From positions 1 through 64,000 of IMG/VR virus record IMGVR_UViG_3300020395_000573: DNA of 64,000 nucleotides; one strand, given 5' to 3'. Position 1 is the first letter of the stretch. Each line of letters opens with the position of its first letter. The notes under the pieces were generated by a model. The model was not told the origin of the DNA and did no database searches. It saw only the letters and a program-made list of their open reading frames with translations. This document shows positions 1 through 64,000 of this stretch, one piece after another. The DNA comes from a virus. Made by a program: the position numbers and the translations under genes.

Positions 1-269
1 CTGTGGCACTCAATGGGATATCACTTGATGAAAACCTCGCAGGGACAGACCCTAACCCTACAGCAGAAGGGGCATACTCTATTGCTACGCTTACATGGGT
101 ACTTGCTTATGAGACTGGTAATGGTCGTAAGACTGAAGCCATAAAGACAACCCTATCAAGGTTACTCTCTACAGAGTATCAAGAGAAGGCATCTAAACTT
201 GGTTATGTACCACTGAGAGGTGACATCCTTGAGAAGTCTCGTGCTGCTGTAGAGCGAATATCAAAGTAG
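1..269 (+). CDS. pstS: PstS phosphate-binding protein, C-terminal part (cut by window start)
   Basis: The reading frame is open from the left edge (first full codon at position 3) and ends at 269. The 88 visible residues match the C-terminal end of PstS, the periplasmic phosphate-binding protein of the high-affinity phosphate ABC transporter. The segment with GAYSIATLTWVL and the GYVPL ending are typical of cyanobacterial and cyanophage PstS. In cyanophages it is a host-derived gene thought to raise phosphate uptake during infection. A hairpin terminator follows directly. The signal peptide and most of the protein lie outside the window. Confidence 0.85.
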   Translation, partial: VALNGISLDENLAGTDPNPTAEGAYSIATLTWVLAYETGNGRKTEAIKTTLSRLLSTEYQEKASKLGYVPLRGDILEKSRAAVERISK

Positions 270-289
270 CATATATAATAAACAACAGA

Positions 290-311
290 AGAGACCTGAG
301 GGTCTCTTTTT
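290..311 (+). terminator. Rho-independent terminator after pstS
   Basis: A 7-bp stem (AGAGACC at 290-296 with GGTCTCT at 301-307), a 4-nt loop and a T tract. Confidence 0.85.
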
Positions 312-325
312 ATTTGGAGATTATA

Positions 326-556
326 ATGAATGTTTATTTGAATCTGAAATCAAACAACTATAATGGTGATAGTGACCTCTTGACACTTGACGTACCTTCG
401 GGTTATACTGAAGAACTGCTACGATATGTCCGTCCTATTGCAGAGGAAAAGAATGTCCATGAATCAAGGATTCTAAAGGACATTATTAAAGAGTCCATTA
501 ACGAAATACAACGGAGAGATTATGAGCGTAAGAATCGTAAGAATGCGAAACGGTGA
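326..556 (+). CDS. Conserved hypothetical protein
   Basis: A 76-residue protein. I chose the ATG at 326 rather than the TTG at 314 because a GGAG-like ribosome site sits just upstream. The N-terminal half is beta-like and the C-terminal end is strongly basic (many R and K), suggesting nucleic-acid contact. It overlaps the next gene by 35 bp. No family recognised. Confidence 0.6.
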   Translation: MNVYLNLKSNNYNGDSDLLTLDVPSGYTEELLRYVRPIAEEKNVHESRILKDIIKESINEIQRRDYERKNRKNAKR

Positions 557-938
557 GGATGTAATTGCTGATCTCTATGAGGTGACAACTAAGGAAGAAC
601 CTGAGAAACCCATAGCATTTCAATTACGTAACCCTTATAATGTTTATGTCATGGAAGAAGGTCTTGAGGATGATGATATCCAAAAGGTCAGTGATCCAGA
701 GATAAGTTTTAGACCTTGGGCACCTCTCTCATTAAAGGATACAATCATGTTGAAACTTGATGAGGTTGTGACAGCATATGAAACTTATGAAGAAATTATC
801 AAAAAGTATAACGAACTAGTAGGAGCAACTAATGGAAGAGGAAATAGTACAGACACCGCAGGAAGCACCATTGGAACCGATGGAGGATTCAATGCTTCAG
901 CAGCAGATCAAGATAATCCTGTTGAAGCAACGACCTGA
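522..938 (+). CDS. Conserved cyanophage hypothetical protein
   Basis: A 138-residue protein with an ATG at 522 after a GGAGAGA ribosome site. The start (SVRIVRMRNGEDVIADL) suggests a small beta-barrel, loosely Sm-like; the last 35 residues are a Gly/Ser/Thr/Asp-rich tail without predicted structure. It overlaps the following gene by 107 bp, with the tail encoding both proteins. Function unknown; its position upstream of gp43 hints at replication or its control. Confidence 0.6.
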   Translation: MSVRIVRMRNGEDVIADLYEVTTKEEPEKPIAFQLRNPYNVYVMEEGLEDDDIQKVSDPEISFRPWAPLSLKDTIMLKLDEVVTAYETYEEIIKKYNELVGATNGRGNSTDTAGSTIGTDGGFNASAADQDNPVEATT

Positions 939-1137
939 GTATCTGGTTGGAGCAGTTACAGAACTTGATGAGGAACCTAGTATCCTTATGGAAGGATGTT
1001 ATGAGGTCACTGATGAGGGACTCACACCATTTCCAAAGCACAGTGCTCAACGTGACATGTTCTTGACATCTGACGTTGTTTTGAGTATACTGGATCCAAG
1101 TCCCGAAGTAGCTAAGCTCTACAACGATATTAAATGA
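832..1137 (+). CDS. Conserved cyanophage hypothetical protein upstream of gp43
   Basis: A 101-residue acidic protein. The first 35 residues, rich in E, Q and P, are encoded inside the end of the previous gene. The stop overlaps the gp43 start as ATGA, so the two are probably translationally coupled. A near-consensus promoter for gp43 lies inside its 3-prime end. Family not recognised. Confidence 0.6.
   Translation: MEEEIVQTPQEAPLEPMEDSMLQQQIKIILLKQRPEYLVGAVTELDEEPSILMEGCYEVTDEGLTPFPKHSAQRDMFLTSDVVLSILDPSPEVAKLYNDIK
1063..1091 (+). promoter_or_regulatory. Host-type promoter upstream of gp43
   Basis: TTGACA at 1063-1068, 17-nt spacer, TATACT at 1086-1091. It lies inside the preceding gene, 43 nt before the gp43 start codon. 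Confidence 0.6.
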
Positions 1138-3620
1138 GTCAGTTCTATACGAACATCCAGTTAGCAGGGGACACTATCCTGTATAGAGGGTATGAGGATG
1201 GTAAACCTGTCCAGTTTCGTGGACAGTTTTCACCTACGTTATATGTTCCATCTAATAAGGAAGAGGAATTCCATACATTAGATGGTAGACCTGTAAAACC
1301 TATAGAGTTCATGACGGCAAGGAGTGCCAGAGAATTCATTAAACAGTATGATGGTGTAGAAGGATTTGAAGTTTTTGGTTATGAGCGTTTTGTATATCAG
1401 TATATAAGACGTGAGTTTCCTGGTGAGATAGATTATAATATCAATCAGATGAAGATCTTTGCATTGGACATTGAGGTTCAGTGTGATAATGGATTCCCTT
1501 CTGTAGAAGAAGCAGCAGAAGAGATGCTATCTATTACAGTTAAGGATCTTGTAACTAAAAAGTTTTTTGTTTGGGCAGTAAGAGAGTTTGATGTACCTGA
1601 TGGTATAGAAGCAAATATTTTTTGGAGTGAGAAAGAAATGCTTTGTCATTTCTTGGAGTGGTGGACATTAAATACACCAGATATATTGACAGGATGGAAT
1701 GTTAATTTGTATGATGTACCTTACATTGCCCGTCGTGTAAACAGAGTTCTTGGTAGTAAGTGGATGAGATCACTGTCACCTTGGAACAGAGCAAATGAGA
1801 GGGAAGTATATGTCCAAGGACGTAAAAATTATGCTTATGATCTTAGTGGGATCAACATTCTCGACTATCTTGATCTTTACCGTAAGTTTACTTATAGTAA
1901 CCAAGAGTCATATAGACTCGATCATATCGCCTTTGTTGAGTTGGGTCAACGGAAGTTAGATCACAGTGAGTATGAGAATTTTAAAGATTTCTATACAAGA
2001 GATTGGCAGAAGTTTATTGAGTACAACATCCAAGACGTTGAGTTGATTGACAGACTGGAAGATAAGATGAAGTTGTTAGAACTTGCTATCACCATGTCTT
2101 ATGATGCTAAGGCAAACTTTGAAGATGTGTATAGTCAAGTACGTATGTGGGATACGATGATATATAACTATCTTACAGATCGTAGTGTTGTTGTACCCGC
2201 TAAGAAAGGAGCAAAGAAGGATGAGAAATATGCAGGGGCTTATGTTAAAGAACCTATACCAGGAAAATATGATTGGGTTGTCAGTTTTGACCTTAACAGT
2301 CTGTATCCTCACCTCATCATGCAGTACAACATCAGTCCCGAAACCTTACTTGGAACAAGACACCCCAGTGCCACAGTTGATGGACTGCTCAACCGAACCG
2401 TTAGGATCGATGGAGATTCTGCAGTGTGTGCCAATGGAGCACAATACCGCAAGGACATAAGGGGATTCTTACCTGAAATGATGGAGAAGATTTACAATGA
2501 GCGAACGATTTATAAAAAGAAAATGCTTCAAGCGAAGAGGGATTATGAAGTTAACCCGACTCCGAAACTACAAAGAGATATTAGTAAATTCAATAACATC
2601 CAAATGGCTCGAAAGATCCAGCTTAACTCAGCTTATGGTGCCATTGGAAATCAGTACTTTAGATATTACAACTTATCTAACGCTGAGGCGATTACTCTAT
2701 CGGGTCAAGTTAGCATCCGATGGATAGAAAATAAAATGAATCAGTATCTGAATAAGATACTTAAAACTGAGGAGGAAGATTATGTTATTGCTAGTGATAC
2801 TGATAGTATCTACCTCAACTTGGGTCCTCTGGTTGAGACTGTATACAAGGGGAGAGAGAAAACTGATAAGGGCGTTGTGTCGTTCCTTAATAAGGTCTGT
2901 GATCTGGAATTTGAAAAGTATATTGAGAGTTCTTACCAAGAATTGGCCACCTATGTCAACGCTTATGACCAAAAAATGATAATGAAGAGGGAGAACATTG
3001 CCAACAAAGGTATATGGACTGCCAAGAAACGTTACATCCTTAATGTATGGGACAGTGAGGGTGTTAGGTATGAGAAACCTAAACTAAAGATCATGGGATT
3101 GGAGGCAGTTAAATCTTCTACTCCAAGTGCATGTAGAAATAAGATTAAGGAATGTCTGAATGTTATTATGAATGAGGATGAAGCATCAGCACAGAGATTC
3201 ATCAAAGATTTTAGAGATAATTTCTCAGAGTTACCTGTTGAAGACATATCATTTCCCAGAGGATGTAATGGGATAAATAAGTGGGCGAATCCATCTGCTA
3301 TCTACAGTAAAAGTACACCCATACATGTGCGTGGTGCCTTGCTGTATAACCATTACAACAAGAAGAACAAACTAACGCACAAGTATCCTCTTATACAAGA
3401 TGGAGAAAAGATTAAGTTTGTGTATTTAAAGACCCCAAATAAAATAGGTGAGAACGTGATCAGTTATTTGAATACGTTCCCTCGTGAACTTGGGCTTGAC
3501 AAATCAGTAGACTATGACCTACAATTTGAGAAGAGTTTCTTAGATCCTATAAAGGTCATATTAGATAAGATTGGATGGAAGTCAGAAAAAGTTGCTAACC
3601 TTGAATTTTTATTTGGATGA
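1134..3620 (+). CDS. 43: DNA polymerase gp43, family B
   Basis: An 828-residue replicative DNA polymerase with proofreading. The 3-5 exonuclease domain has DIE near residue 112 and the Exo III-like YNIQDVELI. The polymerase domain has motif A (DLNSLYPHLI, near 385), motif B (KIQLNSAYGAIGN, near 494) and motif C (SDTDSIYLN, near 553), so all catalytic carboxylates are present. Length is close to T4 gp43 (898). The start overlaps the upstream stop as ATGA. A short gene begins within its last codons, followed by uvsX. Confidence 0.97.
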   Translation: MSQFYTNIQLAGDTILYRGYEDGKPVQFRGQFSPTLYVPSNKEEEFHTLDGRPVKPIEFMTARSAREFIKQYDGVEGFEVFGYERFVYQYIRREFPGEIDYNINQMKIFALDIEVQCDNGFPSVEEAAEEMLSITVKDLVTKKFFVWAVREFDVPDGIEANIFWSEKEMLCHFLEWWTLNTPDILTGWNVNLYDVPYIARRVNRVLGSKWMRSLSPWNRANEREVYVQGRKNYAYDLSGINILDYLDLYRKFTYSNQESYRLDHIAFVELGQRKLDHSEYENFKDFYTRDWQKFIEYNIQDVELIDRLEDKMKLLELAITMSYDAKANFEDVYSQVRMWDTMIYNYLTDRSVVVPAKKGAKKDEKYAGAYVKEPIPGKYDWVVSFDLNSLYPHLIMQYNISPETLLGTRHPSATVDGLLNRTVRIDGDSAVCANGAQYRKDIRGFLPEMMEKIYNERTIYKKKMLQAKRDYEVNPTPKLQRDISKFNNIQMARKIQLNSAYGAIGNQYFRYYNLSNAEAITLSGQVSIRWIENKMNQYLNKILKTEEEDYVIASDTDSIYLNLGPLVETVYKGREKTDKGVVSFLNKVCDLEFEKYIESSYQELATYVNAYDQKMIMKRENIANKGIWTAKKRYILNVWDSEGVRYEKPKLKIMGLEAVKSSTPSACRNKIKECLNVIMNEDEASAQRFIKDFRDNFSELPVEDISFPRGCNGINKWANPSAIYSKSTPIHVRGALLYNHYNKKNKLTHKYPLIQDGEKIKFVYLKTPNKIGENVISYLNTFPRELGLDKSVDYDLQFEKSFLDPIKVILDKIGWKSEKVANLEFLFG

Positions 3621-3769
3621 CCACTTACATAGTCGAATACAAGAAAGCTTTTGGTGCTGGTGCTATGCCAGAGGAGAAAGAATTCTTTGATATCCTCGAA
3701 GCAGAATGGTTTGAAAGAGCCATGAAGCGAACCAATTACATTACTAAATTATATAAGAAGTCACCATGA
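3617..3769 (+). CDS. Small hypothetical protein between gp43 and uvsX
   Basis: A 50-residue ORF whose ATG overlaps the gp43 stop (ATGA at 3617-3620) and whose stop overlaps the uvsX ATG. It starts [12 protein letters not shown] and ends with a basic tail (KLYKKSP). Overlaps on both sides support a real, coupled gene. Function unknown. Confidence 0.6.
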
Positions 3770-4779
3770 GTTTCTTAAAAGACATCGTTAAGGAGATTGA
3801 TAATGAATATGCTAGCTTGGTCTCAGATGGAGTGGCAGCTGGTGATACAAGCGGCTTTATCGACACTGGTAGCTATATTTTTAATGCTCTTGTATCTGGG
3901 TCAATATTCGGGGGAATCCCAGGAAATAAAATCACTGCTCTCGCTGGAGAGTCAAGTACTGGCAAGACTTATTTTTGTCTTGGCGTTGTCCAGCATTTCC
4001 TTGAGTCTAATCCCGATGCTGGTGTCATATATTTTGAATCAGAATCTGCTATAAGTAAGCAGATGATTGAGTCTAGAAATATAGATGCCAATCGTATGAT
4101 GATTGTACCAATTACAACGGTGCAAGAGTTTAGAACACAATCGATAAGAATCTTAGATAAATACCTGAGTCAGGATCCAAAGTCACGTAAACCGTTGATG
4201 TTTGTTCTTGATTCTCTTGGCATGTTATCTACTACTAAAGAGGTAGAAGATGCTGAGGCAGGTAAAGAGACACGTGACATGACTCGTGCTCAAATAGTTA
4301 AGTCAATATTTAGAGTCCTTACTCTTAAATTGGGTAAGGCAAATGTCCCTCTATTAGTTACAAATCATACCTACGATGTGGTCGGCAGTTATATCCCAAC
4401 TAAAGAAATGGGAGGCGGTAGTGGCCTCAAATATGCCGCGAGTACAATCATCTATCTTAGCAAAAAAAAGGAAAAGGATTCGCAAGAAGTTGTTGGAAAC
4501 ATTATCAAAGCTAAGAGTGCTAAATCGAGACTCGCAAAAGAAAACTCCCAAGTAGAAACGAGGTTATTCTATGACGAACGTGGCCTGGACTCCTATTACG
4601 GATTACTTGAACTGGGTGAAAAGTACGAAGTATTTAAGAAGGCAGGGAATCGCTATGAAATGGGGGAGAAGAAGGTTTATCCGAAGGCAATTTTGGAAAC
4701 TCCTGAACAGTATTTCACCCCAGAAATAATGCAAGCACTTGATGAGTGTGCAAAGAAGGAGTTCAGTTATGGCAACTGA
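3766..4779 (+). CDS. uvsX: UvsX RecA-like recombinase
   Basis: A 337-residue strand-exchange ATPase of T4 UvsX/RecA type. The Walker A motif GESSTGKT lies near residue 62 and the Walker B segment FVLDSLGML near residue 146; [11 protein letters not shown] matches a DNA-binding loop of UvsX. It works with gp32, gp41 and gp43 in recombination-dependent replication. The gene sits in a polymerase-recombinase-helicase run with overlapping starts and stops. Confidence 0.96.
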
Positions 4780-5335
4780 ACTCAAAGACTATATTAAATG
4801 TTACGATGGATTATTTGATCAAAGTTTTTGCAATGAAACTATTGAAGCATTTAATTCATCAGAGTTCACCTATACTGATAGAGAACAGAGACCATCTTTT
4901 AATGAGTTGAATGTCTCTCAGAGATATCTTGCTAAGGATCCTAAATGGACTCCAGTACAAAAGAAATTAACCAATGTCCTGATGGATGCTGTAGATCTTT
5001 ATATGAAAGATTGCGGTGTTGCTCAGGACTTTCCTGTTGAGTATGCATTTGAAGAGCATCGTATTAAGATGTATCAAAATAATGAATACGATCAGTTCAG
5101 AGATCATGTTGATGTACAGGACTACAATTCAGCACGTAGATTCTTAGTCTTATTTGTTTACTTAAATAGTGTTGTGACAGGAGGTGAAACTAATTTTCCC
5201 AGATTAGATTATGCAGTTCAGCCAAAGTGTGGTAGAATACTTGTATTCCCTGCCACATGGCAGTACAGACATGCAGGTCTTAAACCTCAGTCTGATAAAA
5301 AATACATTGTTGGATCTTATCTACACTACCTATGA
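4769..5335 (+). CDS. 2OG-Fe(II) oxygenase, prolyl-hydroxylase-like
   Basis: About 188 residues. The ATG at 4769 is preferred because AAGGAG lies 8 nt upstream. The C-terminal half has the jelly-roll signature of Fe(II)/2-oxoglutarate dioxygenases: HVD (metal H and D), GGETNF, the second metal histidine in RHAG, and a basic residue in KKYIV that could bind 2-oxoglutarate. The substrate is unknown. It is one of five such proteins in the window and is embedded between uvsX and gp41. Confidence 0.85.
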
Positions 5336-6699
5336 CCTTAGAAGTCACAATCCTTAGTAATTTGATCTATAATGAGGAGTACACACGTAAAGTGTTACCA
5401 TTCCTCAAGCAGGAATATTTTACTGTTAGATCATATAAGGTAATCTTTCTTGAAATACATGAGTATATAAGCAATTATAATACGTTACCATGTCTTAATG
5501 CATTAGGCATTGAGTGTCAGGAAAGAACAGATTTATCTGAAGAACAATTTAAAGAAATTACGGAGGTTCTTGGTGGTTTATCCGAGGAAAAAAGCGACCT
5601 GGATTGGCTTGTTGATACAACGGAAAAGTGGTGTCAAGAGAGAGCAATCTATCTCTCGCTCATGGAGAGTGTTAAGATTGCTGATGGCCAAGACACAAAG
5701 AGGGATAAGGGGGCTATTCCACAAATACTAAGTGATGCATTAGGTGTATCCTTTGACCAACATGTAGGTCATGATTACTTACAAAACTACGAAGACAGAT
5801 TCGATTTCTACCATAGACGTGAGGACAAAATTCCTTTCGACTTGGAATTCTTCAACAAGATTACAAAGGGTGGTCTTCCTAACAAGACTCTCAACGTTGC
5901 TCTTGCAGGTACTGGCGTGGGTAAGTCTCTCTTTATGTGCCACGTTGCTGCTAGTGTCTTATTACAAGGTAAAAATGTTCTTTACATTACCCTTGAGATG
6001 GCAGAAGAAAAGATTGCTGAAAGAATAGATGCTAATCTTTTGAATGTACCTATTCAGAAGTTACCTGATCTACCTAAGGCAATGTATGAAAGTAAGATTA
6101 ATAAACTTATTAAGAAAACAAAGGGTAAGTTAATCATTAAAGAGTATCCTACTGCATCTGCTCATGTTGGACACTTTAAAGCATTGATTCAAGAACTTGC
6201 CTTGAAAAGAAGCATCAAACCTGATATAATATTTGTAGACTACTTAAATATTTGTGCCTCCCAAAGGTACAAAGGATCTATTGTAAATTCTTACACTTAT
6301 GTTAAGGCGATTGCTGAAGAACTTAGGGGGTTGGCTGTCGAATCTAATGTACCAATCGTCAGTGCTACTCAAACTACTCGTGCTGGTTTCGGGTCTACTG
6401 ATGTTGACCTTACTGACACGTCAGAGTCTTTCGGACTCCCTGCTACTGCTGACCTTATGTTCGCTCTCATATCTAGCGAGGAGTTGGAAGAGATGAATCA
6501 AATAATGGTCAAGCAGTTGAAGAATAGATATAATGATCCTACAATGAATAAAAGATTTGCTGTAGGTATTGACAGATCCAAAATGCGGCTGTATGATATC
6601 CAAGATGCTCAAACTGGTCTGGTTGATTCTGGAAAAGAAGTTGAGATTGTTAAAAAAGTCGCAGGTAAAAAATCCTTTGCTGAATTAAAATATGATTGA
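5332..6699 (+). CDS. 41: Replicative DNA helicase gp41 (DnaB type)
   Basis: A 455-residue hexameric 5-3 helicase. The N-terminal region is DnaB-like; the RecA-type motor has Walker A (AGTGVGKS, near residue 192) and Walker B (IIFVDYLNI, near residue 302), followed by the SATQTTR sensor and SESFG segment typical of DnaB-family helicases. It partners with the gp61 primase at 16.2 kb. The start overlaps the upstream stop. Confidence 0.96.
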   Translation: MTLEVTILSNLIYNEEYTRKVLPFLKQEYFTVRSYKVIFLEIHEYISNYNTLPCLNALGIECQERTDLSEEQFKEITEVLGGLSEEKSDLDWLVDTTEKWCQERAIYLSLMESVKIADGQDTKRDKGAIPQILSDALGVSFDQHVGHDYLQNYEDRFDFYHRREDKIPFDLEFFNKITKGGLPNKTLNVALAGTGVGKSLFMCHVAASVLLQGKNVLYITLEMAEEKIAERIDANLLNVPIQKLPDLPKAMYESKINKLIKKTKGKLIIKEYPTASAHVGHFKALIQELALKRSIKPDIIFVDYLNICASQRYKGSIVNSYTYVKAIAEELRGLAVESNVPIVSATQTTRAGFGSTDVDLTDTSESFGLPATADLMFALISSEELEEMNQIMVKQLKNRYNDPTMNKRFAVGIDRSKMRLYDIQDAQTGLVDSGKEVEIVKKVAGKKSFAELKYD

Positions 6700-7093
6700 T
6701 TTTAAACATTATGAAGAGTTCGTAGATGCCGTCACATCCGATTGTTCTAAAGATTTTGTCAGTCTTGCTGACCGTCTGGGTGAACTTGACCGAGAAGGTG
6801 CCAATATTGAACGTCTTACCACTGCTGGCGTTGGGCTTGCTGCTGAGTCTGGTGAGTTTTTGGAAATTGTTAAGAAGATGGTGTTCCAAGGTAAACCTTG
6901 GACTGACGACAATCGAGAGCATCTTGTTATTGAGTTGGGTGACGTTATGTGGTATGTGGCACAAGCTTGTATGGCTCTGGACATATCTTTTGACGACGTT
7001 ATCCGAGGTAACATTAAAAAATTAGAGAAACGTTATCCAGGTGGTAGTTTTACCATAGGACACTCTGAAAATAGAAAAGCAGGAGACCGTTAA
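6692..7093 (+). CDS. mazG: MazG-like nucleotide pyrophosphohydrolase
   Basis: A 133-residue all-alpha NTP-PPase. The metal-binding ESGEFLEIV and ELGDVMWY pair matches the EXXE...EXXD pattern of MazG. Family members hydrolyse nucleoside triphosphates to monophosphates, with non-canonical or host-derived nucleotides as likely substrates. mazG is a common cyanophage gene of host-metabolism type. It overlaps the end of gp41. Confidence 0.88.
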   Translation: MIDFKHYEEFVDAVTSDCSKDFVSLADRLGELDREGANIERLTTAGVGLAAESGEFLEIVKKMVFQGKPWTDDNREHLVIELGDVMWYVAQACMALDISFDDVIRGNIKKLEKRYPGGSFTIGHSENRKAGDR

Positions 7094-7179
7094 TGCACCT
7101 TATATTACCAATCATTTGTATTGCTCTAATTACTCTTGTGATAGTTTATTCTATCATTCAAAAATATAACCCCCATTAA
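7093..7179 (+). CDS. 28-residue membrane peptide
   Basis: The ATG at 7093 overlaps the mazG stop (TAATG) after a purine-rich AGGAGA site. The peptide is almost entirely one transmembrane helix (LPIICIALITLVIVYSII) with a short polar tail. Very short, but well placed in the operon. Confidence 0.5.
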   Translation: MHLILPIICIALITLVIVYSIIQKYNPH

Positions 7180-7182
7180 ACT

Positions 7183-7380
7183 ATGCCTTTAAGTGAACAA
7201 GTAGAAACATCTTTAAGAGATGCACAAGAAGATTTACGTAACGCATTATCATTTGCAGCACGTACTGAGAAACCATACATATCAAAACACATCGCAGACA
7301 TGATGTCTAATATTGATAACATCATAGATATTGTTCCTATATTGGAGAAAGTTGAAGATGGATTTACCGATTTCAGATAA
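7183..7380 (+). CDS. Conserved hypothetical protein, helical
   Basis: A 65-residue, mostly helical acidic protein starting 3 nt after the membrane peptide. Its end overlaps the start of the next short gene. No family recognised. Confidence 0.6.
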   Translation: MPLSEQVETSLRDAQEDLRNALSFAARTEKPYISKHIADMMSNIDNIIDIVPILEKVEDGFTDFR

Positions 7381-7489
7381 GGAGTTTGATACTATTGTTA
7401 CTCAACTATGGAAGAGTAGAAAGTCAGAACCAATAGTTAATGAACTATATGAAAAACTGAAACTTATTCAAGAATCTAAAGATGAGTAA
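7358..7489 (+). CDS. 43-residue hypothetical protein
   Basis: ATG at 7358 inside the previous gene, stop at 7489 overlapping the next ATG at 7482. Starts MDLPISDKEFDTIV; charged and helical. Overlaps on both sides argue for coupled translation. Confidence 0.5.
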   Translation: MDLPISDKEFDTIVTQLWKSRKSEPIVNELYEKLKLIQESKDE

Positions 7490-7793
7490 AATGGATACAC
7501 AGGGGATGAGTCCCGAACTCACCCCAGAAGAAAGAGAAGCATGGGAAAAGTCTGGTAAGAAACAGCAACATAAACCTGCTACTATTATACCTCGCAGGTT
7601 ATTTACTGAGACTTATGCCAAGGAAATGAAAATACTTATCAATGAAGTATTAGATGAACGTGAACATAAGAAGAAGTTGAAAGGTCCATATGATTTGTAT
7701 GAAGACTTGGATGATTTAAAACCATCCTATTTTGATACGGAACATTTCAAGTATCTTGTTGGTGAGGAGGAACCTCCATATAACGGAAGATAA
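7482..7793 (+). CDS. Conserved hypothetical protein
   Basis: A 103-residue charged protein with a Pro/Glu-rich N-terminus and lysine-rich middle (EHKKKLKGPYDLYEDL). It ends the early run; a late promoter follows at once. No family recognised. Confidence 0.6.
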   Translation: MSKMDTQGMSPELTPEEREAWEKSGKKQQHKPATIIPRRLFTETYAKEMKILINEVLDEREHKKKLKGPYDLYEDLDDLKPSYFDTEHFKYLVGEEEPPYNGR

Positions 7794-7796
7794 ATA
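7789..7796 (+). promoter_or_regulatory. T4-type late promoter
   Basis: GATAAATA, one base from the T4 late consensus TATAAATA, 24 nt before the gene at 7820. It marks the change from replication genes to a late block. Confidence 0.6.
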
Positions 7797-7819
7797 CTAT
7801 TGGAGACCTGCGTGGACTA

Positions 7820-9313
7820 ATGGCATTTACCGCACAAACAGAAGACAAAGAATCTTTACAGGCATTAGCTTTTGCATTGAGACAAGAGAAGGGAAGCGAA
7901 ATTGAGTATGCAGAAGTTGAATCAGCAATGCAAGATTACATGGCAGTTGATGCTAAAGTTAGAGACTGTTGTGGTATAGAGGAAGCGAAATTATATCCTC
8001 GGTTTAGAATCTGGGTCACTGATGGTAAACCAGGTGACGTTGAGGGTTGGATAAACTCTTCTGTATGGATAGCAAATGCTGTAATTAAGAGTGCATATAT
8101 TAGAGGTACTGATTATATTTTTTACAATACTATAGGTGATCAAAAATTTAGAGGTGCCTATAGAGAGATTGCTAAACATATTGCTAAGAATGCTAAGGAT
8201 AGTAGAGTAAGAACAGTATATGGACAGATGTCTAAGGGTACAGGAGATAAATGGAACCCTGCTGATGTTATAGCAATAAAGAAATCAAAGGCTGCACAGT
8301 TTATTAGAGTGATGGAGTCTTATAAAAATTTAAGACCAGATCTAAGTGAGTTTAAAGAGGCAAAGAAATTAGATGAGATGAATAAGGATTTGAAAAAGGG
8401 AGTTGGTAGTTCTAAGAAACAGTTAGAGGTGGTTGAAGATATGCAGATGTTATATTGGTATAATCAATGGGTTGATAAAAAGTATAAGAGTAGAGAATGT
8501 GTTCCTATTTCATTGAAAAAAGTTTCAGCAACTGCAAAGGTATTATTAAAAGTTAAGACACCATTGGTTGCAATGAAATCCTTTGATCATAAGGAGGCTA
8601 GGGGTGTAAAGAATGCTATTAAGTTAGATGTTGAGATAGATAAGGTTGAGTTTTCACCTAGGAATGCTAAGTGTATTGTTAACTTTAAATTATCTGGTGT
8701 CAAGGGACATAAGATGGACATAAGGGGATTCCAATCTGCTATTAATAATGATGTACAGATGCAACTTCAGAAAGGAAGTGCTGCTAATCATGGTAAAGCA
8801 ACGTTGAGTATCTTTGGACTCATTACAAAGTTATCTGGAGGAAGGATGGCTCTGAGTAAACAGAGAGCTGAACTGAGGAAGTTATTTAAAGGGAAGAGAA
8901 TACCTACAGGTAGGGATCATCAGTTTACTAATTATTCAATCTTCCAAGATTATGCAGAGCAGCAACGTGGTGATTTTAATAAGAGTAATTGGAAAGAAGA
9001 TCTACCTCACTGGGCAAAATATCTTAACTTCTTATCTGGTAAGAAGCATAAGGTTAAGGATGTTCTAGCTAAATGTAATGCATTATATGATCAGAAACCT
9101 GTTAGTGCTGCAAAATGGTTAAAGAATAAGGTACAATCATATGAAGTTGGTCAGGTTGTTGACATGGCACAACCTCAAATTAAAGATATGATAAAGACAA
9201 ATATTATGAAGAGTATATACTCTCAAGCAGCATCACAAGGGTTTAGAATATTTGGTGAGAATAAGATCACAGATTATATGACAGCTAGTAGTTACCTTAA
9301 GGTAGGCGGTTAA
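7820..9313 (+). CDS. Conserved late hypothetical protein, 497 aa
   Basis: A 497-residue basic protein of unknown function directly after a late promoter, so probably virion-related. A segment near residue 145 reads GTGDKWNPADVIAI; a similar WNPAD motif occurs in several phage proteins of unknown role. The rest alternates helical Lys-rich stretches and shorter beta-like segments, with no membrane span or signal peptide. A nuclease fold is possible but not demonstrated. Confidence 0.65.
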   Translation: MAFTAQTEDKESLQALAFALRQEKGSEIEYAEVESAMQDYMAVDAKVRDCCGIEEAKLYPRFRIWVTDGKPGDVEGWINSSVWIANAVIKSAYIRGTDYIFYNTIGDQKFRGAYREIAKHIAKNAKDSRVRTVYGQMSKGTGDKWNPADVIAIKKSKAAQFIRVMESYKNLRPDLSEFKEAKKLDEMNKDLKKGVGSSKKQLEVVEDMQMLYWYNQWVDKKYKSRECVPISLKKVSATAKVLLKVKTPLVAMKSFDHKEARGVKNAIKLDVEIDKVEFSPRNAKCIVNFKLSGVKGHKMDIRGFQSAINNDVQMQLQKGSAANHGKATLSIFGLITKLSGGRMALSKQRAELRKLFKGKRIPTGRDHQFTNYSIFQDYAEQQRGDFNKSNWKEDLPHWAKYLNFLSGKKHKVKDVLAKCNALYDQKPVSAAKWLKNKVQSYEVGQVVDMAQPQIKDMIKTNIMKSIYSQAASQGFRIFGENKITDYMTASSYLKVGG

Positions 9314-9351
9314 CAAACTGTCCTATGGATGCGTACATGAACGGTCAATCC

Positions 9352-9360
9352 TGCTATAAT
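9352..9360 (+). promoter_or_regulatory. Possible extended -10 promoter
   Basis: TGCTATAAT (TGn plus perfect TATAAT) with no good -35. It lies 21 nt before the preferred start at 9382 and downstream of an alternative ATG at 9325, which argues for the shorter protein. Confidence 0.4.
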
Positions 9361-9381
9361 ACAGATATAGACAGGGATTCC

Positions 9382-10296
9382 ATGCCAAACAAGCACTTAG
9401 AACATCCAGAAGATTCAATTCTCTTTGGTCGTCGTAATGCTTTACGTACAGTTAGGGATTTGATTAAGAGTAATAGACTATCTGTTAAGTGGGACGGTGC
9501 TCCTGCGATTGTGTTTGGTATAAATCCTGATAACGGTCAGTTTTTTGTTGGTACTAAATCAGTATTCAATAAGAGAAGACCAAAGATAAATTATTCTCCT
9601 GAAGACATTGATAAAAATCATAAAGGTGTTGTGGCTGATATTCTTAGGCTTTGCTTTCGCCATCTTCCTCGGTATCATCGGATTATCCAGTGTGACTGGA
9701 TTGGGGTTGGGGGAGGTGCTGTTTATCAGCCTAATACTATTTCCTATCGTTTTTCTTCTCCAGTTTATTCTAAGATTATAGTAGCACCACACACGGAATA
9801 TACAGAGGTTAGTCCTACTGCAGAGGCAAAGATAGGTGTGACCTTAGATTCTTCTGATGAATGTTTCATGGTAGATACTAATAATGCTGAGGTTATTCCA
9901 CCTTTATCATGGAATAATTTCTTGAGGATTCTTCCAACAGTTATATTATCTAAGACACCAAAGTCCCGCACCGAGATACAGAAACATATCAATTCTTTTA
10001 TTAGGAAGGGAGAAGTTCCGCATGCACAGGAATTATACTCACAGTTAGATGCTAAATATAAGTACGAAGTTAATGTCCACACCTTTAAGGCATGGCATTT
10101 AATCTCACAATTGAAACATCGTCTACTCGATGCGATTGTTGTTAATGGGGATGTTGAATGTTACATCGATGGAGAACCCACCAATCATGAGGGGTTTGTG
10201 ACCGTTTCTGATAACCCATACAAGATCGTAGACAGACTGACCTTTAGTAAAGCAAACTTCAACTTAGATAAAAATTGGACGCATGAAAAAGTTTAG
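9382..10296 (+). CDS. KWDG-motif protein, possible covalent nucleotidyltransferase (ligase-like)
   Basis: A 304-residue protein; an in-frame ATG at 9325 would add 19 residues. I prefer 9382 because AGGGA precedes it and a -10 box lies between the two ATGs. Residues near 34 read SVKWDGAPAIVFG, resembling motif I (KxDG) of DNA/RNA ligases and capping enzymes, followed by FFVGTKSVF as a possible motif III-like strand. If genuine, the lysine would carry AMP. The gene overlaps a second nucleotidyltransferase by 14 bp. Resemblance is limited to short motifs, so function is inferred weakly. Confidence 0.6.
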   Translation: MPNKHLEHPEDSILFGRRNALRTVRDLIKSNRLSVKWDGAPAIVFGINPDNGQFFVGTKSVFNKRRPKINYSPEDIDKNHKGVVADILRLCFRHLPRYHRIIQCDWIGVGGGAVYQPNTISYRFSSPVYSKIIVAPHTEYTEVSPTAEAKIGVTLDSSDECFMVDTNNAEVIPPLSWNNFLRILPTVILSKTPKSRTEIQKHINSFIRKGEVPHAQELYSQLDAKYKYEVNVHTFKAWHLISQLKHRLLDAIVVNGDVECYIDGEPTNHEGFVTVSDNPYKIVDRLTFSKANFNLDKNWTHEKV

Positions 10297-11422
10297 CTCT
10301 TTCCTAAACGAGGCACAAAGATCTTTTGCTTCGCAAGAAGCAGAGAAATTACAGTTGACCCATGTAGGTTATGGTAAGTATGCCGATGTAAGAGGCAACG
10401 TAACCCATATGAGTAAGCAAGGTAAACTTGTTAAACTCGCACCTCAAGAACAGGGAGGACAGAAGCAAGGTGGACAAGAAGAAGAGGGAGGTAGCAAGAA
10501 TAAGGTCGATCAAGGTGAGATATCTATTACTTTCGGAAGATTTAATCCACCTACTGTTGGACATGAAGCTCTAATTAAAAAGGTAGCAGCACAGAAGGGA
10601 GACTATAGAATATATCCTAGTAGATCAGAAGATGCGAAGAAGAATCCATTAGATGTTGGCACTAAGATCAAGTTTATGAAGCAAGCATATCCTGATCACA
10701 GTGATAACATCATTAATAATGATGAGATGAGAACTATATTTGATGTACTTACCACTGTAAATGGTGAAGGGTACAGTACCGTTAATATTGTAGTTGGTGG
10801 AGATAGAGTTAGTGAATTTAATTCTCTTGCTACTAAGTACAACGGTGATTTATATGATTTTAAGAAGATTAATGTAGTATCTGCTGGTGATAGAGACCCT
10901 GATGCTGAGGGTGTTGAAGGTATGTCAGCATCTAAGTTACGTAAGGCAGCAGCACAAGATGACTATGAAACATTTAAGTCTGGTTGTCCTAAACCATTAG
11001 GTAAGAAAGGATGTCAAGATTTATTTAAAGCAGTACAATCTGCTATGAAGGTAGAAGTTAAAGAGGATTTTGCTGAAGCATCTTATCTTCTTTATGAGAT
11101 TGCACCTAAGTTAGATCCTCAAGGTTTGCGTGAAGCATATTTTGAAAAGGATCTTCATCCTGTGGGATCTTATGTAGAGAATATTAATACAGGTGTTGTT
11201 GGTAAGGTTGTTAGTCGTGGTGCTAATTATGTAATATATGTTGATGAAGAAGAGAATGTATTCCGTTCTTGGTTAAAGGATTTAACAGAGACTGATTATA
11301 CTAAACCATCTAATCGTGAATTTGGTACGGACAGTCTTACTAATTACGTTAGATCAATCACACCAGGCGAATTCCTAAAGAAGATAAATAAAAAGGAGAA
11401 AGTAACAGTTGCTGCAAAATGA
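10283..11422 (+). CDS. HIGH-motif nucleotidyltransferase with capsid-targeting-like N-terminus
   Basis: A 379-residue protein. Residues ~75-215 form a cytidylyltransferase/NMNAT-type domain: GRFNPPTVGH is the HIGH-family signature, VVGGDRV a core strand and MSASKLRK the second (ISSTxIR-like) motif. The likely reaction is transfer of a nucleotide to a phosphorylated substrate; the substrate is unknown. The N-terminus (MKKFSSFLNEA) resembles the T4 capsid-targeting sequence of internal proteins, with an L-x-E gp21-type cleavage site. A Gln/Gly/Glu linker and a small beta-like C-terminal domain flank the enzyme. Confidence 0.8.
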   Translation: MKKFSSFLNEAQRSFASQEAEKLQLTHVGYGKYADVRGNVTHMSKQGKLVKLAPQEQGGQKQGGQEEEGGSKNKVDQGEISITFGRFNPPTVGHEALIKKVAAQKGDYRIYPSRSEDAKKNPLDVGTKIKFMKQAYPDHSDNIINNDEMRTIFDVLTTVNGEGYSTVNIVVGGDRVSEFNSLATKYNGDLYDFKKINVVSAGDRDPDAEGVEGMSASKLRKAAAQDDYETFKSGCPKPLGKKGCQDLFKAVQSAMKVEVKEDFAEASYLLYEIAPKLDPQGLREAYFEKDLHPVGSYVENINTGVVGKVVSRGANYVIYVDEEENVFRSWLKDLTETDYTKPSNREFGTDSLTNYVRSITPGEFLKKINKKEKVTVAAK

Positions 11423-11928
11423 ATTCCTTTACACCTAATGAACTTCCTGATATGACCGATGCACTTAAGAAAGTGTATGAGGGTAAGAAAAAGGATGATA
11501 AAAAAGATAAAGACCGTTGGCAAGATGACGATGGTGATGGGAAGTGGTATGAAAAAAGTGATGTAGATGGTAAGATCTCCAAGAGGGAGAAGGAAGAGAA
11601 GAAGAAAAATCAAAAGGATGAAGAAGTAGAGTTAGAAGGTGAGCAGTTAGATGAGATCTCTGCTGATCTAGCTCTTAGAGCATCTAAGAAAGCAGACATC
11701 GCAAGAGGTAAGGCAGCACATGCTGGTGATAAGGAGACAGCAGTAAAGAAAAATCAACAAGCACAAAGGTTATATAAGAAGCAAGCAGCAAAGAGAAAGA
11801 ACGAGAGTGTTATTAAGTCTAAGAAGCAAATGGTACAGGAGGATATAATTCGTCGTGTATACGAAAAAATGAAAGGAAATACACCTGCACTCAACAAGTT
11901 TAGGGAAGATAACAATGCTGACATTTAA
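11419..11928 (+). CDS. Probable internal virion protein with Asp-rich loops
   Basis: A 169-residue, highly charged protein with an ATGA-overlap start. Residues ~36-55 contain DDDGDGKWYE followed by DVDGKISKRE, reminiscent of paired EF-hand/dockerin calcium loops. The C-terminal half is Lys/Ala-rich with QLDEISADLA, a pattern I recall from marine myovirus virion proteins, and ends near basic NESVIKSKKQ. LDE could be a gp21-type cleavage site. Late-block position supports a head role; function is inferred. Confidence 0.6.
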   Translation: MNSFTPNELPDMTDALKKVYEGKKKDDKKDKDRWQDDDGDGKWYEKSDVDGKISKREKEEKKKNQKDEEVELEGEQLDEISADLALRASKKADIARGKAAHAGDKETAVKKNQQAQRLYKKQAAKRKNESVIKSKKQMVQEDIIRRVYEKMKGNTPALNKFREDNNADI

Positions 11929-13639
11929 CCAATTACAGGAAAAGAAAACCAAGATCAAAATCAACCCTAAAGTACAAGACCAATACGAAGGTAAAAAATC
12001 TGATGGTATTGAACTTGTTGATGAAGGTGAGAAGGTTGCTCGTGGTGCTCAGAAAAGAGCAGAACAATTAGGAGCAAAGAGAAGACAAGCATCTTATAAA
12101 AAGTATGGTGCTAATGTAGGTTCACCAGGTAAGAATGAAAGAGCAGGATACAATCTTTCAAGAGCAGCAAGAAGTTCTGAGTCATCACCAGAAACACAGA
12201 GAACAAAGAAAAAGAGACCAGCAGGTGAAGACACTAGTCAGATAGGTCATTCAAGAAAGGCACAGGAGAAGACTGATACTGGTAAATCAGGTAAGAAACT
12301 TAAGACTCCTAAGTATAAGTTAACTTTTAAACAGAGACAGCAACATCATTCAAATTATGCACACAGTAGAAGGGATCCTAAACAGAATCCTAAGCATACT
12401 GCAAACACTAAGAAGGAATCAGTAGAGTATTCAATTGAAGAGGAAAGGTCAGCACGTAAGATGAACGTGCGTACTAAAGGTACTATTAAAAAGCAGATAG
12501 CAAAAGATGCTGCTGCTGAAGCAAAGAGAAGAGAGAAGAAGACTGGTGAGTATGCTGAGAAGCCAAAGAAGAGACCAAGTTTAAAGAAACCATCTCAACT
12601 TACTACGGTAAAGGCAGAACCTAAGAAGGAAGCACCAAAGCCCAAGGCAAAACCTGTTGCAAAGAAAGCAGCACCTAAACCAAAGGCAAAACCTGTTGCT
12701 AAGAAACCTGTTGCTAAGAAAGTAGCACCTAAGAAGGCTGCTCCAAAGGTAGACAAGAAGGCTGCTGATATTGATAGACCTAAGGGTAATCTTACTAGTA
12801 AGGCAAGGGAATGGGTTAAGAAAGGTGTTAAGAGACATCGTAAAGCAACGCAAGGTGCAAGAGTATTTGCAAAGGGTGCTGCTAAAGGTGCTAAGGATAC
12901 AGTTAAATTTGCTGGTAAGGTTAAGAAGGTATTCACTGGTGAAGAGTTTATGTCTTTCAAGGCATACTTACTCAGTGAAGATTATCATAGAGGACAAGGT
13001 GAAAAGATCCAGAAGAGAACTAAAAAATGGATGGAAAAGAAAGGACAAGATGGTGCACCTGGTTTGAATGCAATGAAAGCACGTACCGCAGAGCATAAAG
13101 CAAAGCGTGGTGTAAAGAGTGAAGGGTATCAAAGAGACCCAGACCGTCAGGAAAAAGACAGGAAGACTTCTAAGCAAACAGATCCTTCTAAGGATGGGTT
13201 CACTGGTATTGGTAATTCAATTGCAGATATCATGAAACAAAATGCTGCAATGAAAAAAGCAGCAGCAAAGAAGACTAAGAAAGAAGAGACAGAAATTGAT
13301 GAGGCAACTCGTCTTAAGAAGGAGAAGGGTTACGATAAGGGAGGTACTAAGAAACCATCTGGAAAAAAGGATGCAGCCCTGTCATTCGTTCTTGATAAAA
13401 TCAGGAAAGAGCACGGTAAAGGTGCTATAGCAGGACAGGGTAGTAAGCAACAGAAGAAAGTTAAAGGTGCTAAGTCTTCTGCTGGTACTGGTAAGTATCT
13501 AAAGAGAGCAAAAGCAAAAGCACAAACTGCTGCTGATGCTAAGAAGAGAGGGTTTAAATCTTCTCAAGATTATGTAAACACTATGGCTCGATATGGTGGA
13601 AAAGACAACTACGATAAGGGACGTGGACTCGGAACTTAA
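11915..13639 (+). CDS. Histone H1-like basic protein, probable DNA-condensing internal head protein
   Basis: A 574-residue protein with an extreme Lys/Ala/Pro bias. Around residues 230-285 it carries H1-tail-like repeats of PKAKPVAKK and PVAKK type. It begins MLTFNQLQEKK, again with an L-x-E site; further L/I-x-E sites occur at YLLSE and EIDEA, and MSFKAYLLSE at residue ~348 looks like an internal capsid-targeting segment. A motif EHKAKRGVK is shared with the protein at 15055. There is no enzymatic domain. DNA compaction inside the capsid is the simplest reading. Confidence 0.6.
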   Translation: MLTFNQLQEKKTKIKINPKVQDQYEGKKSDGIELVDEGEKVARGAQKRAEQLGAKRRQASYKKYGANVGSPGKNERAGYNLSRAARSSESSPETQRTKKKRPAGEDTSQIGHSRKAQEKTDTGKSGKKLKTPKYKLTFKQRQQHHSNYAHSRRDPKQNPKHTANTKKESVEYSIEEERSARKMNVRTKGTIKKQIAKDAAAEAKRREKKTGEYAEKPKKRPSLKKPSQLTTVKAEPKKEAPKPKAKPVAKKAAPKPKAKPVAKKPVAKKVAPKKAAPKVDKKAADIDRPKGNLTSKAREWVKKGVKRHRKATQGARVFAKGAAKGAKDTVKFAGKVKKVFTGEEFMSFKAYLLSEDYHRGQGEKIQKRTKKWMEKKGQDGAPGLNAMKARTAEHKAKRGVKSEGYQRDPDRQEKDRKTSKQTDPSKDGFTGIGNSIADIMKQNAAMKKAAAKKTKKEETEIDEATRLKKEKGYDKGGTKKPSGKKDAALSFVLDKIRKEHGKGAIAGQGSKQQKKVKGAKSSAGTGKYLKRAKAKAQTAADAKKRGFKSSQDYVNTMARYGGKDNYDKGRGLGT

Positions 13640-13835
13640 TGAGTTAAGCGATCAGTTTAAAAGGAGTCTCAAAGATGAGCTCCTTGATCGTGCTGACAAA
13701 GCTCATAAAGCAGCAAAGAAAAAGAAAACCTTTAAAGATTTCCAAGCTCAAGGTGCGGAAGCTAAGAAGAAGGTGCGGTTTTACGATAATAAAGGTAAGG
13801 GTTATATTGTGAAGGGTAAAAAGAAGTACGATTAG
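13593..13835 (+). CDS. Small basic hypothetical protein
   Basis: Up to 80 residues from the ATG at 13593, which overlaps the previous gene by 47 bp; a GTG at 13623 is an alternative start. Lys-rich (HKAAKKKKTFKDF), ending KGKGYIVKGKKKYD. It continues the compositional bias of its neighbours. Function unknown. Confidence 0.5.
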   Translation: MVEKTTTIRDVDSELNELSDQFKRSLKDELLDRADKAHKAAKKKKTFKDFQAQGAEAKKKVRFYDNKGKGYIVKGKKKYD

Positions 13836-13867
13836 AGCCTATATAATGTACATATTTGGTACTTATT

Positions 13868-14056
13868 ATGGTTAATTTTTTAATGCCCATCGCTATCAGC
13901 ATAATCAATAAAGCTGTTGATAGAATTCCCGATGATCTGGATTCTGTAATTAAAGATTTTTTAATTAAACTGCTTAAGAAAGCAGCAGCAAAGACAGGAA
14001 ACAAAGTCGATGATCAGTTGGTAGATGCACTTCAAAAAGCACTACTTGAAGGCTAA
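13868..14056 (+). CDS. Small amphipathic hypothetical protein
   Basis: A 62-residue protein from the ATG at 13868 (a TTG at 13856 is less likely). A hydrophobic N-terminus (MVNFLMPIAISII) is followed by charged helices ending KVDDQLVDALQKALLEG, a tail seen in several small phage proteins including some holin-like ones. No clear transmembrane span. Confidence 0.5.
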   Translation: MVNFLMPIAISIINKAVDRIPDDLDSVIKDFLIKLLKKAAAKTGNKVDDQLVDALQKALLEG

Positions 14057-14073
14057 TTTGAATTGGTTATTCT

Positions 14074-14081
14074 TATAAATA
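14074..14081 (+). promoter_or_regulatory. T4-type late promoter
   Basis: A perfect TATAAATA, 36 nt before the gene at 14117, which also has a strong AAGGAG site at 14103-14108. Confidence 0.8.
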
Positions 14082-14116
14082 ACTACAGATTAGACAGTAA
14101 TTAAGGAGTACATGAC

Positions 14117-14689
14117 ATGGCACTTTGGGGAGTCACAGATGCTGATGAAGCTAAGCCTAAGTGGGCTGTACAGGGTGGTGCTGTAGACCCCTCAAATATC
14201 TTTGCTACAGCAGAAGGTTGGGTATTACGCCACTACAAAAAAGGAGATCAAACTGAGTACTGGGATGAAGTTCTGGTAGCTGTTGATGGACTGGTAGGTG
14301 CTGGTGGTCGTGGTACTAATACTCTTGGTAACGCAGACATCACTGCTGTATTCTTTGAAGAGAGTACATATGCAGCTGCTGCAACTGGAACTGTAGTTGT
14401 TATATACAACGAGCAAGTCACCGTTACTGCTGGTGCAACACTGGTAGTTACTAATACAACTGATAGTGCTTCTATCACTGCAACATATGCACGTGGTACA
14501 AACACTAACCGTGTTGAGTTTGACTTTACTTGTGCTGCTGCCGATAAGGTACACACAATTGGTGCTCAAACAATCTCTGGAACTATTGTCGATAAGGGCA
14601 CATCAACTGCATCCGATAAGGTATTCGTTCTAGGTGATACGATTGGTGCTGGTGGATCTGGTTCTACTAAAACAATTACTACGACTTAA
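14117..14689 (+). CDS. Virion structural protein (probable head decoration type)
   Basis: A 190-residue protein starting MALWGVTDADEAKPKW and rich in Gly, Ala, Thr and Val with repeated beta-strand patterns (TVVVIYNEQVTVTAG). A perfect late promoter and the strongest ribosome site in this region indicate high late expression. The MALWG start resembles abundant structural proteins of cyanophages and pelagiphages, but decoration versus other capsid roles cannot be settled from sequence. Confidence 0.6.
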   Translation: MALWGVTDADEAKPKWAVQGGAVDPSNIFATAEGWVLRHYKKGDQTEYWDEVLVAVDGLVGAGGRGTNTLGNADITAVFFEESTYAAAATGTVVVIYNEQVTVTAGATLVVTNTTDSASITATYARGTNTNRVEFDFTCAAADKVHTIGAQTISGTIVDKGTSTASDKVFVLGDTIGAGGSGSTKTITTT

Positions 14690-14695
14690 TAATAT

Positions 14696-15058
14696 ATGAA
14701 ATTTGACGAACTGAATGATGAAACATACATTCTGTTCGCCATAAAACATTATGAGAATCCTCACTGTGTTACACGTGAGGATTTTGATGAGGACTTAAAA
14801 AGATTTAAGTATCTAAAGCGACTACTCAAACGTTACGTTAGGGGTGGAGCATTAAGAACTCATCTTATCATTAATCATTTAATAATACTTTATAATGTTT
14901 TTGGTGAAGCAGCAACCCCTTTGCTTTTCTTCAAGTTGGAGAGAGAGTATTGGGGTATTTTAAAAACTATACTTCTTTATTTGAATAAATACCCAGTAGG
15001 TATGCTTCCTGAATTGGAAGAAGACCCTGACGTTCAGGAAGAATTGGAGAGGATATGA
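14696..15058 (+). CDS. Conserved late hypothetical protein
   Basis: A 120-residue helical protein with a YLKRLLKRYVRGG basic segment, a hydrophobic centre (HLIINHLIILYNVFG) and an acidic end. Starts 6 nt after the structural gene and overlaps the next by ATGA. Conserved in marine T4-like phages as far as I recall; function unknown. Confidence 0.6.
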   Translation: MKFDELNDETYILFAIKHYENPHCVTREDFDEDLKRFKYLKRLLKRYVRGGALRTHLIINHLIILYNVFGEAATPLLFFKLEREYWGILKTILLYLNKYPVGMLPELEEDPDVQEELERI

Positions 15059-15789
15059 ACGAAGAAATGATGACAACTGGTTTTACTGGTGCGTCAGATC
15101 CTAAGGGACCGACTGCAGGATTTGATCCTGTCATGAAATTTCGTAAGAAGATCGCTAAGAGAAAGAAGATTAAAGAAAATATTGAGATGAAGAATGGTCT
15201 CTTTCAATATAAAGTGACTGTTCCTGAGATGGGAGAGACTATAGTATATGCTAACAACCCATCAGAACTACGTCAGAAACTGCGTCTCCTTATTAACTAT
15301 CGTTATAGAGGTGACATAAAGATAGAAAGAATTATGCCAGCAAATGCTGCTAAGTTCTTTATGGATAAGAGAGCAAAGCATCTTAGGAATGAAGAAGTTC
15401 AATTAGAAGCTAAGGTAGATAAAGGTCGTTCTGATTATGGTAAAGCATCTATCAGAAACTATAGAAGGTCTGGACCTGGACATGGTGAACCAGCAATGTT
15501 TGATCCAGAGAATAAAAGAGGTAAGTTAATTGATAAGCGTAGAGAAGAGCACAAGGCAAGAAGAGGTGTTAAAGGTGCAAAGGTTCCTGCATATAAGAGA
15601 GAAGATGTTGTCTATGAGACTACTGACGAGAAGCAGATGCAGAGACAACTGACTCTTCAGAAGAATCAGTTAGAAAAGAAGAAAGCAATTTTAAAAATTA
15701 AAAACATTCGTAAGCAGTTGCAGAAGAAGACACAGCAACTGAAAGCGAAAGGTCGTGTTGGTGGTAATACTCAAGATTATAACAAGTAA
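15055..15789 (+). CDS. Basic late protein, probable internal/head-associated
   Basis: A 244-residue Lys/Arg-rich protein. A short beta domain (residues ~45-95, FQYKVTVPEMGETIVYANNP) precedes basic low-complexity sequence with EEHKARRGVKGAK, closely related to EHKAKRGVK of the H1-like protein, and ends in a Gln/Lys coiled-coil stretch. The shared motif and late position suggest a common capsid function. Confidence 0.55.
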   Translation: MNEEMMTTGFTGASDPKGPTAGFDPVMKFRKKIAKRKKIKENIEMKNGLFQYKVTVPEMGETIVYANNPSELRQKLRLLINYRYRGDIKIERIMPANAAKFFMDKRAKHLRNEEVQLEAKVDKGRSDYGKASIRNYRRSGPGHGEPAMFDPENKRGKLIDKRREEHKARRGVKGAKVPAYKREDVVYETTDEKQMQRQLTLQKNQLEKKKAILKIKNIRKQLQKKTQQLKAKGRVGGNTQDYNK

Positions 15790-16179
15790 ATGGACGTTAA
15801 CACCGCTATTCTAGAACGCCTGGAAAAGGTGGTGGAGACTCTTCAGGAGAACTCAGTTAAGATGGGTCAACTTCTTGCTGTCCATAATGAGAAGTTGGAT
15901 AAGCAGGATAGAATAGATGCTGTATTGTTTGAGAAGGTGGAGTCGGTTCACCGTGAAGTAAACCGTAGAGCAGAGGAGATAAAGAAAGGTTGTGAAAGAG
16001 ACATCAGAAAAGTCGATGACCGTCTTCGAGTCATGGAAAAGAAAATGTGGTCTATCTTTGGTGGTCTTGCTATTATTAGTTTCTTGGTTAGTCCAATCGG
16101 ACAATCGGCACTCAGAAACTTGACAGACACAAATGCACGTAGTATGATGGATGTATCTGAAGTCCATCTCGTTGTCTGA
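15790..16179 (+). CDS. Coiled-coil protein with C-terminal membrane anchor (XhlA-like)
   Basis: A 129-residue protein: a long amphipathic coiled coil (residues ~5-85) followed by one hydrophobic segment (MWSIFGGLAIISFLVSPIG). This layout resembles XhlA-type holin-associated proteins. A lysis or tail role is possible. The gene ends 29 bp inside the primase gene. Confidence 0.55.
   Translation: MDVNTAILERLEKVVETLQENSVKMGQLLAVHNEKLDKQDRIDAVLFEKVESVHREVNRRAEEIKKGCERDIRKVDDRLRVMEKKMWSIFGGLAIISFLVSPIGQSALRNLTDTNARSMMDVSEVHLVV
16120..16148 (+). promoter_or_regulatory. Host-type promoter at the primase start
   Basis: TTGACA at 16120-16125, 17-nt spacer, TATGAT at 16143-16148. The expected transcript start (~16155) falls just after the gp61 ATG at 16151, so an internal start (TTG at 16172, followed by SEFVDAHYV) may be used from this promoter. 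Confidence 0.55.
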
Positions 16180-17152
16180 ATTTGTTGATGCTCATTATGT
16201 AACGCTTCTATCTGGCAGACTTGATAAGTTTGTAAGGAAGAAGGCAGACCTGTATAATTTCAGGTGTCCCTACTGTGGGGACTCACAGAAGCACAAGAAT
16301 AAGGCACGAGGGTATTTCTTCAGAGTTAAGGCAGATATGGTATACAAATGCCATAACTGTGGCGTTGGGAGGACGTTACCAAACTTCCTCAAGGATCAAG
16401 CACCAGATCTCTATGATCAGTACATCATGGAGAGGTATAAGAGTGGAACATCGGGTAAAGGATCTTATGTTCCGAAACCAAAATTTAAGAAACCAGTATT
16501 TAAAAAGACTGGAAATCTGAAGAAAGTTTCGGAGCTAAATATTTCGCATCCAGCATACAAGTACATCGTAAAACGAAGGTTAGATCCTTCGTTATTTTAT
16601 TATACGGATAAGTTTTGTACTTGGGTAAACACACAGAAACCAACGTTCACAGATGTCAAAATAGATCATCCTCGAATCATAATCCCTTTCATTGATAAGG
16701 ATAATAAATGGTTCGGTTTTCAAGGAAGATCTTTAAATCCAACAGACAAGATGAGATACATCACTATCATGTTGGATGAGAATAAACCTAAAGTATATGG
16801 ATTAGATAGAGTTGATACATCTAAAGCAATCTACGTCGTTGAAGGACCGTTTGACTCAACGCTCTTGGGCAATTCCATTGCGATGGCTGGGTCTGACGTT
16901 GATAGTCGGACGTTTGGTTGGAGCAATTATATTTGGATTTTTGATAACGAACCTCGTAACAGAGAAATCGTCAACAGAATCTCCAAGTCCATCGATAGAG
17001 GAGAGAAGATAGTGATCTTCCCATCCAATATTAAGGAAAAGGACATAAATGATATGCACCTCGCTGGACATGATGTTCAAACTCTGGTAGAATCAAATAT
17101 CTATCAGGGACTTGAAGCACAAGTAAAACTAACCGAATGGAAGAAAGTATGA
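16151..17152 (+). CDS. 61: DNA primase gp61
   Basis: A 333-residue primase. The N-terminal zinc ribbon has CPYC (near residue 39) and CHNC (near 72); the TOPRIM catalytic centre shows VVEGPFDS (near 226) and FDNEP. Together with gp41 it forms the primosome that lays RNA primers for lagging-strand synthesis. A perfect promoter overlaps its start, so the true initiation codon may be TTG at 16172. The stop overlaps the nrdA start. Confidence 0.95.
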   Translation: MYLKSISLSEFVDAHYVTLLSGRLDKFVRKKADLYNFRCPYCGDSQKHKNKARGYFFRVKADMVYKCHNCGVGRTLPNFLKDQAPDLYDQYIMERYKSGTSGKGSYVPKPKFKKPVFKKTGNLKKVSELNISHPAYKYIVKRRLDPSLFYYTDKFCTWVNTQKPTFTDVKIDHPRIIIPFIDKDNKWFGFQGRSLNPTDKMRYITIMLDENKPKVYGLDRVDTSKAIYVVEGPFDSTLLGNSIAMAGSDVDSRTFGWSNYIWIFDNEPRNREIVNRISKSIDRGEKIVIFPSNIKEKDINDMHLAGHDVQTLVESNIYQGLEAQVKLTEWKKV

Positions 17153-19464
17153 CTACTAAAGTAGTAAAGAGAAACGGAGAGAGTACAGAACTTAACCTTG
17201 AAAAGGTTCATAAGATGGTAGAGCATGCCTGTGAAGGTCTTGCAGGTGTGTCTGAGTCAGCAGTGGAGATGAATTCAGGTCTCCAGTTCTATGATGGTAT
17301 ACAGACTGCTGATATTCAAGAGATTTTAATTCGTTCTGCTAATGATTTAATCACTCTCGACAATCCTAACTATCAGTTTGTTGCTGCAAGACTATTATTA
17401 TTTGGTTTAAGGAAAGCAATTTACAACGGTCATCCAGATAAGCATCCACCACTACATGAACATGTTAAAACATGTTGCGAAAAAGGTGTGTATGATAAGG
17501 ACATTCTTAATAAATTTACTGACGAGGAATGGGACAAGTTAAATAGTATCATCGATCACGACAGAGACTATCTTTTTACCTATGCAGGTATGCGTCAGGT
17601 ATGTGATAAGTATCTTGTACAAGATAGAAGTACTGGAGAGATCTATGAGACTCCTCAGTTCATGTATATCATGATAGCAGCGACACTCTTTCAAGATGAT
17701 GATAAGTTTTATCGTTTAGATTATATTAAAAAGTATTATGACGCAATCTCCAAACACAGAATCAACATCCCAACACCAGTCATGGCGGGAGTTAGAACCC
17801 CCATTCGCCAATTTGCAAGTTGTGTTCTGGTTGATGTTGATGACACCATCGATAGTATCTTTAGCAGTGATATGGCTATTGGCTACTATGTCGCTCAAAG
17901 GGCAGGTATCGGTATTAACGCGGGTCGCATCAGGGGGATCAACAGCAAAATCAGAGGCGGAGAAGTTCAGCACACAGGTGTCGTCCCGTTCCTTAAAAAG
18001 TTTGAGTCAACTGTTCGATGCTGTACTCAAAATGGCATCAGGGGAGGCAGTGCAACAGTACACTTCCCAATATGGCACCAAGAAATCCAAGACATCCTCG
18101 TCCTCAAGAACAACAAAGGAACAGAAGACAACAGAGTTCGGAAGTTAGATTACAGTATACAGATATCCAAACTATTTTATGAGAGATTTATTTCCAATGA
18201 AGATATCAGTTTATTTTCTCCTCACGATGTTCCTGGTCTCTATGACGCTTTTGGTACTGACGAGTTCGACGAACTCTACATACGAGCCGAGGGGCAAGCA
18301 GATATTCCGAGAAAAACTATTGCTGCACAAGAACTCATATTAGATCTCCTTAAGGAGAGAGCAGAGACTGGTCGTATTTACATTATGAATATAGATCATT
18401 GTAATACTCATTCATCTTTTAATGATAAGGTGAACATGAGTAACCTATGTCAAGAGATCACACTACCTACAGATCCTATTCAACATATAGATGGTGGTGG
18501 TGAGATAGCATTGTGTATTCTCTCTGCTATTAACGTAGGTAAGATTAATAAGTTGGAGGAGTTAGATGAACTTTGTGAACTTGCTGTTAGGGGTCTTGAT
18601 GCTCTTATTGATTATCAAAATTACCCAGTCAAAGCAGCAGAGAGTTCGACTAAGAACAGGCGTTCTCTCGGTATTGGGTACATTGGACTCGCACATTATC
18701 TTGCTCGGCATGGTGCTAAGTATGATAGTCAGGAGGCTTACGACTTAGTTCACAAACTCACTGAGAGATTCCAATTTGCTTTACTTAGTGCATCCAATTC
18801 ATTATCAATGGAGAAGGGTCCTTGCGGTTACTTTGGTCATACAAAGTATGCTAAAGGTATTCTTCCTATCGATACATATAAGAAGGATGTGGATGAGATA
18901 GTACCGAATGACCTATCATGTGATTGGGAATTTTTACGGGGGAGGATTAAACAGTATGGACTCAGGCACAGCACTTTGTCCGCACAAATGCCTTCGGAGA
19001 GCAGTTCCGTTGTGTCAAACGCTACCAATGGAATCGAACCTCCTAGAGACTACCTGTCCATTAAGAAATCAAAGAAAGGGCCTCTTAAGCAGGTGGTTCC
19101 GTCTTATGGGTCTTTGAAAAATAACTACACACTTCTTTGGGATATGAAATCCAATGAAGGATACATTAAAGTTACTGCTGTAATGCAGAAGTTCTTTGAC
19201 CAAGCGATCAGTGGTAACTGGTCATACAATCCAGAGAACTATCCTGATAATGAAGTACCTGTATCTGTTATGGCAAATGATCTTCTAACAACTTACAAGT
19301 ATGGATGGAAGACTTCTTACTATCAGAATACATATGATGCTAAGAAGGATATAGATGAACCAGCACATCCTATAGGATGGAAAGATGATATAAAAGATGT
19401 AGATGAATTAATTAACAATATACTTACTACTGAGGAGGAGGTCTGTGACAGTTGTGCAGTCTGA
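17149..19464 (+). CDS. nrdA: Ribonucleotide reductase class Ia, large subunit
   Basis: About 771 residues. I prefer the ATG at 17149 over 17137 because it makes the usual ATGA overlap and follows GGAAG. An N-terminal ATP-cone (VVKRNGESTELNLEKV) is followed by the catalytic barrel: the disulfide cysteines in ASCVLV and ALCILS, the thiyl-radical centre NLCQEI, and ATNGIEPPRDYLS. The C-terminal CDSC pair recycles the active-site disulfide. It reduces ribonucleotides to deoxyribonucleotides for phage DNA synthesis. Confidence 0.95.
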   Translation: MTTKVVKRNGESTELNLEKVHKMVEHACEGLAGVSESAVEMNSGLQFYDGIQTADIQEILIRSANDLITLDNPNYQFVAARLLLFGLRKAIYNGHPDKHPPLHEHVKTCCEKGVYDKDILNKFTDEEWDKLNSIIDHDRDYLFTYAGMRQVCDKYLVQDRSTGEIYETPQFMYIMIAATLFQDDDKFYRLDYIKKYYDAISKHRINIPTPVMAGVRTPIRQFASCVLVDVDDTIDSIFSSDMAIGYYVAQRAGIGINAGRIRGINSKIRGGEVQHTGVVPFLKKFESTVRCCTQNGIRGGSATVHFPIWHQEIQDILVLKNNKGTEDNRVRKLDYSIQISKLFYERFISNEDISLFSPHDVPGLYDAFGTDEFDELYIRAEGQADIPRKTIAAQELILDLLKERAETGRIYIMNIDHCNTHSSFNDKVNMSNLCQEITLPTDPIQHIDGGGEIALCILSAINVGKINKLEELDELCELAVRGLDALIDYQNYPVKAAESSTKNRRSLGIGYIGLAHYLARHGAKYDSQEAYDLVHKLTERFQFALLSASNSLSMEKGPCGYFGHTKYAKGILPIDTYKKDVDEIVPNDLSCDWEFLRGRIKQYGLRHSTLSAQMPSESSSVVSNATNGIEPPRDYLSIKKSKKGPLKQVVPSYGSLKNNYTLLWDMKSNEGYIKVTAVMQKFFDQAISGNWSYNPENYPDNEVPVSVMANDLLTTYKYGWKTSYYQNTYDAKKDIDEPAHPIGWKDDIKDVDELINNILTTEEEVCDSCAV

Positions 19465-20605
19465 TATTGATGGTATGACAGTATTCAACACTAACGCAGT
19501 TGATACTACTAAGCAACCAATGTTTTTTGGTGCACCATTAAGTGTTCAGCGTTATGATTCGTATCGTTATCCTACATTTGATCGACTGACACAACAACAG
19601 TTAGGATATTTCTGGAGACCTGAAGAGGTATCACTCCAGAAAGATCGTGCAGACTATGCACAACTTACAGATCAACAGAAACATATCTTTACTTCTAACT
19701 TGAAGTATCAGATCATGTTGGATTCTGTTCAAGGTAGAGCACCTGGTATGGCATTCATACCTTACTGTTCTCTACCAGAACTAGAAGCATGTATGACAGT
19801 GTGGCAGTTCATGGAGATGATACACTCCAGATCATACACATATATTATTAAGAATGTATACTCTAACCCTGCAGATGTATTTGATACCATCCTTGAGGAT
19901 GATAATATAATTAAGAGAGCAGAGAGTGTTACAAAATCTTACGATGATTTCATTAAGTATGCTCAGGATTATGGACAGAGTAATAATTGGAAACCAGATT
20001 GGAAGGAACATATCAATGCAGAATGGACAAGAAGAGACCTCAAGCGATCTCTCTACAGAGCTGTCGCAAATGTCAATATACTCGAAGGTATACGTTTTTA
20101 CGTTAGCTTTGCTTGCTCTTTTGCCTTCGGTGAAAACAAACTCATGGAGGGAAGTGCAAAGATCTTATCGCTCATTGCGAGAGATGAATCGCAACACTTA
20201 GTAATAACACAACAGATATTAAAGAACTGGGCTAATGGTGATGACCCTGAGATGCAAGAGATAGTAGAGCAAGAGAAAGAAACTGTTACAGAAATGTTTA
20301 GAACTACTGTTAATGAAGAGAAGGAGTGGGCTAATTATCTGTTCAAAGGTGGTAGTATGATTGGTCTTAATGACAGATTGTTACATAACTATGTGGAATG
20401 GATAGCTAATAGGAGGATGAAAGCAGTAGGTATCAAACCTATCTACGATCAACCTCTTAGAAATAATCCATTACCTTGGACAGAACACTGGCTCAATAGT
20501 AAGGGTCAACAAAACGCACCACAAGAAACGGAGATCGAAAGCTATGTCGTTGGAGGAATCAAACAAGATGTCACAGAAAAATCATTCGCAGGATTCAAAC
20601 TCTGA
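19445..20605 (+). CDS. nrdB: Ribonucleotide reductase class Ia, small subunit
   Basis: Up to 386 residues. The GTG at 19445 follows a strong GAGGAGG; an ATG at 19475 (MTVFNTNAVD) is a plausible alternative. Di-iron ligands lie in LPELEACMTVWQF and RDESQHLVI, and the nearby HSRSYTYI holds a candidate radical tyrosine. It generates the tyrosyl radical for NrdA, whose gene it overlaps by 20 bp. A glutaredoxin that could reduce the enzyme is at 33.2 kb. Confidence 0.95.
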   Translation: MTVVQSDIDGMTVFNTNAVDTTKQPMFFGAPLSVQRYDSYRYPTFDRLTQQQLGYFWRPEEVSLQKDRADYAQLTDQQKHIFTSNLKYQIMLDSVQGRAPGMAFIPYCSLPELEACMTVWQFMEMIHSRSYTYIIKNVYSNPADVFDTILEDDNIIKRAESVTKSYDDFIKYAQDYGQSNNWKPDWKEHINAEWTRRDLKRSLYRAVANVNILEGIRFYVSFACSFAFGENKLMEGSAKILSLIARDESQHLVITQQILKNWANGDDPEMQEIVEQEKETVTEMFRTTVNEEKEWANYLFKGGSMIGLNDRLLHNYVEWIANRRMKAVGIKPIYDQPLRNNPLPWTEHWLNSKGQQNAPQETEIESYVVGGIKQDVTEKSFAGFKL

Positions 20606-20834
20606 TGAGATACAGTGGGACTTAGAAGATATGAAAAATGCTATAAAAAAATCAGCAGAAGAACAGTGGGATGAGTTGCTGGCTAGTACTGGTCAAGACT
20701 TAGTACCTGGTCAGATTGCTGCTGCGGTTTGGGAGATGGAAAAGAAAAAATCAAAAGAGCTTGACAAGATGATGCAGGAGGGTTATAATACAGATGTTGA
20801 GAGCGACGGTTCTCAGCAGGGAGTGACTGAATAA
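20544..20834 (+). CDS. Conserved hypothetical protein after nrdB
   Basis: A 96-residue acidic, helical protein overlapping the nrdB end; an alternative ATG at 20568 has a GGAGG site. WDELLASTGQDLVPGQIAAAVWEM is the most protein-like segment. A consensus promoter lies inside its 3-prime end. Function unknown. Confidence 0.55.
   Translation: MSLEESNKMSQKNHSQDSNSDEIQWDLEDMKNAIKKSAEEQWDELLASTGQDLVPGQIAAAVWEMEKKKSKELDKMMQEGYNTDVESDGSQQGVTE
20761..20789 (+). promoter_or_regulatory. Consensus host-type promoter into a non-coding region
   Basis: TTGACA at 20761-20766, 17-nt spacer, TATAAT at 20784-20789: a perfect sigma-70-type promoter. Predicted start ~20796, leading into about 350 nt without a convincing gene. 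Confidence 0.7.
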
Positions 20835-21059
20835 ACTTGCTGGCATAAGGCTAGTTAAGGTGATGCGTCAGGCGTGGTGGCCGCTGGACCTGCCGAGGGG
20901 TTAGAACCAGAACCGATCATACCAGACGGGACGCAGATAGTAAGGTAAAAATCTACTCATGTAGCAATGCCCCTTACTTGTTGGTACACATAAATCCAAC
21001 CTCCCACCACACCACACACATATTGTTACATTATGAACCCTTTTATGAGGGATTCGTGA
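20835..21059 (+). other. Non-coding stretch with a possible folded RNA
   Basis: No convincing gene is seen between 20834 and 21145. The first part is noticeably GC-rich. TGCGTC at 20864-20869 can pair with GACGCA at 20930-20935, enclosing smaller possible hairpins such as GGTT/AACC. Further on are CTAC-TCAT-GTAG (~20952) and CCCT/AGGG (~21038) hairpins. Small open frames (for example 20863-20904) are too short to claim. A strong promoter lies upstream. Confidence 0.4.
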
Positions 21060-21067
21060 TATAAATA
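21060..21067 (+). promoter_or_regulatory. T4-type late promoter upstream of the riboswitch
   Basis: A perfect TATAAATA. Transcription would begin near 21073, at the base of a 14-bp palindrome and the candidate riboswitch. Confidence 0.65.
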
Positions 21068-21075
21068 GTAACGAA

Positions 21076-21136
21076 GGTAGCATGCTACCAATACGTTCGA
21101 CCCTTCGGGGTTGCAAGTAAGTCGCGGAACGGAACG
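21076..21136 (+). promoter_or_regulatory. Candidate glutamine riboswitch (downstream-peptide / glnA type)
   Basis: After a perfect palindrome (GGTAGCATGCTACC, 21076-21089), CGTTC at 21094-21098 pairs with GAACG at 21132-21136. Inside, CCC-TTCG-GGG (21101-21110) forms a short hairpin and is followed by GCAAGTAAG, resembling the conserved GGAAGTAGG core of glutamine aptamers. The order P1, small hairpin, AAGTA core, GGAACG and an ATG 8 nt later matches the downstream-peptide motif known from marine cyanobacteria and phages. Some core bases differ from the consensus I remember. Confidence 0.7.
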
Positions 21137-21144
21137 TTCATCCC

Positions 21145-21300
21145 ATGATTCCATTTTTAATTGCCACTTCTTTTACTTGTTCCGATGCTAATGTTCTCAT
21201 CGATAAGATGAATTCATATAATGTTGAGGAAGATGTTAGATCTGAAATGATTCAGGTCATTAAGGAAGAGACAAAGGAATGTTGGGACGCAAACGACTAA
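21145..21300 (+). CDS. Short ORF controlled by the candidate riboswitch (downstream peptide)
   Basis: A 51-residue protein starting MIPFLIATSFTCSDANVLID, 8 nt after the riboswitch P1 stem. It has no Shine-Dalgarno sequence of its own; CGTTC of the next-to-start sequence could pair with the P1 strand, offering a way to switch translation. Downstream-peptide motifs are by definition followed by such short ORFs of unknown function. Confidence 0.6.
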   Translation: MIPFLIATSFTCSDANVLIDKMNSYNVEEDVRSEMIQVIKEETKECWDAND

Positions 21301-21341
21301 AGGAACGGGCTAAAAATCCAACTACTTTAGGAGTTAGAACA

Positions 21342-21482
21342 ATGGCACAAGTCACATATAGAGGAACAAAGTACGATACTGAAGAGTATCGTAAGCAGGT
21401 ACTGCAGGAAGCAGCACAGGAAAGGAACCATGAACTAATGTACAGAGGTATGAATTATACCAAGAAGTATGTTAGAGCATAA
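21342..21482 (+). CDS. Small DUF4278-like protein
   Basis: A 46-residue protein from the ATG at 21342, preceded by AGGAG; an upstream in-frame ATG at 21279 overlaps the peptide gene and looks less likely. The start MAQVTYRGTKYDTEEY resembles the small cyanobacterial DUF4278 family (YRGxxY). Terminator follows. Function unknown. Confidence 0.6.
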   Translation: MAQVTYRGTKYDTEEYRKQVLQEAAQERNHELMYRGMNYTKKYVRA

Positions 21483-21510
21483 GGTTCATAAACCGTGACA
21501 TAACTTACGA

Positions 21511-21538
21511 AGAGACCCATTGCAGGGTCTCTTTTTTT
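21511..21538 (+). terminator. Rho-independent terminator before talC
   Basis: AGAGACCC (21511-21518) pairs with GGGTCTCT (21525-21532), 6-nt loop, seven T. The stem is nearly the same as the terminator after pstS. Confidence 0.9.
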
Positions 21539-21542
21539 ATGG

Positions 21543-21556
21543 TATAATTATAAATA
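21543..21556 (+). promoter_or_regulatory. talC promoter: TATAAT plus late box
   Basis: TATAAT at 21543-21548 adjoins a perfect late box TATAAATA at 21549-21556, 24 nt before talC. Confidence 0.6.
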
Positions 21557-21579
21557 ATGAATAACAAAATGAGACTGTC

Positions 21580-22239
21580 ATGAAAATATTTTTAGACTGC
21601 TCTGATGTCGATCTAATAAAACAATCTTTTTCTACAGGGTTAATCGACGGTGTAACAACTAACCCCTCGTTGATGCTAAAGAATGGACATAACCCATTGG
21701 AAGTTATAAAAGAAATATCAGATATATTTCCATTCCATGCTTCGATATCGGCAGAAGTAGTAGGTGAAACAGTAGAAGACATGCTAGCCATGGCTGATAC
21801 TTATCTTGAGTTAGGTGCTAACATTACTATTAAAGTACCTTGTACAAGAACAGGTCTTAAAGCATGTAAAGATTTGTCAGAGGATGATGTACCTGTTAAT
21901 GTTACATTAGTATTCTCTGCTAACCAAGCTATACTTGCATCTAAGGCAGGTGCAAAATATGTGTCACCTTTTATAGGTAGATTAAACGATCAATACTGGG
22001 ATGGTATTGACGTAGTGGAGGAAATTTCTGATGTATTTACAACACACAATCGTGAGACTGAAATACTTGCTGCTTCAATTAGAGACCCAATTCAAGTCGC
22101 AAAGTGTTTTCGAGTGGGGGCTGATATCTGTACTCTGCCTTGGGATATATTTAATAAAATGTATGACCACTGCTTAACTGATTCGGGTCTTGAAAAATTC
22201 GATAATGATTGGACACAATTACAAAAGAGGCTACCATGA
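21580..22239 (+). CDS. talC: Transaldolase TalC
   Basis: A 219-residue transaldolase of the short TalC/FSA type. GVTTNPSLM near residue 26 and the Schiff-base lysine in ITIKVP near residue 84 are present, with the ANQAILASKAGAKYVSPF segment of the barrel. It interconverts sugar phosphates in the pentose phosphate pathway. In cyanophages it is thought to help move carbon toward NADPH and ribose for nucleotides, alongside cp12 (54.6 kb), which blocks the Calvin cycle. Confidence 0.95.
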   Translation: MKIFLDCSDVDLIKQSFSTGLIDGVTTNPSLMLKNGHNPLEVIKEISDIFPFHASISAEVVGETVEDMLAMADTYLELGANITIKVPCTRTGLKACKDLSEDDVPVNVTLVFSANQAILASKAGAKYVSPFIGRLNDQYWDGIDVVEEISDVFTTHNRETEILAASIRDPIQVAKCFRVGADICTLPWDIFNKMYDHCLTDSGLEKFDNDWTQLQKRLP

Positions 22240-22400
22240 ACGGACGCTTATCCAAAGTAGAGATGACTGCTAAACTTATGAAGCTTAAGGTTGAGCTTAA
22301 AGATAAATGTGATCGTAATGAAATGGGTGAGTGGGAATGCATAGGTGCAGACAAGTACCTAAACAGATCGTTGGATATACTAGAAGAATATTATCAATGA
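22236..22400 (+). CDS. Small hypothetical protein after talC
   Basis: A 54-residue helical protein; the ATG at 22236 overlaps the talC stop as ATGA after an AGAGG site. MNGRLSKVEMTAKLMKLKVE. Unknown function. Confidence 0.6.
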   Translation: MNGRLSKVEMTAKLMKLKVELKDKCDRNEMGEWECIGADKYLNRSLDILEEYYQ

Positions 22401-22558
22401 GTAAAACAAATTTAAAAGTATTAATAACGGATATAGAAAGGGCATTAGCAGAGTTAAAAGCTGAGGTATATTCTGATGTTAACGCTTATCGTATAGATAG
22501 TGGTGATGGAATAAAATCCTATGCCCAAATTAATGATGAAGACGGAGAATGCGACTAA
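22397..22558 (+). CDS. Small hypothetical protein
   Basis: A 53-residue acidic protein whose ATG (22397) overlaps the previous stop as ATGA. MSKTNLKVLITDIERALAE. Unknown function. Confidence 0.55.
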   Translation: MSKTNLKVLITDIERALAELKAEVYSDVNAYRIDSGDGIKSYAQINDEDGECD

Positions 22559-23012
22559 TGAAAAAGATAATACAAGAGATTATGACAACCCCTGGACATA
22601 CGAAGGTACAACTTTCACTTCTGCTGATATTGGCGAGTTCTTCGGTTTTGTCTACAGGATTACAAATCTCCAATCGGGTAAACAATATATCGGGAGGAAG
22701 TACTTCACACAACGTAGAAAGTCTGGAAATAGCAGACGCAAACGGACGAGTGAAAGTAACTGGAAGGCATACTACGGAAGTTCTAAGGAACTTACAGAAG
22801 ACAGGAAACTTCTGGGGAACCAAGCCTTCCGTAGGGAAATAATAAGTTTACATAAGACAGCAGGTAAGGTAAACTATGAGGAGACTCGACAGTTATTCAT
22901 ACATAATGTACTGACTGAAGAGAACTCTGATGGTACTCCAGCGTATTACAATAGTAATATACTGGGCAGGTATATGAGGAAGGACTATTTTAGAACTGGT
23001 ACACAGGATTGA
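22521..23012 (+). CDS. GIY-YIG-type endonuclease (homing/Seg-like)
   Basis: Up to 163 residues; ATGs at 22533 and 22536 are alternative starts. The domain begins GFVYRITN and continues KQYIGRKYF, matching the GIY...YIG half-motifs, with basic RRKSGNSRRK and NWKAYYGSSKEL behind. Similar Seg-like proteins in T4 phages are site-specific homing nucleases. It lies between small genes with no sign of an intron. Its TGA stop is part of the -35 box of the next promoter. Confidence 0.7.
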   Translation: MPKLMMKTENATNEKDNTRDYDNPWTYEGTTFTSADIGEFFGFVYRITNLQSGKQYIGRKYFTQRRKSGNSRRKRTSESNWKAYYGSSKELTEDRKLLGNQAFRREIISLHKTAGKVNYEETRQLFIHNVLTEENSDGTPAYYNSNILGRYMRKDYFRTGTQD

Positions 23013-23037
23013 CACTCTGCCATCTTGGTGCTATAAT
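23009..23037 (+). promoter_or_regulatory. Consensus host-type promoter
   Basis: TTGACA (23009-23014), 17-nt spacer, TATAAT (23032-23037). The -35 box contains the stop codon of the endonuclease gene. Confidence 0.85.
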
Positions 23038-23060
23038 TTACCCATAGATGAGGAACCCCA

Positions 23061-23411
23061 ATGAGTTGTGGACTACATACAAAATTAGATGCAGCAGTTA
23101 ATGCTGCCAGAGAAGCATTTGATACAGCACATGCGAAAGATTCTTTAAATGATAATGATCTTAATCTTTTGTTTGTTTATTATCAAGGACTTAAGAAGAT
23201 AAAGGAAGCATTACCTAAAGATGGAAGACCTTTCCTTGGTGAAGATCCTATTAATATACAGTTCCCAGATGGAACTTATGATCCAGACTATAATATAACA
23301 GTACCTACTGGTGATGTTAGTTTCGATACTAACAATCTGGCATTTGATTCTTCCCAACCAATAACTTTTAATGTACCTGATTCTGAGGATGATGCTAAGA
23401 TAGTCCTATAG
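23061..23411 (+). CDS. Hypothetical protein under a strong early promoter
   Basis: A 116-residue protein: helical first half (LDAAVNAAREAFDTAHAK) and an acidic, beta-like second half. Ribosome site GAGGAA. It is the only gene between a perfect promoter and a terminator, so it is a self-contained early unit. No family recognised. Confidence 0.6.
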   Translation: MSCGLHTKLDAAVNAAREAFDTAHAKDSLNDNDLNLLFVYYQGLKKIKEALPKDGRPFLGEDPINIQFPDGTYDPDYNITVPTGDVSFDTNNLAFDSSQPITFNVPDSEDDAKIVL

Positions 23412-23467
23412 TCTTCACCAATAGACTCTAAACTCCATGGCTTTAAGCCCGACAGAAATCAAATATC

Positions 23468-23492
23468 AGGGGTGCCATGAGCACCCCTTTCT
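23468..23492 (+). terminator. Rho-independent terminator
   Basis: AGGGGTGC (23468-23475) pairs with GCACCCCT (23481-23488), loop CATGA, then TTTCT. Confidence 0.75.
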
Positions 23493-23495
23493 ACT

Positions 23496-24071
23496 ATGGA
23501 ATGGTTAGTTGAACAGAAGATGCTTTGTGCTAAGGTACATGAAGCACCCTTTAAACAATTAAAAGAGTACGCTGATGCTGCTTTTGAAAAGGGTAGACCT
23601 TTAGGAGATCACCCAAATTATTCTATCAACACTACTGATCGTGAGAATGCAGAGTATGCTATGGACATACCTCCATTGTTTGATGAGTATGTTAGACAGG
23701 CAATTCATAATAATTTCATGCTACACAAGGCAGAGATGGGAGTGTATGGTATTGATGAAACGAAACTACAAGTTGTAAAGATGTGGGCTAACAAGATGCG
23801 TAAAGGAGATCAGCATCAGTTACATACACATTCGTTTTCTTTATACTCATTCTCTGTATACCTTGATGTTGTAGAGAACGATGCACCTTTTGTGTTTGTT
23901 AATGAAGCACAGGTGTCACCAGTTTACATAAATGAGAATTCAAATCAGCATATCCTAATATTTCCATCCAAGTTATTGCACACAGTTTATCCAAAATTAA
24001 ATGATGGAGTACGGGTTTCCGTTTCAGGAAACGTAGTGATCAACCCGTTTGGTGTACCTGTCAAGCCCTAA
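23496..24071 (+). CDS. 2OG-Fe(II) oxygenase-like protein
   Basis: A 191-residue protein. The second half has a dioxygenase jelly roll: LHTHSFSLYSFSVYLDV, then ILIFPSKLLHTVYP and RVSVSGNVVI, supplying metal histidines and the 2-oxoglutarate arginine. The start follows a terminator without a clear ribosome site; ATG at 23520 is an alternative. Substrate unknown. Confidence 0.7.
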   Translation: MEWLVEQKMLCAKVHEAPFKQLKEYADAAFEKGRPLGDHPNYSINTTDRENAEYAMDIPPLFDEYVRQAIHNNFMLHKAEMGVYGIDETKLQVVKMWANKMRKGDQHQLHTHSFSLYSFSVYLDVVENDAPFVFVNEAQVSPVYINENSNQHILIFPSKLLHTVYPKLNDGVRVSVSGNVVINPFGVPVKP

Positions 24072-24088
24072 CAATAGGTATTTGTACC

Positions 24089-24117
24089 TTGACAGAATTT
24101 TAGATTTGCTATATAAT
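24089..24117 (+). promoter_or_regulatory. Consensus host-type promoter for hli
   Basis: TTGACA (24089-24094), 17-nt spacer, TATAAT (24112-24117), 25 nt before the hli start at 24142. Confidence 0.85.
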
Positions 24118-24141
24118 TATGTTACGTTTCTTAACAAACGA

Positions 24142-24354
24142 ATGACAACTTCATCAAACAGTATGAATCGTTATACTACTACTGAGTATGGCAAGCAGAA
24201 CATGTTTGCTCATGAACCTCAGATTCAAGTAGATCACGATCATGACTACTGGAAAGAAGCAGAGTCTACTAATGGTCGCCTAGCGATGATTGGATTCTTT
24301 GCACTGGTACATAACTATATCCTCTTTGGATCAGTTATACCTGGCATATTTTAA
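24142..24354 (+). CDS. hli: High-light-inducible protein
   Basis: A 70-residue Hli protein; the ATG at 24142 fits the promoter position, although there is no Shine-Dalgarno sequence. The chlorophyll-binding segment is AESTNGRLAMIGFFALVHNY, a single membrane helix ending in VIPGIF. Hli proteins bind chlorophyll and carotenoid and protect photosystem II during light stress. It opens a run of very small photosynthesis-type genes leading to psbA. Confidence 0.92.
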   Translation: MTTSSNSMNRYTTTEYGKQNMFAHEPQIQVDHDHDYWKEAESTNGRLAMIGFFALVHNYILFGSVIPGIF

Positions 24355-24373
24355 GACTAAAGGTCTTTACACC

Positions 24374-24395
24374 ACTCGCATAGCGAGTCACTTTT
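24374..24395 (+). terminator. Weak terminator or attenuator between hli genes
   Basis: ACTCGC (24374-24379) pairs with GCGAGT (24383-24388), 3-nt loop, then CACTTTT. The T tract is short, so partial read-through is likely. Confidence 0.5.
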
Positions 24396-24424
24396 AACCC
24401 TCAAATCTAAAAAGGAGAAAACAA

Positions 24425-24532
24425 ATGACACCAGAAGCAGAAAAGTTTAACGGTTGGATGGCAATGATAGGATTCGTTGCAGCAACAGGTGCTTACATCA
24501 CCACAGGTCAAATCATTCCAGGTATATTCTAA
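24425..24532 (+). CDS. hli: Short high-light-inducible protein
   Basis: 35 residues: MTPEAEKFNGWMAMIGFVAA and a helix ending QIIPGIF. It has the core Hli helix (FNGWMAMIGF) with almost no N-terminal extension. Strong ribosome site AAGGAG at 24411-24416. The stop overlaps the next ATG. Confidence 0.85.
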   Translation: MTPEAEKFNGWMAMIGFVAATGAYITTGQIIPGIF

Positions 24533-24636
24533 TGAATGGTACTTTAGATCTATTCTGGAGAGCAAATGGAAGAGCATCTATGATGTTGTTCTGGGCAGGT
24601 ATAGCAATCTATACTAAACTCCAGTACTTTAGTTAA
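24532..24636 (+). CDS. Hli-like one-helix protein
   Basis: 34 residues starting at the ATG that overlaps the previous stop. FWRANGRASMMLFWAGIAIY preserves the ANGRxxM pattern of Hli chlorophyll binding but lacks the glutamate. A divergent third member of the cluster. Confidence 0.6.
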   Translation: MNGTLDLFWRANGRASMMLFWAGIAIYTKLQYFS

Positions 24637-24637
24637 G

Positions 24638-24645
24638 TATAAATA
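24638..24645 (+). promoter_or_regulatory. T4-type late promoter
   Basis: A perfect TATAAATA, followed by a 16-nt leader (24658-24673) that also occurs before the porin-like gene. Confidence 0.7.
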
Positions 24646-24678
24646 ACTACTCATAAGTTAACATAACAACACAATCCA

Positions 24679-24870
24679 ATGAGCGACTTCGTAGCCGCCT
24701 CAGATACAATCTCACCACTAGTAGCAGTCCTTTGGGTATTTTACCCGATGGCTGCTTTAGTGTTGATTGAATTACTATTAAGAGTATTTAACAATGATGA
24801 CGATGATGATCAGGATGGAGGTAAAGGCATAAGAATTATGCAACCTGCCTATGCACCATCACCTACTTGA
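24679..24870 (+). CDS. Small membrane protein
   Basis: 63 residues: one transmembrane helix (LVAVLWVFYPMAALVLIELLL) and an Asp-rich then basic tail. Lies after a late promoter. The TGA stop is part of the -35 box of the next promoter. Function unknown; position suggests thylakoid or cell membrane. Confidence 0.65.
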   Translation: MSDFVAASDTISPLVAVLWVFYPMAALVLIELLLRVFNNDDDDDQDGGKGIRIMQPAYAPSPT

Positions 24871-24895
24871 CATAGAGTAAAAATACCTATATAAT
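24867..24895 (+). promoter_or_regulatory. Consensus host-type promoter
   Basis: TTGACA (24867-24872), 17-nt spacer, TATAAT (24890-24895). The -35 box holds the upstream stop codon. Confidence 0.85.
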
Positions 24896-24918
24896 ACCAG
24901 TAAGTATTTTTACCCATC

Positions 24919-24993
24919 ATGTATCAAGTATTTTTCTTAGTTACTTTAGCAGTATACACTTATTCAAATGTTGGTCAGTACGTTTTTCAATAA
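24919..24993 (+). CDS. 24-residue membrane peptide
   Basis: MYQVFFLVTLAVYTYSNVGQ and four more residues: one short membrane helix. First gene after a perfect promoter and overlapped by the next gene. Too short for family assignment. Confidence 0.45.
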   Translation: MYQVFFLVTLAVYTYSNVGQYVFQ

Positions 24994-25090
24994 CATATTA
25001 ATAAATACTCCAGCAGGTTCTCACGGACTGTTAGAGTTTGGATTCTTCATAGCCGTGGGATTGACAGCAGGTTCTATAGGATTAATATGA
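24968..25090 (+). CDS. 40-residue membrane peptide
   Basis: One glycine-rich membrane helix (GLLEFGFFIAVGLTAGSIGL). The start overlaps the upstream peptide and the stop overlaps the PsbN-like ATG as ATGA. Size and layout resemble small photosystem subunits, but I cannot name one. Confidence 0.5.
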   Translation: MLVSTFFNNILINTPAGSHGLLEFGFFIAVGLTAGSIGLI

Positions 25091-25335
25091 TTTTTTTATC
25101 AAACCCATCTGTATATACATTACCGAATACATGGGAGAAACAACCATTCATTGAAGCAGGTCTTGCTATACCAATCTTTATTGGAGCAATTGTTATAGGA
25201 TTAATGGGTTATGGTATCTACATGACATTCGGTTCAGGTAAGAAAGGATTAAGAGATGAGATAGACGAGCATGCTAAGATGCATGAGTTAGGTATCGCAC
25301 ATGGTCATAGAAATGATAAAAGAAGAAGCACTTAA
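25087..25335 (+). CDS. PsbN-like small membrane protein
   Basis: 82 residues: one membrane helix (GLAIPIFIGAIVIGLMGYGI) followed by YMTFGSGKKGLRDEIDEH. This resembles the C-terminal signature of PsbN (YTAFGxxSxxLRDPFxEHED), an assembly factor of photosystem II. The N-terminus is about 25 residues longer than in PsbN and the tail continues past the EH. Placement in an hli-psbA neighbourhood supports the reading. Confidence 0.6.
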   Translation: MIFLSNPSVYTLPNTWEKQPFIEAGLAIPIFIGAIVIGLMGYGIYMTFGSGKKGLRDEIDEHAKMHELGIAHGHRNDKRRST

Positions 25336-25456
25336 AATATTAAATCAGTTCGGTTACTCTGGGGAAAATGCAGAGGCATGTGCTGAAGAGTGGGTTAGTA
25401 AGTTTAATGTTACCTTTGGTTTGGTAAAATACTACGAGACTTACTTTAATAAATAA
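25313..25456 (+). CDS. Small hypothetical protein
   Basis: 47 residues from ATG 25313, overlapping the PsbN-like gene: MIKEEALKILNQFGYSGENA. Acidic and helical, with a UBA-like feel but too short to assign. Confidence 0.5.
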   Translation: MIKEEALKILNQFGYSGENAEACAEEWVSKFNVTFGLVKYYETYFNK

Positions 25457-25477
25457 ATTTAGTTTAGAAATTTTATC

Positions 25478-25672
25478 ATGGCTAGAGATCCTAATAACAC
25501 ATCTCGTTGGGTAGCAACACGTAAAGTTGATGGCGAGATTGAATACCTTGTTTCACATACCAGTTGGTCAGAGCAGCCTTCATGGGCAAAAGTTTTTGAT
25601 GCACAGAAAGAAGCAAGAGAGTATCTTAAAGAAGCAGGTTTGAAAGGAACCGTACGCAAATACAAAGGATGA
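25478..25672 (+). CDS. Hypothetical protein
   Basis: 64 residues, basic, beta then helix (ARDPNNTSRWVATRKVDGE). An AATAAATA late-like box lies at 25448-25455. The stop overlaps the next ATG. Unknown function. Confidence 0.55.
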   Translation: MARDPNNTSRWVATRKVDGEIEYLVSHTSWSEQPSWAKVFDAQKEAREYLKEAGLKGTVRKYKG

Positions 25673-25890
25673 AACAACCGTTACACAGACTACCACTCGA
25701 TGAGTGGTTTGATGATGTACCTCACCCCCATGATATTATGCCAATAGCGAGAGACCCTAACGAAAATCCAAGACCTGAAGAAGAGATAGCAGAAGATATT
25801 ACTATGCATGAGAAGATGTATAGGTTAGCAGTAGAGAAACATTCACCTTGGAAAGGTGGAGGATCTGAGAATTGGCAGGAAAGACATTAA
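25669..25890 (+). CDS. Hypothetical protein
   Basis: 73 residues, Pro/His/Glu-rich; ATGA-overlap start. No hydrophobic segment. Unknown function. Confidence 0.55.
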   Translation: MKQPLHRLPLDEWFDDVPHPHDIMPIARDPNENPRPEEEIAEDITMHEKMYRLAVEKHSPWKGGGSENWQERH

Positions 25891-25906
25891 CGTTACTTAA
25901 ATTATT

Positions 25907-26188
25907 ATGATTTTCTGGATTGGATTCTTTATTATGTTCTTCAATGAAGGATTTGTTATGATGCGACACGTGTCACCGTGGTTTGCAAAGCAAAGAGATA
26001 AGTTTATTGAAAAGTATACTGCTAATGTATGGTATAGATTCCACGGCACATTAGATTATGCTTGGATGGGACTTGTAACACTTGGGTTAATAGTTAACTC
26101 TAATAGATTGCTGCATGTAGCAGCGTTAGGCACCTTTTGGGGTGCTTCTTTTTTAATATTTTATTTTCCAAGGTGGATTAAACGATGA
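25907..26188 (+). CDS. Membrane protein with an intragenic terminator
   Basis: 93 residues with two or three hydrophobic segments (FWIGFFIMFFNEG, WMGLVTLGLIV, GTFWGASFLIFYF). A terminator-like hairpin with a six-T run lies within the last third of the gene. The stop overlaps the next ATG. Unknown function. Confidence 0.6.
   Translation: MIFWIGFFIMFFNEGFVMMRHVSPWFAKQRDKFIEKYTANVWYRFHGTLDYAWMGLVTLGLIVNSNRLLHVAALGTFWGASFLIFYFPRWIKR
26128..26154 (+). terminator. Terminator-like hairpin inside a coding region
   Basis: GCACC (26130-26134) pairs with GGTGC (26141-26145), extended by A-T and G-T pairs, followed by TTCTTTTTT. It lies inside the gene at 25907-26188. Confidence 0.55.
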
Positions 26189-26778
26189 TTATATGGAGTC
26201 AGAATGAGAATCTCCCTGATGATGTATTGGGGAAACTCAAGAAGGTTGTTAGTAGGAAACTCAATGAGAATCCATTGGAGTTATACACTACCTATGGTCC
26301 ACGTCCTCACGATGATGATGAGACTGAGGTACTTGGTCTGTTAGTACCATACTATAGAAGTAAGATGGAACAGATAATGAGGGTGATGGGTATGCAAGAT
26401 AGATGTGCATATCAATTTAACCTATGGTTGCAGGGATATACTAAGAGAACACCAGGTCATTCTAATCATGCTCATTTTTCTGGAGATGAGATACTATCAT
26501 GGTGTCATGTAATACAATCTGTAGATCAGAATCCTTTTTACTTTGAATCTGATAAAGGTACAAAGATATATCCAGAGCATCAGAGCAGTGGAGATATAAA
26601 TGTATGGCCAGCATGGGTAATGCATGGTGCTGACCCTATTAATGTTGAAGGTAATAGAATAATCATTGCTGGTAACATCATGCTACAAGCAGTGACTGAC
26701 CATCAAATCACAGCACATTGTACGAAGAAAGAATCAAATGAGAAGGAATGGGTAGCAAAATCTACATGGGTCTCTTGA
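26185..26778 (+). CDS. 2OG-Fe(II) oxygenase-like protein
   Basis: 197 residues. The core has HSNHAHFSGDE, then INVWPAWVMHGADP and NRIIIAGNIML, in the order expected for a dioxygenase jelly roll (H, D/E, H, R). Substrate unknown. The TGA stop lies in the -35 box of the psbA promoter, so expression of the two is physically linked. Confidence 0.7.
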   Translation: MIIWSQNENLPDDVLGKLKKVVSRKLNENPLELYTTYGPRPHDDDETEVLGLLVPYYRSKMEQIMRVMGMQDRCAYQFNLWLQGYTKRTPGHSNHAHFSGDEILSWCHVIQSVDQNPFYFESDKGTKIYPEHQSSGDINVWPAWVMHGADPINVEGNRIIIAGNIMLQAVTDHQITAHCTKKESNEKEWVAKSTWVS

Positions 26779-26808
26779 CAAAATTGTGAAGTTTTGTTAT
26801 GATAAATA
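26775..26808 (+). promoter_or_regulatory. psbA promoter: host-type plus late box
   Basis: TTGACA (26775-26780), 17-nt spacer, TATGAT (26798-26803), overlapped by late-type GATAAATA (26801-26808). psbA could thus be transcribed both early and late. Confidence 0.8.
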
Positions 26809-26812
26809 GATC

Positions 26813-26830
26813 GATGAGGATTTCCTCATC
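26813..26830 (+). promoter_or_regulatory. psbA leader hairpin (possible PhotoRC-II element)
   Basis: GATGAGGA (26813-26820) and TCCTCATC (26823-26830) form an 8-bp hairpin at the start of the psbA leader. PhotoRC-II is a known hairpin motif in the 5-prime UTR of cyanophage psbA; position fits, identity not confirmed. Confidence 0.5.
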
Positions 26831-26864
26831 CTTTACTCCCCCAAACCAAGACCAAGGGGTTACA

Positions 26865-26906
26865 ATGTCTTTTCATACCTCTCTCAAAACGCAATCATCT
26901 AAATGA
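26865..26906 (+). CDS. Leader ORF overlapping the psbA start
   Basis: A 13-codon frame ([13 protein letters not shown]) preceded by AAGGGG at 26854-26859. Its stop overlaps the psbA ATG as ATGA (26903-26906). psbA itself has no Shine-Dalgarno sequence, so ribosomes may reach it by coupling. Confidence 0.5.
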
Positions 26907-27985
26907 CAACTCTTTCAAAAAGAGATAGCGGTCTATTAGCTGGATGGCCTCAGTTCTGTGAGTGGGTTACTTCAACCGAGAATAGAATCTATGTCGGTTG
27001 GTTCGGAGTCTTAATGATTCCATGCTTACTCGCAGCAACTACGTGCTTCATCATAGCATTCATCGCTGCTCCTCCTGTCGATATCGATGGGATCCGTGAA
27101 CCTGTTGCAGGTTCATTCATGTATGGTAACAACATCATCTCTGGTGCTGTAGTTCCATCTTCCAACGCAATTGGATTACACTTCTATCCCATTTGGGAAG
27201 CTGCTACTCTTGATGAGTGGCTGTATAATGGAGGTCCATATCAGTTGGTTATCTTCCACTTCCTTATAGGAATATCTGCATACATGGGCAGACAGTGGGA
27301 GTTATCGTATCGCTTGGGTATGCGCCCTTGGATCTGTGTTGCTTACTCCGCACCAGTATCAGCGGCCTTCGCTGTCTTCTTGGTCTATCCTTTCGGACAA
27401 GGATCATTCTCTGACGGTATGCCTCTCGGTATTTCGGGTACGTTCAACTTTATGTTTGTCTTCCAGGCGGAACATAATATCCTCATGCATCCATTCCACA
27501 TGGCAGGTGTGGCGGGTATGTTCGGTGGTGCTTTGTTCAGTGCTATGCACGGTTCATTGGTTACATCTTCACTTATCCGTGAGACTACAGAAAATGAGTC
27601 TCAGAACTATGGTTACAAGTTTGGTCAAGAAGAAGAGACCTACAACATCGTTGCTGCTCATGGATACTTCGGTAGATTAATCTTCCAGTATGCATCGTTT
27701 AACAACAGTCGAAGTCTTCACTTCTTCCTTGCTACATTCCCAGTTGTATGCGTATGGTTAACCTCTATGGGTATCTGTACAATGGCATTCAACCTGAATG
27801 GATTCAACTTCAACCAGTCTATCGTAGATGCTGGTGGTAAGGTTGTTCCTACATGGGGTGATGTTCTTAACAGAGCAAACTTGGGTATGGAAGTTATGCA
27901 TGAAAGAAATGCACACAACTTCCCACTTGACCTTGCTGCTGCTGAGACCTCTGAAGTCGCTCTTGTAGCACCTTCAATTGGTTGA
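26903..27985 (+). CDS. psbA: Photosystem II D1 protein
   Basis: A 360-residue D1 reaction-centre protein, full length and intact. Five membrane helices, the Tyr-Z region ([11 protein letters not shown]), the metal-binding FSDGMPLG, and chlorophyll and quinone ligands in [11 protein letters not shown] are all present. The residue equivalent to D1-130 is Gln ([11 protein letters not shown]), the D1:1-type variant. The C-terminus after LDLA is the usual processing extension. Phage D1 replaces damaged host D1 to keep photosynthesis going during infection. Confidence 0.98.
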
Positions 27986-28010
27986 CACACACAGGTTAGT
28001 CTGATATAAT
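27982..28010 (+). promoter_or_regulatory. Consensus promoter for the restriction-modification genes
   Basis: TTGACA (27982-27987), 17-nt spacer, TATAAT (28005-28010). The -35 box contains the psbA stop codon. The expected start (~28017) is within the first arm of the psbA terminator. Confidence 0.85.
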
Positions 28011-28035
28011 AAGGGGGTATCACACCCCCTTTTTT
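28011..28035 (+). terminator. psbA terminator
   Basis: GGGGGT (28013-28018) pairs with ACCCCC (28024-28029), 5-nt loop, six T. A near-copy follows gp32 at 40780. Confidence 0.85.
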
Positions 28036-28036
28036 C

Positions 28037-28561
28037 ATGGCTATTTTAAAGTACGTGGGCACAGTGATTAATAATATAAACGGATTTAAACAGTCAACAC
28101 GTCCTAAGAACGTTGGACAGTTGAGTGATATGATACAGGAGTATAAAGATACTACTGTTGCTCCCTCTAAAGAGGGATGGATAAACTATTATGAAGGTGA
28201 GCAGTCAGGATCTATTGATACTGCAACCGATAAGACTTGGGAAGGGATACAGGAACTGATAGTAAATTTACAGTCTCTTACCAAAGAAGATGTTAGAAAT
28301 TGGACAGAAGATTTAGTAATTGATAAGACCTTTGATGGTCTATTCTGGCAGGAAGAAATCCTTAAGCAATCATCTAAGACTGGTGAGTATAGGTTAGCAA
28401 CTCCAGAAGAGGAAGCAAAAGGAATAGATGGAGTAGTTGATGGTGAGTTTGTATCAATTAAACCTGATACTTATAAGCAGACTATTAATTCTAAGCAAGA
28501 GAATATTGATGTGCGTATAATTTATTACAAGAAACTAAGCAAAGGTTTTAGATTAGTATGA
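28037..28561 (+). CDS. Type II restriction endonuclease, MjaI-like
   Basis: 174 residues. Matches my recollection of the MjaI family in several places: STRPKNVGQLSDMIQE near the start, WINYYE, KTFDGLFWQEEIL, and the nuclease core RLATPEEEAKGIDG followed by VSIKPDTYK and VRIIYYKK. The acidic residues and SIK lysine fit a PD-(D/E)xK-type site. MjaI cuts CTAG; the specificity here is inferred only from similarity. It directly precedes, and overlaps by ATGA, a DNA methyltransferase. Confidence 0.72.
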   Translation: MAILKYVGTVINNINGFKQSTRPKNVGQLSDMIQEYKDTTVAPSKEGWINYYEGEQSGSIDTATDKTWEGIQELIVNLQSLTKEDVRNWTEDLVIDKTFDGLFWQEEILKQSSKTGEYRLATPEEEAKGIDGVVDGEFVSIKPDTYKQTINSKQENIDVRIIYYKKLSKGFRLV

Positions 28562-29313
28562 ATGAGATAGTATGTGCTGAGTCCTATGAATACCTTAAGA
28601 CTTTGGATGATGAGAGTGTTGATATCGTATTGACTTCTCCACCTTATAATTTTGGTATGGCATATGATAGTCATAAGGATATGGCTAGTACAAAAACATA
28701 TGTTGATACTCTGCTGAGAATATTAAAGCAGTGTCAACGTGTGCTTAAGAGTGGTGGACGTTTAATCATAAACATTCAACCCAACTATAAAGGTTACTGT
28801 CCAACTCATCATTATCTTACTACTGGTTTGATAGATGCTGGAATGATATGGAGAGGTGAAATTATATGGTTAAAGAATAACCTTAAGAAGTTAACTGCAT
28901 GGGGTAGTTACAAGTCACCTTCATCTCCTTATTTAAGTTATCCTTTTGAGTTTATAGAAGTGTTTAGTAAAGATACAATTAAGCATGAAGGTAAGAAAGA
29001 GGACATAGATATAACCAAGGATGAGTTTATAAAGTATGTCAATGGTCACTGGTCTATGGCACCAGAGACAAGGATGAAAGAGTTCGATCACCCTGCTATG
29101 TTCCCTGAGGAATTAGTAAAGAGATGCTTAAAACTATTCTCGTATAAAAATGATCTTGTACTTGATCCTTTTAATGGTGTTGGTACAACGACATTAGTCG
29201 CACATCAGATGGGCAGGAGGTATATTGGCATAGATATCAGTGGAGCTTATTGTGACACTGCAAAGGATAGAATAAAAAACATACCACTCGACCTTACGAA
29301 AATACTACTATGA
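28558..29313 (+). CDS. DNA methyltransferase, beta class, TSPPY type
   Basis: 251 residues. The catalytic motif TSPPYNFG (near residue 27) precedes the S-adenosylmethionine motif DPFNGVGTTTLVA (near residue 205), the motif order of beta-class amino-methyltransferases. TSPPY suggests N4-cytosine methylation, though N6-adenine cannot be excluded. Overlap with the endonuclease gene indicates a restriction-modification pair. Confidence 0.85.
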   Translation: MNEIVCAESYEYLKTLDDESVDIVLTSPPYNFGMAYDSHKDMASTKTYVDTLLRILKQCQRVLKSGGRLIINIQPNYKGYCPTHHYLTTGLIDAGMIWRGEIIWLKNNLKKLTAWGSYKSPSSPYLSYPFEFIEVFSKDTIKHEGKKEDIDITKDEFIKYVNGHWSMAPETRMKEFDHPAMFPEELVKRCLKLFSYKNDLVLDPFNGVGTTTLVAHQMGRRYIGIDISGAYCDTAKDRIKNIPLDLTKILL

Positions 29314-29870
29314 AATTAGGAGTCATGTGTTCTGGTAACGGAACCAATTTCGAGAACATACTTAGAACTTGTTGGAATGATGAAGTTGTTTTAATGATAC
29401 ACAACAAAGAGAAGTGTGGTGCTGTTAAGAGAGCACAACAATTTGGTGTTCCTCATTGTTACATTAGTCACAAGAAAGAAGAGGACATGATAAAGTTATT
29501 TGAAGTATGGAATGTAGAACTTATAGTTCTTGCAGGATATATGAGAGTGATTAAGAATCCTTCTGCGTTTCCTGCTCCTATGATAAATGTTCATCCATCA
29601 CTACTTCCTAAGTACAAAGGATTAAATGCAGTAGAGCAAGCATTAGAGTCAGGTGATAAGAAGACTGGATGTACTGTTCACTATGTTAATGATGAGTTAG
29701 ATGGTGGAGAAATAATATTACAATCCGAGGTTGATATTCTACCTCATGATAATGTCAAGACATTAACTAAAGCAATACAAAGAAAAGAATATGCAGCATT
29801 ACCTGTAGCGATAGAACATGTTAAGCAAAGACTCCAGACTCCGCTTGTCAGAGATAGCGTGTCGTGTTAG
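29310..29870 (+). CDS. purN: Phosphoribosylglycinamide formyltransferase
   Basis: 186 residues. GVMCSGNGTNFENI binds the phosphate of GAR, and NVHPSLLP plus the downstream aspartate (ELDGGEII) supply the N-H-D catalytic triad of 10-formyl-THF-dependent GAR transformylase, the third step of purine synthesis. Length is near bacterial PurN (~210). Works with purC next door to supply purines for phage DNA. Confidence 0.93.
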   Translation: MKLGVMCSGNGTNFENILRTCWNDEVVLMIHNKEKCGAVKRAQQFGVPHCYISHKKEEDMIKLFEVWNVELIVLAGYMRVIKNPSAFPAPMINVHPSLLPKYKGLNAVEQALESGDKKTGCTVHYVNDELDGGEIILQSEVDILPHDNVKTLTKAIQRKEYAALPVAIEHVKQRLQTPLVRDSVSC

Positions 29871-29979
29871 ATTAGGACGTAAAGTTACCCTAACTGAACG
29901 CATCTGGGTTAACAAACTTATAGAACATAATAATAGTGCAAGAGGTATCTATGAAAGAATTGTTGGTAGGAAAGGTTAA
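29818..29979 (+). CDS. Small conserved cyanophage protein
   Basis: 53 residues overlapping purN by 53 bp and purC by 29 bp. The sequence (RLGRKVTLTERIWVNKLIEH, then ARGIYERI) is clearly protein-like, and similar segments are known to me from other cyanophage small proteins. Function unknown. Confidence 0.55.
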   Translation: MLSKDSRLRLSEIACRVRLGRKVTLTERIWVNKLIEHNNSARGIYERIVGRKG

Positions 29980-30640
29980 AACTGTTTTCCCTACTGCTGA
30001 AGATGATGTAGTCTTAATACAGTATGAGGATAAGGTTACTGCTGGTAATGGTAGGAAGATAGATTTCCCTGAGGGTAAGGGTGCTGTTTGTTGTGAGATA
30101 TCTGAGATACTTTTTAAGAAGATGGAGGAGCATGGTATTAAGACTCATTACATCGATAGGTATCCTGTAAGTATTATGTCATGTAAGAAGGTAGAGATCA
30201 TTCCTATAGAAGTTGTAGTAAGAAATGTTGCTGCTGGTTCTATAGTAAGACAGACTACATTAGAAGAAGGACATATTATTAATTGGCCATTGGTTGAGTT
30301 CTATCTAAAGGATGATGAGAAAGATGATCCATTACTTACAGAAGATCGTATACAGTTGATGGGATATGGTGAGGATATAGCATCATTGAAACACCACGCA
30401 AGAGAAATTAATGCTATACTAAAGGGGATCTTTCGTAGGATGGATCTTACACTTGTTGATTTTAAATTGGAGTTTGGTTATGATTCTGGACAGAATTTAC
30501 TCTTGGCTGATGAACTATCACCTGACGGAATGCGACTCTGGAAAGACGGTGAAAGTTTTGACAAAGACCTATTCCGTAAGGAAAAGGGAGATATAGTAAC
30601 GGCATATAAATATATCTTAGAGAATCTTAGACAGTTGTAG
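29951..30640 (+). CDS. purC: SAICAR synthetase
   Basis: 229 residues from the ATG at 29951 (GAGG site upstream). GKVKTVFPT is the N-terminal ATP-binding hairpin (GKxK), IEVVVRNVAAGS the PurC signature and VDFKLEFGYD the second one. It joins aspartate to CAIR in purine synthesis. Next gene begins on its last base. Confidence 0.95.
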   Translation: MKELLVGKVKTVFPTAEDDVVLIQYEDKVTAGNGRKIDFPEGKGAVCCEISEILFKKMEEHGIKTHYIDRYPVSIMSCKKVEIIPIEVVVRNVAAGSIVRQTTLEEGHIINWPLVEFYLKDDEKDDPLLTEDRIQLMGYGEDIASLKHHAREINAILKGIFRRMDLTLVDFKLEFGYDSGQNLLLADELSPDGMRLWKDGESFDKDLFRKEKGDIVTAYKYILENLRQL

Positions 30641-32421
30641 TGGGTTTTTATTATCCTGAAGGTTATTTTGGTCCAGTATGTGACTCACCAGTAAGTGATG
30701 AGGACATTGCTAATAGATCTCGTCGTGCTATTATAATAGAAGATTTAGATCAAGAGAAAGAAGTTCTTACTGGTGATGATCCAACTCACTTTGATGATGG
30801 TTTTGATTATATTGATCCAGGTTTACCAATTTGGAAGAGTACTTTTTGTAAGGTAGATGAAGATGGTAATTGGTATGATTGCCATGATAACCATCATGGA
30901 GATGGTATACCAATACCTGATCCTATTATACCCTTACCTGGTTTTCAGGATACATTTTTTATTCCTGAGTTCACACCAGACATGTGTACTAGAGCAGATT
31001 CAGATATTAATATAAGAGCAAGGACATTTTATACTGCAACTGGAACGGCAGTAACTAAGTACTCAAGACAGAAGTCTTCCCCAGTTACCTTTCCTGTTTG
31101 GTCAGAAGTTCAGGAGATTTCAACACCTTCAGGTACGTTGACTGCTTCATTCTCTGCTGACGGACAGAACTTAGTCTTCTCTGGTACAGGTAAGGCAAAT
31201 ATATTATTAAAGTTTCAATGGGGAGATAATCCTGGTACTGCTGGTGTATCAGTCAATAAGATTACTGTCAATGGACAGGTCTTTACAAGAGGAGATGGTA
31301 ATTTTGGTGGAGCATATGGTGGAGAAGAGATTAAAGGATGGGAACAGAATGGTGCTGGAACATATCCAATTACATATACAGATTTGAATCCAGCGAACAA
31401 TCCTATTCGTGTAGAAGATTCAGGACAGAGATTATGTTTACTTGATGGTCATGGTCAAGATTGTAATGGTAACTTTACTGTACATGAGATCAGAGCTCAG
31501 ACATTAATCAGTCACACTGGTGGATACTGGAGTGAAGAAGCAAACAAGTATGCAGTATGGGTTAACCCTATGGAGTGTACGTTACCTTTGCAGGAACAGA
31601 CTGTCACATATCAGATACCTATTCCTACTAATGCTACGTATGGATTTACATTTGGGTGTGATGATAATGCAACGATGTTCTTAAACAATGAGACCACTCC
31701 GTTCATGACTGCTCAAGGTGGTATCTTTTTTGGTGGTTCATATGCTACTCCATACACAGCAACAAGAGCTTTGACTGCTGGTACGTTGAAGTTGACTGTT
31801 AATTGTACTAACTCTGCTGCTGGTTTCCTTACCGATGGAGAACCAACACCTAACTCACTAGCTTATTCATGGATTAGAAATCCTGGTGGATGGTATATTA
31901 AGATATGTCAGAACGGAATTTGTTCTGGTGAACAGACAAGTACATGGGTTCAATCTGGACCTCACCCTGCATGGCCAGCATTTATGAATGATTATGCAGT
32001 CTATCCATCTAATAATGAAACACTAGAAGGTGTTAATCATAGTCAGACTTATAATGTTAACGCACCAACTGCAGGAACTTATACTCTTGAATGTATGGCA
32101 GATAACTATGGTGCATTTTCATTTGATGGTAGTTCTGTTGGAAGTATAGGACAGAATACATCACCCTTTAACAGTTCCTTTAGTTCTTTGACTACCTTTA
32201 ACATAACTGGTGTAACTGCTGGACCTCATAGTCTTGTAGCTACTGTGTTTAATGGTACTGGTAACACATCATGGACAACTAACCCTGCTGGTGTTGCTTT
32301 CCAGTTGAAAGATCCGAGTGGAAATGTTATACTAAGGTCAACTGATCTGAATCAGGCATCCAATGCTGGTTTAATATGGCATACAAGGATGGCAACAGGT
32401 TATGAATTATATACAATCTAA
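30640..32421 (+). CDS. Virion structural / adhesin-like protein
   Basis: 593 residues from a GTG. An acidic N-terminal region of ~115 residues is followed by beta-rich sequence. Two related segments near residues 320-400 and 470-580 (QTVTYQIPIPTNATYGFTFG; QTYNVNAPTAGTYTLECMAD) resemble PA14-like beta domains that bind sugars. Cell-surface binding or a virion fibre role is plausible. No late box is visible just upstream. Confidence 0.55.
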   Translation: MGFYYPEGYFGPVCDSPVSDEDIANRSRRAIIIEDLDQEKEVLTGDDPTHFDDGFDYIDPGLPIWKSTFCKVDEDGNWYDCHDNHHGDGIPIPDPIIPLPGFQDTFFIPEFTPDMCTRADSDINIRARTFYTATGTAVTKYSRQKSSPVTFPVWSEVQEISTPSGTLTASFSADGQNLVFSGTGKANILLKFQWGDNPGTAGVSVNKITVNGQVFTRGDGNFGGAYGGEEIKGWEQNGAGTYPITYTDLNPANNPIRVEDSGQRLCLLDGHGQDCNGNFTVHEIRAQTLISHTGGYWSEEANKYAVWVNPMECTLPLQEQTVTYQIPIPTNATYGFTFGCDDNATMFLNNETTPFMTAQGGIFFGGSYATPYTATRALTAGTLKLTVNCTNSAAGFLTDGEPTPNSLAYSWIRNPGGWYIKICQNGICSGEQTSTWVQSGPHPAWPAFMNDYAVYPSNNETLEGVNHSQTYNVNAPTAGTYTLECMADNYGAFSFDGSSVGSIGQNTSPFNSSFSSLTTFNITGVTAGPHSLVATVFNGTGNTSWTTNPAGVAFQLKDPSGNVILRSTDLNQASNAGLIWHTRMATGYELYTI

Positions 32422-32618
32422 TGGACATACCTAAGATAAGGAAGGAAGATCTTCCAGAAAAATTAAGAGAGATCATTGGTGATCAAGACGCTGAGTTTGA
32501 ACCTCTCGTTAATCCTGATGATATTATTGTCCTACCTGACTGGGATGGGAAGCAATTTTGGGGTGATAAGGAGAAGTATATAGAAATGTTTAGGGATACC
32601 TTGACAAACGGAGAGTAA
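32421..32618 (+). CDS. Small acidic hypothetical protein
   Basis: 65 residues, rich in D and E (IVLPDWDGKQFWGDKE). Starts on the last base of the previous gene. A promoter lies over its 3-prime end. Unknown. Confidence 0.55.
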   Translation: MDIPKIRKEDLPEKLREIIGDQDAEFEPLVNPDDIIVLPDWDGKQFWGDKEKYIEMFRDTLTNGE

Positions 32619-32634
32619 TCTGTTAGTATAAATA
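32601..32634 (+). promoter_or_regulatory. Dual promoter of the porin-like gene
   Basis: TTGACA (32601-32606), 17-nt spacer, TAGTAT (32624-32629), overlapped by a perfect late box TATAAATA (32627-32634). Confidence 0.7.
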
Positions 32635-32668
32635 ACTTAACATAACAACACAGGCCCGAAAGAATCGT

Positions 32669-32731
32669 ACCCTGCGTAAGATGTTAAACAAGACACCCAT
32701 GTCGAGGGAGTCTATCATCCGCAGGGTTTTT
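32669..32731 (+). promoter_or_regulatory. Structured leader RNA, terminator-like
   Basis: ACCCTGCG (32669-32676) pairs with CGCAGGGT (32720-32727), followed by TTTTT. The large loop contains a second helix, AGAC-A-CCC with GGG-A-GTCT (~32690-32713). Such a nested structure with a T run in front of a gene looks like an attenuator. Confidence 0.55.
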
Positions 32732-32756
32732 CCGTGCGAGATACTTAAATAAAAAC

Positions 32757-33149
32757 ATGTCTATTAAATCAACAATCGCTGCAGTAGCAGCATCTCCATT
32801 CCTACTCGCTGGTGCAGCTTTTGCTGGTCCATATGTGAATGTCGAGAGCAACCTTTCATATCCTGATGGAGACTATAGCTCTGCAGCTACTGACATCCAT
32901 ATCGGTTACGAGGGAACAACAACTAGTGGTAAGATTGCATACTATGTACAAGGCGGTCCTTCATTGAACCATGCTGAGTCAACTGACGATACAGAAACAG
33001 AACTTTCTGGTAAGATCGGTGCTTCTTTCGCTGCTACAGAAGATCTAGCTCTTTATGGAGAGATCTCTGGTGCTTCTAACGGAGAGGATGCTTCTGGTGA
33101 CAACATCGTTGACTGGGGCGGTAAAATCGGTGCTAAGTTCGTATTCTAA
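32757..33149 (+). CDS. Exported beta-barrel (porin-like) protein
   Basis: 130 residues. A signal peptide (MSIKSTIAAVAASPFLLAGA, cleavage after AFA) precedes alternating strands (GKIAYYVQGG, LALYGEISG) and a terminal GGKIGAKFVF, with the C-terminal aromatic residue typical of outer-membrane proteins. At ~108 mature residues it can form only a small barrel. Its dual promoter, structured leader and dedicated terminator suggest strong, controlled expression. Function unknown. Confidence 0.6.
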   Translation: MSIKSTIAAVAASPFLLAGAAFAGPYVNVESNLSYPDGDYSSAATDIHIGYEGTTTSGKIAYYVQGGPSLNHAESTDDTETELSGKIGASFAATEDLALYGEISGASNGEDASGDNIVDWGGKIGAKFVF

Positions 33150-33173
33150 TAACAGAATATATACTTATACAAC

Positions 33174-33200
33174 AAGGGTATCTTCGGATACCCTTTTTTT
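33174..33200 (+). terminator. Rho-independent terminator with TTCG loop
   Basis: AAGGGTATC and GATACCCTT form a 9-bp stem closed by TTCG, followed by a T run. Confidence 0.92.
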
Positions 33201-33212
33201 CTTTGAACTATT

Positions 33213-33449
33213 ATGAATTTCACAGTTTATACCAGAGGCGGTTGCCCTTATTGCACACAGGTTAAGCAAGTTTTAGGTGGGAAAGGATACAATTATGTGG
33301 AGTATACTTTGGAGAAAGACTTCACAAGAGAAGCATTTTATGGTCAGTTCGGTAATGGATCAACCTTCCCTCAAGTAGTATTAAATGGAACAAATCTTGG
33401 TGGATGTCAAGAGACTGTTAAATACTTGCATGAAAATAATATGATTTGA
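33213..33449 (+). CDS. grx: Glutaredoxin
   Basis: 78 residues with the dithiol active site GCPYC near residue 11, cis-proline FPQVV and GGCQE of the glutathione site. It can reduce ribonucleotide reductase (nrdAB at 17-20.6 kb) using glutathione. Confidence 0.93.
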   Translation: MNFTVYTRGGCPYCTQVKQVLGGKGYNYVEYTLEKDFTREAFYGQFGNGSTFPQVVLNGTNLGGCQETVKYLHENNMI

Positions 33450-33751
33450 TGGAAGAACTATACGATCTGGTTGAGCATGCTATTGATAATGCATTTGAAA
33501 ATGAGGATTACTCGTTCGACTGTTACTCGTATCTAATACAACAAAGTGTTAGTAAAGAATCAGTTAAAGAGTTTATCACATCATCAACAGCAGGTAACAC
33601 TGCTCTTATCATTAGAGATTTACGTTTGTATATTGAAGATGATGAGAGCACTGCAACAGAAGCATACGGTCACCTTGGTAAAGAAAGAGCACGTATTGTA
33701 ATTGATTACTTATATGCTATACTAAATGGTGCAGTGCGTTACAGTAGATGA
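33449..33751 (+). CDS. Conserved hypothetical protein
   Basis: 100 residues, acidic and helical, starting from the ATG that overlaps the glutaredoxin stop. Stop overlaps the halogenase start. No motif recognised. Confidence 0.55.
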   Translation: MEELYDLVEHAIDNAFENEDYSFDCYSYLIQQSVSKESVKEFITSSTAGNTALIIRDLRLYIEDDESTATEAYGHLGKERARIVIDYLYAILNGAVRYSR

Positions 33752-34887
33752 AAGTTACTATACTTGGTGCAGGTAATGCAGGTTGTTTTACTGCAGTTCA
33801 TTATGCATTCTTCACTCGGCATCATGATGTTGAGATTGAATTAATACATAACCCAGATATAAAACCAGAACCAGTAGGACAGGCAACCTTTCCAAATGAA
33901 CCTGAACTATTGGATGATGCTTTAGGATTCAACTGGCATAACAATACTATAAATGCTACTCCTAAGACAGGTATTTTGTATGAAGGTTGGGGTAAGGTGA
34001 ATGAAGAAGTCTTTCATCCCTTTCCATCTCATGCGTTAGGTATGCATTTTTCTCCTTCGGAGATGCAGAATTATATTTTGAAGTCAGGATTTTTTAATGT
34101 AGTAGAAGATAATATACCAGATCCTAAAGATGTAGATGCTGATTATGTGTTTGATTGTAGAGGTAAACCAAAAGATTATAGTGACTACGATACTTTAATC
34201 AATCCTATCAATGCTGTTGTACTTGCTAAACCTAATTGGGATACATCAACAACACTATGGACTAGATCAGTAGCAACACCTGATGGTTGGGCATTTATAA
34301 TTCCAACTAAGGTATCCTCTGGTGCTATAGGTTACTTGTATAACAGTGACATAACTTCTAAGGAAGGTGCTGAATCAAATCTATTGGATATGTTTGATGC
34401 AGAGATCACTAATCATTTAAACTTTAAGAGTTACTGTGCAAAGAATCCTGTAGTTGATGATAGAATATTCTTGAATGGTAACAGGTTATTCTTCTTAGAA
34501 CCTTTAGAAGCAACAGCAGTCCATACTTATCTACAGTGGGCAAAGGATGCCTTCACTGTAACTTGTCTTAAGAAAGCATCTGTACCTGATGCATCTGCTC
34601 ATATCATTTCACATATAAAAGAGTTACAAAATTTTATTCTTTGGCACTATCAATTTGGATCTAAGTATGACACACCCTTTTGGAAGTATGCATCGTCTTT
34701 AAAGTTTACAGATCCTAAGTTTGATTTCATATTAAATCAGGTAGATGAGTTGGATATTAATGAGATAAAATTCCGAGAGATCGTAGAAGACAACCCAGCT
34801 TACGGTGCTTGGCATCGTAGTAGTTTGAAGTGGTGGAAGGATGGGATGACAATTCCTCAGAAATATGCTATACTTGATAGCAGCTAA
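33748..34887 (+). CDS. Flavin-dependent tryptophan-halogenase-like protein
   Basis: 379 residues. N-terminal FAD fold GAGNAGCF, followed by PVGQATFPN, DCRG and FLEPLEATAVH, which correspond to family segments GEATxP and FLDPLxSTG. The WxWxIP signature appears as GWAFIIP, a variant. Family enzymes chlorinate tryptophan using FADH2, but this one is shorter (typical ~530) and the altered motif leaves halogenation doubtful. Homologues are annotated in other cyanophages. Confidence 0.75.
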   Translation: MKVTILGAGNAGCFTAVHYAFFTRHHDVEIELIHNPDIKPEPVGQATFPNEPELLDDALGFNWHNNTINATPKTGILYEGWGKVNEEVFHPFPSHALGMHFSPSEMQNYILKSGFFNVVEDNIPDPKDVDADYVFDCRGKPKDYSDYDTLINPINAVVLAKPNWDTSTTLWTRSVATPDGWAFIIPTKVSSGAIGYLYNSDITSKEGAESNLLDMFDAEITNHLNFKSYCAKNPVVDDRIFLNGNRLFFLEPLEATAVHTYLQWAKDAFTVTCLKKASVPDASAHIISHIKELQNFILWHYQFGSKYDTPFWKYASSLKFTDPKFDFILNQVDELDINEIKFREIVEDNPAYGAWHRSSLKWWKDGMTIPQKYAILDSS

Positions 34888-34911
34888 ATAAATCTAGCTA
34901 CGAGAGGTAAC

Positions 34912-35136
34912 ATGGAGATTGCATTAGTTGTATTAATGGTAATCGGTGCCTTTCTTCTGGGGATCGTGATTGCATGGTTAGCAAAAGGATATGTAGAAGA
35001 CTACATTGAAAACGCTGCTTACTCTAAGTCAATTACACACCCTGAAATGCTGGATGAAAATGGTAATCTAATACACGATGAACTCATTTACATTCGTAAA
35101 GACATACTTGAACTTGAAGATGATGATGAGGATTAA
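34912..35136 (+). CDS. Small membrane protein
   Basis: 74 residues: one N-terminal membrane helix (VVLMVIGAFLLGIVIAWLA) and an acidic cytoplasmic-type tail. A late-like GCTAAATA at 34883-34890 precedes it. Unknown function. Confidence 0.6.
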   Translation: MEIALVVLMVIGAFLLGIVIAWLAKGYVEDYIENAAYSKSITHPEMLDENGNLIHDELIYIRKDILELEDDDED

Positions 35137-35141
35137 TTATT

Positions 35142-35609
35142 ATGCCTAAAACTATGGAAAATAGTAACCCTCGGTTACTAATCAGTGAAATCTTACGTAA
35201 GGTTTCTAATGCAAAAACAAAAAAAGAAAAGATAGATCTGTTAAGGGAGAATAATTCTCCTGCTTTACGGATGCTATTGATTTGGAACTACGATGACAGC
35301 GTGGTCTCTGAGATCCCTGAAGGCGATGTTCCATACACTCCTAACGAAGCACCTGTAGGAACAGATCATACTCGTTTAGAGCAAGAATCCAGAGGTTTCT
35401 ATCGTTATGTTAAAGGTGGTGACCCTAAGTTAAAGGCTTTAAAACGTGAGTCTATGTTCATTCAATTGCTTGAAGGACTTTCTGCTGAGGAAGCAGAACT
35501 TTTATGCTTAATTAAGGATGGTAAACTCACCTCAAAGTATAAGCGTATTACTAAAGCAGTAATCTCTGAGGCATTTCCCTCTATTGAATGGGGAGGTCGT
35601 GGTGGCTGA
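35142..35609 (+). CDS. Conserved cyanophage hypothetical protein
   Basis: 155 residues. N-terminal helical repeat-like segment (LLISEILRKVSNAKTKKEKI) and a C-terminal LEGLSAEEAELLCLIKDGKL that recurs in T4-like marine phages to my knowledge. Function unknown. Its end overlaps the next gene by 8 bp. Confidence 0.6.
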   Translation: MPKTMENSNPRLLISEILRKVSNAKTKKEKIDLLRENNSPALRMLLIWNYDDSVVSEIPEGDVPYTPNEAPVGTDHTRLEQESRGFYRYVKGGDPKLKALKRESMFIQLLEGLSAEEAELLCLIKDGKLTSKYKRITKAVISEAFPSIEWGGRGG

Positions 35610-35913
35610 AGAAGTCGTAGAAGAGAAGAAGGAAGAAGAAAAGAAATCTCCTTTTAATTCTGGATGTACTATCCTACATGAGGATTGTGATCCAACTGTT
35701 GCAAAGGATAAGAAGTTACCTTACTCTTCTTATCTTGTAGAGTATATGAAGGAAGGTCGTATTGCATATGATGTAACGATGACTGTTAAAGAGTCAGATT
35801 TATTTGATATGTACTATGATTTTTATAAGAAAGACTTTAAGTCTTTTAAACAAACTGACGGAAGAATTAAACCATCCCTATGGAACCAGTCAAAATCCAA
35901 AAAGAAAAAATAA
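35602..35913 (+). CDS. Conserved hypothetical protein
   Basis: 103 residues from the GTG at 35602, chosen because GGGGAGG lies 6 nt upstream. Glu/Lys-rich start, central CTILHEDCDPT with two cysteines, basic end (NQSKSKKKK). Stop overlaps the next ATG (TAATG). Confidence 0.55.
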   Translation: MAEEVVEEKKEEEKKSPFNSGCTILHEDCDPTVAKDKKLPYSSYLVEYMKEGRIAYDVTMTVKESDLFDMYYDFYKKDFKSFKQTDGRIKPSLWNQSKSKKKK

Positions 35914-36158
35914 TGAGTGTGTATGCAAGGAAAGATACTCCTCCACCACTCCCTGATCCTATTAAACCAGAGGATGAGGCACTTAGTAAACGGATTGCCG
36001 TACAGTTTCTTTGGGATGTAACGTCCCCTATAGTATTTTTATTCTTATGGAATTGGATCATGCCAGGTCTATTTGGCTTGGCTACTATCGGATACTTTAA
36101 AGCATTCGGTATCGTTGTAATGTCTCGTATATTATTTAAGCATGACTCAGCACAATAA
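35913..36158 (+). CDS. Small membrane protein
   Basis: 81 residues from ATG 35913 (an upstream ATG at 35880 is inside the previous gene). Proline-rich start, then two hydrophobic segments (PIVFLFLWNWIMPG and FGIVVMSRILF). Overlaps the thyX start. Confidence 0.55.
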   Translation: MSVYARKDTPPPLPDPIKPEDEALSKRIAVQFLWDVTSPIVFLFLWNWIMPGLFGLATIGYFKAFGIVVMSRILFKHDSAQ

Positions 36159-36858
36159 AGTATGTTTGATCTCTGTTACTCCTGATGCAGAGAAAACCAT
36201 TGGTTACGTGGCGAGGGTTTCTAACCCCAATAATCAGGGCAACCCTAAGGTAGAGGGTCTACTTAGGTATTGTATAAATCATGGGCATTGGAGCGTCTTT
36301 GAACAGGCATTCATGACCCTTGAGATCAGTACCACTAGAGGTCTTGCTGCACAGATACTAAGGCACAGATCATTTACCTTTCAAGAATTTTCACAGAGGT
36401 ATGCTGATACTAATCTATTAGCAGATGAAATTCCTCTTCCTCAATTACGTCGTCAGGATACTAAGAACAGACAGAATAGTATTGATGATGTTGATCCATT
36501 CCTTGTTAAGAAGTATCAGATCCTGATGGAAGAACACTTCAAACATTCAATGGAATTATATAATAAGATGCTTGAAGATGGTATAGCAAAGGAGTGTGCA
36601 CGGTTTGTACTACCTCTTTGTACTCCTACCAAACTTTATATGACAGGTAGTATCCGTTCTTGGATTCACTATATAGATTTACGTTCTGCACATGGTACGC
36701 AGAAAGAACACATGGATATAGCAGAGGCATGTCGTGATCATTTCGTCTGCAATTTTCCAATCATTGCCAATGCCTTAGGTTGGTGTCAAGGTGATGAGTG
36801 TGACTGTAAGGATGTTAACTATTGGAATGATTTACAACCATGCATTCGGATAGACTGA
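36142..36858 (+). CDS. thyX: FAD-dependent thymidylate synthase
   Basis: 238 residues with the ThyX signature RHRSFTFQEFS (RHR-x7-S) near residue 74. It makes dTMP from dUMP using methylene-THF and NADPH via FAD, feeding phage DNA synthesis next to nrdAB, purN/purC and mazG. Length is typical. Confidence 0.96.
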   Translation: MTQHNKVCLISVTPDAEKTIGYVARVSNPNNQGNPKVEGLLRYCINHGHWSVFEQAFMTLEISTTRGLAAQILRHRSFTFQEFSQRYADTNLLADEIPLPQLRRQDTKNRQNSIDDVDPFLVKKYQILMEEHFKHSMELYNKMLEDGIAKECARFVLPLCTPTKLYMTGSIRSWIHYIDLRSAHGTQKEHMDIAEACRDHFVCNFPIIANALGWCQGDECDCKDVNYWNDLQPCIRID

Positions 36859-36889
36859 GACCATATACACCCAATAGAACTTTTCAACA

Positions 36890-37120
36890 ATGCCTCGTTA
36901 CGATTTTATTAATAAGAAGACAGGTGAGATTACTGAGCTTACTATGTCAATGACTGCCCTCGATAAATACAAAGAGGACAATCCAGACATGGAAAGATAC
37001 TTTGGTAATCAAAAGACTGATGCCATCTATGGTAAACCAAAGTCTTCTGATGGATTCAAAGAAGTAATGTCTAAAGTCCAATCAGCACATCCACTTGCAA
37101 ACCTAAGTCGTTTTACATAA
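36890..37120 (+). CDS. Conserved hypothetical protein, FmdB-like start
   Basis: 76 residues. MPRYDFINKKTGEITELTMS resembles the N-terminal strand pair of FmdB-type small proteins but lacks their cysteines. Abuts phoH. Unknown function. Confidence 0.6.
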   Translation: MPRYDFINKKTGEITELTMSMTALDKYKEDNPDMERYFGNQKTDAIYGKPKSSDGFKEVMSKVQSAHPLANLSRFT

Positions 37121-37884
37121 TGCCAAGAGCGAAGAAGAAATCTGGAAACGGTTATGCACCAGTCCCTCAAGGGATGAGTGTCAAAATGATGAAAAGAAAG
37201 AAGCCTATTGACAAGTCATACATGACTGATATCAAGCCTCTTACTGACAATCAAAAGATTGCTTTTGATGAGTATAAGGCAGGTAAGAACTTGCTTTTAC
37301 ATGGTGCTGCTGGTACAGGTAAGACTTTTATCATGCTATACTTAGCATTGCAGGAAGTATTAGATGAAACTACGTCCTACGAAAAAATTTATATTGTTAG
37401 GAGTCTTGTTCCTACTCGTGAAATTGGGTTTCTTCCTGGCGATCATGAAGATAAGTCCTACCTTTATCAAATCCCTTACAAAAATATGGTAAGGTACATG
37501 TTTGAAATGCCTGATGAGAATTCATTTGAAATGTTGTATGATAATCTAAGGGCACAACAAACAATAGATTTCTGGTCTACCTCATTCATTAGAGGTACTA
37601 CATTAGACAATGCTATTGTTATAGTGGATGAGTTTAGTAACTTGAACTTCCATGAACTTGATTCAATGATCACTCGTATAGGAGAGGACTGTAAGATCAT
37701 GTTCTGTGGTGACATTCAACAGACTGATCTCACTAGAGACAATGAGAAGTCTGGCATCTCAGACTTCATTAAGATACTTGAGCAGATGAAATCATTTGCT
37801 TGCGTTGAGTTTGACTTCAAAGATATTGTTAGGTCTGGACTGGTCAGAGAATATCTTATCGCCAAATATAATTCGGGATTTTGA
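37120..37884 (+). CDS. phoH: PhoH-like ATPase
   Basis: 254 residues. Walker A HGAAGTGKT near residue 62 and Walker B IVIVDEFSN near residue 165, within a PhoH/helicase-type NTPase. PhoH is a phosphate-regulated gene in bacteria and very common in marine phages; biochemical role uncertain, RNA/DNA helicase activity suspected. Confidence 0.93.
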   Translation: MPRAKKKSGNGYAPVPQGMSVKMMKRKKPIDKSYMTDIKPLTDNQKIAFDEYKAGKNLLLHGAAGTGKTFIMLYLALQEVLDETTSYEKIYIVRSLVPTREIGFLPGDHEDKSYLYQIPYKNMVRYMFEMPDENSFEMLYDNLRAQQTIDFWSTSFIRGTTLDNAIVIVDEFSNLNFHELDSMITRIGEDCKIMFCGDIQQTDLTRDNEKSGISDFIKILEQMKSFACVEFDFKDIVRSGLVREYLIAKYNSGF

Positions 37885-37894
37885 TTCAAAATAT

Positions 37895-37941
37895 CCGCAA
37901 AAAAATCTCGGCAAAATTTTTGACCCTTAAGGCTTTTTATC
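37895..37941 (+). repeat. A/T-rich leader repeat, copy 1
   Basis: CGCAAAAAAATCTCGGCAAA followed by ATTTTTGACC, AAGG and TTTTTAT just before an ATG. A close copy precedes the gene at 42420 and a partial copy lies inside the gene at 60507. Confidence 0.6.
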
Positions 37942-38526
37942 ATGTACACTATTGAAGATTTCATTGGGGTCTTTCCTAATGCATTAGACTCTAAGTATTG
38001 TGAGGATCTAATAAAGCATTTTGAATACTGCAAAGACAACACAACTTTTATACGACCAAGAGAAGCAGAGCATCATAAGATTGATGATGATCAGTTGTTG
38101 TATAATGACTTTGCATTTGAGCACGATATAATATGTGGATTACATCACCAATTTAATAAGACATTCTTTGATGCTACTCAAGCATGTCTGGAGTTATATA
38201 AAGAAAAGTATTCTATCCTTACTACACCTAAGAGGTCAGCAATATTTGATGTAAAGGTACAGAGAACATTACCAGGTCAAGGGTTTCATATCTGGCATGC
38301 AGAAGCGATGAATAGATTTTCATCTCCAAGGTACTTGACATATACGCTATATTTGAATACAATAGAGGAAGGTGGAGAAACTGAGTTCATTTATCAGAAG
38401 ACTCGTATTAAACCAGTACAAGGTACCCTTCTGATTTGGCCAGCAGCATTCACTCACACCCATCGTGGTAATCAACCGCTAAGTGGTCCAAAATATATCG
38501 TTACAACCTGGGAAGAGTTCTATTAA
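37942..38526 (+). CDS. 2OG-Fe(II) oxygenase
   Basis: 194 residues. FHIWHAEAMN (metal H and acidic residue), EGGETEF, the second metal histidine in FTHTHRG, and a basic residue in PKYIVTTW for 2-oxoglutarate fit a prolyl-hydroxylase-type dioxygenase. Similar in layout to the protein at 4769. Substrate unknown. A promoter lies inside its 3-prime part. Confidence 0.85.
   Translation: MYTIEDFIGVFPNALDSKYCEDLIKHFEYCKDNTTFIRPREAEHHKIDDDQLLYNDFAFEHDIICGLHHQFNKTFFDATQACLELYKEKYSILTTPKRSAIFDVKVQRTLPGQGFHIWHAEAMNRFSSPRYLTYTLYLNTIEEGGETEFIYQKTRIKPVQGTLLIWPAAFTHTHRGNQPLSGPKYIVTTWEEFY
38335..38363 (+). promoter_or_regulatory. Host-type promoter for the exonuclease gene
   Basis: TTGACA (38335-38340), 17-nt spacer, TACAAT (38358-38363), 163 nt before the gene at 38526. 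Confidence 0.55.
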
Positions 38527-39203
38527 TGTTTGAATTTGTTAAAGTTAACATAGATCAACCTGAGGTTGAACCTATAAGCAAAGACGGTGTACGGTATTAC
38601 CCTATACCTGGTGCTGATAAATACTATCCGAGTGTTACCTCAATCACATCGTTTAAGAACGCTGCTTTCTTCGCTGGTTGGAGAAAGAAAATTGGTGAAG
38701 ACGAGGCTAATCGAATCACTGCTAGAGCTACACAAAGAGGTACTACATTTCATAGTATCACTGAAGACTATTTTAAAGGTGAGTTAAATCTTAACAGTTA
38801 CTTGGAAAATAATCCATTACCTGTTAGAATGTTTCAATCAGCGAAGGATACACTCAATCGTATCAATAAAATAAACTGCTTGGAAACTTTTCTATACTCA
38901 CATTATCTTGGTCTTGCTGGTCGTGTAGACTGCATCGCAGAATTTGATGGTGAGTTAGCAGTTATCGATTTTAAAACCTCTACTAAAGAAAAGAAAGAGG
39001 ACTGGGTTGAACATTATTTTGTTCAGGAAACTGCATACGCAGCCATGTTCTTAGAACGTACTGGTATTGAGGTAAAGAAAATTGTCACACTCATTGCGGT
39101 TGAAGACGGGTCTGTACAAGTGTTTGAGAAGTACAATCTTGATGACTATTTACAATTACTTAAATCTTACATCGAGGAATTTGTTAGGAGTAAGAATGCC
39201 TAA
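38526..39203 (+). CDS. PD-(D/E)xK exonuclease (RecB/Cas4/MGME1-like)
   Basis: 225 residues. The nuclease core is GRVDCIAEFDGELAVIDFKT, giving the D...D-x-K active site, preceded by RGTTFHSITEDYF with its H/E. This layout matches RecB-type single-strand exonucleases annotated in cyanophages. Likely role in DNA processing or host DNA degradation, next to gp33 and gp32. Confidence 0.85.
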   Translation: MFEFVKVNIDQPEVEPISKDGVRYYPIPGADKYYPSVTSITSFKNAAFFAGWRKKIGEDEANRITARATQRGTTFHSITEDYFKGELNLNSYLENNPLPVRMFQSAKDTLNRINKINCLETFLYSHYLGLAGRVDCIAEFDGELAVIDFKTSTKEKKEDWVEHYFVQETAYAAMFLERTGIEVKKIVTLIAVEDGSVQVFEKYNLDDYLQLLKSYIEEFVRSKNA

Positions 39204-39447
39204 AGAACAATTAGATGATAAATTTTTAACTCCTACCAAGTTCTCGGCAGAGATAGAACGACTAGTTCACACCAGTGAGGGATTGATCTCTTACATAGAG
39301 GCAGTAGTAACTTACTGTCAAGAAAATGAAATCGAATTGGAGACAGTACCTAAACTGGTATCTAAACCATTGAAAGAACGATTGAAACATGAAGCACAGC
39401 GACTTAATTATATGAAAGCATCTTCTAAAGGGGTATTACCTTTATGA
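39196..39447 (+). CDS. 33: gp33-like late transcription coactivator
   Basis: 83 residues from ATG 39196 (AGGAG upstream). SYIEAVVTYCQENEIELETV and PLKERLKHEAQRLNY match the pattern of T4 gp33 (SYLEATTAFLEENSI..., EKIQSEAIDENLL). gp33 links RNA polymerase to the sliding clamp for late promoters, consistent with the many TATAAATA boxes here. Confidence 0.72.
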   Translation: MPKEQLDDKFLTPTKFSAEIERLVHTSEGLISYIEAVVTYCQENEIELETVPKLVSKPLKERLKHEAQRLNYMKASSKGVLPL

Positions 39448-39785
39448 CACAAGGAACATTTTTTAAGTCAGAACAAGTACAGCAGAATCTCCATGATATT
39501 TTCAATACATATCAGGAGATTGCTGCTGTGACTGCTGCTCTTCCTAAGATGAATAAGGAAGAGAAGTTAGCACACATTAATAAGTGTAAGGGTCTTATCG
39601 ATAAACAGAAGACCTTTTATACTAGACTATCTCTGTCTACTACATCAGGTGATGCAGAAGCAGCAGATATGAAGATGAGAATTGATGCATTGTCCCAAGC
39701 GTTTGGATACCAGACCTTACTGGACTGCATGGATGCTATGATTGTAACCCTTGACAAGGCTTGGAAACAAGAACAATCACGTTGA
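39444..39785 (+). CDS. DUF1825-like protein
   Basis: 113 residues, helical. FFKSEQVQQNLHDIFNTYQE and KQKTFYTRLSLS match the cyanobacterial/cyanophage DUF1825 family. Function unknown. Its TGA stop lies in the -35 box of the gp32 promoter. Confidence 0.72.
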   Translation: MTQGTFFKSEQVQQNLHDIFNTYQEIAAVTAALPKMNKEEKLAHINKCKGLIDKQKTFYTRLSLSTTSGDAEAADMKMRIDALSQAFGYQTLLDCMDAMIVTLDKAWKQEQSR

Positions 39786-39810
39786 CATCTTATAAATAGT
39801 ATGCTACGAT
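39782..39810 (+). promoter_or_regulatory. gp32 promoter: host-type with embedded late box
   Basis: TTGACA (39782-39787), 17-nt spacer, TACGAT (39805-39810). A perfect late box TATAAATA (39791-39798) sits in the spacer. Confidence 0.7.
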
Positions 39811-39851
39811 CACACAGTAGCAATAATACACACAATACGGAGAATACAATT

Positions 39852-40763
39852 ATGTCTTTTGCCTCACTTAAGAAGGCTTCCTCTGCAGGAAATACCTTCG
39901 CCAAGTTAACACAAGAGATTGAAAAGTTAAACCAACCTCAGACCACAGGTGCTGATGAGCGTCTATGGAAACCTGAGTTAGATAAATCAGGTAACGGTTA
40001 CGCAGTAATTCGTTTCCTTCCTGCTCCAGACGGAGAGGACATGCCTTGGGCAAAGATCTGGTCGCACTCATTTAAGGGGCCAGGAGGTCAGTGGTACATC
40101 GAGAACTCACTTACTACAGTTGGTAAGGATGATCCCGTTGGAGAACTGAACAGAGAATTATGGAACAGTGGACGTGAGTCTGATAAGGCAACTGCCAGAG
40201 CACAGAAGAGAAAACTCTCTTACTACTCTAACATCTATGTTGTTTCAGATCCTGCTCATCCAGAAAATGAAGGAAGAGTATTCCTTTACAAGTATGGTAA
40301 GAAGATCTTTGATAAGATAGTTGAAGCAATGCAACCTGCTTTTGCAGACGAGTCTCCATTAGATCCTTTCAATCTATGGAAGGGTGGAAACTTTAAGGTT
40401 AAGATACGTAAAGTTGATGGATATTGGAACTATGATAAGTCAGAGTTCGCTACACCTGAAACCTTAGGTGGTTTTGATGATGATCAGTTGGAAGAGATTT
40501 GGAAGAAAGCATACTCACTTGCTGAGTTTGAAGCACCAAAGAACTTTAAGTCCTATGAGGATCTTAAGAAGCGTTTAAGTACTGTACTTGGTGGTGCTCC
40601 CACTCGTACAGCACCTGTTGTTGATGAGAGTCAAGAAGAGGTTAGACCTGCCAACTGGGGTAAAGAAGTCAGTGACTTTAGGGAGAAAGCAGTTGCTTCC
40701 TCACCAGTGAATGCTGAAGAAGACACGCTATCATATTTTGCTTCGTTAGCAGAAGAGGACTGA
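39852..40763 (+). CDS. 32: Single-stranded DNA-binding protein gp32
   Basis: 303 residues from ATG 39852 (CGGAG upstream). Basic N-terminal cooperativity region, an OB-type core with conserved aromatics (RFLPAPDGEDMPWAKIWSHS; FLYKYGKKIFDK) and an acidic C-terminus (SLAEED) that contacts partners. It coats single-stranded DNA during replication and recombination with gp43, gp41, gp61 and UvsX. Terminator follows. Confidence 0.93.
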   Translation: MSFASLKKASSAGNTFAKLTQEIEKLNQPQTTGADERLWKPELDKSGNGYAVIRFLPAPDGEDMPWAKIWSHSFKGPGGQWYIENSLTTVGKDDPVGELNRELWNSGRESDKATARAQKRKLSYYSNIYVVSDPAHPENEGRVFLYKYGKKIFDKIVEAMQPAFADESPLDPFNLWKGGNFKVKIRKVDGYWNYDKSEFATPETLGGFDDDQLEEIWKKAYSLAEFEAPKNFKSYEDLKKRLSTVLGGAPTRTAPVVDESQEEVRPANWGKEVSDFREKAVASSPVNAEEDTLSYFASLAEED

Positions 40764-40779
40764 TAGGAAACTGTCACAT

Positions 40780-40814
40780 AAGGGGGTTACACACCCCCTT
40801 TTTCATGCTATAAT
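40780..40814 (+). terminator. gp32 terminator with adjacent -10 box
   Basis: AAGGGGGT (40780-40787) pairs with ACCCCCTT (40793-40800), T run to 40803. TATAAT at 40809-40814 follows, with only a weak -35 (GTTACA) inside the hairpin. Near-copy of the psbA terminator. Confidence 0.8.
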
Positions 40815-40838
40815 TAATACATAATAAAAAGAACTGCA

Positions 40839-41261
40839 ATGAAAGTATTACTTGCGACTGCTCTTGCTGTTGGTACAGTTAGTCCAGCATTAGCAGATCA
40901 CTATCAACCAGGTTATTCCTACAACAGAACATGTACTCGTACAGAGTATAGAGAGGAGTATGTTCCTGGCACAAGAAATAGTCCAGGTTACGTTAGAAAC
41001 TGGGAAGAAACTATTGATGTACCATGTCGTTCAAATCAATGGCATCCAAGACCATCAAGACCTCCTTACAGAGAACCTGTAATAAGACGTGAACATGTAC
41101 CATCACCTGATGGTAACGAGTGTCAAGAAGGAGCAATCCTTGGTGGTATATTAGGTGGAGGTGCTGGTGCAGCACTATCTCAAGGTGATGGTCGTTGGTG
41201 GGCAATTCCTTTGGGAGTAGTTACAGGCAGTGTCATAGGATGTGACATTGATGGAGGATGA
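40839..41261 (+). CDS. Exported protein with glycine-zipper segment
   Basis: 140 residues: signal peptide (MKVLLATALAVGTVSPALA), an Arg/Tyr/Pro-rich region with paired cysteines, then GAILGGILGGGAGAALSQGD, a glycine-zipper hairpin as in 17-kDa surface antigens. Probably sits in the periplasm or outer membrane of the host. Overlaps the next gene. Confidence 0.65.
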   Translation: MKVLLATALAVGTVSPALADHYQPGYSYNRTCTRTEYREEYVPGTRNSPGYVRNWEETIDVPCRSNQWHPRPSRPPYREPVIRREHVPSPDGNECQEGAILGGILGGGAGAALSQGDGRWWAIPLGVVTGSVIGCDIDGG

Positions 41262-41581
41262 TGGACAAGCATGATATACCAATCTTAGGAGATTTTTACA
41301 CTAAAGTAGAGGTGGACAAGATGGTTGCTGATGCTCTTGCAGAGGCGAGAGCGATTGATGAAGCATCCATGCGTAAGCACAATCGTGATGCTACTATCAT
41401 TAGTATGATATTAGGATTTACTTGTCTTGCACTGTTTGTTGATGGTCTCCTTAGAATACTTGGTATCATACCACCTTTTGCTGGATTAGATGTAAGTATA
41501 GTAGATCAGATTGTAGAGAAGGTAGAGACTGATGTAATGCCATTAGTACAACAGGGGGCTAAATATATACCACGGATATGA
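41258..41581 (+). CDS. Membrane protein
   Basis: 107 residues (ATG at 41258 or 41261). An acidic N-terminal helix region, one membrane helix (IISMILGFTCLALFVDGLL) and a helical tail. Unknown function. Confidence 0.55.
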   Translation: MMDKHDIPILGDFYTKVEVDKMVADALAEARAIDEASMRKHNRDATIISMILGFTCLALFVDGLLRILGIIPPFAGLDVSIVDQIVEKVETDVMPLVQQGAKYIPRI

Positions 41582-41676
41582 TTGATACTTCTCCTAGTTC
41601 TATTAGAATGTTCGCTATTATAGTGATGGGAGTTGTGTGGTTTTATTTACTCAACCAACACCTAAGAGACCGATGA
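41578..41676 (+). CDS. 32-residue membrane peptide
   Basis: MIDTSPSSIRMFAIIVMGVV then WFYLLNQHLRDR: one membrane helix. ATGA overlaps at both ends. Confidence 0.5.
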   Translation: MIDTSPSSIRMFAIIVMGVVWFYLLNQHLRDR

Positions 41677-42011
41677 ATCCGTTTACCGATATGTTATTTT
41701 CTATTGTTTGGATAGTCCTATTTGTAATTGCCATACGGCAAATGTCAAGGGGATGGACTATCGCTGCAGAGCAACGTGAAAGGGCTAGAAACTATACTAA
41801 CATGAATGTGAGAAACAGGACTGTTACTAAAGTTCAGCATCCAGAGATGGCAGAGGTCAAACCAGGTGATGAGTTATTAGTTGTTGATTTTAAAACAAAG
41901 GATGCAGATCCTTTACACGAATCTTTAAAGAATCGTATTAGTCAGGGTCAAGTCGAAGATCCTTGGCAGGAAGAAGATGATGATGAAGGTGGTCTTGTAG
42001 TAAGGAGATAA
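41673..42011 (+). CDS. Membrane-anchored hypothetical protein
   Basis: 112 residues from ATG 41673, which overlaps the upstream stop as ATGA (a GTG at 41637 is less likely). One N-terminal membrane helix (MLFSIVWIVLFVIAI), then a soluble domain and an acidic end (EEDDDEGG). Confidence 0.6.
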   Translation: MNPFTDMLFSIVWIVLFVIAIRQMSRGWTIAAEQRERARNYTNMNVRNRTVTKVQHPEMAEVKPGDELLVVDFKTKDADPLHESLKNRISQGQVEDPWQEEDDDEGGLVVRR

Positions 42012-42014
42012 ATT

Positions 42015-42086
42015 ATGTGGTATATTATAGGTTGGACAATAGTTACAATGTGGGCACTATCTAAATTAGGTGTATTTAAAAAATGA
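42015..42086 (+). CDS. 23-residue membrane peptide
   Basis: MWYIIGWTIVTMWALSKLGV plus three residues, after a good AAGGAG site. ATGA overlap with the next gene. Confidence 0.5.
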   Translation: MWYIIGWTIVTMWALSKLGVFKK

Positions 42087-42346
42087 TTTTTCTAATCTCA
42101 ATCATGTCATTTGCAAACTTTGTATTCTATCCATTAGTGATAGGGTTCTTTGTTGCATTGATAATAGAACAAATCTTCAGAGCACAGGACAAAGCACCTC
42201 AAGTGCTTAGGTCTATGGCAATAAGAAAGTATTTCTGGAGACAAGCATGGTTATTTAATATCATCTGGTTTGTAGGGTATGCTATACTATTATTTGTTAA
42301 CAGACCAGGTCAACAGGCAATGCCTGATTTAATCTGGCAAGGCTGA
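42083..42346 (+). CDS. Small membrane protein, two helices
   Basis: 87 residues with two hydrophobic segments (FYPLVIGFFVALIIEQ; LFNIIWFVGYAILLFV) separated by a basic loop. Unknown function. Confidence 0.6.
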   Translation: MIFLISIMSFANFVFYPLVIGFFVALIIEQIFRAQDKAPQVLRSMAIRKYFWRQAWLFNIIWFVGYAILLFVNRPGQQAMPDLIWQG

Positions 42347-42375
42347 TATATTATTCGACTTTTAATTCCAAATAA

Positions 42376-42419
42376 GTCGCAAAAAAAACTCGGCAAATTT
42401 TTCACTAAAAAAGGTTTTT
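42376..42419 (+). repeat. A/T-rich leader repeat, copy 2
   Basis: GTCGCAAAAAAAACTCGGCA then AATTTTTCAC, AAGG and TTTTT right before the ATG at 42420; compare 37895. Confidence 0.6.
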
Positions 42420-42623
42420 ATGGACAAACAGTCAATTACATTCAAAATCCGACAAGACGGTATAGTCGAAGAACGAGTAGATGGGGTAAAAGGTGATGTT
42501 TGCGAAAATCTCACTAAAGACCTTGAAGCGAAACTTGGCGATTTAACCCGCAGAATCCATACGTCCGAATATTATCAAAAAAAGGAAAATGTCACACTTC
42601 AGCACGATCAAAACCAAACTTAA
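42420..42623 (+). CDS. DUF2997-like protein
   Basis: 67 residues; ITFKIRQDGIVEERVDGVKG and CENLT match the small cyanobacterial DUF2997 family, which in cyanobacteria sits beside DUF1257 genes, as here. Function unknown. Confidence 0.75.
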   Translation: MDKQSITFKIRQDGIVEERVDGVKGDVCENLTKDLEAKLGDLTRRIHTSEYYQKKENVTLQHDQNQT

Positions 42624-42975
42624 AGACCGTAAATCGCTATTACAGGCACTTATGCTAATTGGGCATCCTGTGTTCGTTGATGAGAAATTAAAAAATCCTA
42701 CAGATCACGAACATGAAGAAGTTCATGTTGAAATCGCTGTAGGAAAGGATATTGGGTTTCGTTGGAATGAGATTACGCAAAGTTACGAACTCGTAACAGA
42801 TCTTCAAACTTGGAATCAACCTGTTCCTGTAGAAAGGTTCTTGCAGCAAGTATCACAAGAATATGCAATTCAAGCAATAACTGCTGCTGCAAAGGATGAA
42901 GGGTTTGAGATAGAAAGTCAAGAACTCAATAATAGCGACCAATCAGTCGAACTGGTCGTTACCAGATGGACATAA
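42589..42975 (+). CDS. DUF1257 (Ycf35-like) protein
   Basis: 128 residues. MSHFSTIKTKLKDRKSLLQA is the hallmark start of the DUF1257/Ycf35 family of cyanobacteria and plastids; function unknown. Overlaps the DUF2997 gene by 35 bp; the pair was probably acquired together from a cyanobacterium. Confidence 0.85.
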   Translation: MSHFSTIKTKLKDRKSLLQALMLIGHPVFVDEKLKNPTDHEHEEVHVEIAVGKDIGFRWNEITQSYELVTDLQTWNQPVPVERFLQQVSQEYAIQAITAAAKDEGFEIESQELNNSDQSVELVVTRWT

Positions 42976-43001
42976 AGAAAACCTTAAATGTCTAAGTAGC
43001 A

Positions 43002-43187
43002 ATGTACAATGAAATTAAATCATGGTACGAACTCGAACTCCAAAATGAAAAATACGAATCCATGCTAACAGTATATCAGGATCATATTGAGGAATTAGAG
43101 AAAGAAAATAAGGAATTGCTAGAGCAAGTTGCCTTTTTAGAGGAACAGCTCGACTATCAATCTCACGGTCTTCCTCAAGACGACTAA
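43002..43187 (+). CDS. Coiled-coil hypothetical protein
   Basis: 61 residues, almost entirely one coiled coil (HIEELEKENKELLEQVAFLE). Its stop codon overlaps the end of the opposite-strand gp53 gene by 4 bp. Confidence 0.55.
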   Translation: MYNEIKSWYELELQNEKYESMLTVYQDHIEELEKENKELLEQVAFLEEQLDYQSHGLPQDD

Positions 43188-43963
43188 ACGTTTACAGTTT
43201 GACTGGTTGTAACAGTAGCAACTCCTGCGGTATTAAGTGTTGCACTTGGACCGTAGTCATATGATGTGACTGTACCTATTTGATCATCTCTACTAATACT
43301 TCCAGTTACATATCCAGTAACATCCAAGAATCTCTGCGCCACATTTAGGGGCGTTTTTTTATTGCCATATTCATCAAGTTCTGAATGAGGTTCGTAAGCA
43401 ACTAAGTTTTCAAATTCATCTGTAATTATTTGGAACATCTTTGATCCTGGAATCTTGATTCCTCTTTTCATTTCATTTAGATAGTATTCATGTTCATAGT
43501 TAGTGATTGGATCTCTTGATTCTGCTGCTGTTTTAGTTATACCATCTGGTAGTACAGTTCTCCATGAATCATTAACTTGAATACCTTCTCTAATGAAAAC
43601 TAAATCGTTCCACAAAACCTCTTTAGTTTCATAATGATGTATAAAGTCTGGGTTTTGGTATTTACTTTCACAGTATTCTATTAAGTCTGAATGCTTTTTA
43701 GGCCATTCTTCATAGAAATCGGTGATATTATTACATAATAGAATAACCCAGTCATATTGAACATCTCCATATAGTCTATATGATAAAGATGCTGGAGTTT
43801 CATCATCTTGAAGTTGATATGTCTCAAAGCTAGCAATATGCTTTTCGAGATCTTCTCTTACTTTAACTCTTCTAAAGATATTTTTAACAAGGCGGTATTT
43901 AAAGGATTCGTCATCTTTGACTCCTTCACCTATATAAACATCTGGTAAGTATTGAAAAAACAT
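43184..43963 (-). CDS. 53: Baseplate wedge protein gp53
   Basis: 259 residues on the minus strand. FQYLPDVYIGEGVKDDESFK and SLSYRLYGDVQYDWVILLCNNI match gp53, whose LysM-like N-terminal region helps tie the six baseplate wedges together. Lies 1 nt after gp48 in the same operon. Confidence 0.85.
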   Translation of the reverse strand: MFFQYLPDVYIGEGVKDDESFKYRLVKNIFRRVKVREDLEKHIASFETYQLQDDETPASLSYRLYGDVQYDWVILLCNNITDFYEEWPKKHSDLIEYCESKYQNPDFIHHYETKEVLWNDLVFIREGIQVNDSWRTVLPDGITKTAAESRDPITNYEHEYYLNEMKRGIKIPGSKMFQIITDEFENLVAYEPHSELDEYGNKKTPLNVAQRFLDVTGYVTGSISRDDQIGTVTSYDYGPSATLNTAGVATVTTSQTVNV

Positions 43964-43964
43964 T

Positions 43965-45125
43965 TTAGAATCCTATCTCTACGTCTTGTCTGCTGACTAG
44001 TCTTGTTTCGATGAATGAAAGACTTAAGTTTATTGCTGGTACTTGAATCATACTACCATCAAATGTTTTAAATGATGTATATTGCCCATCTGGAGTATAA
44101 TTTACACCAACTCCATTACAGAATGATGAGTGTATTTTGAAGTGCATAGTTTGATATCCAGTATTGTCTTGGAAATTACCATTCATAGGGTTAAACCAGT
44201 TACTTGGACTAGCAGTTGGATTAACTCTAACGAATCTGAGGTCAAAATGGTCTGGTATATTGAAGAATCTTTGTGCCACTCCTGCTCTGAATATTGCATC
44301 GTTTGCTTTATCTGTAACTTGTCCTGAAGTACTTTTTACATCTTTCTTACTGTCACCAGATCCTGTTGTTAAAGAACCTTTATGTTTACCTTTGTTTTCG
44401 GTTGCGTCCCATAAGGCACCCATTGAACTTTTATCTCCTTTTTGAATTTCTGGAGTAGCACCTTCTTTAATCCATTGAATAATTGATTTAATCTCTCTTG
44501 CTTCTTGCTGACTTCTTGCCAGCATTTTGAAGTTAAAACTATGGGTTCTAAATGCCATACTTTTAAATATCTGCTCACTAAAGGGGTTAAATACCCTTCC
44601 TGCTGCCATTTGTTCAATAGTATTAGCGTCAACTGTACCTTGAAGACCAAGTGCGTTACCCATTGATTGAAATACACCTGCTGCTAAAGCATCTGTAAAT
44701 TCTGGTAAACTGGCACCTGCAGCATCACTTAATGCTTGAGAAATACCTGAAAAACCATCCTCTGATCTACCAATCATGTCAGTGACTGCCATACCAGCAA
44801 CACCTAAATTCTGTTGAGAATAAGATGCTTGGTATGCTGTTGATAACTGTGGTGGCATAGCAAGGTATACACATCCAGGTTTACGTTCTTTTTCAACTTG
44901 ACCTTGAAGTGGTGCATTTGTAGAATCAACACCAACAGAATGGTGTGTTGTGTGTTTGGTCTTAGAATATCTTACTCTTGACCGTTTTAATACAAGATAG
45001 TCTATAGCTTCAGTAGGTGCCTCAGCATTAATATTACTACTTGTTGCATCTCTGTTGTCCCAATCACCATTAGTCATCGTGACGGGCGGTTTTAAGGGAT
45101 ACTTGTAAATAGGGTTACCTGACAC
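43965..45125 (-). CDS. 48: Baseplate tail-tube cap protein gp48
   Basis: 386 residues on the minus strand, first gene of a two-gene late unit. The C-terminal half (FKMLARSQQEAREIKSIIQW; FFNIPDHFDLRF) fits gp48, which caps the baseplate hub and starts the tail tube. Served by a minus-strand late box overlapping the gp4 start. Confidence 0.75.
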   Translation of the reverse strand: MSGNPIYKYPLKPPVTMTNGDWDNRDATSSNINAEAPTEAIDYLVLKRSRVRYSKTKHTTHHSVGVDSTNAPLQGQVEKERKPGCVYLAMPPQLSTAYQASYSQQNLGVAGMAVTDMIGRSEDGFSGISQALSDAAGASLPEFTDALAAGVFQSMGNALGLQGTVDANTIEQMAAGRVFNPFSEQIFKSMAFRTHSFNFKMLARSQQEAREIKSIIQWIKEGATPEIQKGDKSSMGALWDATENKGKHKGSLTTGSGDSKKDVKSTSGQVTDKANDAIFRAGVAQRFFNIPDHFDLRFVRVNPTASPSNWFNPMNGNFQDNTGYQTMHFKIHSSFCNGVGVNYTPDGQYTSFKTFDGSMIQVPAINLSLSFIETRLVSRQDVEIGF

Positions 45126-45131
45126 TTTTTA

Positions 45132-45163
45132 ACTAAATACTATGTGACCTATACTTATTTATG
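45132..45163. promoter_or_regulatory. Overlapping divergent late promoters
   Basis: Plus-strand ACTAAATA (45132-45139) serves gp4; minus-strand CATAAATA (complement of 45156-45163) serves gp48. The two face each other in a 35-bp gap, so the transcripts overlap at their 5-prime ends. Confidence 0.55.
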
Positions 45164-45592
45164 CGAAAAAAAAGATATTTACAAGGTAAGTATCGCCTTA
45201 GATTACCCTCTAAGTACAAAGGGGATTCCCGCAATGTAGTTTTTAGGTCGTCTTGGGAGTATAAATTTATGCAGTGGTGTGATTCTCGCTCAGTAGTAGA
45301 GGAATGGGGTAGTGAAGAGATTGCTATTCCTTATATCAGTCCTGTTGATGGTAAACGACATAGATATTACCCTGATTTTTATGTAAAGGTGAGAGGTAAG
45401 AAATATATCGTTGAAGTTAAACCTTTTAGGCAAACTAAAGAACCCAAAACTCAAAAAAGAATGACTAAATCATATATTAATGAAGTTTTCACTTGGGGTG
45501 TTAATCAAGCAAAGTGGAAAGCAGCAACTGAGTTTTGTAAAGATTATGGAATGGAATTTATGTTAATTACAGAAAAAGAACTTAGGATCTAA
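45161..45592 (+). CDS. 4: Head completion protein gp4
   Basis: 143 residues. KYKGDSRNVVFRSSWEYKFM, WGSEEIAIPYISPVDGKRHR and EVFTWGVNQAKWKAA align well with T4 gp4 (NITYRSNWE..., WGSETAVIPYF..., EIYTWSVNTDKWKAA). D-F and VEVKP suggest a nuclease-like fold. It finishes filled heads before tail joining. Confidence 0.9.
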   Translation: MRKKRYLQGKYRLRLPSKYKGDSRNVVFRSSWEYKFMQWCDSRSVVEEWGSEEIAIPYISPVDGKRHRYYPDFYVKVRGKKYIVEVKPFRQTKEPKTQKRMTKSYINEVFTWGVNQAKWKAATEFCKDYGMEFMLITEKELRI

Positions 45593-46437
45593 TGGCACAA
45601 GCACCTCATTGGCAATATGCACGATATAACTCCTTACAGGAGTTTCAGGCTTTCATGCGGGGTGAAGATAATACTCCGAGTTATACTAACTTATTTTCTC
45701 TTAGGTTTGCTTCACCTCCTATCTTCTCTAGAGGGATGGGACCACATCAAGGTGCTGATTTACAGGCAGAGACTGGTGACTTAGAAAAACTTTTGGATTT
45801 CTATGCAGCGAGTGTAAGTCTTCCAAGTAAGCAAGTTACTTCTGGTCAGGCTATTAATGTGGGATCTCCTGTTAAATATGCTACAGGATCTGCATTTAGT
45901 CAGTTCCAAGTTAACTTCGTAATGCCAGAATCACAACTAACAAGGTTGTTCTTTGAACGATGGGTTAGTAAAATAGCTAATGATGCTAATCAATATACAG
46001 AATTTTATAATAATTATGTTTCACCTCATATAAGAATTTACAAGTATGAAAGAGGTGGTGGTGAGAAGGTTGGTGCATGGGGAGTTGGTTCAGGACATCA
46101 GGATGATATTGATAAGAAATTTTTTAATGATTTTGGAAGGATGAATAAGGTTACTGCCATGTGGGAGTTGAGAAATTGTTATCCATATAATATTGGTAGT
46201 GCTCAGTTAAATAACTCTTCTTCATCTCTAATGACTATTGGTGTATCATTCTATTATGAACGATATAGATTCTATCCTGAAGTTAGATTTGAGGAGCCCG
46301 ATGTTAGACAATGGGTTGAAATTCCCAATAGTAGTTACTGGGATGGAGCTGGTACGGCAAGTATTAATAACTTTATTGATAATTACGGAACAGTATATGT
46401 TGGTGACTTCTTTACAAATTCCTCTAATATGGCTTGA
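45592..46437 (+). CDS. 54: Baseplate tail-tube initiator gp54-like protein
   Basis: 281 residues. Beta-rich tail-tube-like sequence (LFSLRFASPPIFSRG; FYAASVSLPSKQV; FQVNFVMPESQLTRLFFERW) between gp4 and gp26. In T4, gp54 sits on the hub and starts tube polymerisation with gp48. Assignment rests on fold-like pattern and context. Confidence 0.6.
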   Translation: MAQAPHWQYARYNSLQEFQAFMRGEDNTPSYTNLFSLRFASPPIFSRGMGPHQGADLQAETGDLEKLLDFYAASVSLPSKQVTSGQAINVGSPVKYATGSAFSQFQVNFVMPESQLTRLFFERWVSKIANDANQYTEFYNNYVSPHIRIYKYERGGGEKVGAWGVGSGHQDDIDKKFFNDFGRMNKVTAMWELRNCYPYNIGSAQLNNSSSSLMTIGVSFYYERYRFYPEVRFEEPDVRQWVEIPNSSYWDGAGTASINNFIDNYGTVYVGDFFTNSSNMA

Positions 46438-46443
46438 TAAATA
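46436..46443 (+). promoter_or_regulatory. T4-type late promoter
   Basis: GATAAATA, 22 nt before gp26. Confidence 0.55.
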
Positions 46444-46464
46444 ATTATACTGAATTGAATACCT

Positions 46465-47181
46465 ATGGCATTACCTAAATTAAACGTACCGAAGTACAAA
46501 ATGAAACTACCGTCTACTGGACAGGTAGTAAATTATAGACCTTTTCTTGTAAAAGAAGAAAAGTTGCTTCTTTTAGCAACCGAAACTGGTGAACAGTCAG
46601 ATTTGGTTACTGCTATTAAAGATATTATTACAAATTGCACTGATTTAACAACAGTGGATGATTTGGCAACTTTTGATATTGAATATTTGTTTCTTCAAAT
46701 TCGTGGAAAATCTGTTGGAGAGAGTGTTGAACTCAGTCTAACTTGTCCCGATGATAATGAGACTCAAGTTCCTGTTAAGATACCTTTGGCTGATATTAAA
46801 ATTCAAAAGAATAAAAAGCATAAGACAGAGGTTAGATTATCTGATGAGATTGTCATGGAGATGCAATATCCCAGTATGGCAACTTTCGTTGAAATGAATT
46901 TCATTGGAGATGATGATTCCTTTGGTGCTGATCAAGTATTTGAAATGGCAGCAGATTGTGTAAAAACTATCACTGATCCAGAACAGGTATATGATTGTAC
47001 TGATATGCCTAAGTCTGAAATTATTGAATTCTTTGAAAACTTAAGTAGTAAGCAGTTTATGGCTGTTCAAGATTTCTTTGAAACTATGCCTAAACTATCA
47101 CATACTGTTAAGGTTAAGAACCCTAAAACAGGTGTTGAAAGTGATGTAACATTGGAGGGACTAGCGAGTTTTTTCGCATAG
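46465..47181 (+). CDS. 26: Baseplate hub protein gp26 (T4 baseplate family)
   Basis: 238 residues. KMKLPSTGQVVNYRPFLVKE and the EKLLLLATE segment are the signature of the T4 gp26 baseplate family. Its last codons carry a T-TTT-TTC slip site, letting some ribosomes shift to -1 and continue into the gp51-like frame. This recalls tail assembly chaperone pairs. Confidence 0.85.
   Translation: MALPKLNVPKYKMKLPSTGQVVNYRPFLVKEEKLLLLATETGEQSDLVTAIKDIITNCTDLTTVDDLATFDIEYLFLQIRGKSVGESVELSLTCPDDNETQVPVKIPLADIKIQKNKKHKTEVRLSDEIVMEMQYPSMATFVEMNFIGDDDSFGADQVFEMAADCVKTITDPEQVYDCTDMPKSEIIEFFENLSSKQFMAVQDFFETMPKLSHTVKVKNPKTGVESDVTLEGLASFFA
47169..47175 (+). promoter_or_regulatory. Candidate -1 ribosomal frameshift site
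   Basis: Heptamer T-TTT-TTC in the gp26 frame, two codons before its stop. After a -1 slip the frame stays open for 65 more codons to 47372. Confidence 0.65.
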
Positions 47182-47372
47182 CTCTACTTCATACCAATTT
47201 ACAAGCTTATTATGAAGGTAATTTCGCTTTAATGCATCATCATAAGTGGCACTTAGATTATGTCGATAATATGATTCCTTTTGAAAAGGAGATATACGTG
47301 AATTTGTTGATGCAATTCCTCAAAGAGGAAGAGCGAAGAGCAAAAGAGCAACAAGCACGACAAAATGGCTAA
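47175..47372 (+). CDS. 51: gp51-like extension or separate protein in the -1 frame
   Basis: 65 codons open in the -1 frame after the slip site (RIALLHTNLQAYYEGNFALM onward), with an internal ATG at 47232 giving 46 residues (MHHHKWHLDYVDNMIPFEKE). Position between gp26 and the long tail gene equals that of T4 gp51, a hub assembly factor. The ATG lacks a good ribosome site, so synthesis by frameshift is favoured. Overlaps the next ATG. Confidence 0.65.
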   Translation, partial: RIALLHTNLQAYYEGNFALMHHHKWHLDYVDNMIPFEKEIYVNLLMQFLKEEERRAKEQQARQNG

Positions 47373-50106
47373 GATCGAAGCATACAAGTTTATCAATCCT
47401 GGCATGGCACAAGATAATGCCAGTGATGGATCCCTTGTAGCTAGAAAATTAGTCTTAGGATATAATCGTCTTGGCAAAACCCTGACTGGTATGGGTAATG
47501 TCATTAAAGATATTGAAAATATTGAGATATCACGTCTTAAAGAAGATCAATTTCAAGCAAAACAGGCACGTAAAAGAGCACAATTTGAGAGAGACCAACA
47601 GGCAGAAGAAGATGCAGAGATAAACGACCTTAGTAAAGCCGATAAGGGGAAGGTCAGTAAGTCAAGAATGCGGAAGATGTTGGGTAAGTCTAAGGTTGGA
47701 AATGCATTGAAGAGTGCACTTCCACTTTGGGCACAGGCAATGATGCCCATTTTTGAATTCTTCATAAAATTAGGATCCATTGCAATCATCAAGGAGATGT
47801 TGGAGTGGTGTGCTGATGAAGAGAATCAAAAGAAATTAGAGGTATTTTTACATAAACTTCATTTTGTTACTAAGAAGTTTTATGATTTCTTTAATTGGTT
47901 AGTAGGGAAGAAGATAATTGGTGGTTATGCTAAGTTATTAGGGAAAGAAAGTACCATAGGAGACAGAATCTCAGGATTATGGGATCTGGTCCAAGCAGCA
48001 GCAGTGCTGCAAATGATATTCAATCCATTATCTTCCTTAGCGTTTATATCAGGATCTATTGGTTGGTTCCTTAAGAATGTTACTACTATTCTTAAGAGTA
48101 AACCAAATGCAAAAGGAATTAGTGCAGGTTCTAGTGCTGATAGTAGTAAGTCGAAGACAAGTGCGAATAAGCAAAGGTTAAAGAGTCAGAAATCCTCAAA
48201 GGGTATTAAACCAAGAAATCTTAAACTTAAAGATGGTAAGTTTGGGGCAACAAGAGGTAGAGCTCCAAGTGTTGAAGGTAGTTCAAATCTTAAGATAAAA
48301 ACAAAACGGAAATTCTGGCAAGAAGGTAATAAATGGTTAAAGGATGGTGCGAAGAGACAGTGGGATAAACTTTGGAAGACAACAAAAAACCAGGTAAAGC
48401 TTTTTAAAGCAAAACCTAAAGCAAATTTAACTAATCTTTTCAAGTCTACCTTAACTAAAGGAAAGAACGTTCTTAAAAATCCATTGACTTGGAAGAGAGC
48501 AAGTTCTGTTAGTAAGGGTGTTGCAAAAGGTGGTGCTTCATTAGGTATTGGTATTCTCGCTGATATGACTGTTGATGCTGGTGTTAAGTGGGGTTTTGAT
48601 AGACTTGGTGAGAAGATAGTTAGAGATCAGATACAGAAACATGGTGTTGAAGCTGTTATCAATGATCGTAGGAAGAAGGTAGAACTTGAACTAGGTAAAT
48701 CAAAACCTCCGTGGTGGCATTTAGGATTTACTTCTGGTAGTAAGAACTATCGGGATGATAGAAGACTTGAAATGCTTGAGCATGATCTTGAGTATGCTAT
48801 AAAACAGAAGGGTAAGTTAGATAATAAAAAAGTACCTCCTATAATTGAGAAGAAGGAGAAGAAGCACGATAGTAGTAGTGGTAATTGGTTTACAAATCTC
48901 TTTAAACCTAAAGAAGAGAAGAAGAAGGATCCACCTCCTGTTAAGAAGAAATCTAGTGGTAATTGGTTTAGTAACCTCTTTAAAAAGAAGGATACAAAAG
49001 TTGTTGAGAAGAAGAAGGAAACAAAGAAAAAACCTTGGTGGAAACTTTGGGGTAAAGGTGGATTACATAAGTTACCAGGGTTTATCTTTGGTAGAATATG
49101 GAAAGGTGTAAAGAAAGTTGCTAGTGGTGTATTTAATGGTGTTAGTAAGGCAGTTAGTGGTGTTGTTGAAACTGTTGGTAAGGTAGCAAGTAATCCTATA
49201 GTAAACACGGCATTATCATTCATTCCTGGTATGCAAATACCAATGGCTATTATCAATGGTGTTCAGGGAATTGCTAATGGCAACATTATGCAAGCAGTTA
49301 GTGGTATTGCAGGTGGTTTAGGTAACTTTGCTGCTATTGGTTCTACTGCTCAGTCTGTAGTAAACACACCAAATTGGTTAATGAACTTGCGTATGAGTAG
49401 TTTTGGTCAAGGAGTTGCTAATGCTTATACTGGTGTCTCTAACTGGGTTAGTGGTATCTCGTCTGGATTTAATAATTTCATGCAGACGGATATTGGTAAA
49501 TTGGGTAAGAGTGTTTATGGTGGACTGACTGGTCAAGGATGGGGTGGTACTATAAGTCAACTTGGTCATATGACTGGTATGACTAAACCAGGAGGACTCT
49601 TTGGTGAAGGGGGATTCTTTGGTGAAGGTGGTCGTATGGCACAGTTTGGTGATTGGATGCAACAGCATCATCTTGGTGGTCTTGGTAATATGTTCCCTGG
49701 TCTGTCAAACTTTGCAGCAAGTATACCTGGATTTACCAATCTTCCTGGTATAAGTGATATATTCTCAGGTCAATTCTCTCCTACTCAAGCAATAGGTAAA
49801 CTTGCAGATAGACAAGGATTGGGAGGAATATATAAGTCTGCAATGGGATTACTTGGTGGTGGTGATCAATATACTGGATTGAAAGAACTTGCAGGTGAGT
49901 TGGGAGTTAGTCCTGAAACACTTGGAGCAATTGATAAAGGTAAGAGTCTATATGAACGAGCTAAATCTGTTGCTCTATCTGAAGAACCAATAGAAATTAT
50001 GCCAATCATCATGCCAATATTACAGGATCAAATTGTTATTGCTCCTGAAGTTAAGGAAAAGGCAGTTATAGTATATGATGCTGCTCAACGTCTGATGAAT
50101 CGATAA
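47365..50106 (+). CDS. Large tail/baseplate protein, tape-measure-like (paralogue A)
   Basis: 913 residues. Starts with KIEAYKFINPG and LGKTLTGMGNVIKDIE, shared with the next large protein. A hydrophobic stretch (IFEFFIKLGSIAIIKEMLEW), Lys-rich linkers and a direct repeat SSGNWFxNLFK follow; the C-terminal 350 residues are Gly-rich with many amphipathic helices. Size, position between gp51 and gp27, and membrane-active segments suggest a tail-lumen or hub protein (T4 gp29/gp28 position). Precise role unknown. Confidence 0.6.
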   Translation: MAKIEAYKFINPGMAQDNASDGSLVARKLVLGYNRLGKTLTGMGNVIKDIENIEISRLKEDQFQAKQARKRAQFERDQQAEEDAEINDLSKADKGKVSKSRMRKMLGKSKVGNALKSALPLWAQAMMPIFEFFIKLGSIAIIKEMLEWCADEENQKKLEVFLHKLHFVTKKFYDFFNWLVGKKIIGGYAKLLGKESTIGDRISGLWDLVQAAAVLQMIFNPLSSLAFISGSIGWFLKNVTTILKSKPNAKGISAGSSADSSKSKTSANKQRLKSQKSSKGIKPRNLKLKDGKFGATRGRAPSVEGSSNLKIKTKRKFWQEGNKWLKDGAKRQWDKLWKTTKNQVKLFKAKPKANLTNLFKSTLTKGKNVLKNPLTWKRASSVSKGVAKGGASLGIGILADMTVDAGVKWGFDRLGEKIVRDQIQKHGVEAVINDRRKKVELELGKSKPPWWHLGFTSGSKNYRDDRRLEMLEHDLEYAIKQKGKLDNKKVPPIIEKKEKKHDSSSGNWFTNLFKPKEEKKKDPPPVKKKSSGNWFSNLFKKKDTKVVEKKKETKKKPWWKLWGKGGLHKLPGFIFGRIWKGVKKVASGVFNGVSKAVSGVVETVGKVASNPIVNTALSFIPGMQIPMAIINGVQGIANGNIMQAVSGIAGGLGNFAAIGSTAQSVVNTPNWLMNLRMSSFGQGVANAYTGVSNWVSGISSGFNNFMQTDIGKLGKSVYGGLTGQGWGGTISQLGHMTGMTKPGGLFGEGGFFGEGGRMAQFGDWMQQHHLGGLGNMFPGLSNFAASIPGFTNLPGISDIFSGQFSPTQAIGKLADRQGLGGIYKSAMGLLGGGDQYTGLKELAGELGVSPETLGAIDKGKSLYERAKSVALSEEPIEIMPIIMPILQDQIVIAPEVKEKAVIVYDAAQRLMNR
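48874..48984 (+). repeat. Direct repeat within the tail gene
   Basis: Two copies of a 33-nt unit coding for SSGNWFTNLFK (48874-48906) and SSGNWFSNLFK (48952-48984), each followed by Lys/Glu-rich spacers. Confidence 0.75.
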
Positions 50107-50112
50107 TAAATA
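50105..50112 (+). promoter_or_regulatory. Late-type promoter
   Basis: AATAAATA, 24 nt before the gene at 50136. Confidence 0.5.
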
Positions 50113-50135
50113 ACCTTGTGGAGCTGTAATCATTA

Positions 50136-53135
50136 ATGGCAACTGTAAAGAAAAGTTCTAAAATTGATCTGTATAAGTTTGTACCTTCGGGTGCTACTTC
50201 AACCAAGTCTAATCCTATGGTTAGGACTATGGTGTCTAATGTTGCTGCAGTCAATAATCTTGGTAAGACGGTTAATTCTATTGCAGGTGTTGTAGTTGAT
50301 ATTAAGAAGACTAACCTTGCAAGGTTAGAACAAGAGAGAAAGAATAGAGTAAAATTTAAACCTGATTATACTGTTCCTAAAAAGAGGAAAAGTATGTTCA
50401 GTTTTCTGAACAAGATAAAGAAGGGTAGGATACCTGGATTCTTAGAGTCTTTACTTAATTTACTTGGAGGTTTATTAGGACTTTTTGTTGTCCTTCCGAT
50501 AATGAAATGGCTTGCTGATCCTAATAATCAGAAAAAGGTCGAAACATTTCTTGTAGCATTAGGACATGTCTTTAAAGCAATTGCTGGTTGGGCTAAGTTT
50601 GGTGTCACTAATGCTCTTGATGGTCTGTATAATATGCTTCGAGATGATGCCACTTGGATGGAAAGGTTGGGTGGACTTGCACAATTTTTAATAGGATGGG
50701 CAACGTTGGCAGTGCCAATGATGTGGTTGAATCCTTTTAGAATTGCAAAGTCTAAGGCAGAGTTAGTAGCGATAGGAAAGTTTGTTAAGACTGGTCTTGT
50801 TGCTGCAGCAAAAGATTTTGCAGCCTTGGCAGCTAGTCCTATTGGATTCTTATTTACTGCTGGACTATTATTCACTGCTGGTGGTTGGTTAACTGAGTTA
50901 TTCCCTTGGATGGCTAAGTCTAGTTCTACCAATAAAGTAGATGAAAATGTGGAAGCAGTTGGTTTAATGAATACTATAAAGCAACTGGAAGAGGAGAAAG
51001 CAAAGAAAATTGCGGAACGTGATAAACTTGGTTGGCATGAATTATGGAGAAGGATGGATCTCAATAATGAGATCTCTGAAATTAATAATCAGATAGACAG
51101 ATTAAAAGGAGAAGGTAAGTGGAAAGGTAGAAAGATACCTGGTGCTGATGAAAAAAACTTAGAAGGATTTGACTATAAAGTAGAAACAGGACAGATTAGT
51201 GAAAAAGATTTAGAGACTGTTAATAAGTTAAATGAAAAAATTGAGGAACTTTCAGATTCAGTAAAGGATCAAAGTTTATGGTCATTAATAGGGAATACCT
51301 TCAATCTTAATAATCTTAGGACTAATCGTGAAATTTTAAATCTTAAAAAGCAGATTCATGAAATCCAAATGGGAGTTCCTGAAGATCAGAGAACTCAGAA
51401 AAAAGCATTTGGTAGATTTTTAAATAATTTCTCTCAAGGAGGATGGATAAGTGGACCTCAGTCTGGATATCCTGTTAGTCTTGATGGATCCAATATCGAT
51501 TTTATCGGACATGGTACTGAGTACGTAGCAAGAGGAAAGAGTGACGGTTCAGCATACATTGTTCCTTTTGATACTAAGGCTACAAGAAATAATCCTAATC
51601 TTTTGATGAATCGTCTTGATGAAGCTAAGAGGATGGGTTACCATTTAGGTGGACTCGAACGTGATGCTGGTGGATTATTAGCTAATAATAAGAAGGATGG
51701 TAATAAAACATTAACATTGGGTTGGACTGGTGGTGACTATTCCAATACTAAGGGTAGGTATCATACGGTATTTGGAGGTAGTGGTAAGAGGACACAGAAT
51801 ATAGACTATGGTGATGTAGCGAAACGAGGTAGATCTAGTAATATAGCTCTTGGTATTGCTGCTATGGGTGGTAAAGGTTGGGAAGAATTTCCTCCTACAT
51901 CTTCTCAATTAATTGGTATGATGCAAGAGGCAGCAAAAGTTGGTATGGGTTGGGGAATGGAAGGAAAGGATGTTACACGTAAGAATGTAATGACAGAAGC
52001 AGAAGCTGCAGGTGCTCGTGGTCCTGTTGCTTGGGGTGGTACTGGTGAAGTTTGGGATTTATTTAAGTTAAAGAAAAATGATCCTGATGGGTCTGGTGGT
52101 GATAGATTACGTCAGATGATGCGTAATTTTATGCAGAATCCAGGAAAGAGAAAGGCAGAAGGATATCATGGACGAATGATGTCTAATAATGAATTGAATC
52201 TTCTTAGAAGTTTAGTACTTGCTGAGGCAAGAGGTGAGGGTGTGACTGGAATGGCATTAGTAGCAAGATCTGTTCTACAGAGACAAGCACTTATTAGACA
52301 GGGTGGTAATCCAGGTTTGTTTATGTCAGCAGGGCAAAGTCTTACAGATATCATTTATGGAGATAATCAATATCAACCAACTAGAGATGGTTCTATTAAT
52401 AACAAATGGTCCGCTGGACAACTTGCTTCTGCACAAAAAGCTATAGATTTAGCATTGAATACAGAAAGGTTTAGGAATCAACTTAGAGCAGCAGGGTATG
52501 ATGATACTACAATCAATAAATTACTTGCTTCTACTGGGTTTAGAGGTGTTAGTGCTAAGGATGATCCATCCCAGAATGTTAATAGGACTAAGTTTGGTAA
52601 CCATGTATTTAATACTGCTGGTAATAAATCTGCAACAGATTTAATAGGAACTGAAACAAGTAATAGAAGGTATGCTTCTTCTCCAGGTGCTACTTATAAT
52701 CCTGCTAACATTAGTGGAAGGGAAAATGATGGACAAATTGACTCAATGAATAATAATACTGTTCCTAATTTACCAAGGGGAAAAACAGGTCAACCAAGTG
52801 TTACTATTAATAGAACATCTGATGCTAGAGGAATTAAGAAAGCATCAGAAGAAAGAAATAAAGCAAGGATGCAAATGAATAAGAGGACATTAGCAATTGT
52901 CCAAGAAGCATTAGCAGCAGTTGAAAAACAAAATTCACAGAGTCGTAGTTGGGCACAACAAGCTAATGCTCAGGCTCAGACAGTTCTTGCTAGTGCAAAT
53001 CAACCAAGAATAGTTGGTGGAGGTGGTGGTGGAAGATCAAGAGGAGGTGGAAGTGCTGGTAATCGTGGTATATGGGGCACAGCAGTTAGTATGCTAAATT
53101 CTTTTAGTAATCCTTTGAAAGGTTTATTCTCATGA
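50136..53135 (+). CDS. Large tail protein with SleB-like cell-wall hydrolase domain (paralogue B)
   Basis: 999 residues. N-terminus (DLYKFVPSG; NNLGKTVNSIAGVVVDIKK) and WLADPNNQKKVETFLVALGHVFK match paralogue A. Residues ~685-770 look like a SleB-type peptidoglycan hydrolase: LRSLVLAEARGEGVTGMALV and IIYGDNQYQPTRDGSI. A Gly-rich tail ends the protein. A membrane-like helix (LLGGLLGLFVVLPIMKWL) lies near residue 110. It may locally open the cell wall during DNA entry, a role gp5 fills in T4. Confidence 0.7.
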   Translation: MATVKKSSKIDLYKFVPSGATSTKSNPMVRTMVSNVAAVNNLGKTVNSIAGVVVDIKKTNLARLEQERKNRVKFKPDYTVPKKRKSMFSFLNKIKKGRIPGFLESLLNLLGGLLGLFVVLPIMKWLADPNNQKKVETFLVALGHVFKAIAGWAKFGVTNALDGLYNMLRDDATWMERLGGLAQFLIGWATLAVPMMWLNPFRIAKSKAELVAIGKFVKTGLVAAAKDFAALAASPIGFLFTAGLLFTAGGWLTELFPWMAKSSSTNKVDENVEAVGLMNTIKQLEEEKAKKIAERDKLGWHELWRRMDLNNEISEINNQIDRLKGEGKWKGRKIPGADEKNLEGFDYKVETGQISEKDLETVNKLNEKIEELSDSVKDQSLWSLIGNTFNLNNLRTNREILNLKKQIHEIQMGVPEDQRTQKKAFGRFLNNFSQGGWISGPQSGYPVSLDGSNIDFIGHGTEYVARGKSDGSAYIVPFDTKATRNNPNLLMNRLDEAKRMGYHLGGLERDAGGLLANNKKDGNKTLTLGWTGGDYSNTKGRYHTVFGGSGKRTQNIDYGDVAKRGRSSNIALGIAAMGGKGWEEFPPTSSQLIGMMQEAAKVGMGWGMEGKDVTRKNVMTEAEAAGARGPVAWGGTGEVWDLFKLKKNDPDGSGGDRLRQMMRNFMQNPGKRKAEGYHGRMMSNNELNLLRSLVLAEARGEGVTGMALVARSVLQRQALIRQGGNPGLFMSAGQSLTDIIYGDNQYQPTRDGSINNKWSAGQLASAQKAIDLALNTERFRNQLRAAGYDDTTINKLLASTGFRGVSAKDDPSQNVNRTKFGNHVFNTAGNKSATDLIGTETSNRRYASSPGATYNPANISGRENDGQIDSMNNNTVPNLPRGKTGQPSVTINRTSDARGIKKASEERNKARMQMNKRTLAIVQEALAAVEKQNSQSRSWAQQANAQAQTVLASANQPRIVGGGGGGRSRGGGSAGNRGIWGTAVSMLNSFSNPLKGLFS

Positions 53136-54616
53136 GTAGTGCTGTTCAAAATAGAAGAGGGTCTCTTAAACCTAATCAGGTAGGTGAAGTTGAACTTGCC
53201 CTCTCAATTTATAGGGATGGTAAGCGTGTTGAAGTTGATGGTAATTGGAATTTTAATGAATTTTTAGGTGGTTGGGAAGTATATACAAGTATTACTCATG
53301 GTGCTATTCAAGCAAGTTTTGCTATTAGAGATTCATTAGGTCTTCAAGCTGTTTTGACAGGATCTGAGATGTGGAGGTTGGATATTAGAAGTCAAATGTT
53401 AGATAGGAGTTATTTCTTTAGAACTTATGATATACAAGATCGTTCACGATCTAACCAATTGTCTGATATCTTTATAGTTCAGGCTACTACTGATGAATTT
53501 TTAAAGAATGAGACTGTTAATATATTTGGTCATAGTGAAGTAATTTTTGGTAAGAGAAAGGATTTAAGTAAAAAGACAGCATACTTAGCTACACAAACTG
53601 GTACTAAGGCAGAGGCTATTGTTAAAAAGTTATTGACAGGTAAAGATTATATTTACTCAAAGAAGAAAGTATTTACTGATGAAAATGAGTCTATTAATAA
53701 TCATCAATTTATAGCATCAAACTGGAGACCATTTGATCTTATCTATTGGATAGGTCAGCGTACTATTCGTAAGGCAAAGAAAGGTGGGACATTGCAGAAT
53801 GCATATGCGTTCTTTGAAAATGCCTTGGGATATCATTTTAAGTCTATAGATGGTATGATTGAGAAGGTTAACGATCAATCTGCAGAGGCAGAGACTAATT
53901 TTTCTACTGGTGATGCACAACTACATGTTTATGAATATGTTCCTAAGAGTATAGATGATGGTGATCAAGATCAATGGAAAATTAAATCTGTTGTTTTTCC
54001 TGATGAAAGAAGTTATCTTATGGGATTAAGGCATGGTACTTGGTCTGGATATAGTATAGGTTTTGATCCAACTACACTTGGTAACTCTAAGGTAGGAACT
54101 GATGTTAGTCAGGATATATCTGCTGATACCTATAGGTATAGTAATAAAGAGATATGGCCAAAGATGTCTCACCTTGGAACTACTAAAGATAAGAATCCAA
54201 TGATTCTAATGGATAAAGGTATTCGGAATTTGCTTGACTATCCTAAGAGAATACGGTATACTGCATTACCTAATCAGATATTTGATCCTAAGTTTAAGAA
54301 GAATCCTCAAAAGAATTATGAACAACTCGTTGAGTTGCAAGCATATCAATGGATGCGTATTGAATCTTTGAAGAATATTAGATTAGAGATTACTGTACCT
54401 GGTAATCTGGATCTATATGTAGGTTATGGTGTTTATGTTACTATTCCTGCAACAGGTAAAGTTGGTGATACTATTGCGGTTGACAAAAAGTATAGCGGAC
54501 GCTATATTATAGCTTCATTAGCACATGAGTCACAAGACATGAATCTACGGTACGTCACTAAAATGCTCCTTGTTAAGGATACAATATATGGAAAACCTGA
54601 TTCAGTAGTTGATTGA
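53132..54616 (+). CDS. 27: Baseplate hub protein gp27
   Basis: 494 residues. GVQxxF-type beta segments (FLGGWEVYTSITHGAIQASF; GSEMWRLDIRS) and the position before gp5 suggest gp27, the trimeric hub ring that holds gp5. Longer than T4 gp27 (391). A cp12 promoter appears to lie inside its end. Confidence 0.7.
   Translation: MSSAVQNRRGSLKPNQVGEVELALSIYRDGKRVEVDGNWNFNEFLGGWEVYTSITHGAIQASFAIRDSLGLQAVLTGSEMWRLDIRSQMLDRSYFFRTYDIQDRSRSNQLSDIFIVQATTDEFLKNETVNIFGHSEVIFGKRKDLSKKTAYLATQTGTKAEAIVKKLLTGKDYIYSKKKVFTDENESINNHQFIASNWRPFDLIYWIGQRTIRKAKKGGTLQNAYAFFENALGYHFKSIDGMIEKVNDQSAEAETNFSTGDAQLHVYEYVPKSIDDGDQDQWKIKSVVFPDERSYLMGLRHGTWSGYSIGFDPTTLGNSKVGTDVSQDISADTYRYSNKEIWPKMSHLGTTKDKNPMILMDKGIRNLLDYPKRIRYTALPNQIFDPKFKKNPQKNYEQLVELQAYQWMRIESLKNIRLEITVPGNLDLYVGYGVYVTIPATGKVGDTIAVDKKYSGRYIIASLAHESQDMNLRYVTKMLLVKDTIYGKPDSVVD
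54480..54508 (+). promoter_or_regulatory. Host-type promoter, probably for cp12
   Basis: TTGACA (54480-54485), 17-nt spacer, TATATT (54503-54508), within gp27 and 140 nt before cp12. Confidence 0.6.
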
Positions 54617-54647
54617 CCTAAATATTATGGTATAGTTGGAGAAAACT

Positions 54648-54875
54648 ATGACAACAATCGAACAACATATTGAGCACGATAAAGAGCTCCTTGATGATCC
54701 TCAACTCAATCCTGCAGCACGTAGGCATATAAAAGAAGAATTACATGATCTTATTGAGTATGAAGAGCATCATCATGACGAGATCGTAGCAGGAGATCAT
54801 CATGATCCTAACTGCTTAGAACTATTCTGCGACCAGAATCCAGACGAACCAGAATGTTTAGTTTATGATGATTGA
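54648..54875 (+). CDS. cp12: CP12-like Calvin-cycle inhibitor
   Basis: 75 residues from ATG 54648 after TGGAG. The end CLELFCDQNPDEPECLVYDD matches the C-terminal redox loop of CP12, which locks GAPDH and phosphoribulokinase in an inactive complex. The N-terminal cysteine pair of plant CP12 is absent, as in known cyanophage forms. Together with TalC it would push carbon into the pentose phosphate route. Placed oddly inside the baseplate cluster with its own promoter. Confidence 0.88.
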   Translation: MTTIEQHIEHDKELLDDPQLNPAARRHIKEELHDLIEYEEHHHDEIVAGDHHDPNCLELFCDQNPDEPECLVYDD

Positions 54876-54880
54876 AGTTT

Positions 54881-55528
54881 ATGTTAGATTATGTTAATCC
54901 TGCTCCCTATATCTTTAAAGGGAAGTATGATTTTGAATTTCAAAAGAATAAGCAGAAGATAGTCGATAATCTTAAGATAGCAAAGGATATTACAACACAA
55001 TATAATGTCCCGCAACCTCTTATGAGAGATGGTGCGGAGACTAGTGTTGTTCTTATGGGTACTCAATACCATCCTCCTCACACTTGGACAGAGTTCCGAG
55101 ATTTTGTGCAGGGGTGGTTGCCGTCTCGTATTGGAGAGATATGGGAAACTTGGAGACTTGAACCAAGAGTAAAGAATTATATTTCAGAGTCATGGGTTAA
55201 TGTACATCCCAAAGGAGGATGGACTGCAGAACACATGCACAATAGAGCTATTGTTGCTGTATCATGCTATCTAAATGTACCACCTAAAGGTGGAAATTTA
55301 TTGATAGAAAATCCAATGCAGATATACAAGTGTGCTGAACCTATGCATGGTAACTATGATAGTCTTGGATTAAAGTGGCATACTGTTGATGTAGAGACTA
55401 ATGATGTGTTATTATTTCCTGGTTGGTTAAAGCATAAGACAGAGACCAATCATTCTGATGAAGATAGATATATAATGTCAATCAACATAATGTATGATTT
55501 TGATCAGAGAGTGAGTAAAATGGTATGA
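54881..55528 (+). CDS. 2OG-Fe(II) oxygenase-like protein
   Basis: 215 residues from ATG 54881 (an in-frame TTG at 54872 is possible). SWVNVHPKGGWTAEHMHNRA, PKGGNLLIENP, VLLFPGWLKHKTETN and DRYIMSINI follow the order of the putative 2OG-Fe(II) oxygenase family common in cyanophages. Substrate unknown. Confidence 0.78.
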   Translation: MLDYVNPAPYIFKGKYDFEFQKNKQKIVDNLKIAKDITTQYNVPQPLMRDGAETSVVLMGTQYHPPHTWTEFRDFVQGWLPSRIGEIWETWRLEPRVKNYISESWVNVHPKGGWTAEHMHNRAIVAVSCYLNVPPKGGNLLIENPMQIYKCAEPMHGNYDSLGLKWHTVDVETNDVLLFPGWLKHKTETNHSDEDRYIMSINIMYDFDQRVSKMV

Positions 55529-55995
55529 GTGAATATTTTCAAGCATTTCTTCTGGGCACTTGGAGTAATAAATCTCAGGCACAGTCAAATCCTACTGGGT
55601 TTAGACAGGTAACTTTACATTGGACAAGGAAACCTGGTAGAGGATTGGGATTATATCATGCTGCGTATCATTATAGAGATGAACCTGATCCTTATCTTGA
55701 GGTACAGAAGAAACTAGTAATAGTATCTGACGTAGAAGTAGTTCTTGAACATCACGGTGGAACATATACTAATTGGAAAAGACTTGATAATTGTGATATG
55801 AGACTGGGGTGGGATGGTACTAAGTGGACTGGATCATTTGATAGTAAAATAGATCAGGATGGAGAAGAAACTAATGTTCATGCTGAATTACATCTTTATG
55901 GTAATAAACTATTCACTAAGGATAAGTCAACAGATTCTGAGGGCAATGTCCTTTGGGGTGATGATGGAACATACAAGTTTGTTCGTGTCACATAA
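55525..55995 (+). CDS. cpeT: CpeT/CpcT-like bilin lyase family protein
   Basis: 156 residues. FQAFLLGTWSNKSQAQSNPT is close to the start of CpeT/CpcT proteins, with later WDGTKWTGSF and beta strands of a calycin barrel. Family members attach or handle bilins on phycobiliproteins; phage CpeT may act as a chaperone. Fits pcyA at 60.7 kb. Start overlaps the previous stop. Confidence 0.68.
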   Translation: MSEYFQAFLLGTWSNKSQAQSNPTGFRQVTLHWTRKPGRGLGLYHAAYHYRDEPDPYLEVQKKLVIVSDVEVVLEHHGGTYTNWKRLDNCDMRLGWDGTKWTGSFDSKIDQDGEETNVHAELHLYGNKLFTKDKSTDSEGNVLWGDDGTYKFVRVT

Positions 55996-55998
55996 ATA
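55991..55998 (+). promoter_or_regulatory. Late-type promoter for gp5
   Basis: CATAAATA, 23 nt before gp5. Confidence 0.55.
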
Positions 55999-56020
55999 AA
56001 ACATAAGGTACAATAATAAT

Positions 56021-58582
56021 ATGGCAATTGACACCATTGATGGCATAACCTCAGAACCGTCGATTAATTTCGTTGGAAAGGACGGATTTTACTGGTGGGT
56101 TGGTGAAGTAGAAGACCACGAAGATCCTATGAAGTTAGGTAGGGTTAAGTGTCGTGTGTTGGGATATTATACCAACGTACGAGGTGGTACTACAGCAGAT
56201 CTTCCTACTAAGTATCTTCCTTGGGCTACTGTAATGCAACATACCGCACAAGCGGGTAATGATAAGCAAGGTGAATCATCTGGTCAATTACAACCAGGTG
56301 CTATTGTCATGGGATTTTTTATGGATGGTGATAGTGCTCAAATGCCTATTGTCATTGGTGTATTAAGAGTTCAGAAGTCTGATAAGACTAAGACAGATAA
56401 GAAATTTGCCTTTACTGGTAAGAGGATGGAACCAGGAATTGCACCTACTCCTGCTGCAACACATCCATTATATCCAAACGAGTCCTTAGCAGAAACTGAA
56501 GCAGAAGGTTATCATAAGGGTGATAGTAATAGTAGTGTCAATATTGATTTTAATGAAGCGGAACCTAATGGTCCTGCGAGTCCTAACAATATATCCAATA
56601 AAGGTCTGGGTAACATAGCACCAAAATTATCATCACAACCAAGACCTGCTGCTAATGGTGTAGGTGGACCTTGGAAGACGATGGAGTATCAGTTAAATTA
56701 TCTTGTAGAAGATCTTGCTGATAGTGCTGGTACTTTAATTAAGGGTGAGGATGGTGATTTTATTGATGTTGTTAGTGGTAAATTAGTACAAGCAAAGGAA
56801 CTTACAGTTAAGATTCAGAATTTCTTGGGTGCTATATTTGCTCAAGTTGTATCTGCAATGCGTCAGGCATTAGCTAATCTGGCAGATCAACTAAAACTTG
56901 TGAGTATTCTTGGGTCGAAGACTGGTGCACCGATGGTGATATTCGGTATCATTAAGACAGCAGTACAAATGATACTAAAAGCTTTGTGTATGCTTGACTC
57001 TAATATCTTGTCTTGGATAGCAGATCCTATGGCAATGATTCAAGAGAAGTTGAATTCTATGCTTCAGGGTGTAATTGATAAGGTAGCATTTGTTGTACAA
57101 AGCGTTCAAGATACTATTGATAGTATTGTATGTAACGTTCAGTCAATGATCGATAGCATTCTTAGTGTTGTTAATAAGGTTAAGGGTATTGTTGATAGTG
57201 TAGGTAAAGCAAAGGAGATTATTGATACATGGCAAAAAGGTTCTGAAATATTTGCTGAAGGGTTTGACCTTATTAAGAATGGTAAAGCAAGTATAACAGG
57301 AATCATTTCAATGATTATTGGATTCCTTGCAAGTGATTGTGGAAGAAAACCTGATGGTGGTAATGATACTGTTGGTTGGTATCCATTATTAGGTGTAACA
57401 CATTGTACACCAGAAGAATTAGCAAATATTGATAATATAAAAGGTGGTGGTAGACCATCATGTAGTGGTGGTAAAGCTAAAGAGAGTGGTAGTCTTTTTG
57501 ATACTCTTATAAAAGAGGCAGATCCTTATCTAACTGCTGCAAAAACTTTCTTAGATGGTGCTTATGATTTACACATAGGTAATCCAGGTGGTCAGATTAC
57601 TCAGAAGAGACTAGCTAGTGGTTCAACTCACTTCTCTGTTAATAGTAATAACAGTAAGAGAGCAGAAGCAGCAGCAAAGAAAAAGATTAGAGAGGAAGAG
57701 GAGAAGATAGGTGAAAGACTGACTACTGCTGTAAGAAATTCATTAATTAAGAAAACTAAAGAAGCATATACTAAAACTAATGGTAAGACTAATTCAGGTG
57801 ATAGAGGTAACTTAGTTGCTGACCATATTACTTGGGCAGGTAATCGTACACAGGATGTTAAAGGTGATGATTGTATAAACATTGAGAAGGATAAGGTAGA
57901 AACAGTTCATGGTGACTATTTCCTTAAAGTTACTGGTGATTGTCATTTGGATGTTGGTGGTGGTTTCTTTATGAATGCTCAGGGTGCACCTAAGTCAGTT
58001 GATAGAAAAGGTGATAAGAAGAATACTAAGATTCAAAAGCATACAATCAACTTTGGTTCTGATGTAGATATTGCTTCCGCAGGTGCTAAGATAACCTTCC
58101 AAGGAGCAGAACTTGATATTGGTTCACAGTCTACTAAGATCACTGGTAGTTCAATGGAATGTTCCTCAACAGTACAGAAATATGCTGGTGGAGAAATATT
58201 GATTGCTGGTGACAACTCTATTGAATTGTTTGCAACTAGTCTTTATGAGATGATTAACTTCCCTCCAATGGGACCTGCTGCTGTATCTGGTATTAGAAGA
58301 TTTATTGGAGGATCTGATGTTACAACAATGCTTCCTGCTGGATCTGCAACTGATGCTATTCCAAGGCATGTTATAAGGAATCCTTCTGGACCAATTTCTG
58401 CTACATGTGGTGTTACTGGATATAATATGAATGTACTTACAGGTGCATATAACGTTAATGTTGCTGCTGGATTAATTTACATGCAAGCATCTGCAGCAGC
58501 GTCTATAAAAGCGGGTGCTGCTATGAATCTAACTGCAGGGGCAGTTATGAAACTGACTGCTGCAACTATCTTCTTGAATTAG
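56021..58582 (+). CDS. 5: Baseplate hub spike protein gp5
   Basis: 853 residues. The N-terminal OB fold (FYWWVGEVEDHEDPMKLGRV; KYLPWATVMQ; GAIVMGFFMDGD) aligns with T4 gp5. The C-terminal third (VETVHGDYFLKVTGDCHLDV onward) is a repeating triple-stranded beta helix forming the membrane-piercing needle. No T4-lysozyme-like domain is visible between them; instead there is a long helical middle (residues ~230-480). Cell-wall cutting may have moved to the SleB-domain protein at 50.1 kb. Confidence 0.9.
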   Translation: MAIDTIDGITSEPSINFVGKDGFYWWVGEVEDHEDPMKLGRVKCRVLGYYTNVRGGTTADLPTKYLPWATVMQHTAQAGNDKQGESSGQLQPGAIVMGFFMDGDSAQMPIVIGVLRVQKSDKTKTDKKFAFTGKRMEPGIAPTPAATHPLYPNESLAETEAEGYHKGDSNSSVNIDFNEAEPNGPASPNNISNKGLGNIAPKLSSQPRPAANGVGGPWKTMEYQLNYLVEDLADSAGTLIKGEDGDFIDVVSGKLVQAKELTVKIQNFLGAIFAQVVSAMRQALANLADQLKLVSILGSKTGAPMVIFGIIKTAVQMILKALCMLDSNILSWIADPMAMIQEKLNSMLQGVIDKVAFVVQSVQDTIDSIVCNVQSMIDSILSVVNKVKGIVDSVGKAKEIIDTWQKGSEIFAEGFDLIKNGKASITGIISMIIGFLASDCGRKPDGGNDTVGWYPLLGVTHCTPEELANIDNIKGGGRPSCSGGKAKESGSLFDTLIKEADPYLTAAKTFLDGAYDLHIGNPGGQITQKRLASGSTHFSVNSNNSKRAEAAAKKKIREEEEKIGERLTTAVRNSLIKKTKEAYTKTNGKTNSGDRGNLVADHITWAGNRTQDVKGDDCINIEKDKVETVHGDYFLKVTGDCHLDVGGGFFMNAQGAPKSVDRKGDKKNTKIQKHTINFGSDVDIASAGAKITFQGAELDIGSQSTKITGSSMECSSTVQKYAGGEILIAGDNSIELFATSLYEMINFPPMGPAAVSGIRRFIGGSDVTTMLPAGSATDAIPRHVIRNPSGPISATCGVTGYNMNVLTGAYNVNVAAGLIYMQASAAASIKAGAAMNLTAGAVMKLTAATIFLN

Positions 58583-58583
58583 G

Positions 58584-58612
58584 TTGACATCCTGATCGAC
58601 TTGTGGTATGAT
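58584..58612 (+). promoter_or_regulatory. Host-type promoter
   Basis: TTGACA (58584-58589), 17-nt spacer, TATGAT (58607-58612), 21 nt before the ATG at 58634. Confidence 0.8.
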
Positions 58613-58633
58613 GAGTATATAAACGAGGTTCCT

Positions 58634-58843
58634 ATGGATGACGAAGCTCTTGAAGAAGTCATTGTTAATTTCTCTAAGAGACAGATTACTCTGATCTCGG
58701 ATGAAGGTGACAATAAGATAATTAAATGGAAATGGGATGATGAAGGATCTCAGGGATTTGCTGAGACAGTAGATTTAATCAAGCAGGTACTTCCTTACGG
58801 TGTGGAGGTTACCTATATTGTCGAGGAGGCAGTTATCCAATGA
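58634..58843 (+). CDS. Small hypothetical protein
   Basis: 69 residues from ATG 58634 (GAGG upstream), which fits the promoter. Acidic alpha/beta sequence (VNFSKRQITLISDEGDNKII). Stop overlaps the next ATG. Confidence 0.6.
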   Translation: MDDEALEEVIVNFSKRQITLISDEGDNKIIKWKWDDEGSQGFAETVDLIKQVLPYGVEVTYIVEEAVIQ

Positions 58844-59085
58844 CCGATATACAAGATATAACCGAAGAAGAAGCACAAAGTAACTTACCCTTTCTCATTA
58901 CCATGTGTGAAAGGAATCGTACTGTATGGAGAATTAAGCGTCCAGATGGATGTACAGTACTATTATCACCTCTTTTACAACATGGACCTCCAATAGATCA
59001 AGAGGTAATTTCACAGGTGGAAGAGTTTAAGAAAGAATTTATGGAGTCTACTCCAGAAGAAGCAAAAGTTGACAAAGTAGCATAA
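58840..59085 (+). CDS. Small hypothetical protein
   Basis: 81 residues, acidic; FLITMCERNRTVWRIKRPDG is the central beta-like part. A promoter for the next gene lies in its 3-prime end. Unknown. Confidence 0.6.
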   Translation: MTDIQDITEEEAQSNLPFLITMCERNRTVWRIKRPDGCTVLLSPLLQHGPPIDQEVISQVEEFKKEFMESTPEEAKVDKVA

Positions 59086-59097
59086 ATATCCTATACT
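59069..59097 (+). promoter_or_regulatory. Host-type promoter
   Basis: TTGACA (59069-59074), 17-nt spacer, TATACT (59092-59097), 23 nt before the small basic gene at 59121. Confidence 0.75.
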
Positions 59098-59120
59098 CAC
59101 CATAGTAAACAGGCAGACCG

Positions 59121-59252
59121 ATGCGTCTTAAACGCCATGAAACTCCTAGGAAGCAGGGACGAAATATTAAATCTCGTCTTGCGTCTGCTCGTTTGCGTCA
59201 AATTAAGAAGCGTAATAAGAGATTTTTAAAGAAATTACGCAACGTTGCATAA
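59121..59252 (+). CDS. 43-residue highly basic protein
   Basis: MRLKRHETPRKQGRNIKSRL and a second Arg/Lys-rich half (LRQIKKRNKRFLKKLR). Net charge is extremely positive, as in nucleic-acid-binding or host-takeover proteins. Preceded by its own promoter. Function unknown. Confidence 0.6.
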   Translation: MRLKRHETPRKQGRNIKSRLASARLRQIKKRNKRFLKKLRNVA

Positions 59253-59332
59253 AACGAAAGATATTATAAAATAAACGTCATTTGTTAGGATTTCCATATA
59301 AAATACTATGTAGAATTCAAAACAATACAAAG

Positions 59333-59491
59333 ATGTCTGGAGATAACTTACATGACCCTCAACCTCCGAAATTTTATTCGGAAGAAGTAACGGAAACAAA
59401 GCGTGTCCTTATTAATAGCAACTATGTTCTTGAGATAGAGAATATGTTTGTTGCAGCAAGAACTCGAACTGGAAGTTTGTTGCAAGAGTAG
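59333..59491 (+). CDS. Small hypothetical protein
   Basis: 52 residues from ATG 59333: MSGDNLHDPQPPKFYSEEVT, then a strand-like VLINSNYVLEIENMFVAART. Upstream TTGTTA-16 nt-TACTAT (59282-59309) may be a weak promoter. Confidence 0.5.
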   Translation: MSGDNLHDPQPPKFYSEEVTETKRVLINSNYVLEIENMFVAARTRTGSLLQE

Positions 59492-59566
59492 ATGAGATCC
59501 ATTCTCAATAGTGTATCATTTATTCGCAATAAGTGTGATATATAATACGGTTGGGAATTTACTACT

Positions 59567-59857
59567 ATGGCAACGATTACTCTTCAATCCCCTGACGGAT
59601 CTAAGGAAACATTTGAATGTGATGAAGATACTTTTATTTTAGAAGCATTAGAAGAAGCAGGTTTAGATCATCCTTCATCTTGTCGTGCTGGTGCATGTTC
59701 ATCATGTGCTATGAAGATTGTAGAAGGAACAGTAGATCAAGAAGAGCAATCCTTTTTGGATGACGATCAATTAGAAGAAGGATATGTGTTAACATGTGTA
59801 GCACAACCTACTTCAGATGTTACATTATTAACTGAACAAGAGGAGAATTTATACTAA
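59567..59857 (+). CDS. petF: Plant-type [2Fe-2S] ferredoxin
   Basis: 96 residues with CRAGACSSC (C-x4-C-x2-C) near residue 39 and the fourth ligand in LTCVAQP. It carries electrons from photosystem I; the partner here is likely PcyA, 800 bp downstream, which is ferredoxin-dependent. A TATAAT box at 59541-59546 lies upstream with a poor -35. Confidence 0.95.
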
Positions 59858-60123
59858 TGAGAAAACAATTAATTAATGCATTATTAGCACATGCTCAAGG
59901 TGACATTGCAAAGCATAGAGCAAATGTAGAAGTTTATCTTGCTAACCCTGTAGGTATTGGTGAACATTCTAATATAGTTGAAGCAATTGAAGAAGAGATT
60001 AATATGATCGCTAAGTATCAGGATCAAATTGATGTTATAAATACTTACTTCAGAAGTAAAGAAAAGGTACAAAACCTTAATGAAGGACAAGAAGGCAGCG
60101 AAGTTAATTATCAAGAGGGCTAA
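59857..60123 (+). CDS. Hypothetical helical protein
   Basis: 88 residues, helical (IVEAIEEEINMIAKYQDQID). Begins on the last base of the ferredoxin gene. Unknown. Confidence 0.55.
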   Translation: MRKQLINALLAHAQGDIAKHRANVEVYLANPVGIGEHSNIVEAIEEEINMIAKYQDQIDVINTYFRSKEKVQNLNEGQEGSEVNYQEG

Positions 60124-60250
60124 AGAACATCCAGAATGGTACTCGACAGATGATGTTAAGTATGCTAAGATGATTAAGAGACGTATCAAGCAGGAGAAGA
60201 AACTCCATGACGAAGAAACAATTCAAGAAGATAGACAAGAAGGGGCGTGA
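60080..60250 (+). CDS. Small basic protein
   Basis: 56 residues from ATG 60080, overlapping genes on both sides. MKDKKAAKLIIKRAKEHPEW, then a charged coiled stretch. Unknown. Confidence 0.55.
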   Translation: MKDKKAAKLIIKRAKEHPEWYSTDDVKYAKMIKRRIKQEKKLHDEETIQEDRQEGA

Positions 60251-60341
60251 AGAAACTTGGGAATGGGAAGAGACTGATGAAGTGCGAAAAGCACTAGATA
60301 GATTACATCAGAGTATGCGTGAGGCGAAAGGTGACCAGTGA
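60207..60341 (+). CDS. Small charged protein
   Basis: 44 residues from ATG 60207: MTKKQFKKIDKKGREETWEW. Overlapping neighbours on both sides; AGGAGA upstream. Confidence 0.5.
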   Translation: MTKKQFKKIDKKGREETWEWEETDEVRKALDRLHQSMREAKGDQ

Positions 60342-60510
60342 AGAAGATAGATTCACTCTCATGGATGAGGGTGAATTAGTATCCGAGTGTTTGCAAATTG
60401 CATCCCTACTTGGTGGTACCTGCGAAAGAACCAATACACTCAATAGTATTGGTAGGTCTTCTAAAAAAATTATTATCGAATATGATATAAAACATAAGGA
60501 GACAAAATGA
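60331..60510 (+). CDS. Small hypothetical protein
   Basis: 59 residues from the GTG at 60331 (GAGG 6 nt upstream); GTG at 60319 is an alternative. MDEGELVSECLQIASLLGG is the clearest segment. Stop overlaps the next ATG. Confidence 0.5.
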   Translation: MTSEEDRFTLMDEGELVSECLQIASLLGGTCERTNTLNSIGRSSKKIIIEYDIKHKETK

Positions 60511-60656
60511 AAAAAATTAAACAAGCAGTATATAATGTTAAAGAGTGGGACAAAAAAGTCGCAAAAAAAATCCAAGATAAATTTTCACTCACAGACTATC
60601 AAATGCTTTGTCTTGCATTTGCAAAAGGATTCGTTATTGGAGCAATAATACTATAG
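60507..60656 (+). CDS. Small protein with C-terminal membrane helix
   Basis: 49 residues: basic start (MKKIKQAVYNVKEWDKKVAK) and a hydrophobic end (LAFAKGFVIGAIIL). Its middle contains a degenerate third copy of the A/T-rich repeat. ATGA overlap upstream, TAGTG overlap with pcyA. Confidence 0.5.
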   Translation: MKKIKQAVYNVKEWDKKVAKKIQDKFSLTDYQMLCLAFAKGFVIGAIIL

Positions 60657-61321
60657 TGACTATTGTTGATGATTTGGCAAAGGTAATTCGCACCTCTTGG
60701 AATGACTTACCTGATATAGAATGTTTAGATAATGACTTCCCTGAGTTAACTAAGGAGGATCTTTACATTTCTAATGAGATGAGGAAATGTACTGGTCTTC
60801 GCAAGATTCATTTAGAAGTTGCTAAGGCAGGAAAACTGGATGTATTACATTGTGTATACTTTCCAGATCCTAAGTACGTTCTTCCTATATTTGGATGTGA
60901 TATTATTGCTACACCGTCAATGGTTACTGCTGCAATAGTTGATATATCTCCTATTAGTGGATCAAATTACATCTATGAAAGGGTAAAACCTATTTGTGAT
61001 GTATTTAATTTTAATGAACCTCGTCCTTTACCAGAATGGGGTGATATATTTTCACCTTATATGAAATTTCAACGTATAAGACAGGTTGAGGAACAAAGAA
61101 AATTCCTTGATGTTTTAATGGAATACCTTATTATATACTGTGATGCTGTTAAGGTTGCACAACAAGGATCACCATTAACAACAGCACAAAGGATGGCAGA
61201 CCAAATTAGATACTCTGTACAACAGAGAAAGAATCCTAAGACATTAGCAGTTCTTTCTAATTGGTTTGATAAAGACTGGGCAAATAATTATATAAACAAC
61301 ATACTATTCTGTACTCCATGA
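60656..61321 (+). CDS. pcyA: Phycocyanobilin:ferredoxin oxidoreductase
   Basis: 221 residues from a GTG overlapping the upstream stop. RKIHLEVAKAGKLDVLHCVY and LPIFGCDIIATPSMVTAAIV closely follow PcyA, keeping the catalytic His (LHCV) and Asp (GCD). LPEWGDIFSPYMKFQR and DWANNYINNILF complete the fold. It reduces biliverdin to phycocyanobilin with electrons from ferredoxin, whose gene is just upstream. No heme oxygenase is seen in the window. Confidence 0.92.
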   Translation: MTIVDDLAKVIRTSWNDLPDIECLDNDFPELTKEDLYISNEMRKCTGLRKIHLEVAKAGKLDVLHCVYFPDPKYVLPIFGCDIIATPSMVTAAIVDISPISGSNYIYERVKPICDVFNFNEPRPLPEWGDIFSPYMKFQRIRQVEEQRKFLDVLMEYLIIYCDAVKVAQQGSPLTTAQRMADQIRYSVQQRKNPKTLAVLSNWFDKDWANNYINNILFCTP

Positions 61322-61479
61322 AACCTATTAGATGGGAAGCATACATTTTATTACCTTCTAATAGGTTACAGAAGGTAGAATTTTTGTCTGTATCTAATCT
61401 TAGAGAAGATGCAGAGAATGTATGTAAGGCACAGTTTGGTGTTACTGATGTAAGACAATTAAAAAGATTATGGAACTAA
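61318..61479 (+). CDS. Small hypothetical protein
   Basis: 53 residues from ATG 61318 (ATGA overlap with pcyA). MKPIRWEAYILLPSNRLQKV; ends in a helix (DVRQLKRLWN). Overlaps the NifU-like start. Confidence 0.55.
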   Translation: MKPIRWEAYILLPSNRLQKVEFLSVSNLREDAENVCKAQFGVTDVRQLKRLWN

Positions 61480-61709
61480 ATGATTTAAACGTTAACAACG
61501 TACTTAACGAGATACGTCCTTTCATTGAAGCAGATGGAGGATACCTTGAATATGTTGCAATAGATTACCTTAAAGAGGGACCAATTGTAATGGTGAGATT
61601 GTTGGGTGCATGTGCAGGATGTTCTATGAGTGCTCAGACTATGACTATGGGTATCGAACGTTTAGTTAAAGAAAGATTTCCTGAAGTAACACAGGTAGTA
61701 TCAGTATAA
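61470..61709 (+). CDS. NifU-like Fe-S scaffold protein
   Basis: 79 residues, a single Nfu domain. IRPFIEADGGYLEYV and GACAGCSMSAQTM hold the conserved CxxC that binds a transient Fe-S cluster for delivery to targets such as the nearby ferredoxin. Length is normal for the isolated domain. Confidence 0.93.
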   Translation: MELNDLNVNNVLNEIRPFIEADGGYLEYVAIDYLKEGPIVMVRLLGACAGCSMSAQTMTMGIERLVKERFPEVTQVVSV

Positions 61710-61712
61710 ATA
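61705..61712 (+). promoter_or_regulatory. T4-type late promoter
   Basis: A perfect TATAAATA over the NifU stop region, 28 nt before the structural gene at 61740. Confidence 0.75.
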
Positions 61713-61739
61713 GATCTGTAGGAAAACGTATGATGATTC

Positions 61740-63062
61740 GTGGCAACTAAGAAGATTTCACAACTGGAAACGATTTCGGACGCTAACCTGTCGGGAGAAG
61801 CGATTCTTCCTGTTGTGGTGTCTGACCCATTGATTCCTAATAGAAAAGCAAAAGTTAATCAGTTGTTTAGAGGAGTATCGCAAGGTACAAAAGCAGCACC
61901 AGGTATAGCTTTTGATTTGGACAGAGACACTGGTTTCTATCAAACAGCATACGATCAATTGGGTATCGCATTTGGTGATGGTGGTTTCTATTGTTCTCGT
62001 ATTGATAACGGTAACAGTAGCACATCATTATACATTACTGCACAAGATGACGTTGCAACCAATACTGATATTGTTCTCGCACCGAAAGGTACGGGTGCTG
62101 TTAAAGTAACGGGACAATTCTTGATGGAAGATGGATCTTTCATATTGGAAGATGCACAAGGACCAAAAGCAAGATTTGAAGTAAGTAATGTTGGTACTGG
62201 TACTAATACCAGAATCATGACATTACCTGCTATTACCTCTGGTAACGGTACTACACTTGTTGGTGCTGATACACAACAAACATTGACTAACAAAACTATT
62301 CTTATTAATGAGAATAACTTTGTTATCGTTGACGGGACTGAAGAAGCAATTTTCCAGATTAACTGGGCAACTACTTCAGGTGCTCGTCGTTCTTATTTCT
62401 TACCTGATGCTGGATCAGTAACTACAACTTCTGAACCAACTGCTACATCATCTACTTTACTTGATACTAAGGCAGAACAAACTGCATTAAGCAAGACTTT
62501 CGTTAATTTGAAACTTGCTGCTAACGCAGAGTCTGCAACAGCATCTGTTCAGTGGAATACTGATGCAGTAACCTCTAACAGGATTATAACAATGCCTGAT
62601 CAGAGTGGTACTGTTGTAATGGAAGATACTACTCAGATTATGAGTAACAAAAGTATCAAGGCATTGCAACTTGCAGATACAACTGATGTAACTAAAAAGA
62701 TTACATTTGATGTAAGTAATCAGAACACATTATCTAATGAGAGTTTTCAGGTTCCTCCAACCAATAACCTAAATAGATCTGGTAACCATAACGTAATAGT
62801 TACTGAAAGAGGCGACCAAGGGTTATACTATAAATCAATGTATAACATGTCGTTGAAAGATTCAACTAATGTCGCTGCATCAGTTGTTCTTTCTGCTGAA
62901 GGGATCACTGGTCCTCGAACTATTAAGTTCCCAGATGCTGATGCTACACTATTGTCTACTGAAAACGTAACTCTTGAAGATGTTACATTTGGTGCTGGTA
63001 TTGGAGCAAACAACCTTACTGGGTTAACAAGACAACAACAATTCTTTTACGCTGGATTCTAA
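61740..63062 (+). CDS. Virion structural protein (fibre/whisker type)
   Basis: 440 residues from GTG. MATKKISQLETISDANLSGE is a common start of phage fibre proteins. Repeated units of the type TLTNKTI / IMSNKSI and TITMPDQSGTVVM occur through the body, typical of elongated trimeric beta structures. Perfect late promoter upstream. Confidence 0.65.
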   Translation: MATKKISQLETISDANLSGEAILPVVVSDPLIPNRKAKVNQLFRGVSQGTKAAPGIAFDLDRDTGFYQTAYDQLGIAFGDGGFYCSRIDNGNSSTSLYITAQDDVATNTDIVLAPKGTGAVKVTGQFLMEDGSFILEDAQGPKARFEVSNVGTGTNTRIMTLPAITSGNGTTLVGADTQQTLTNKTILINENNFVIVDGTEEAIFQINWATTSGARRSYFLPDAGSVTTTSEPTATSSTLLDTKAEQTALSKTFVNLKLAANAESATASVQWNTDAVTSNRIITMPDQSGTVVMEDTTQIMSNKSIKALQLADTTDVTKKITFDVSNQNTLSNESFQVPPTNNLNRSGNHNVIVTERGDQGLYYKSMYNMSLKDSTNVAASVVLSAEGITGPRTIKFPDADATLLSTENVTLEDVTFGAGIGANNLTGLTRQQQFFYAGF

Positions 63063-63068
63063 TTAACA

Positions 63069-64000
63069 ATGGCAGATCAAGGACTCTTAGCACAAGCGAA
63101 ACCTGCAGGTACGACGAACACAGTCCTGTATGCTGCACCTATTGACGCTTCCGCAAGTGCTATATTAAATATTGCAAACGATGGATCGGCATCCCAATGG
63201 GATCTCGCTCTTAAAGATTATGATCAAAAATTAACTTTAGATGCATCAACTTATGCATTACATAAAGGTGATATAGTTTCAGGATATAGGGTAAATCTTA
63301 ACACTCCTGTACCTGCTGCTGCAACATTAGCAGGTAGTACATTATTAACATCAACGACTGGAGAAAAGTCGTTTAAGTTTGAATCGTATTACATTGCACC
63401 ATATACAGAAATATTCGTAAAAACATTTGCTATTCGTCAGATAACATTAGAATCAGTTAGTGGTACTCCCGCAGTTGGAGAGACTATAGTTAAGGGAAGT
63501 GGTGGTAATACAGCAACAGCAACAATATATGCAGCAGCAGTAGGATCTGGTACAACTAATGTTTATATCGGACCTACAACACTTGCTGGATCTGGAGCAG
63601 AATTTGTTGCAGGTGATTCTGTAACTGCATCTGGTGGTGCTACTGGTACTATTGCATCTGGTGGTGTTGGTACAGCAAATAATGAATTTGCTTTCTCAAC
63701 TACAACTGCTGGTGGTACATATGACCTTTACTTAGGTACTACGTTCACAGTATTTGGTGACAGAGCATATCGCTTCAACGTTGCTGATGCTTCAATGAGT
63801 GGTAGAGATTTCCATATATCTACTACTGTTAATGGTGAGTGGGGTCCTGATGGTACATTTGGTAACTCTGATGATGGTACTGAATATACTACTGGTAAAA
63901 CGACCAATGGTACTGCTGGATCCAGTGGTGCGTATGTTCAATATGATCTTTCAGCGAATTCCACTTTATCATCAAGTTATTACTTCTATGATGGTGGTAC
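63069..64000 (+). CDS. Virion structural protein, cut by window end
   Basis: At least 310 residues, open to the right edge. MADQGLLAQAKPAGTTNTVL and LNIANDGSASQWDLALKDYD begin a beta-rich, Gly/Thr/Ser-rich protein with several repeats of SGxPAVGETIVKGSGG type. Similar starts occur in cyanophage structural proteins to my knowledge. Forms a late unit with the gene before it. Confidence 0.65.
   Translation, partial: MADQGLLAQAKPAGTTNTVLYAAPIDASASAILNIANDGSASQWDLALKDYDQKLTLDASTYALHKGDIVSGYRVNLNTPVPAAATLAGSTLLTSTTGEKSFKFESYYIAPYTEIFVKTFAIRQITLESVSGTPAVGETIVKGSGGNTATATIYAAAVGSGTTNVYIGPTTLAGSGAEFVAGDSVTASGGATGTIASGGVGTANNEFAFSTTTAGGTYDLYLGTTFTVFGDRAYRFNVADASMSGRDFHISTTVNGEWGPDGTFGNSDDGTEYTTGKTTNGTAGSSGAYVQYDLSANSTLSSSYYFYDGG

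Follow-up and report, generated by a model that had tools for sequence, protein, structure and literature searches.

An MjaI-family restriction–modification cassette of a T4-like cyanomyovirus, probably specific for CTAG and a likely means of fragmenting the host chromosome

The DNA of phage T4 is protected by hydroxymethylcytosine, and its denA and denB nucleases cut the DNA of the host while sparing that of the phage. The denA, denB and ndd genes are missing from cyanomyoviruses, for which a review has suggested that host DNA is either degraded less efficiently or broken down by a route yet to be described (PMC2984593). Among viruses, the closest precedent for a restriction-based solution is provided by the chloroviruses (for example PBCV-1 and NY-2A), which encode restriction–modification pairs for short sites; the restriction enzymes of these viruses are believed to break down the DNA of the host soon after infection begins, and exclusion is not due to them (PMC7019647). 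On the enzyme side, one of the closest known systems is the MjaI system of Methanocaldococcus jannaschii, which is specific for CTAG and has an endonuclease of Pfam family PF09568 and a methyltransferase partner. Here we describe an MjaI-family cassette in the genome of a T4-like cyanomyovirus. The window, that is, the whole stretch of DNA analysed, comprises 64,000 nucleotides (positions 1 to 64,000 of IMGVR_UViG_3300020395_000573) and makes up most of a 77,454-bp IMG/VR record.

Judged by its genes, the locus is a full two-gene type II restriction–modification cassette of the MjaI family (Table 1). The endonuclease gene (R) and the methyltransferase gene (M) are linked, both open reading frames are intact at the coordinates given by an earlier, sequence-only reading, and they overlap by 4 nt in an ATGA at 28558-28561, as that reading had also seen. 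R matched the Pfam profile PF09568 (RE_MjaI) over the full domain, at profile positions 3-161 of 164 (E=1.2e-43, 149 bits, curated cut-off 22.7), and PADLOC REase_II (E=2.3e-42), which bears out the family assignment made at first sight. The GID...SIKP core named at the same time proved near-invariant: in 46 phage and cellular homologues, E126, D131, G132 and K142 are invariant and S140 and I141 are conserved in at least 90%. Structure prediction for R gave a pLDDT of 91.6 and a pTM of 0.57; the best hits of a fold search of this model against the PDB were Holliday junction resolvases at a non-significant E=0.85, and a sequence search of the PDB with R returned no match. M matched PF01555 (N6_N4_Mtase, E=4.8e-42) and PADLOC MTase_II (E=8e-70), and its relatives in the PDB include the N4-cytosine methyltransferases 8s9m and 8s9n. 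The TSPPY motif precedes DPFNGVGTTT, the order of beta-class amino-methyltransferases. The TSPPY methyltransferase of the sequence-only reading is thus confirmed by profile matches and motif order, and M is probably an N4-cytosine methyltransferase.

Table 1 Features of the cassette and its surroundings (positions in the window)
Feature	Position	Strand	Size or residues	Basis or remark
psbA	26903-27985			upstream of R
Sigma-70-type promoter, TTGACA-17-TATAAT, TG ahead of the second hexamer	27982-28010	+		predicted; 12/12 consensus match
Terminator-like hairpin, AAGGGGGT-ATCAC-ACCCCCTT then TTTT	28011-28031	+		predicted; nearly touching the ATG of R
R, MjaI-family type II restriction endonuclease, inferred site CTAG	28037-28561	+	174 aa	PF09568, PADLOC, relatives, site counts, dN/dS
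Probable catalytic core of R (GIDGVVDGEFVSIK)	28427-28462	+	D131...S140-I141-K142	conservation; putative catalytic role
M, beta-class DNA methyltransferase, inferred CTAG protection	28558-29313	+	251 aa	PF01555, PADLOC, PDB relatives
M motif IV, TSPPY	28633-28647	+	residues 26-30	invariant in 15 homologues
M motif I region, DPFNGVGTTT	29164-29193	+	residues 203-212	nearly all invariant in 15 homologues
purN-like formyltransferase	start 29310			after M
purC	29936			after the purN-like gene

The cassette appears to have its own promoter, as claimed earlier: upstream of R lies a perfect consensus sequence, whereas 9/12 matches elsewhere in the region are no more frequent than expected by chance. 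A TATAATA box occupies a similar position 5′ of R in S-H9-2, S-RIM32, L007 and L138, and in S-H9-2, S-RIM32 and close metagenomic relatives it stands behind a terminator-like stretch. In the window, the -10 box runs directly into the terminator hairpin (27982-28037). The hairpin probably ends psbA transcription; given the spacing, transcription from the promoter would start inside the hairpin, so that the R transcript would bypass the terminator at which psbA transcripts would stop.

R was found in ten phage records, every one a cyanophage, and such a gene was already on record, since the R of S-SM2 is labelled a restriction enzyme. S-SM2, S-H9-2, S-RIM32 and S-CAM3 carry the same R family (49-56% identity), and all of these except S-SM2 also share M (73-74%) and its overlap with R. 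The gene order is psbA-R-M in S-H9-2 and S-RIM32 and regA-R-M in S-CAM3, so that the genomic place differs in part, whereas S-SM2 has R alone, near a helicase gene, and no CTAG. Among 46 R loci in IMG/VR, about 37 have M directly after R and six (S-SM2 included) lack a neighbouring M, while two more are truncated and another is divergent; with these numbers, and with isolates already annotated, complete pairs are less rare in lytic phages than the sequence-only reading had supposed. When 58 R proteins were placed in a tree, all phage sequences but one stood apart from the sampled cellular ones (96/93). The R-only sequences form a single clade among R+M phages (97/95), as if M had been lost once; the tree was midpoint-rooted and its backbone among phage subclades is poorly resolved. 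Cellular relatives of R come from archaea and many bacterial phyla, and 65 of 80 such loci have a related methylase within the stretch fetched. At one related locus (L006:178-1448), R is 96% identical to that of the window and M just 74%; recombination thus seems to have taken place close to the R–M junction, and R would work, or have worked, with a diverged M. In S-SM2, a 379-aa protein of no known family (SSM2_067; S-SM2 50782-51921; L001:6636-7775) lies between R and the helicase, at the place that M takes in relatives. We considered it as a substitute methylase and rejected it, as it has no Pfam match and the other R-only contigs do not carry it.

The specificity of R can be read from the phage genomes themselves. 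Compared with counts expected from a Markov model, the window holds 65 CTAG sites (among them the one at 3812 pointed out by the sequence-only reading) instead of 162, a strong depletion that the reading had missed. S-SM2, which has R without M, holds none in 190,789 bp against 291 expected. CTAG is the sole S-SM2 tetramer below 5% of expectation among those expected at least 40 times, and synonymous-codon shuffles of 15 large S-SM2 genes gave a mean of 104 CTAG and a minimum of 84. None of 205 aligned CTAG sites of close relatives is conserved in S-SM2; a control contig keeps 42% of them, and other tetramers are kept at 33-68%. A profile search of the whole S-SM2 genome found no homologue of M, nor does its annotation list a DNA methylase. 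Five metagenomic R-only contigs, fragments for which M could lie elsewhere, have 4 CTAG between them where about 48 would be expected, with two sites in each of two contigs. In phages with both genes the ratio of observed to expected CTAG was 0.36 (this contig), 0.14, 0.07, 0.19, 0.40, 0.08 and 0.19; two R+M contigs were barely depleted (0.80 and 0.81), which counts against our best explanation, as do the sites in the two R-only contigs and the fold search of R with its non-significant hits. In contrast, the ratio was 0.83-1.03 in ten phages or contigs without R, some of them partial, and 80 contigs picked by DNA polymerase similarity to S-SM2 held 970 CTAG of 1089 expected (0.89). The complete genomes compared are few and hand-picked, and the genomes are partly non-independent (S-H9-2, S-RIM32 and G001 have close R genes), so that the comparison carries no formal p-value. 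Together, the zero count with R and without M, and the depletion in most R+M genomes, indicate that R very probably cuts CTAG and strongly imply that M shields this site from R. The CTAG specificity, merely assumed before, thereby gains support from comparative genomics. Very probably, purging of the sites also renders M dispensable.

A second endonuclease family repeats the pattern at another site. S-SM1 has no GTAC against 491 expected, and its unannotated gene SSM1_070 (NC_015282.1 41593-42192; L296:1593-2192) matches PADLOC REase_II (E=9.5e-16) and lies directly upstream of a helicase of family T4-LIKE GC 36, the same as near R in S-SM2. Homologues of SSM1_070 occur in S-SSM5, P-RSM4, S-WAM2, S-TIM4, Syn1, S-RIM44, P-HM1 and MED4-213; a small annotated DNA methyltransferase follows the homologue in S-SSM5, P-RSM4 and S-WAM2, and none is adjacent in Syn1, S-RIM44, P-HM1 and MED4-213. 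Local GTAC counts were mixed at first, in that P-HM1 and MED4-213 held the site. The rule that an endonuclease without a methylase goes with zero GTAC was fixed before whole genomes were counted. In these counts, the methylase-free Syn1 (0/574) and S-RIM44 (0/609) have no site, and S-SSM5 (322/643), P-RSM4 (194/605) and S-WAM2 (43/576), all with the methylase, retain theirs in part; P-HM1 (179/710) turned out to have this methylase about 9 kb off, at 30252, with 77% identity. In IMG/VR, 17 loci with the methylase hold 222 GTAC of 638 expected and two without it, one being S-SM1 itself, hold 0 of 67; of three loci cut off behind the second endonuclease, two are near-identical to S-SM1 and free of GTAC and one has 4 of 13. 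Ratios of 0.30-0.90 in genomes without the second endonuclease mean that partial GTAC depletion alone is not diagnostic. The SSM1_070 family is a probable GTAC endonuclease among hypothetical proteins. Across the two enzyme families and two sites, all four complete genomes with an endonuclease and without a detectable methylase have zero sites.

These zeros bear on whether restriction enzymes of the hosts drove the avoidance of CTAG, with the phage genes as passengers or inactive. In favour of this view, non-temperate phages often avoid the sites that host enzymes cut (PMC6286503), and CCGG is near zero in most cyanomyoviruses whichever R is present. However, CTAG is not avoided where R is absent, and the exact zeros of CTAG and GTAC occur only with the matching endonuclease and without its methylase. 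S-H9-2 (R+M) and S-ShM2 (no R) are both recorded on WH8102, yet their CTAG ratios are 0.14 and 1.00, so hosts do not explain the depletion. R is, moreover, under strong purifying selection, with dN/dS of 0.06-0.11 in the presence of M and 0.075-0.107 in its absence. We therefore consider a host origin of the depletion highly improbable, and an inactive relic was rejected because of this selection and because the exact zeros track R without M.

Several other words are avoided in cyanomyoviruses. S-ShM2 (NC_015281.1) has no TTAA against 586 expected. Either a host enzyme or a third orphan endonuclease may lie behind this, and a look for the gene of such an endonuclease in the genome turned up no candidate. 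CCGG is absent or nearly so in the contig of the window (0/28) and in nearly all cyanomyoviruses examined, and present in S-SM2 (74/166) and contig G010 (77/91). A search for a CCGG nuclease by gene presence and absence led nowhere: one large gene occurs in 14 of 14 CCGG-poor phages and in neither S-SM2 nor G010, and by its start it seems to resemble a D12/Dam-type methylase. GATC is strongly reduced in S-RIM8 (NC_020486.1, 105/676), unlike in the other cyanomyoviruses examined. GCGC is absent from P-SSM7 (0/62), P-HM1 (0/96) and the first 100 kb of P-SSM2 (0/25), and CGCG from P-SSM7 and the same part of P-SSM2; both are very low in the window (2/24 and 3/13, respectively).

The best explanation, which we hold to be likely, is that this lytic T4-like cyanomyovirus uses its MjaI-family CTAG cassette mainly so that R fragments the host chromosome. 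R would cleave unmethylated CTAG, and M would tag the CTAG sites of the phage, probably as N4-methylcytosine, during DNA replication. The host chromosome, its CTAG presumed unmethylated, would be fragmented in infection, upon which its nucleotides could be reused and host expression halted; phage DNA would escape through methylation or through lack of the site. The depletion of CTAG despite M suggests that protection is leaky, and leakiness would lead to a steady loss of CTAG from phage genomes. Once all sites had gone, M would be dispensable and could be lost, as in S-SM2 with its orphan endonuclease, the order of these events being our proposal.

Instead of serving the phage, R and M could persist as a selfish cassette through post-segregational killing or addiction. 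That the cassette sits in different genomic places, after psbA, after regA and near a helicase gene, would suit a mobile element, and leaky self-damage could account for the loss of CTAG despite M. S-SM2 and its kin, however, have no M and no or almost no sites, and would be free to lose R, yet they keep it under the purifying selection given above; R retained after M and the sites have gone argues that it benefits the phage. A lytic phage without a segregating lineage would also suit addiction poorly, and we regard a purely selfish cassette as very improbable. Of the three roles offered by the sequence-only reading (excluding rival phages, degrading host DNA or forcing retention), retention by addiction alone is thus weakened, and degradation of host DNA fits best.

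The same CTAG pair could also bring its main benefit by excluding co-infecting or superinfecting phages with unmethylated CTAG. Type II systems are classically regarded as a means of restricting foreign DNA, cyanophages that lack R would be open to attack with their roughly 2-3 CTAG per kb, and exclusion would leave identical genomic traces. Against this, neither point being decisive, the restriction enzymes of chloroviruses do not cause mutual exclusion (PMC7019647), and exclusion would leave host DNA breakdown without a nuclease (PMC2984593). We therefore judge exclusion as the main benefit to be unlikely, and the likeliest role of R to be the degradation of unmethylated host DNA, a task that falls in T4 to denA and denB, which are missing here.

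Compared with the described systems, the phage cassette differs from the MjaI system in its lytic phage setting, in a protein clade of its own, in having R first with a short overlap into M, and in a sublineage that dropped M. Chloroviruses have a eukaryotic host, an enzyme packaged in the virion and orphan methylases, whereas cyanophages have orphan endonucleases with purged sites. The parallel to T4 denA/denB is a proposed analogy that implies no homology, and self-protection would rest on CTAG methylation or CTAG absence instead of hydroxymethylcytosine. In open-licence papers we found no function or specificity reported for the restriction–modification genes of S-SM2, S-H9-2, S-RIM32 and S-CAM3, and none tying cyanophage restriction genes to the loss of their sites, although earlier reports may exist elsewhere. 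Within that literature, the evidence for specificity, the methylase-free zero-site state and its repetition in a second, hidden enzyme family appear to be new.

Zero-site genomes allow the specificity of an endonuclease to be read with unusual clarity from sequence alone, and the same logic, which has already yielded a probable GTAC endonuclease, could be extended to all phages. They also suggest a route from restriction–modification to loss of the methylase, in which self is marked by a missing word and not by a chemical tag. Whether cyanomyoviruses at large use rotating short-site endonucleases (for CTAG, GTAC and perhaps TTAA) to shred the host genome in place of denA and denB, and have repeatedly given up the methylase of an R+M pair, self then being defined by a word wholly absent from a 170-200 kb genome, we regard as evenly balanced. 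The means by which T4-like cyanophages break down host DNA when they lack the T4 nucleases have been stated to be open (PMC2984593), and the locus described here offers a specific candidate enzyme.
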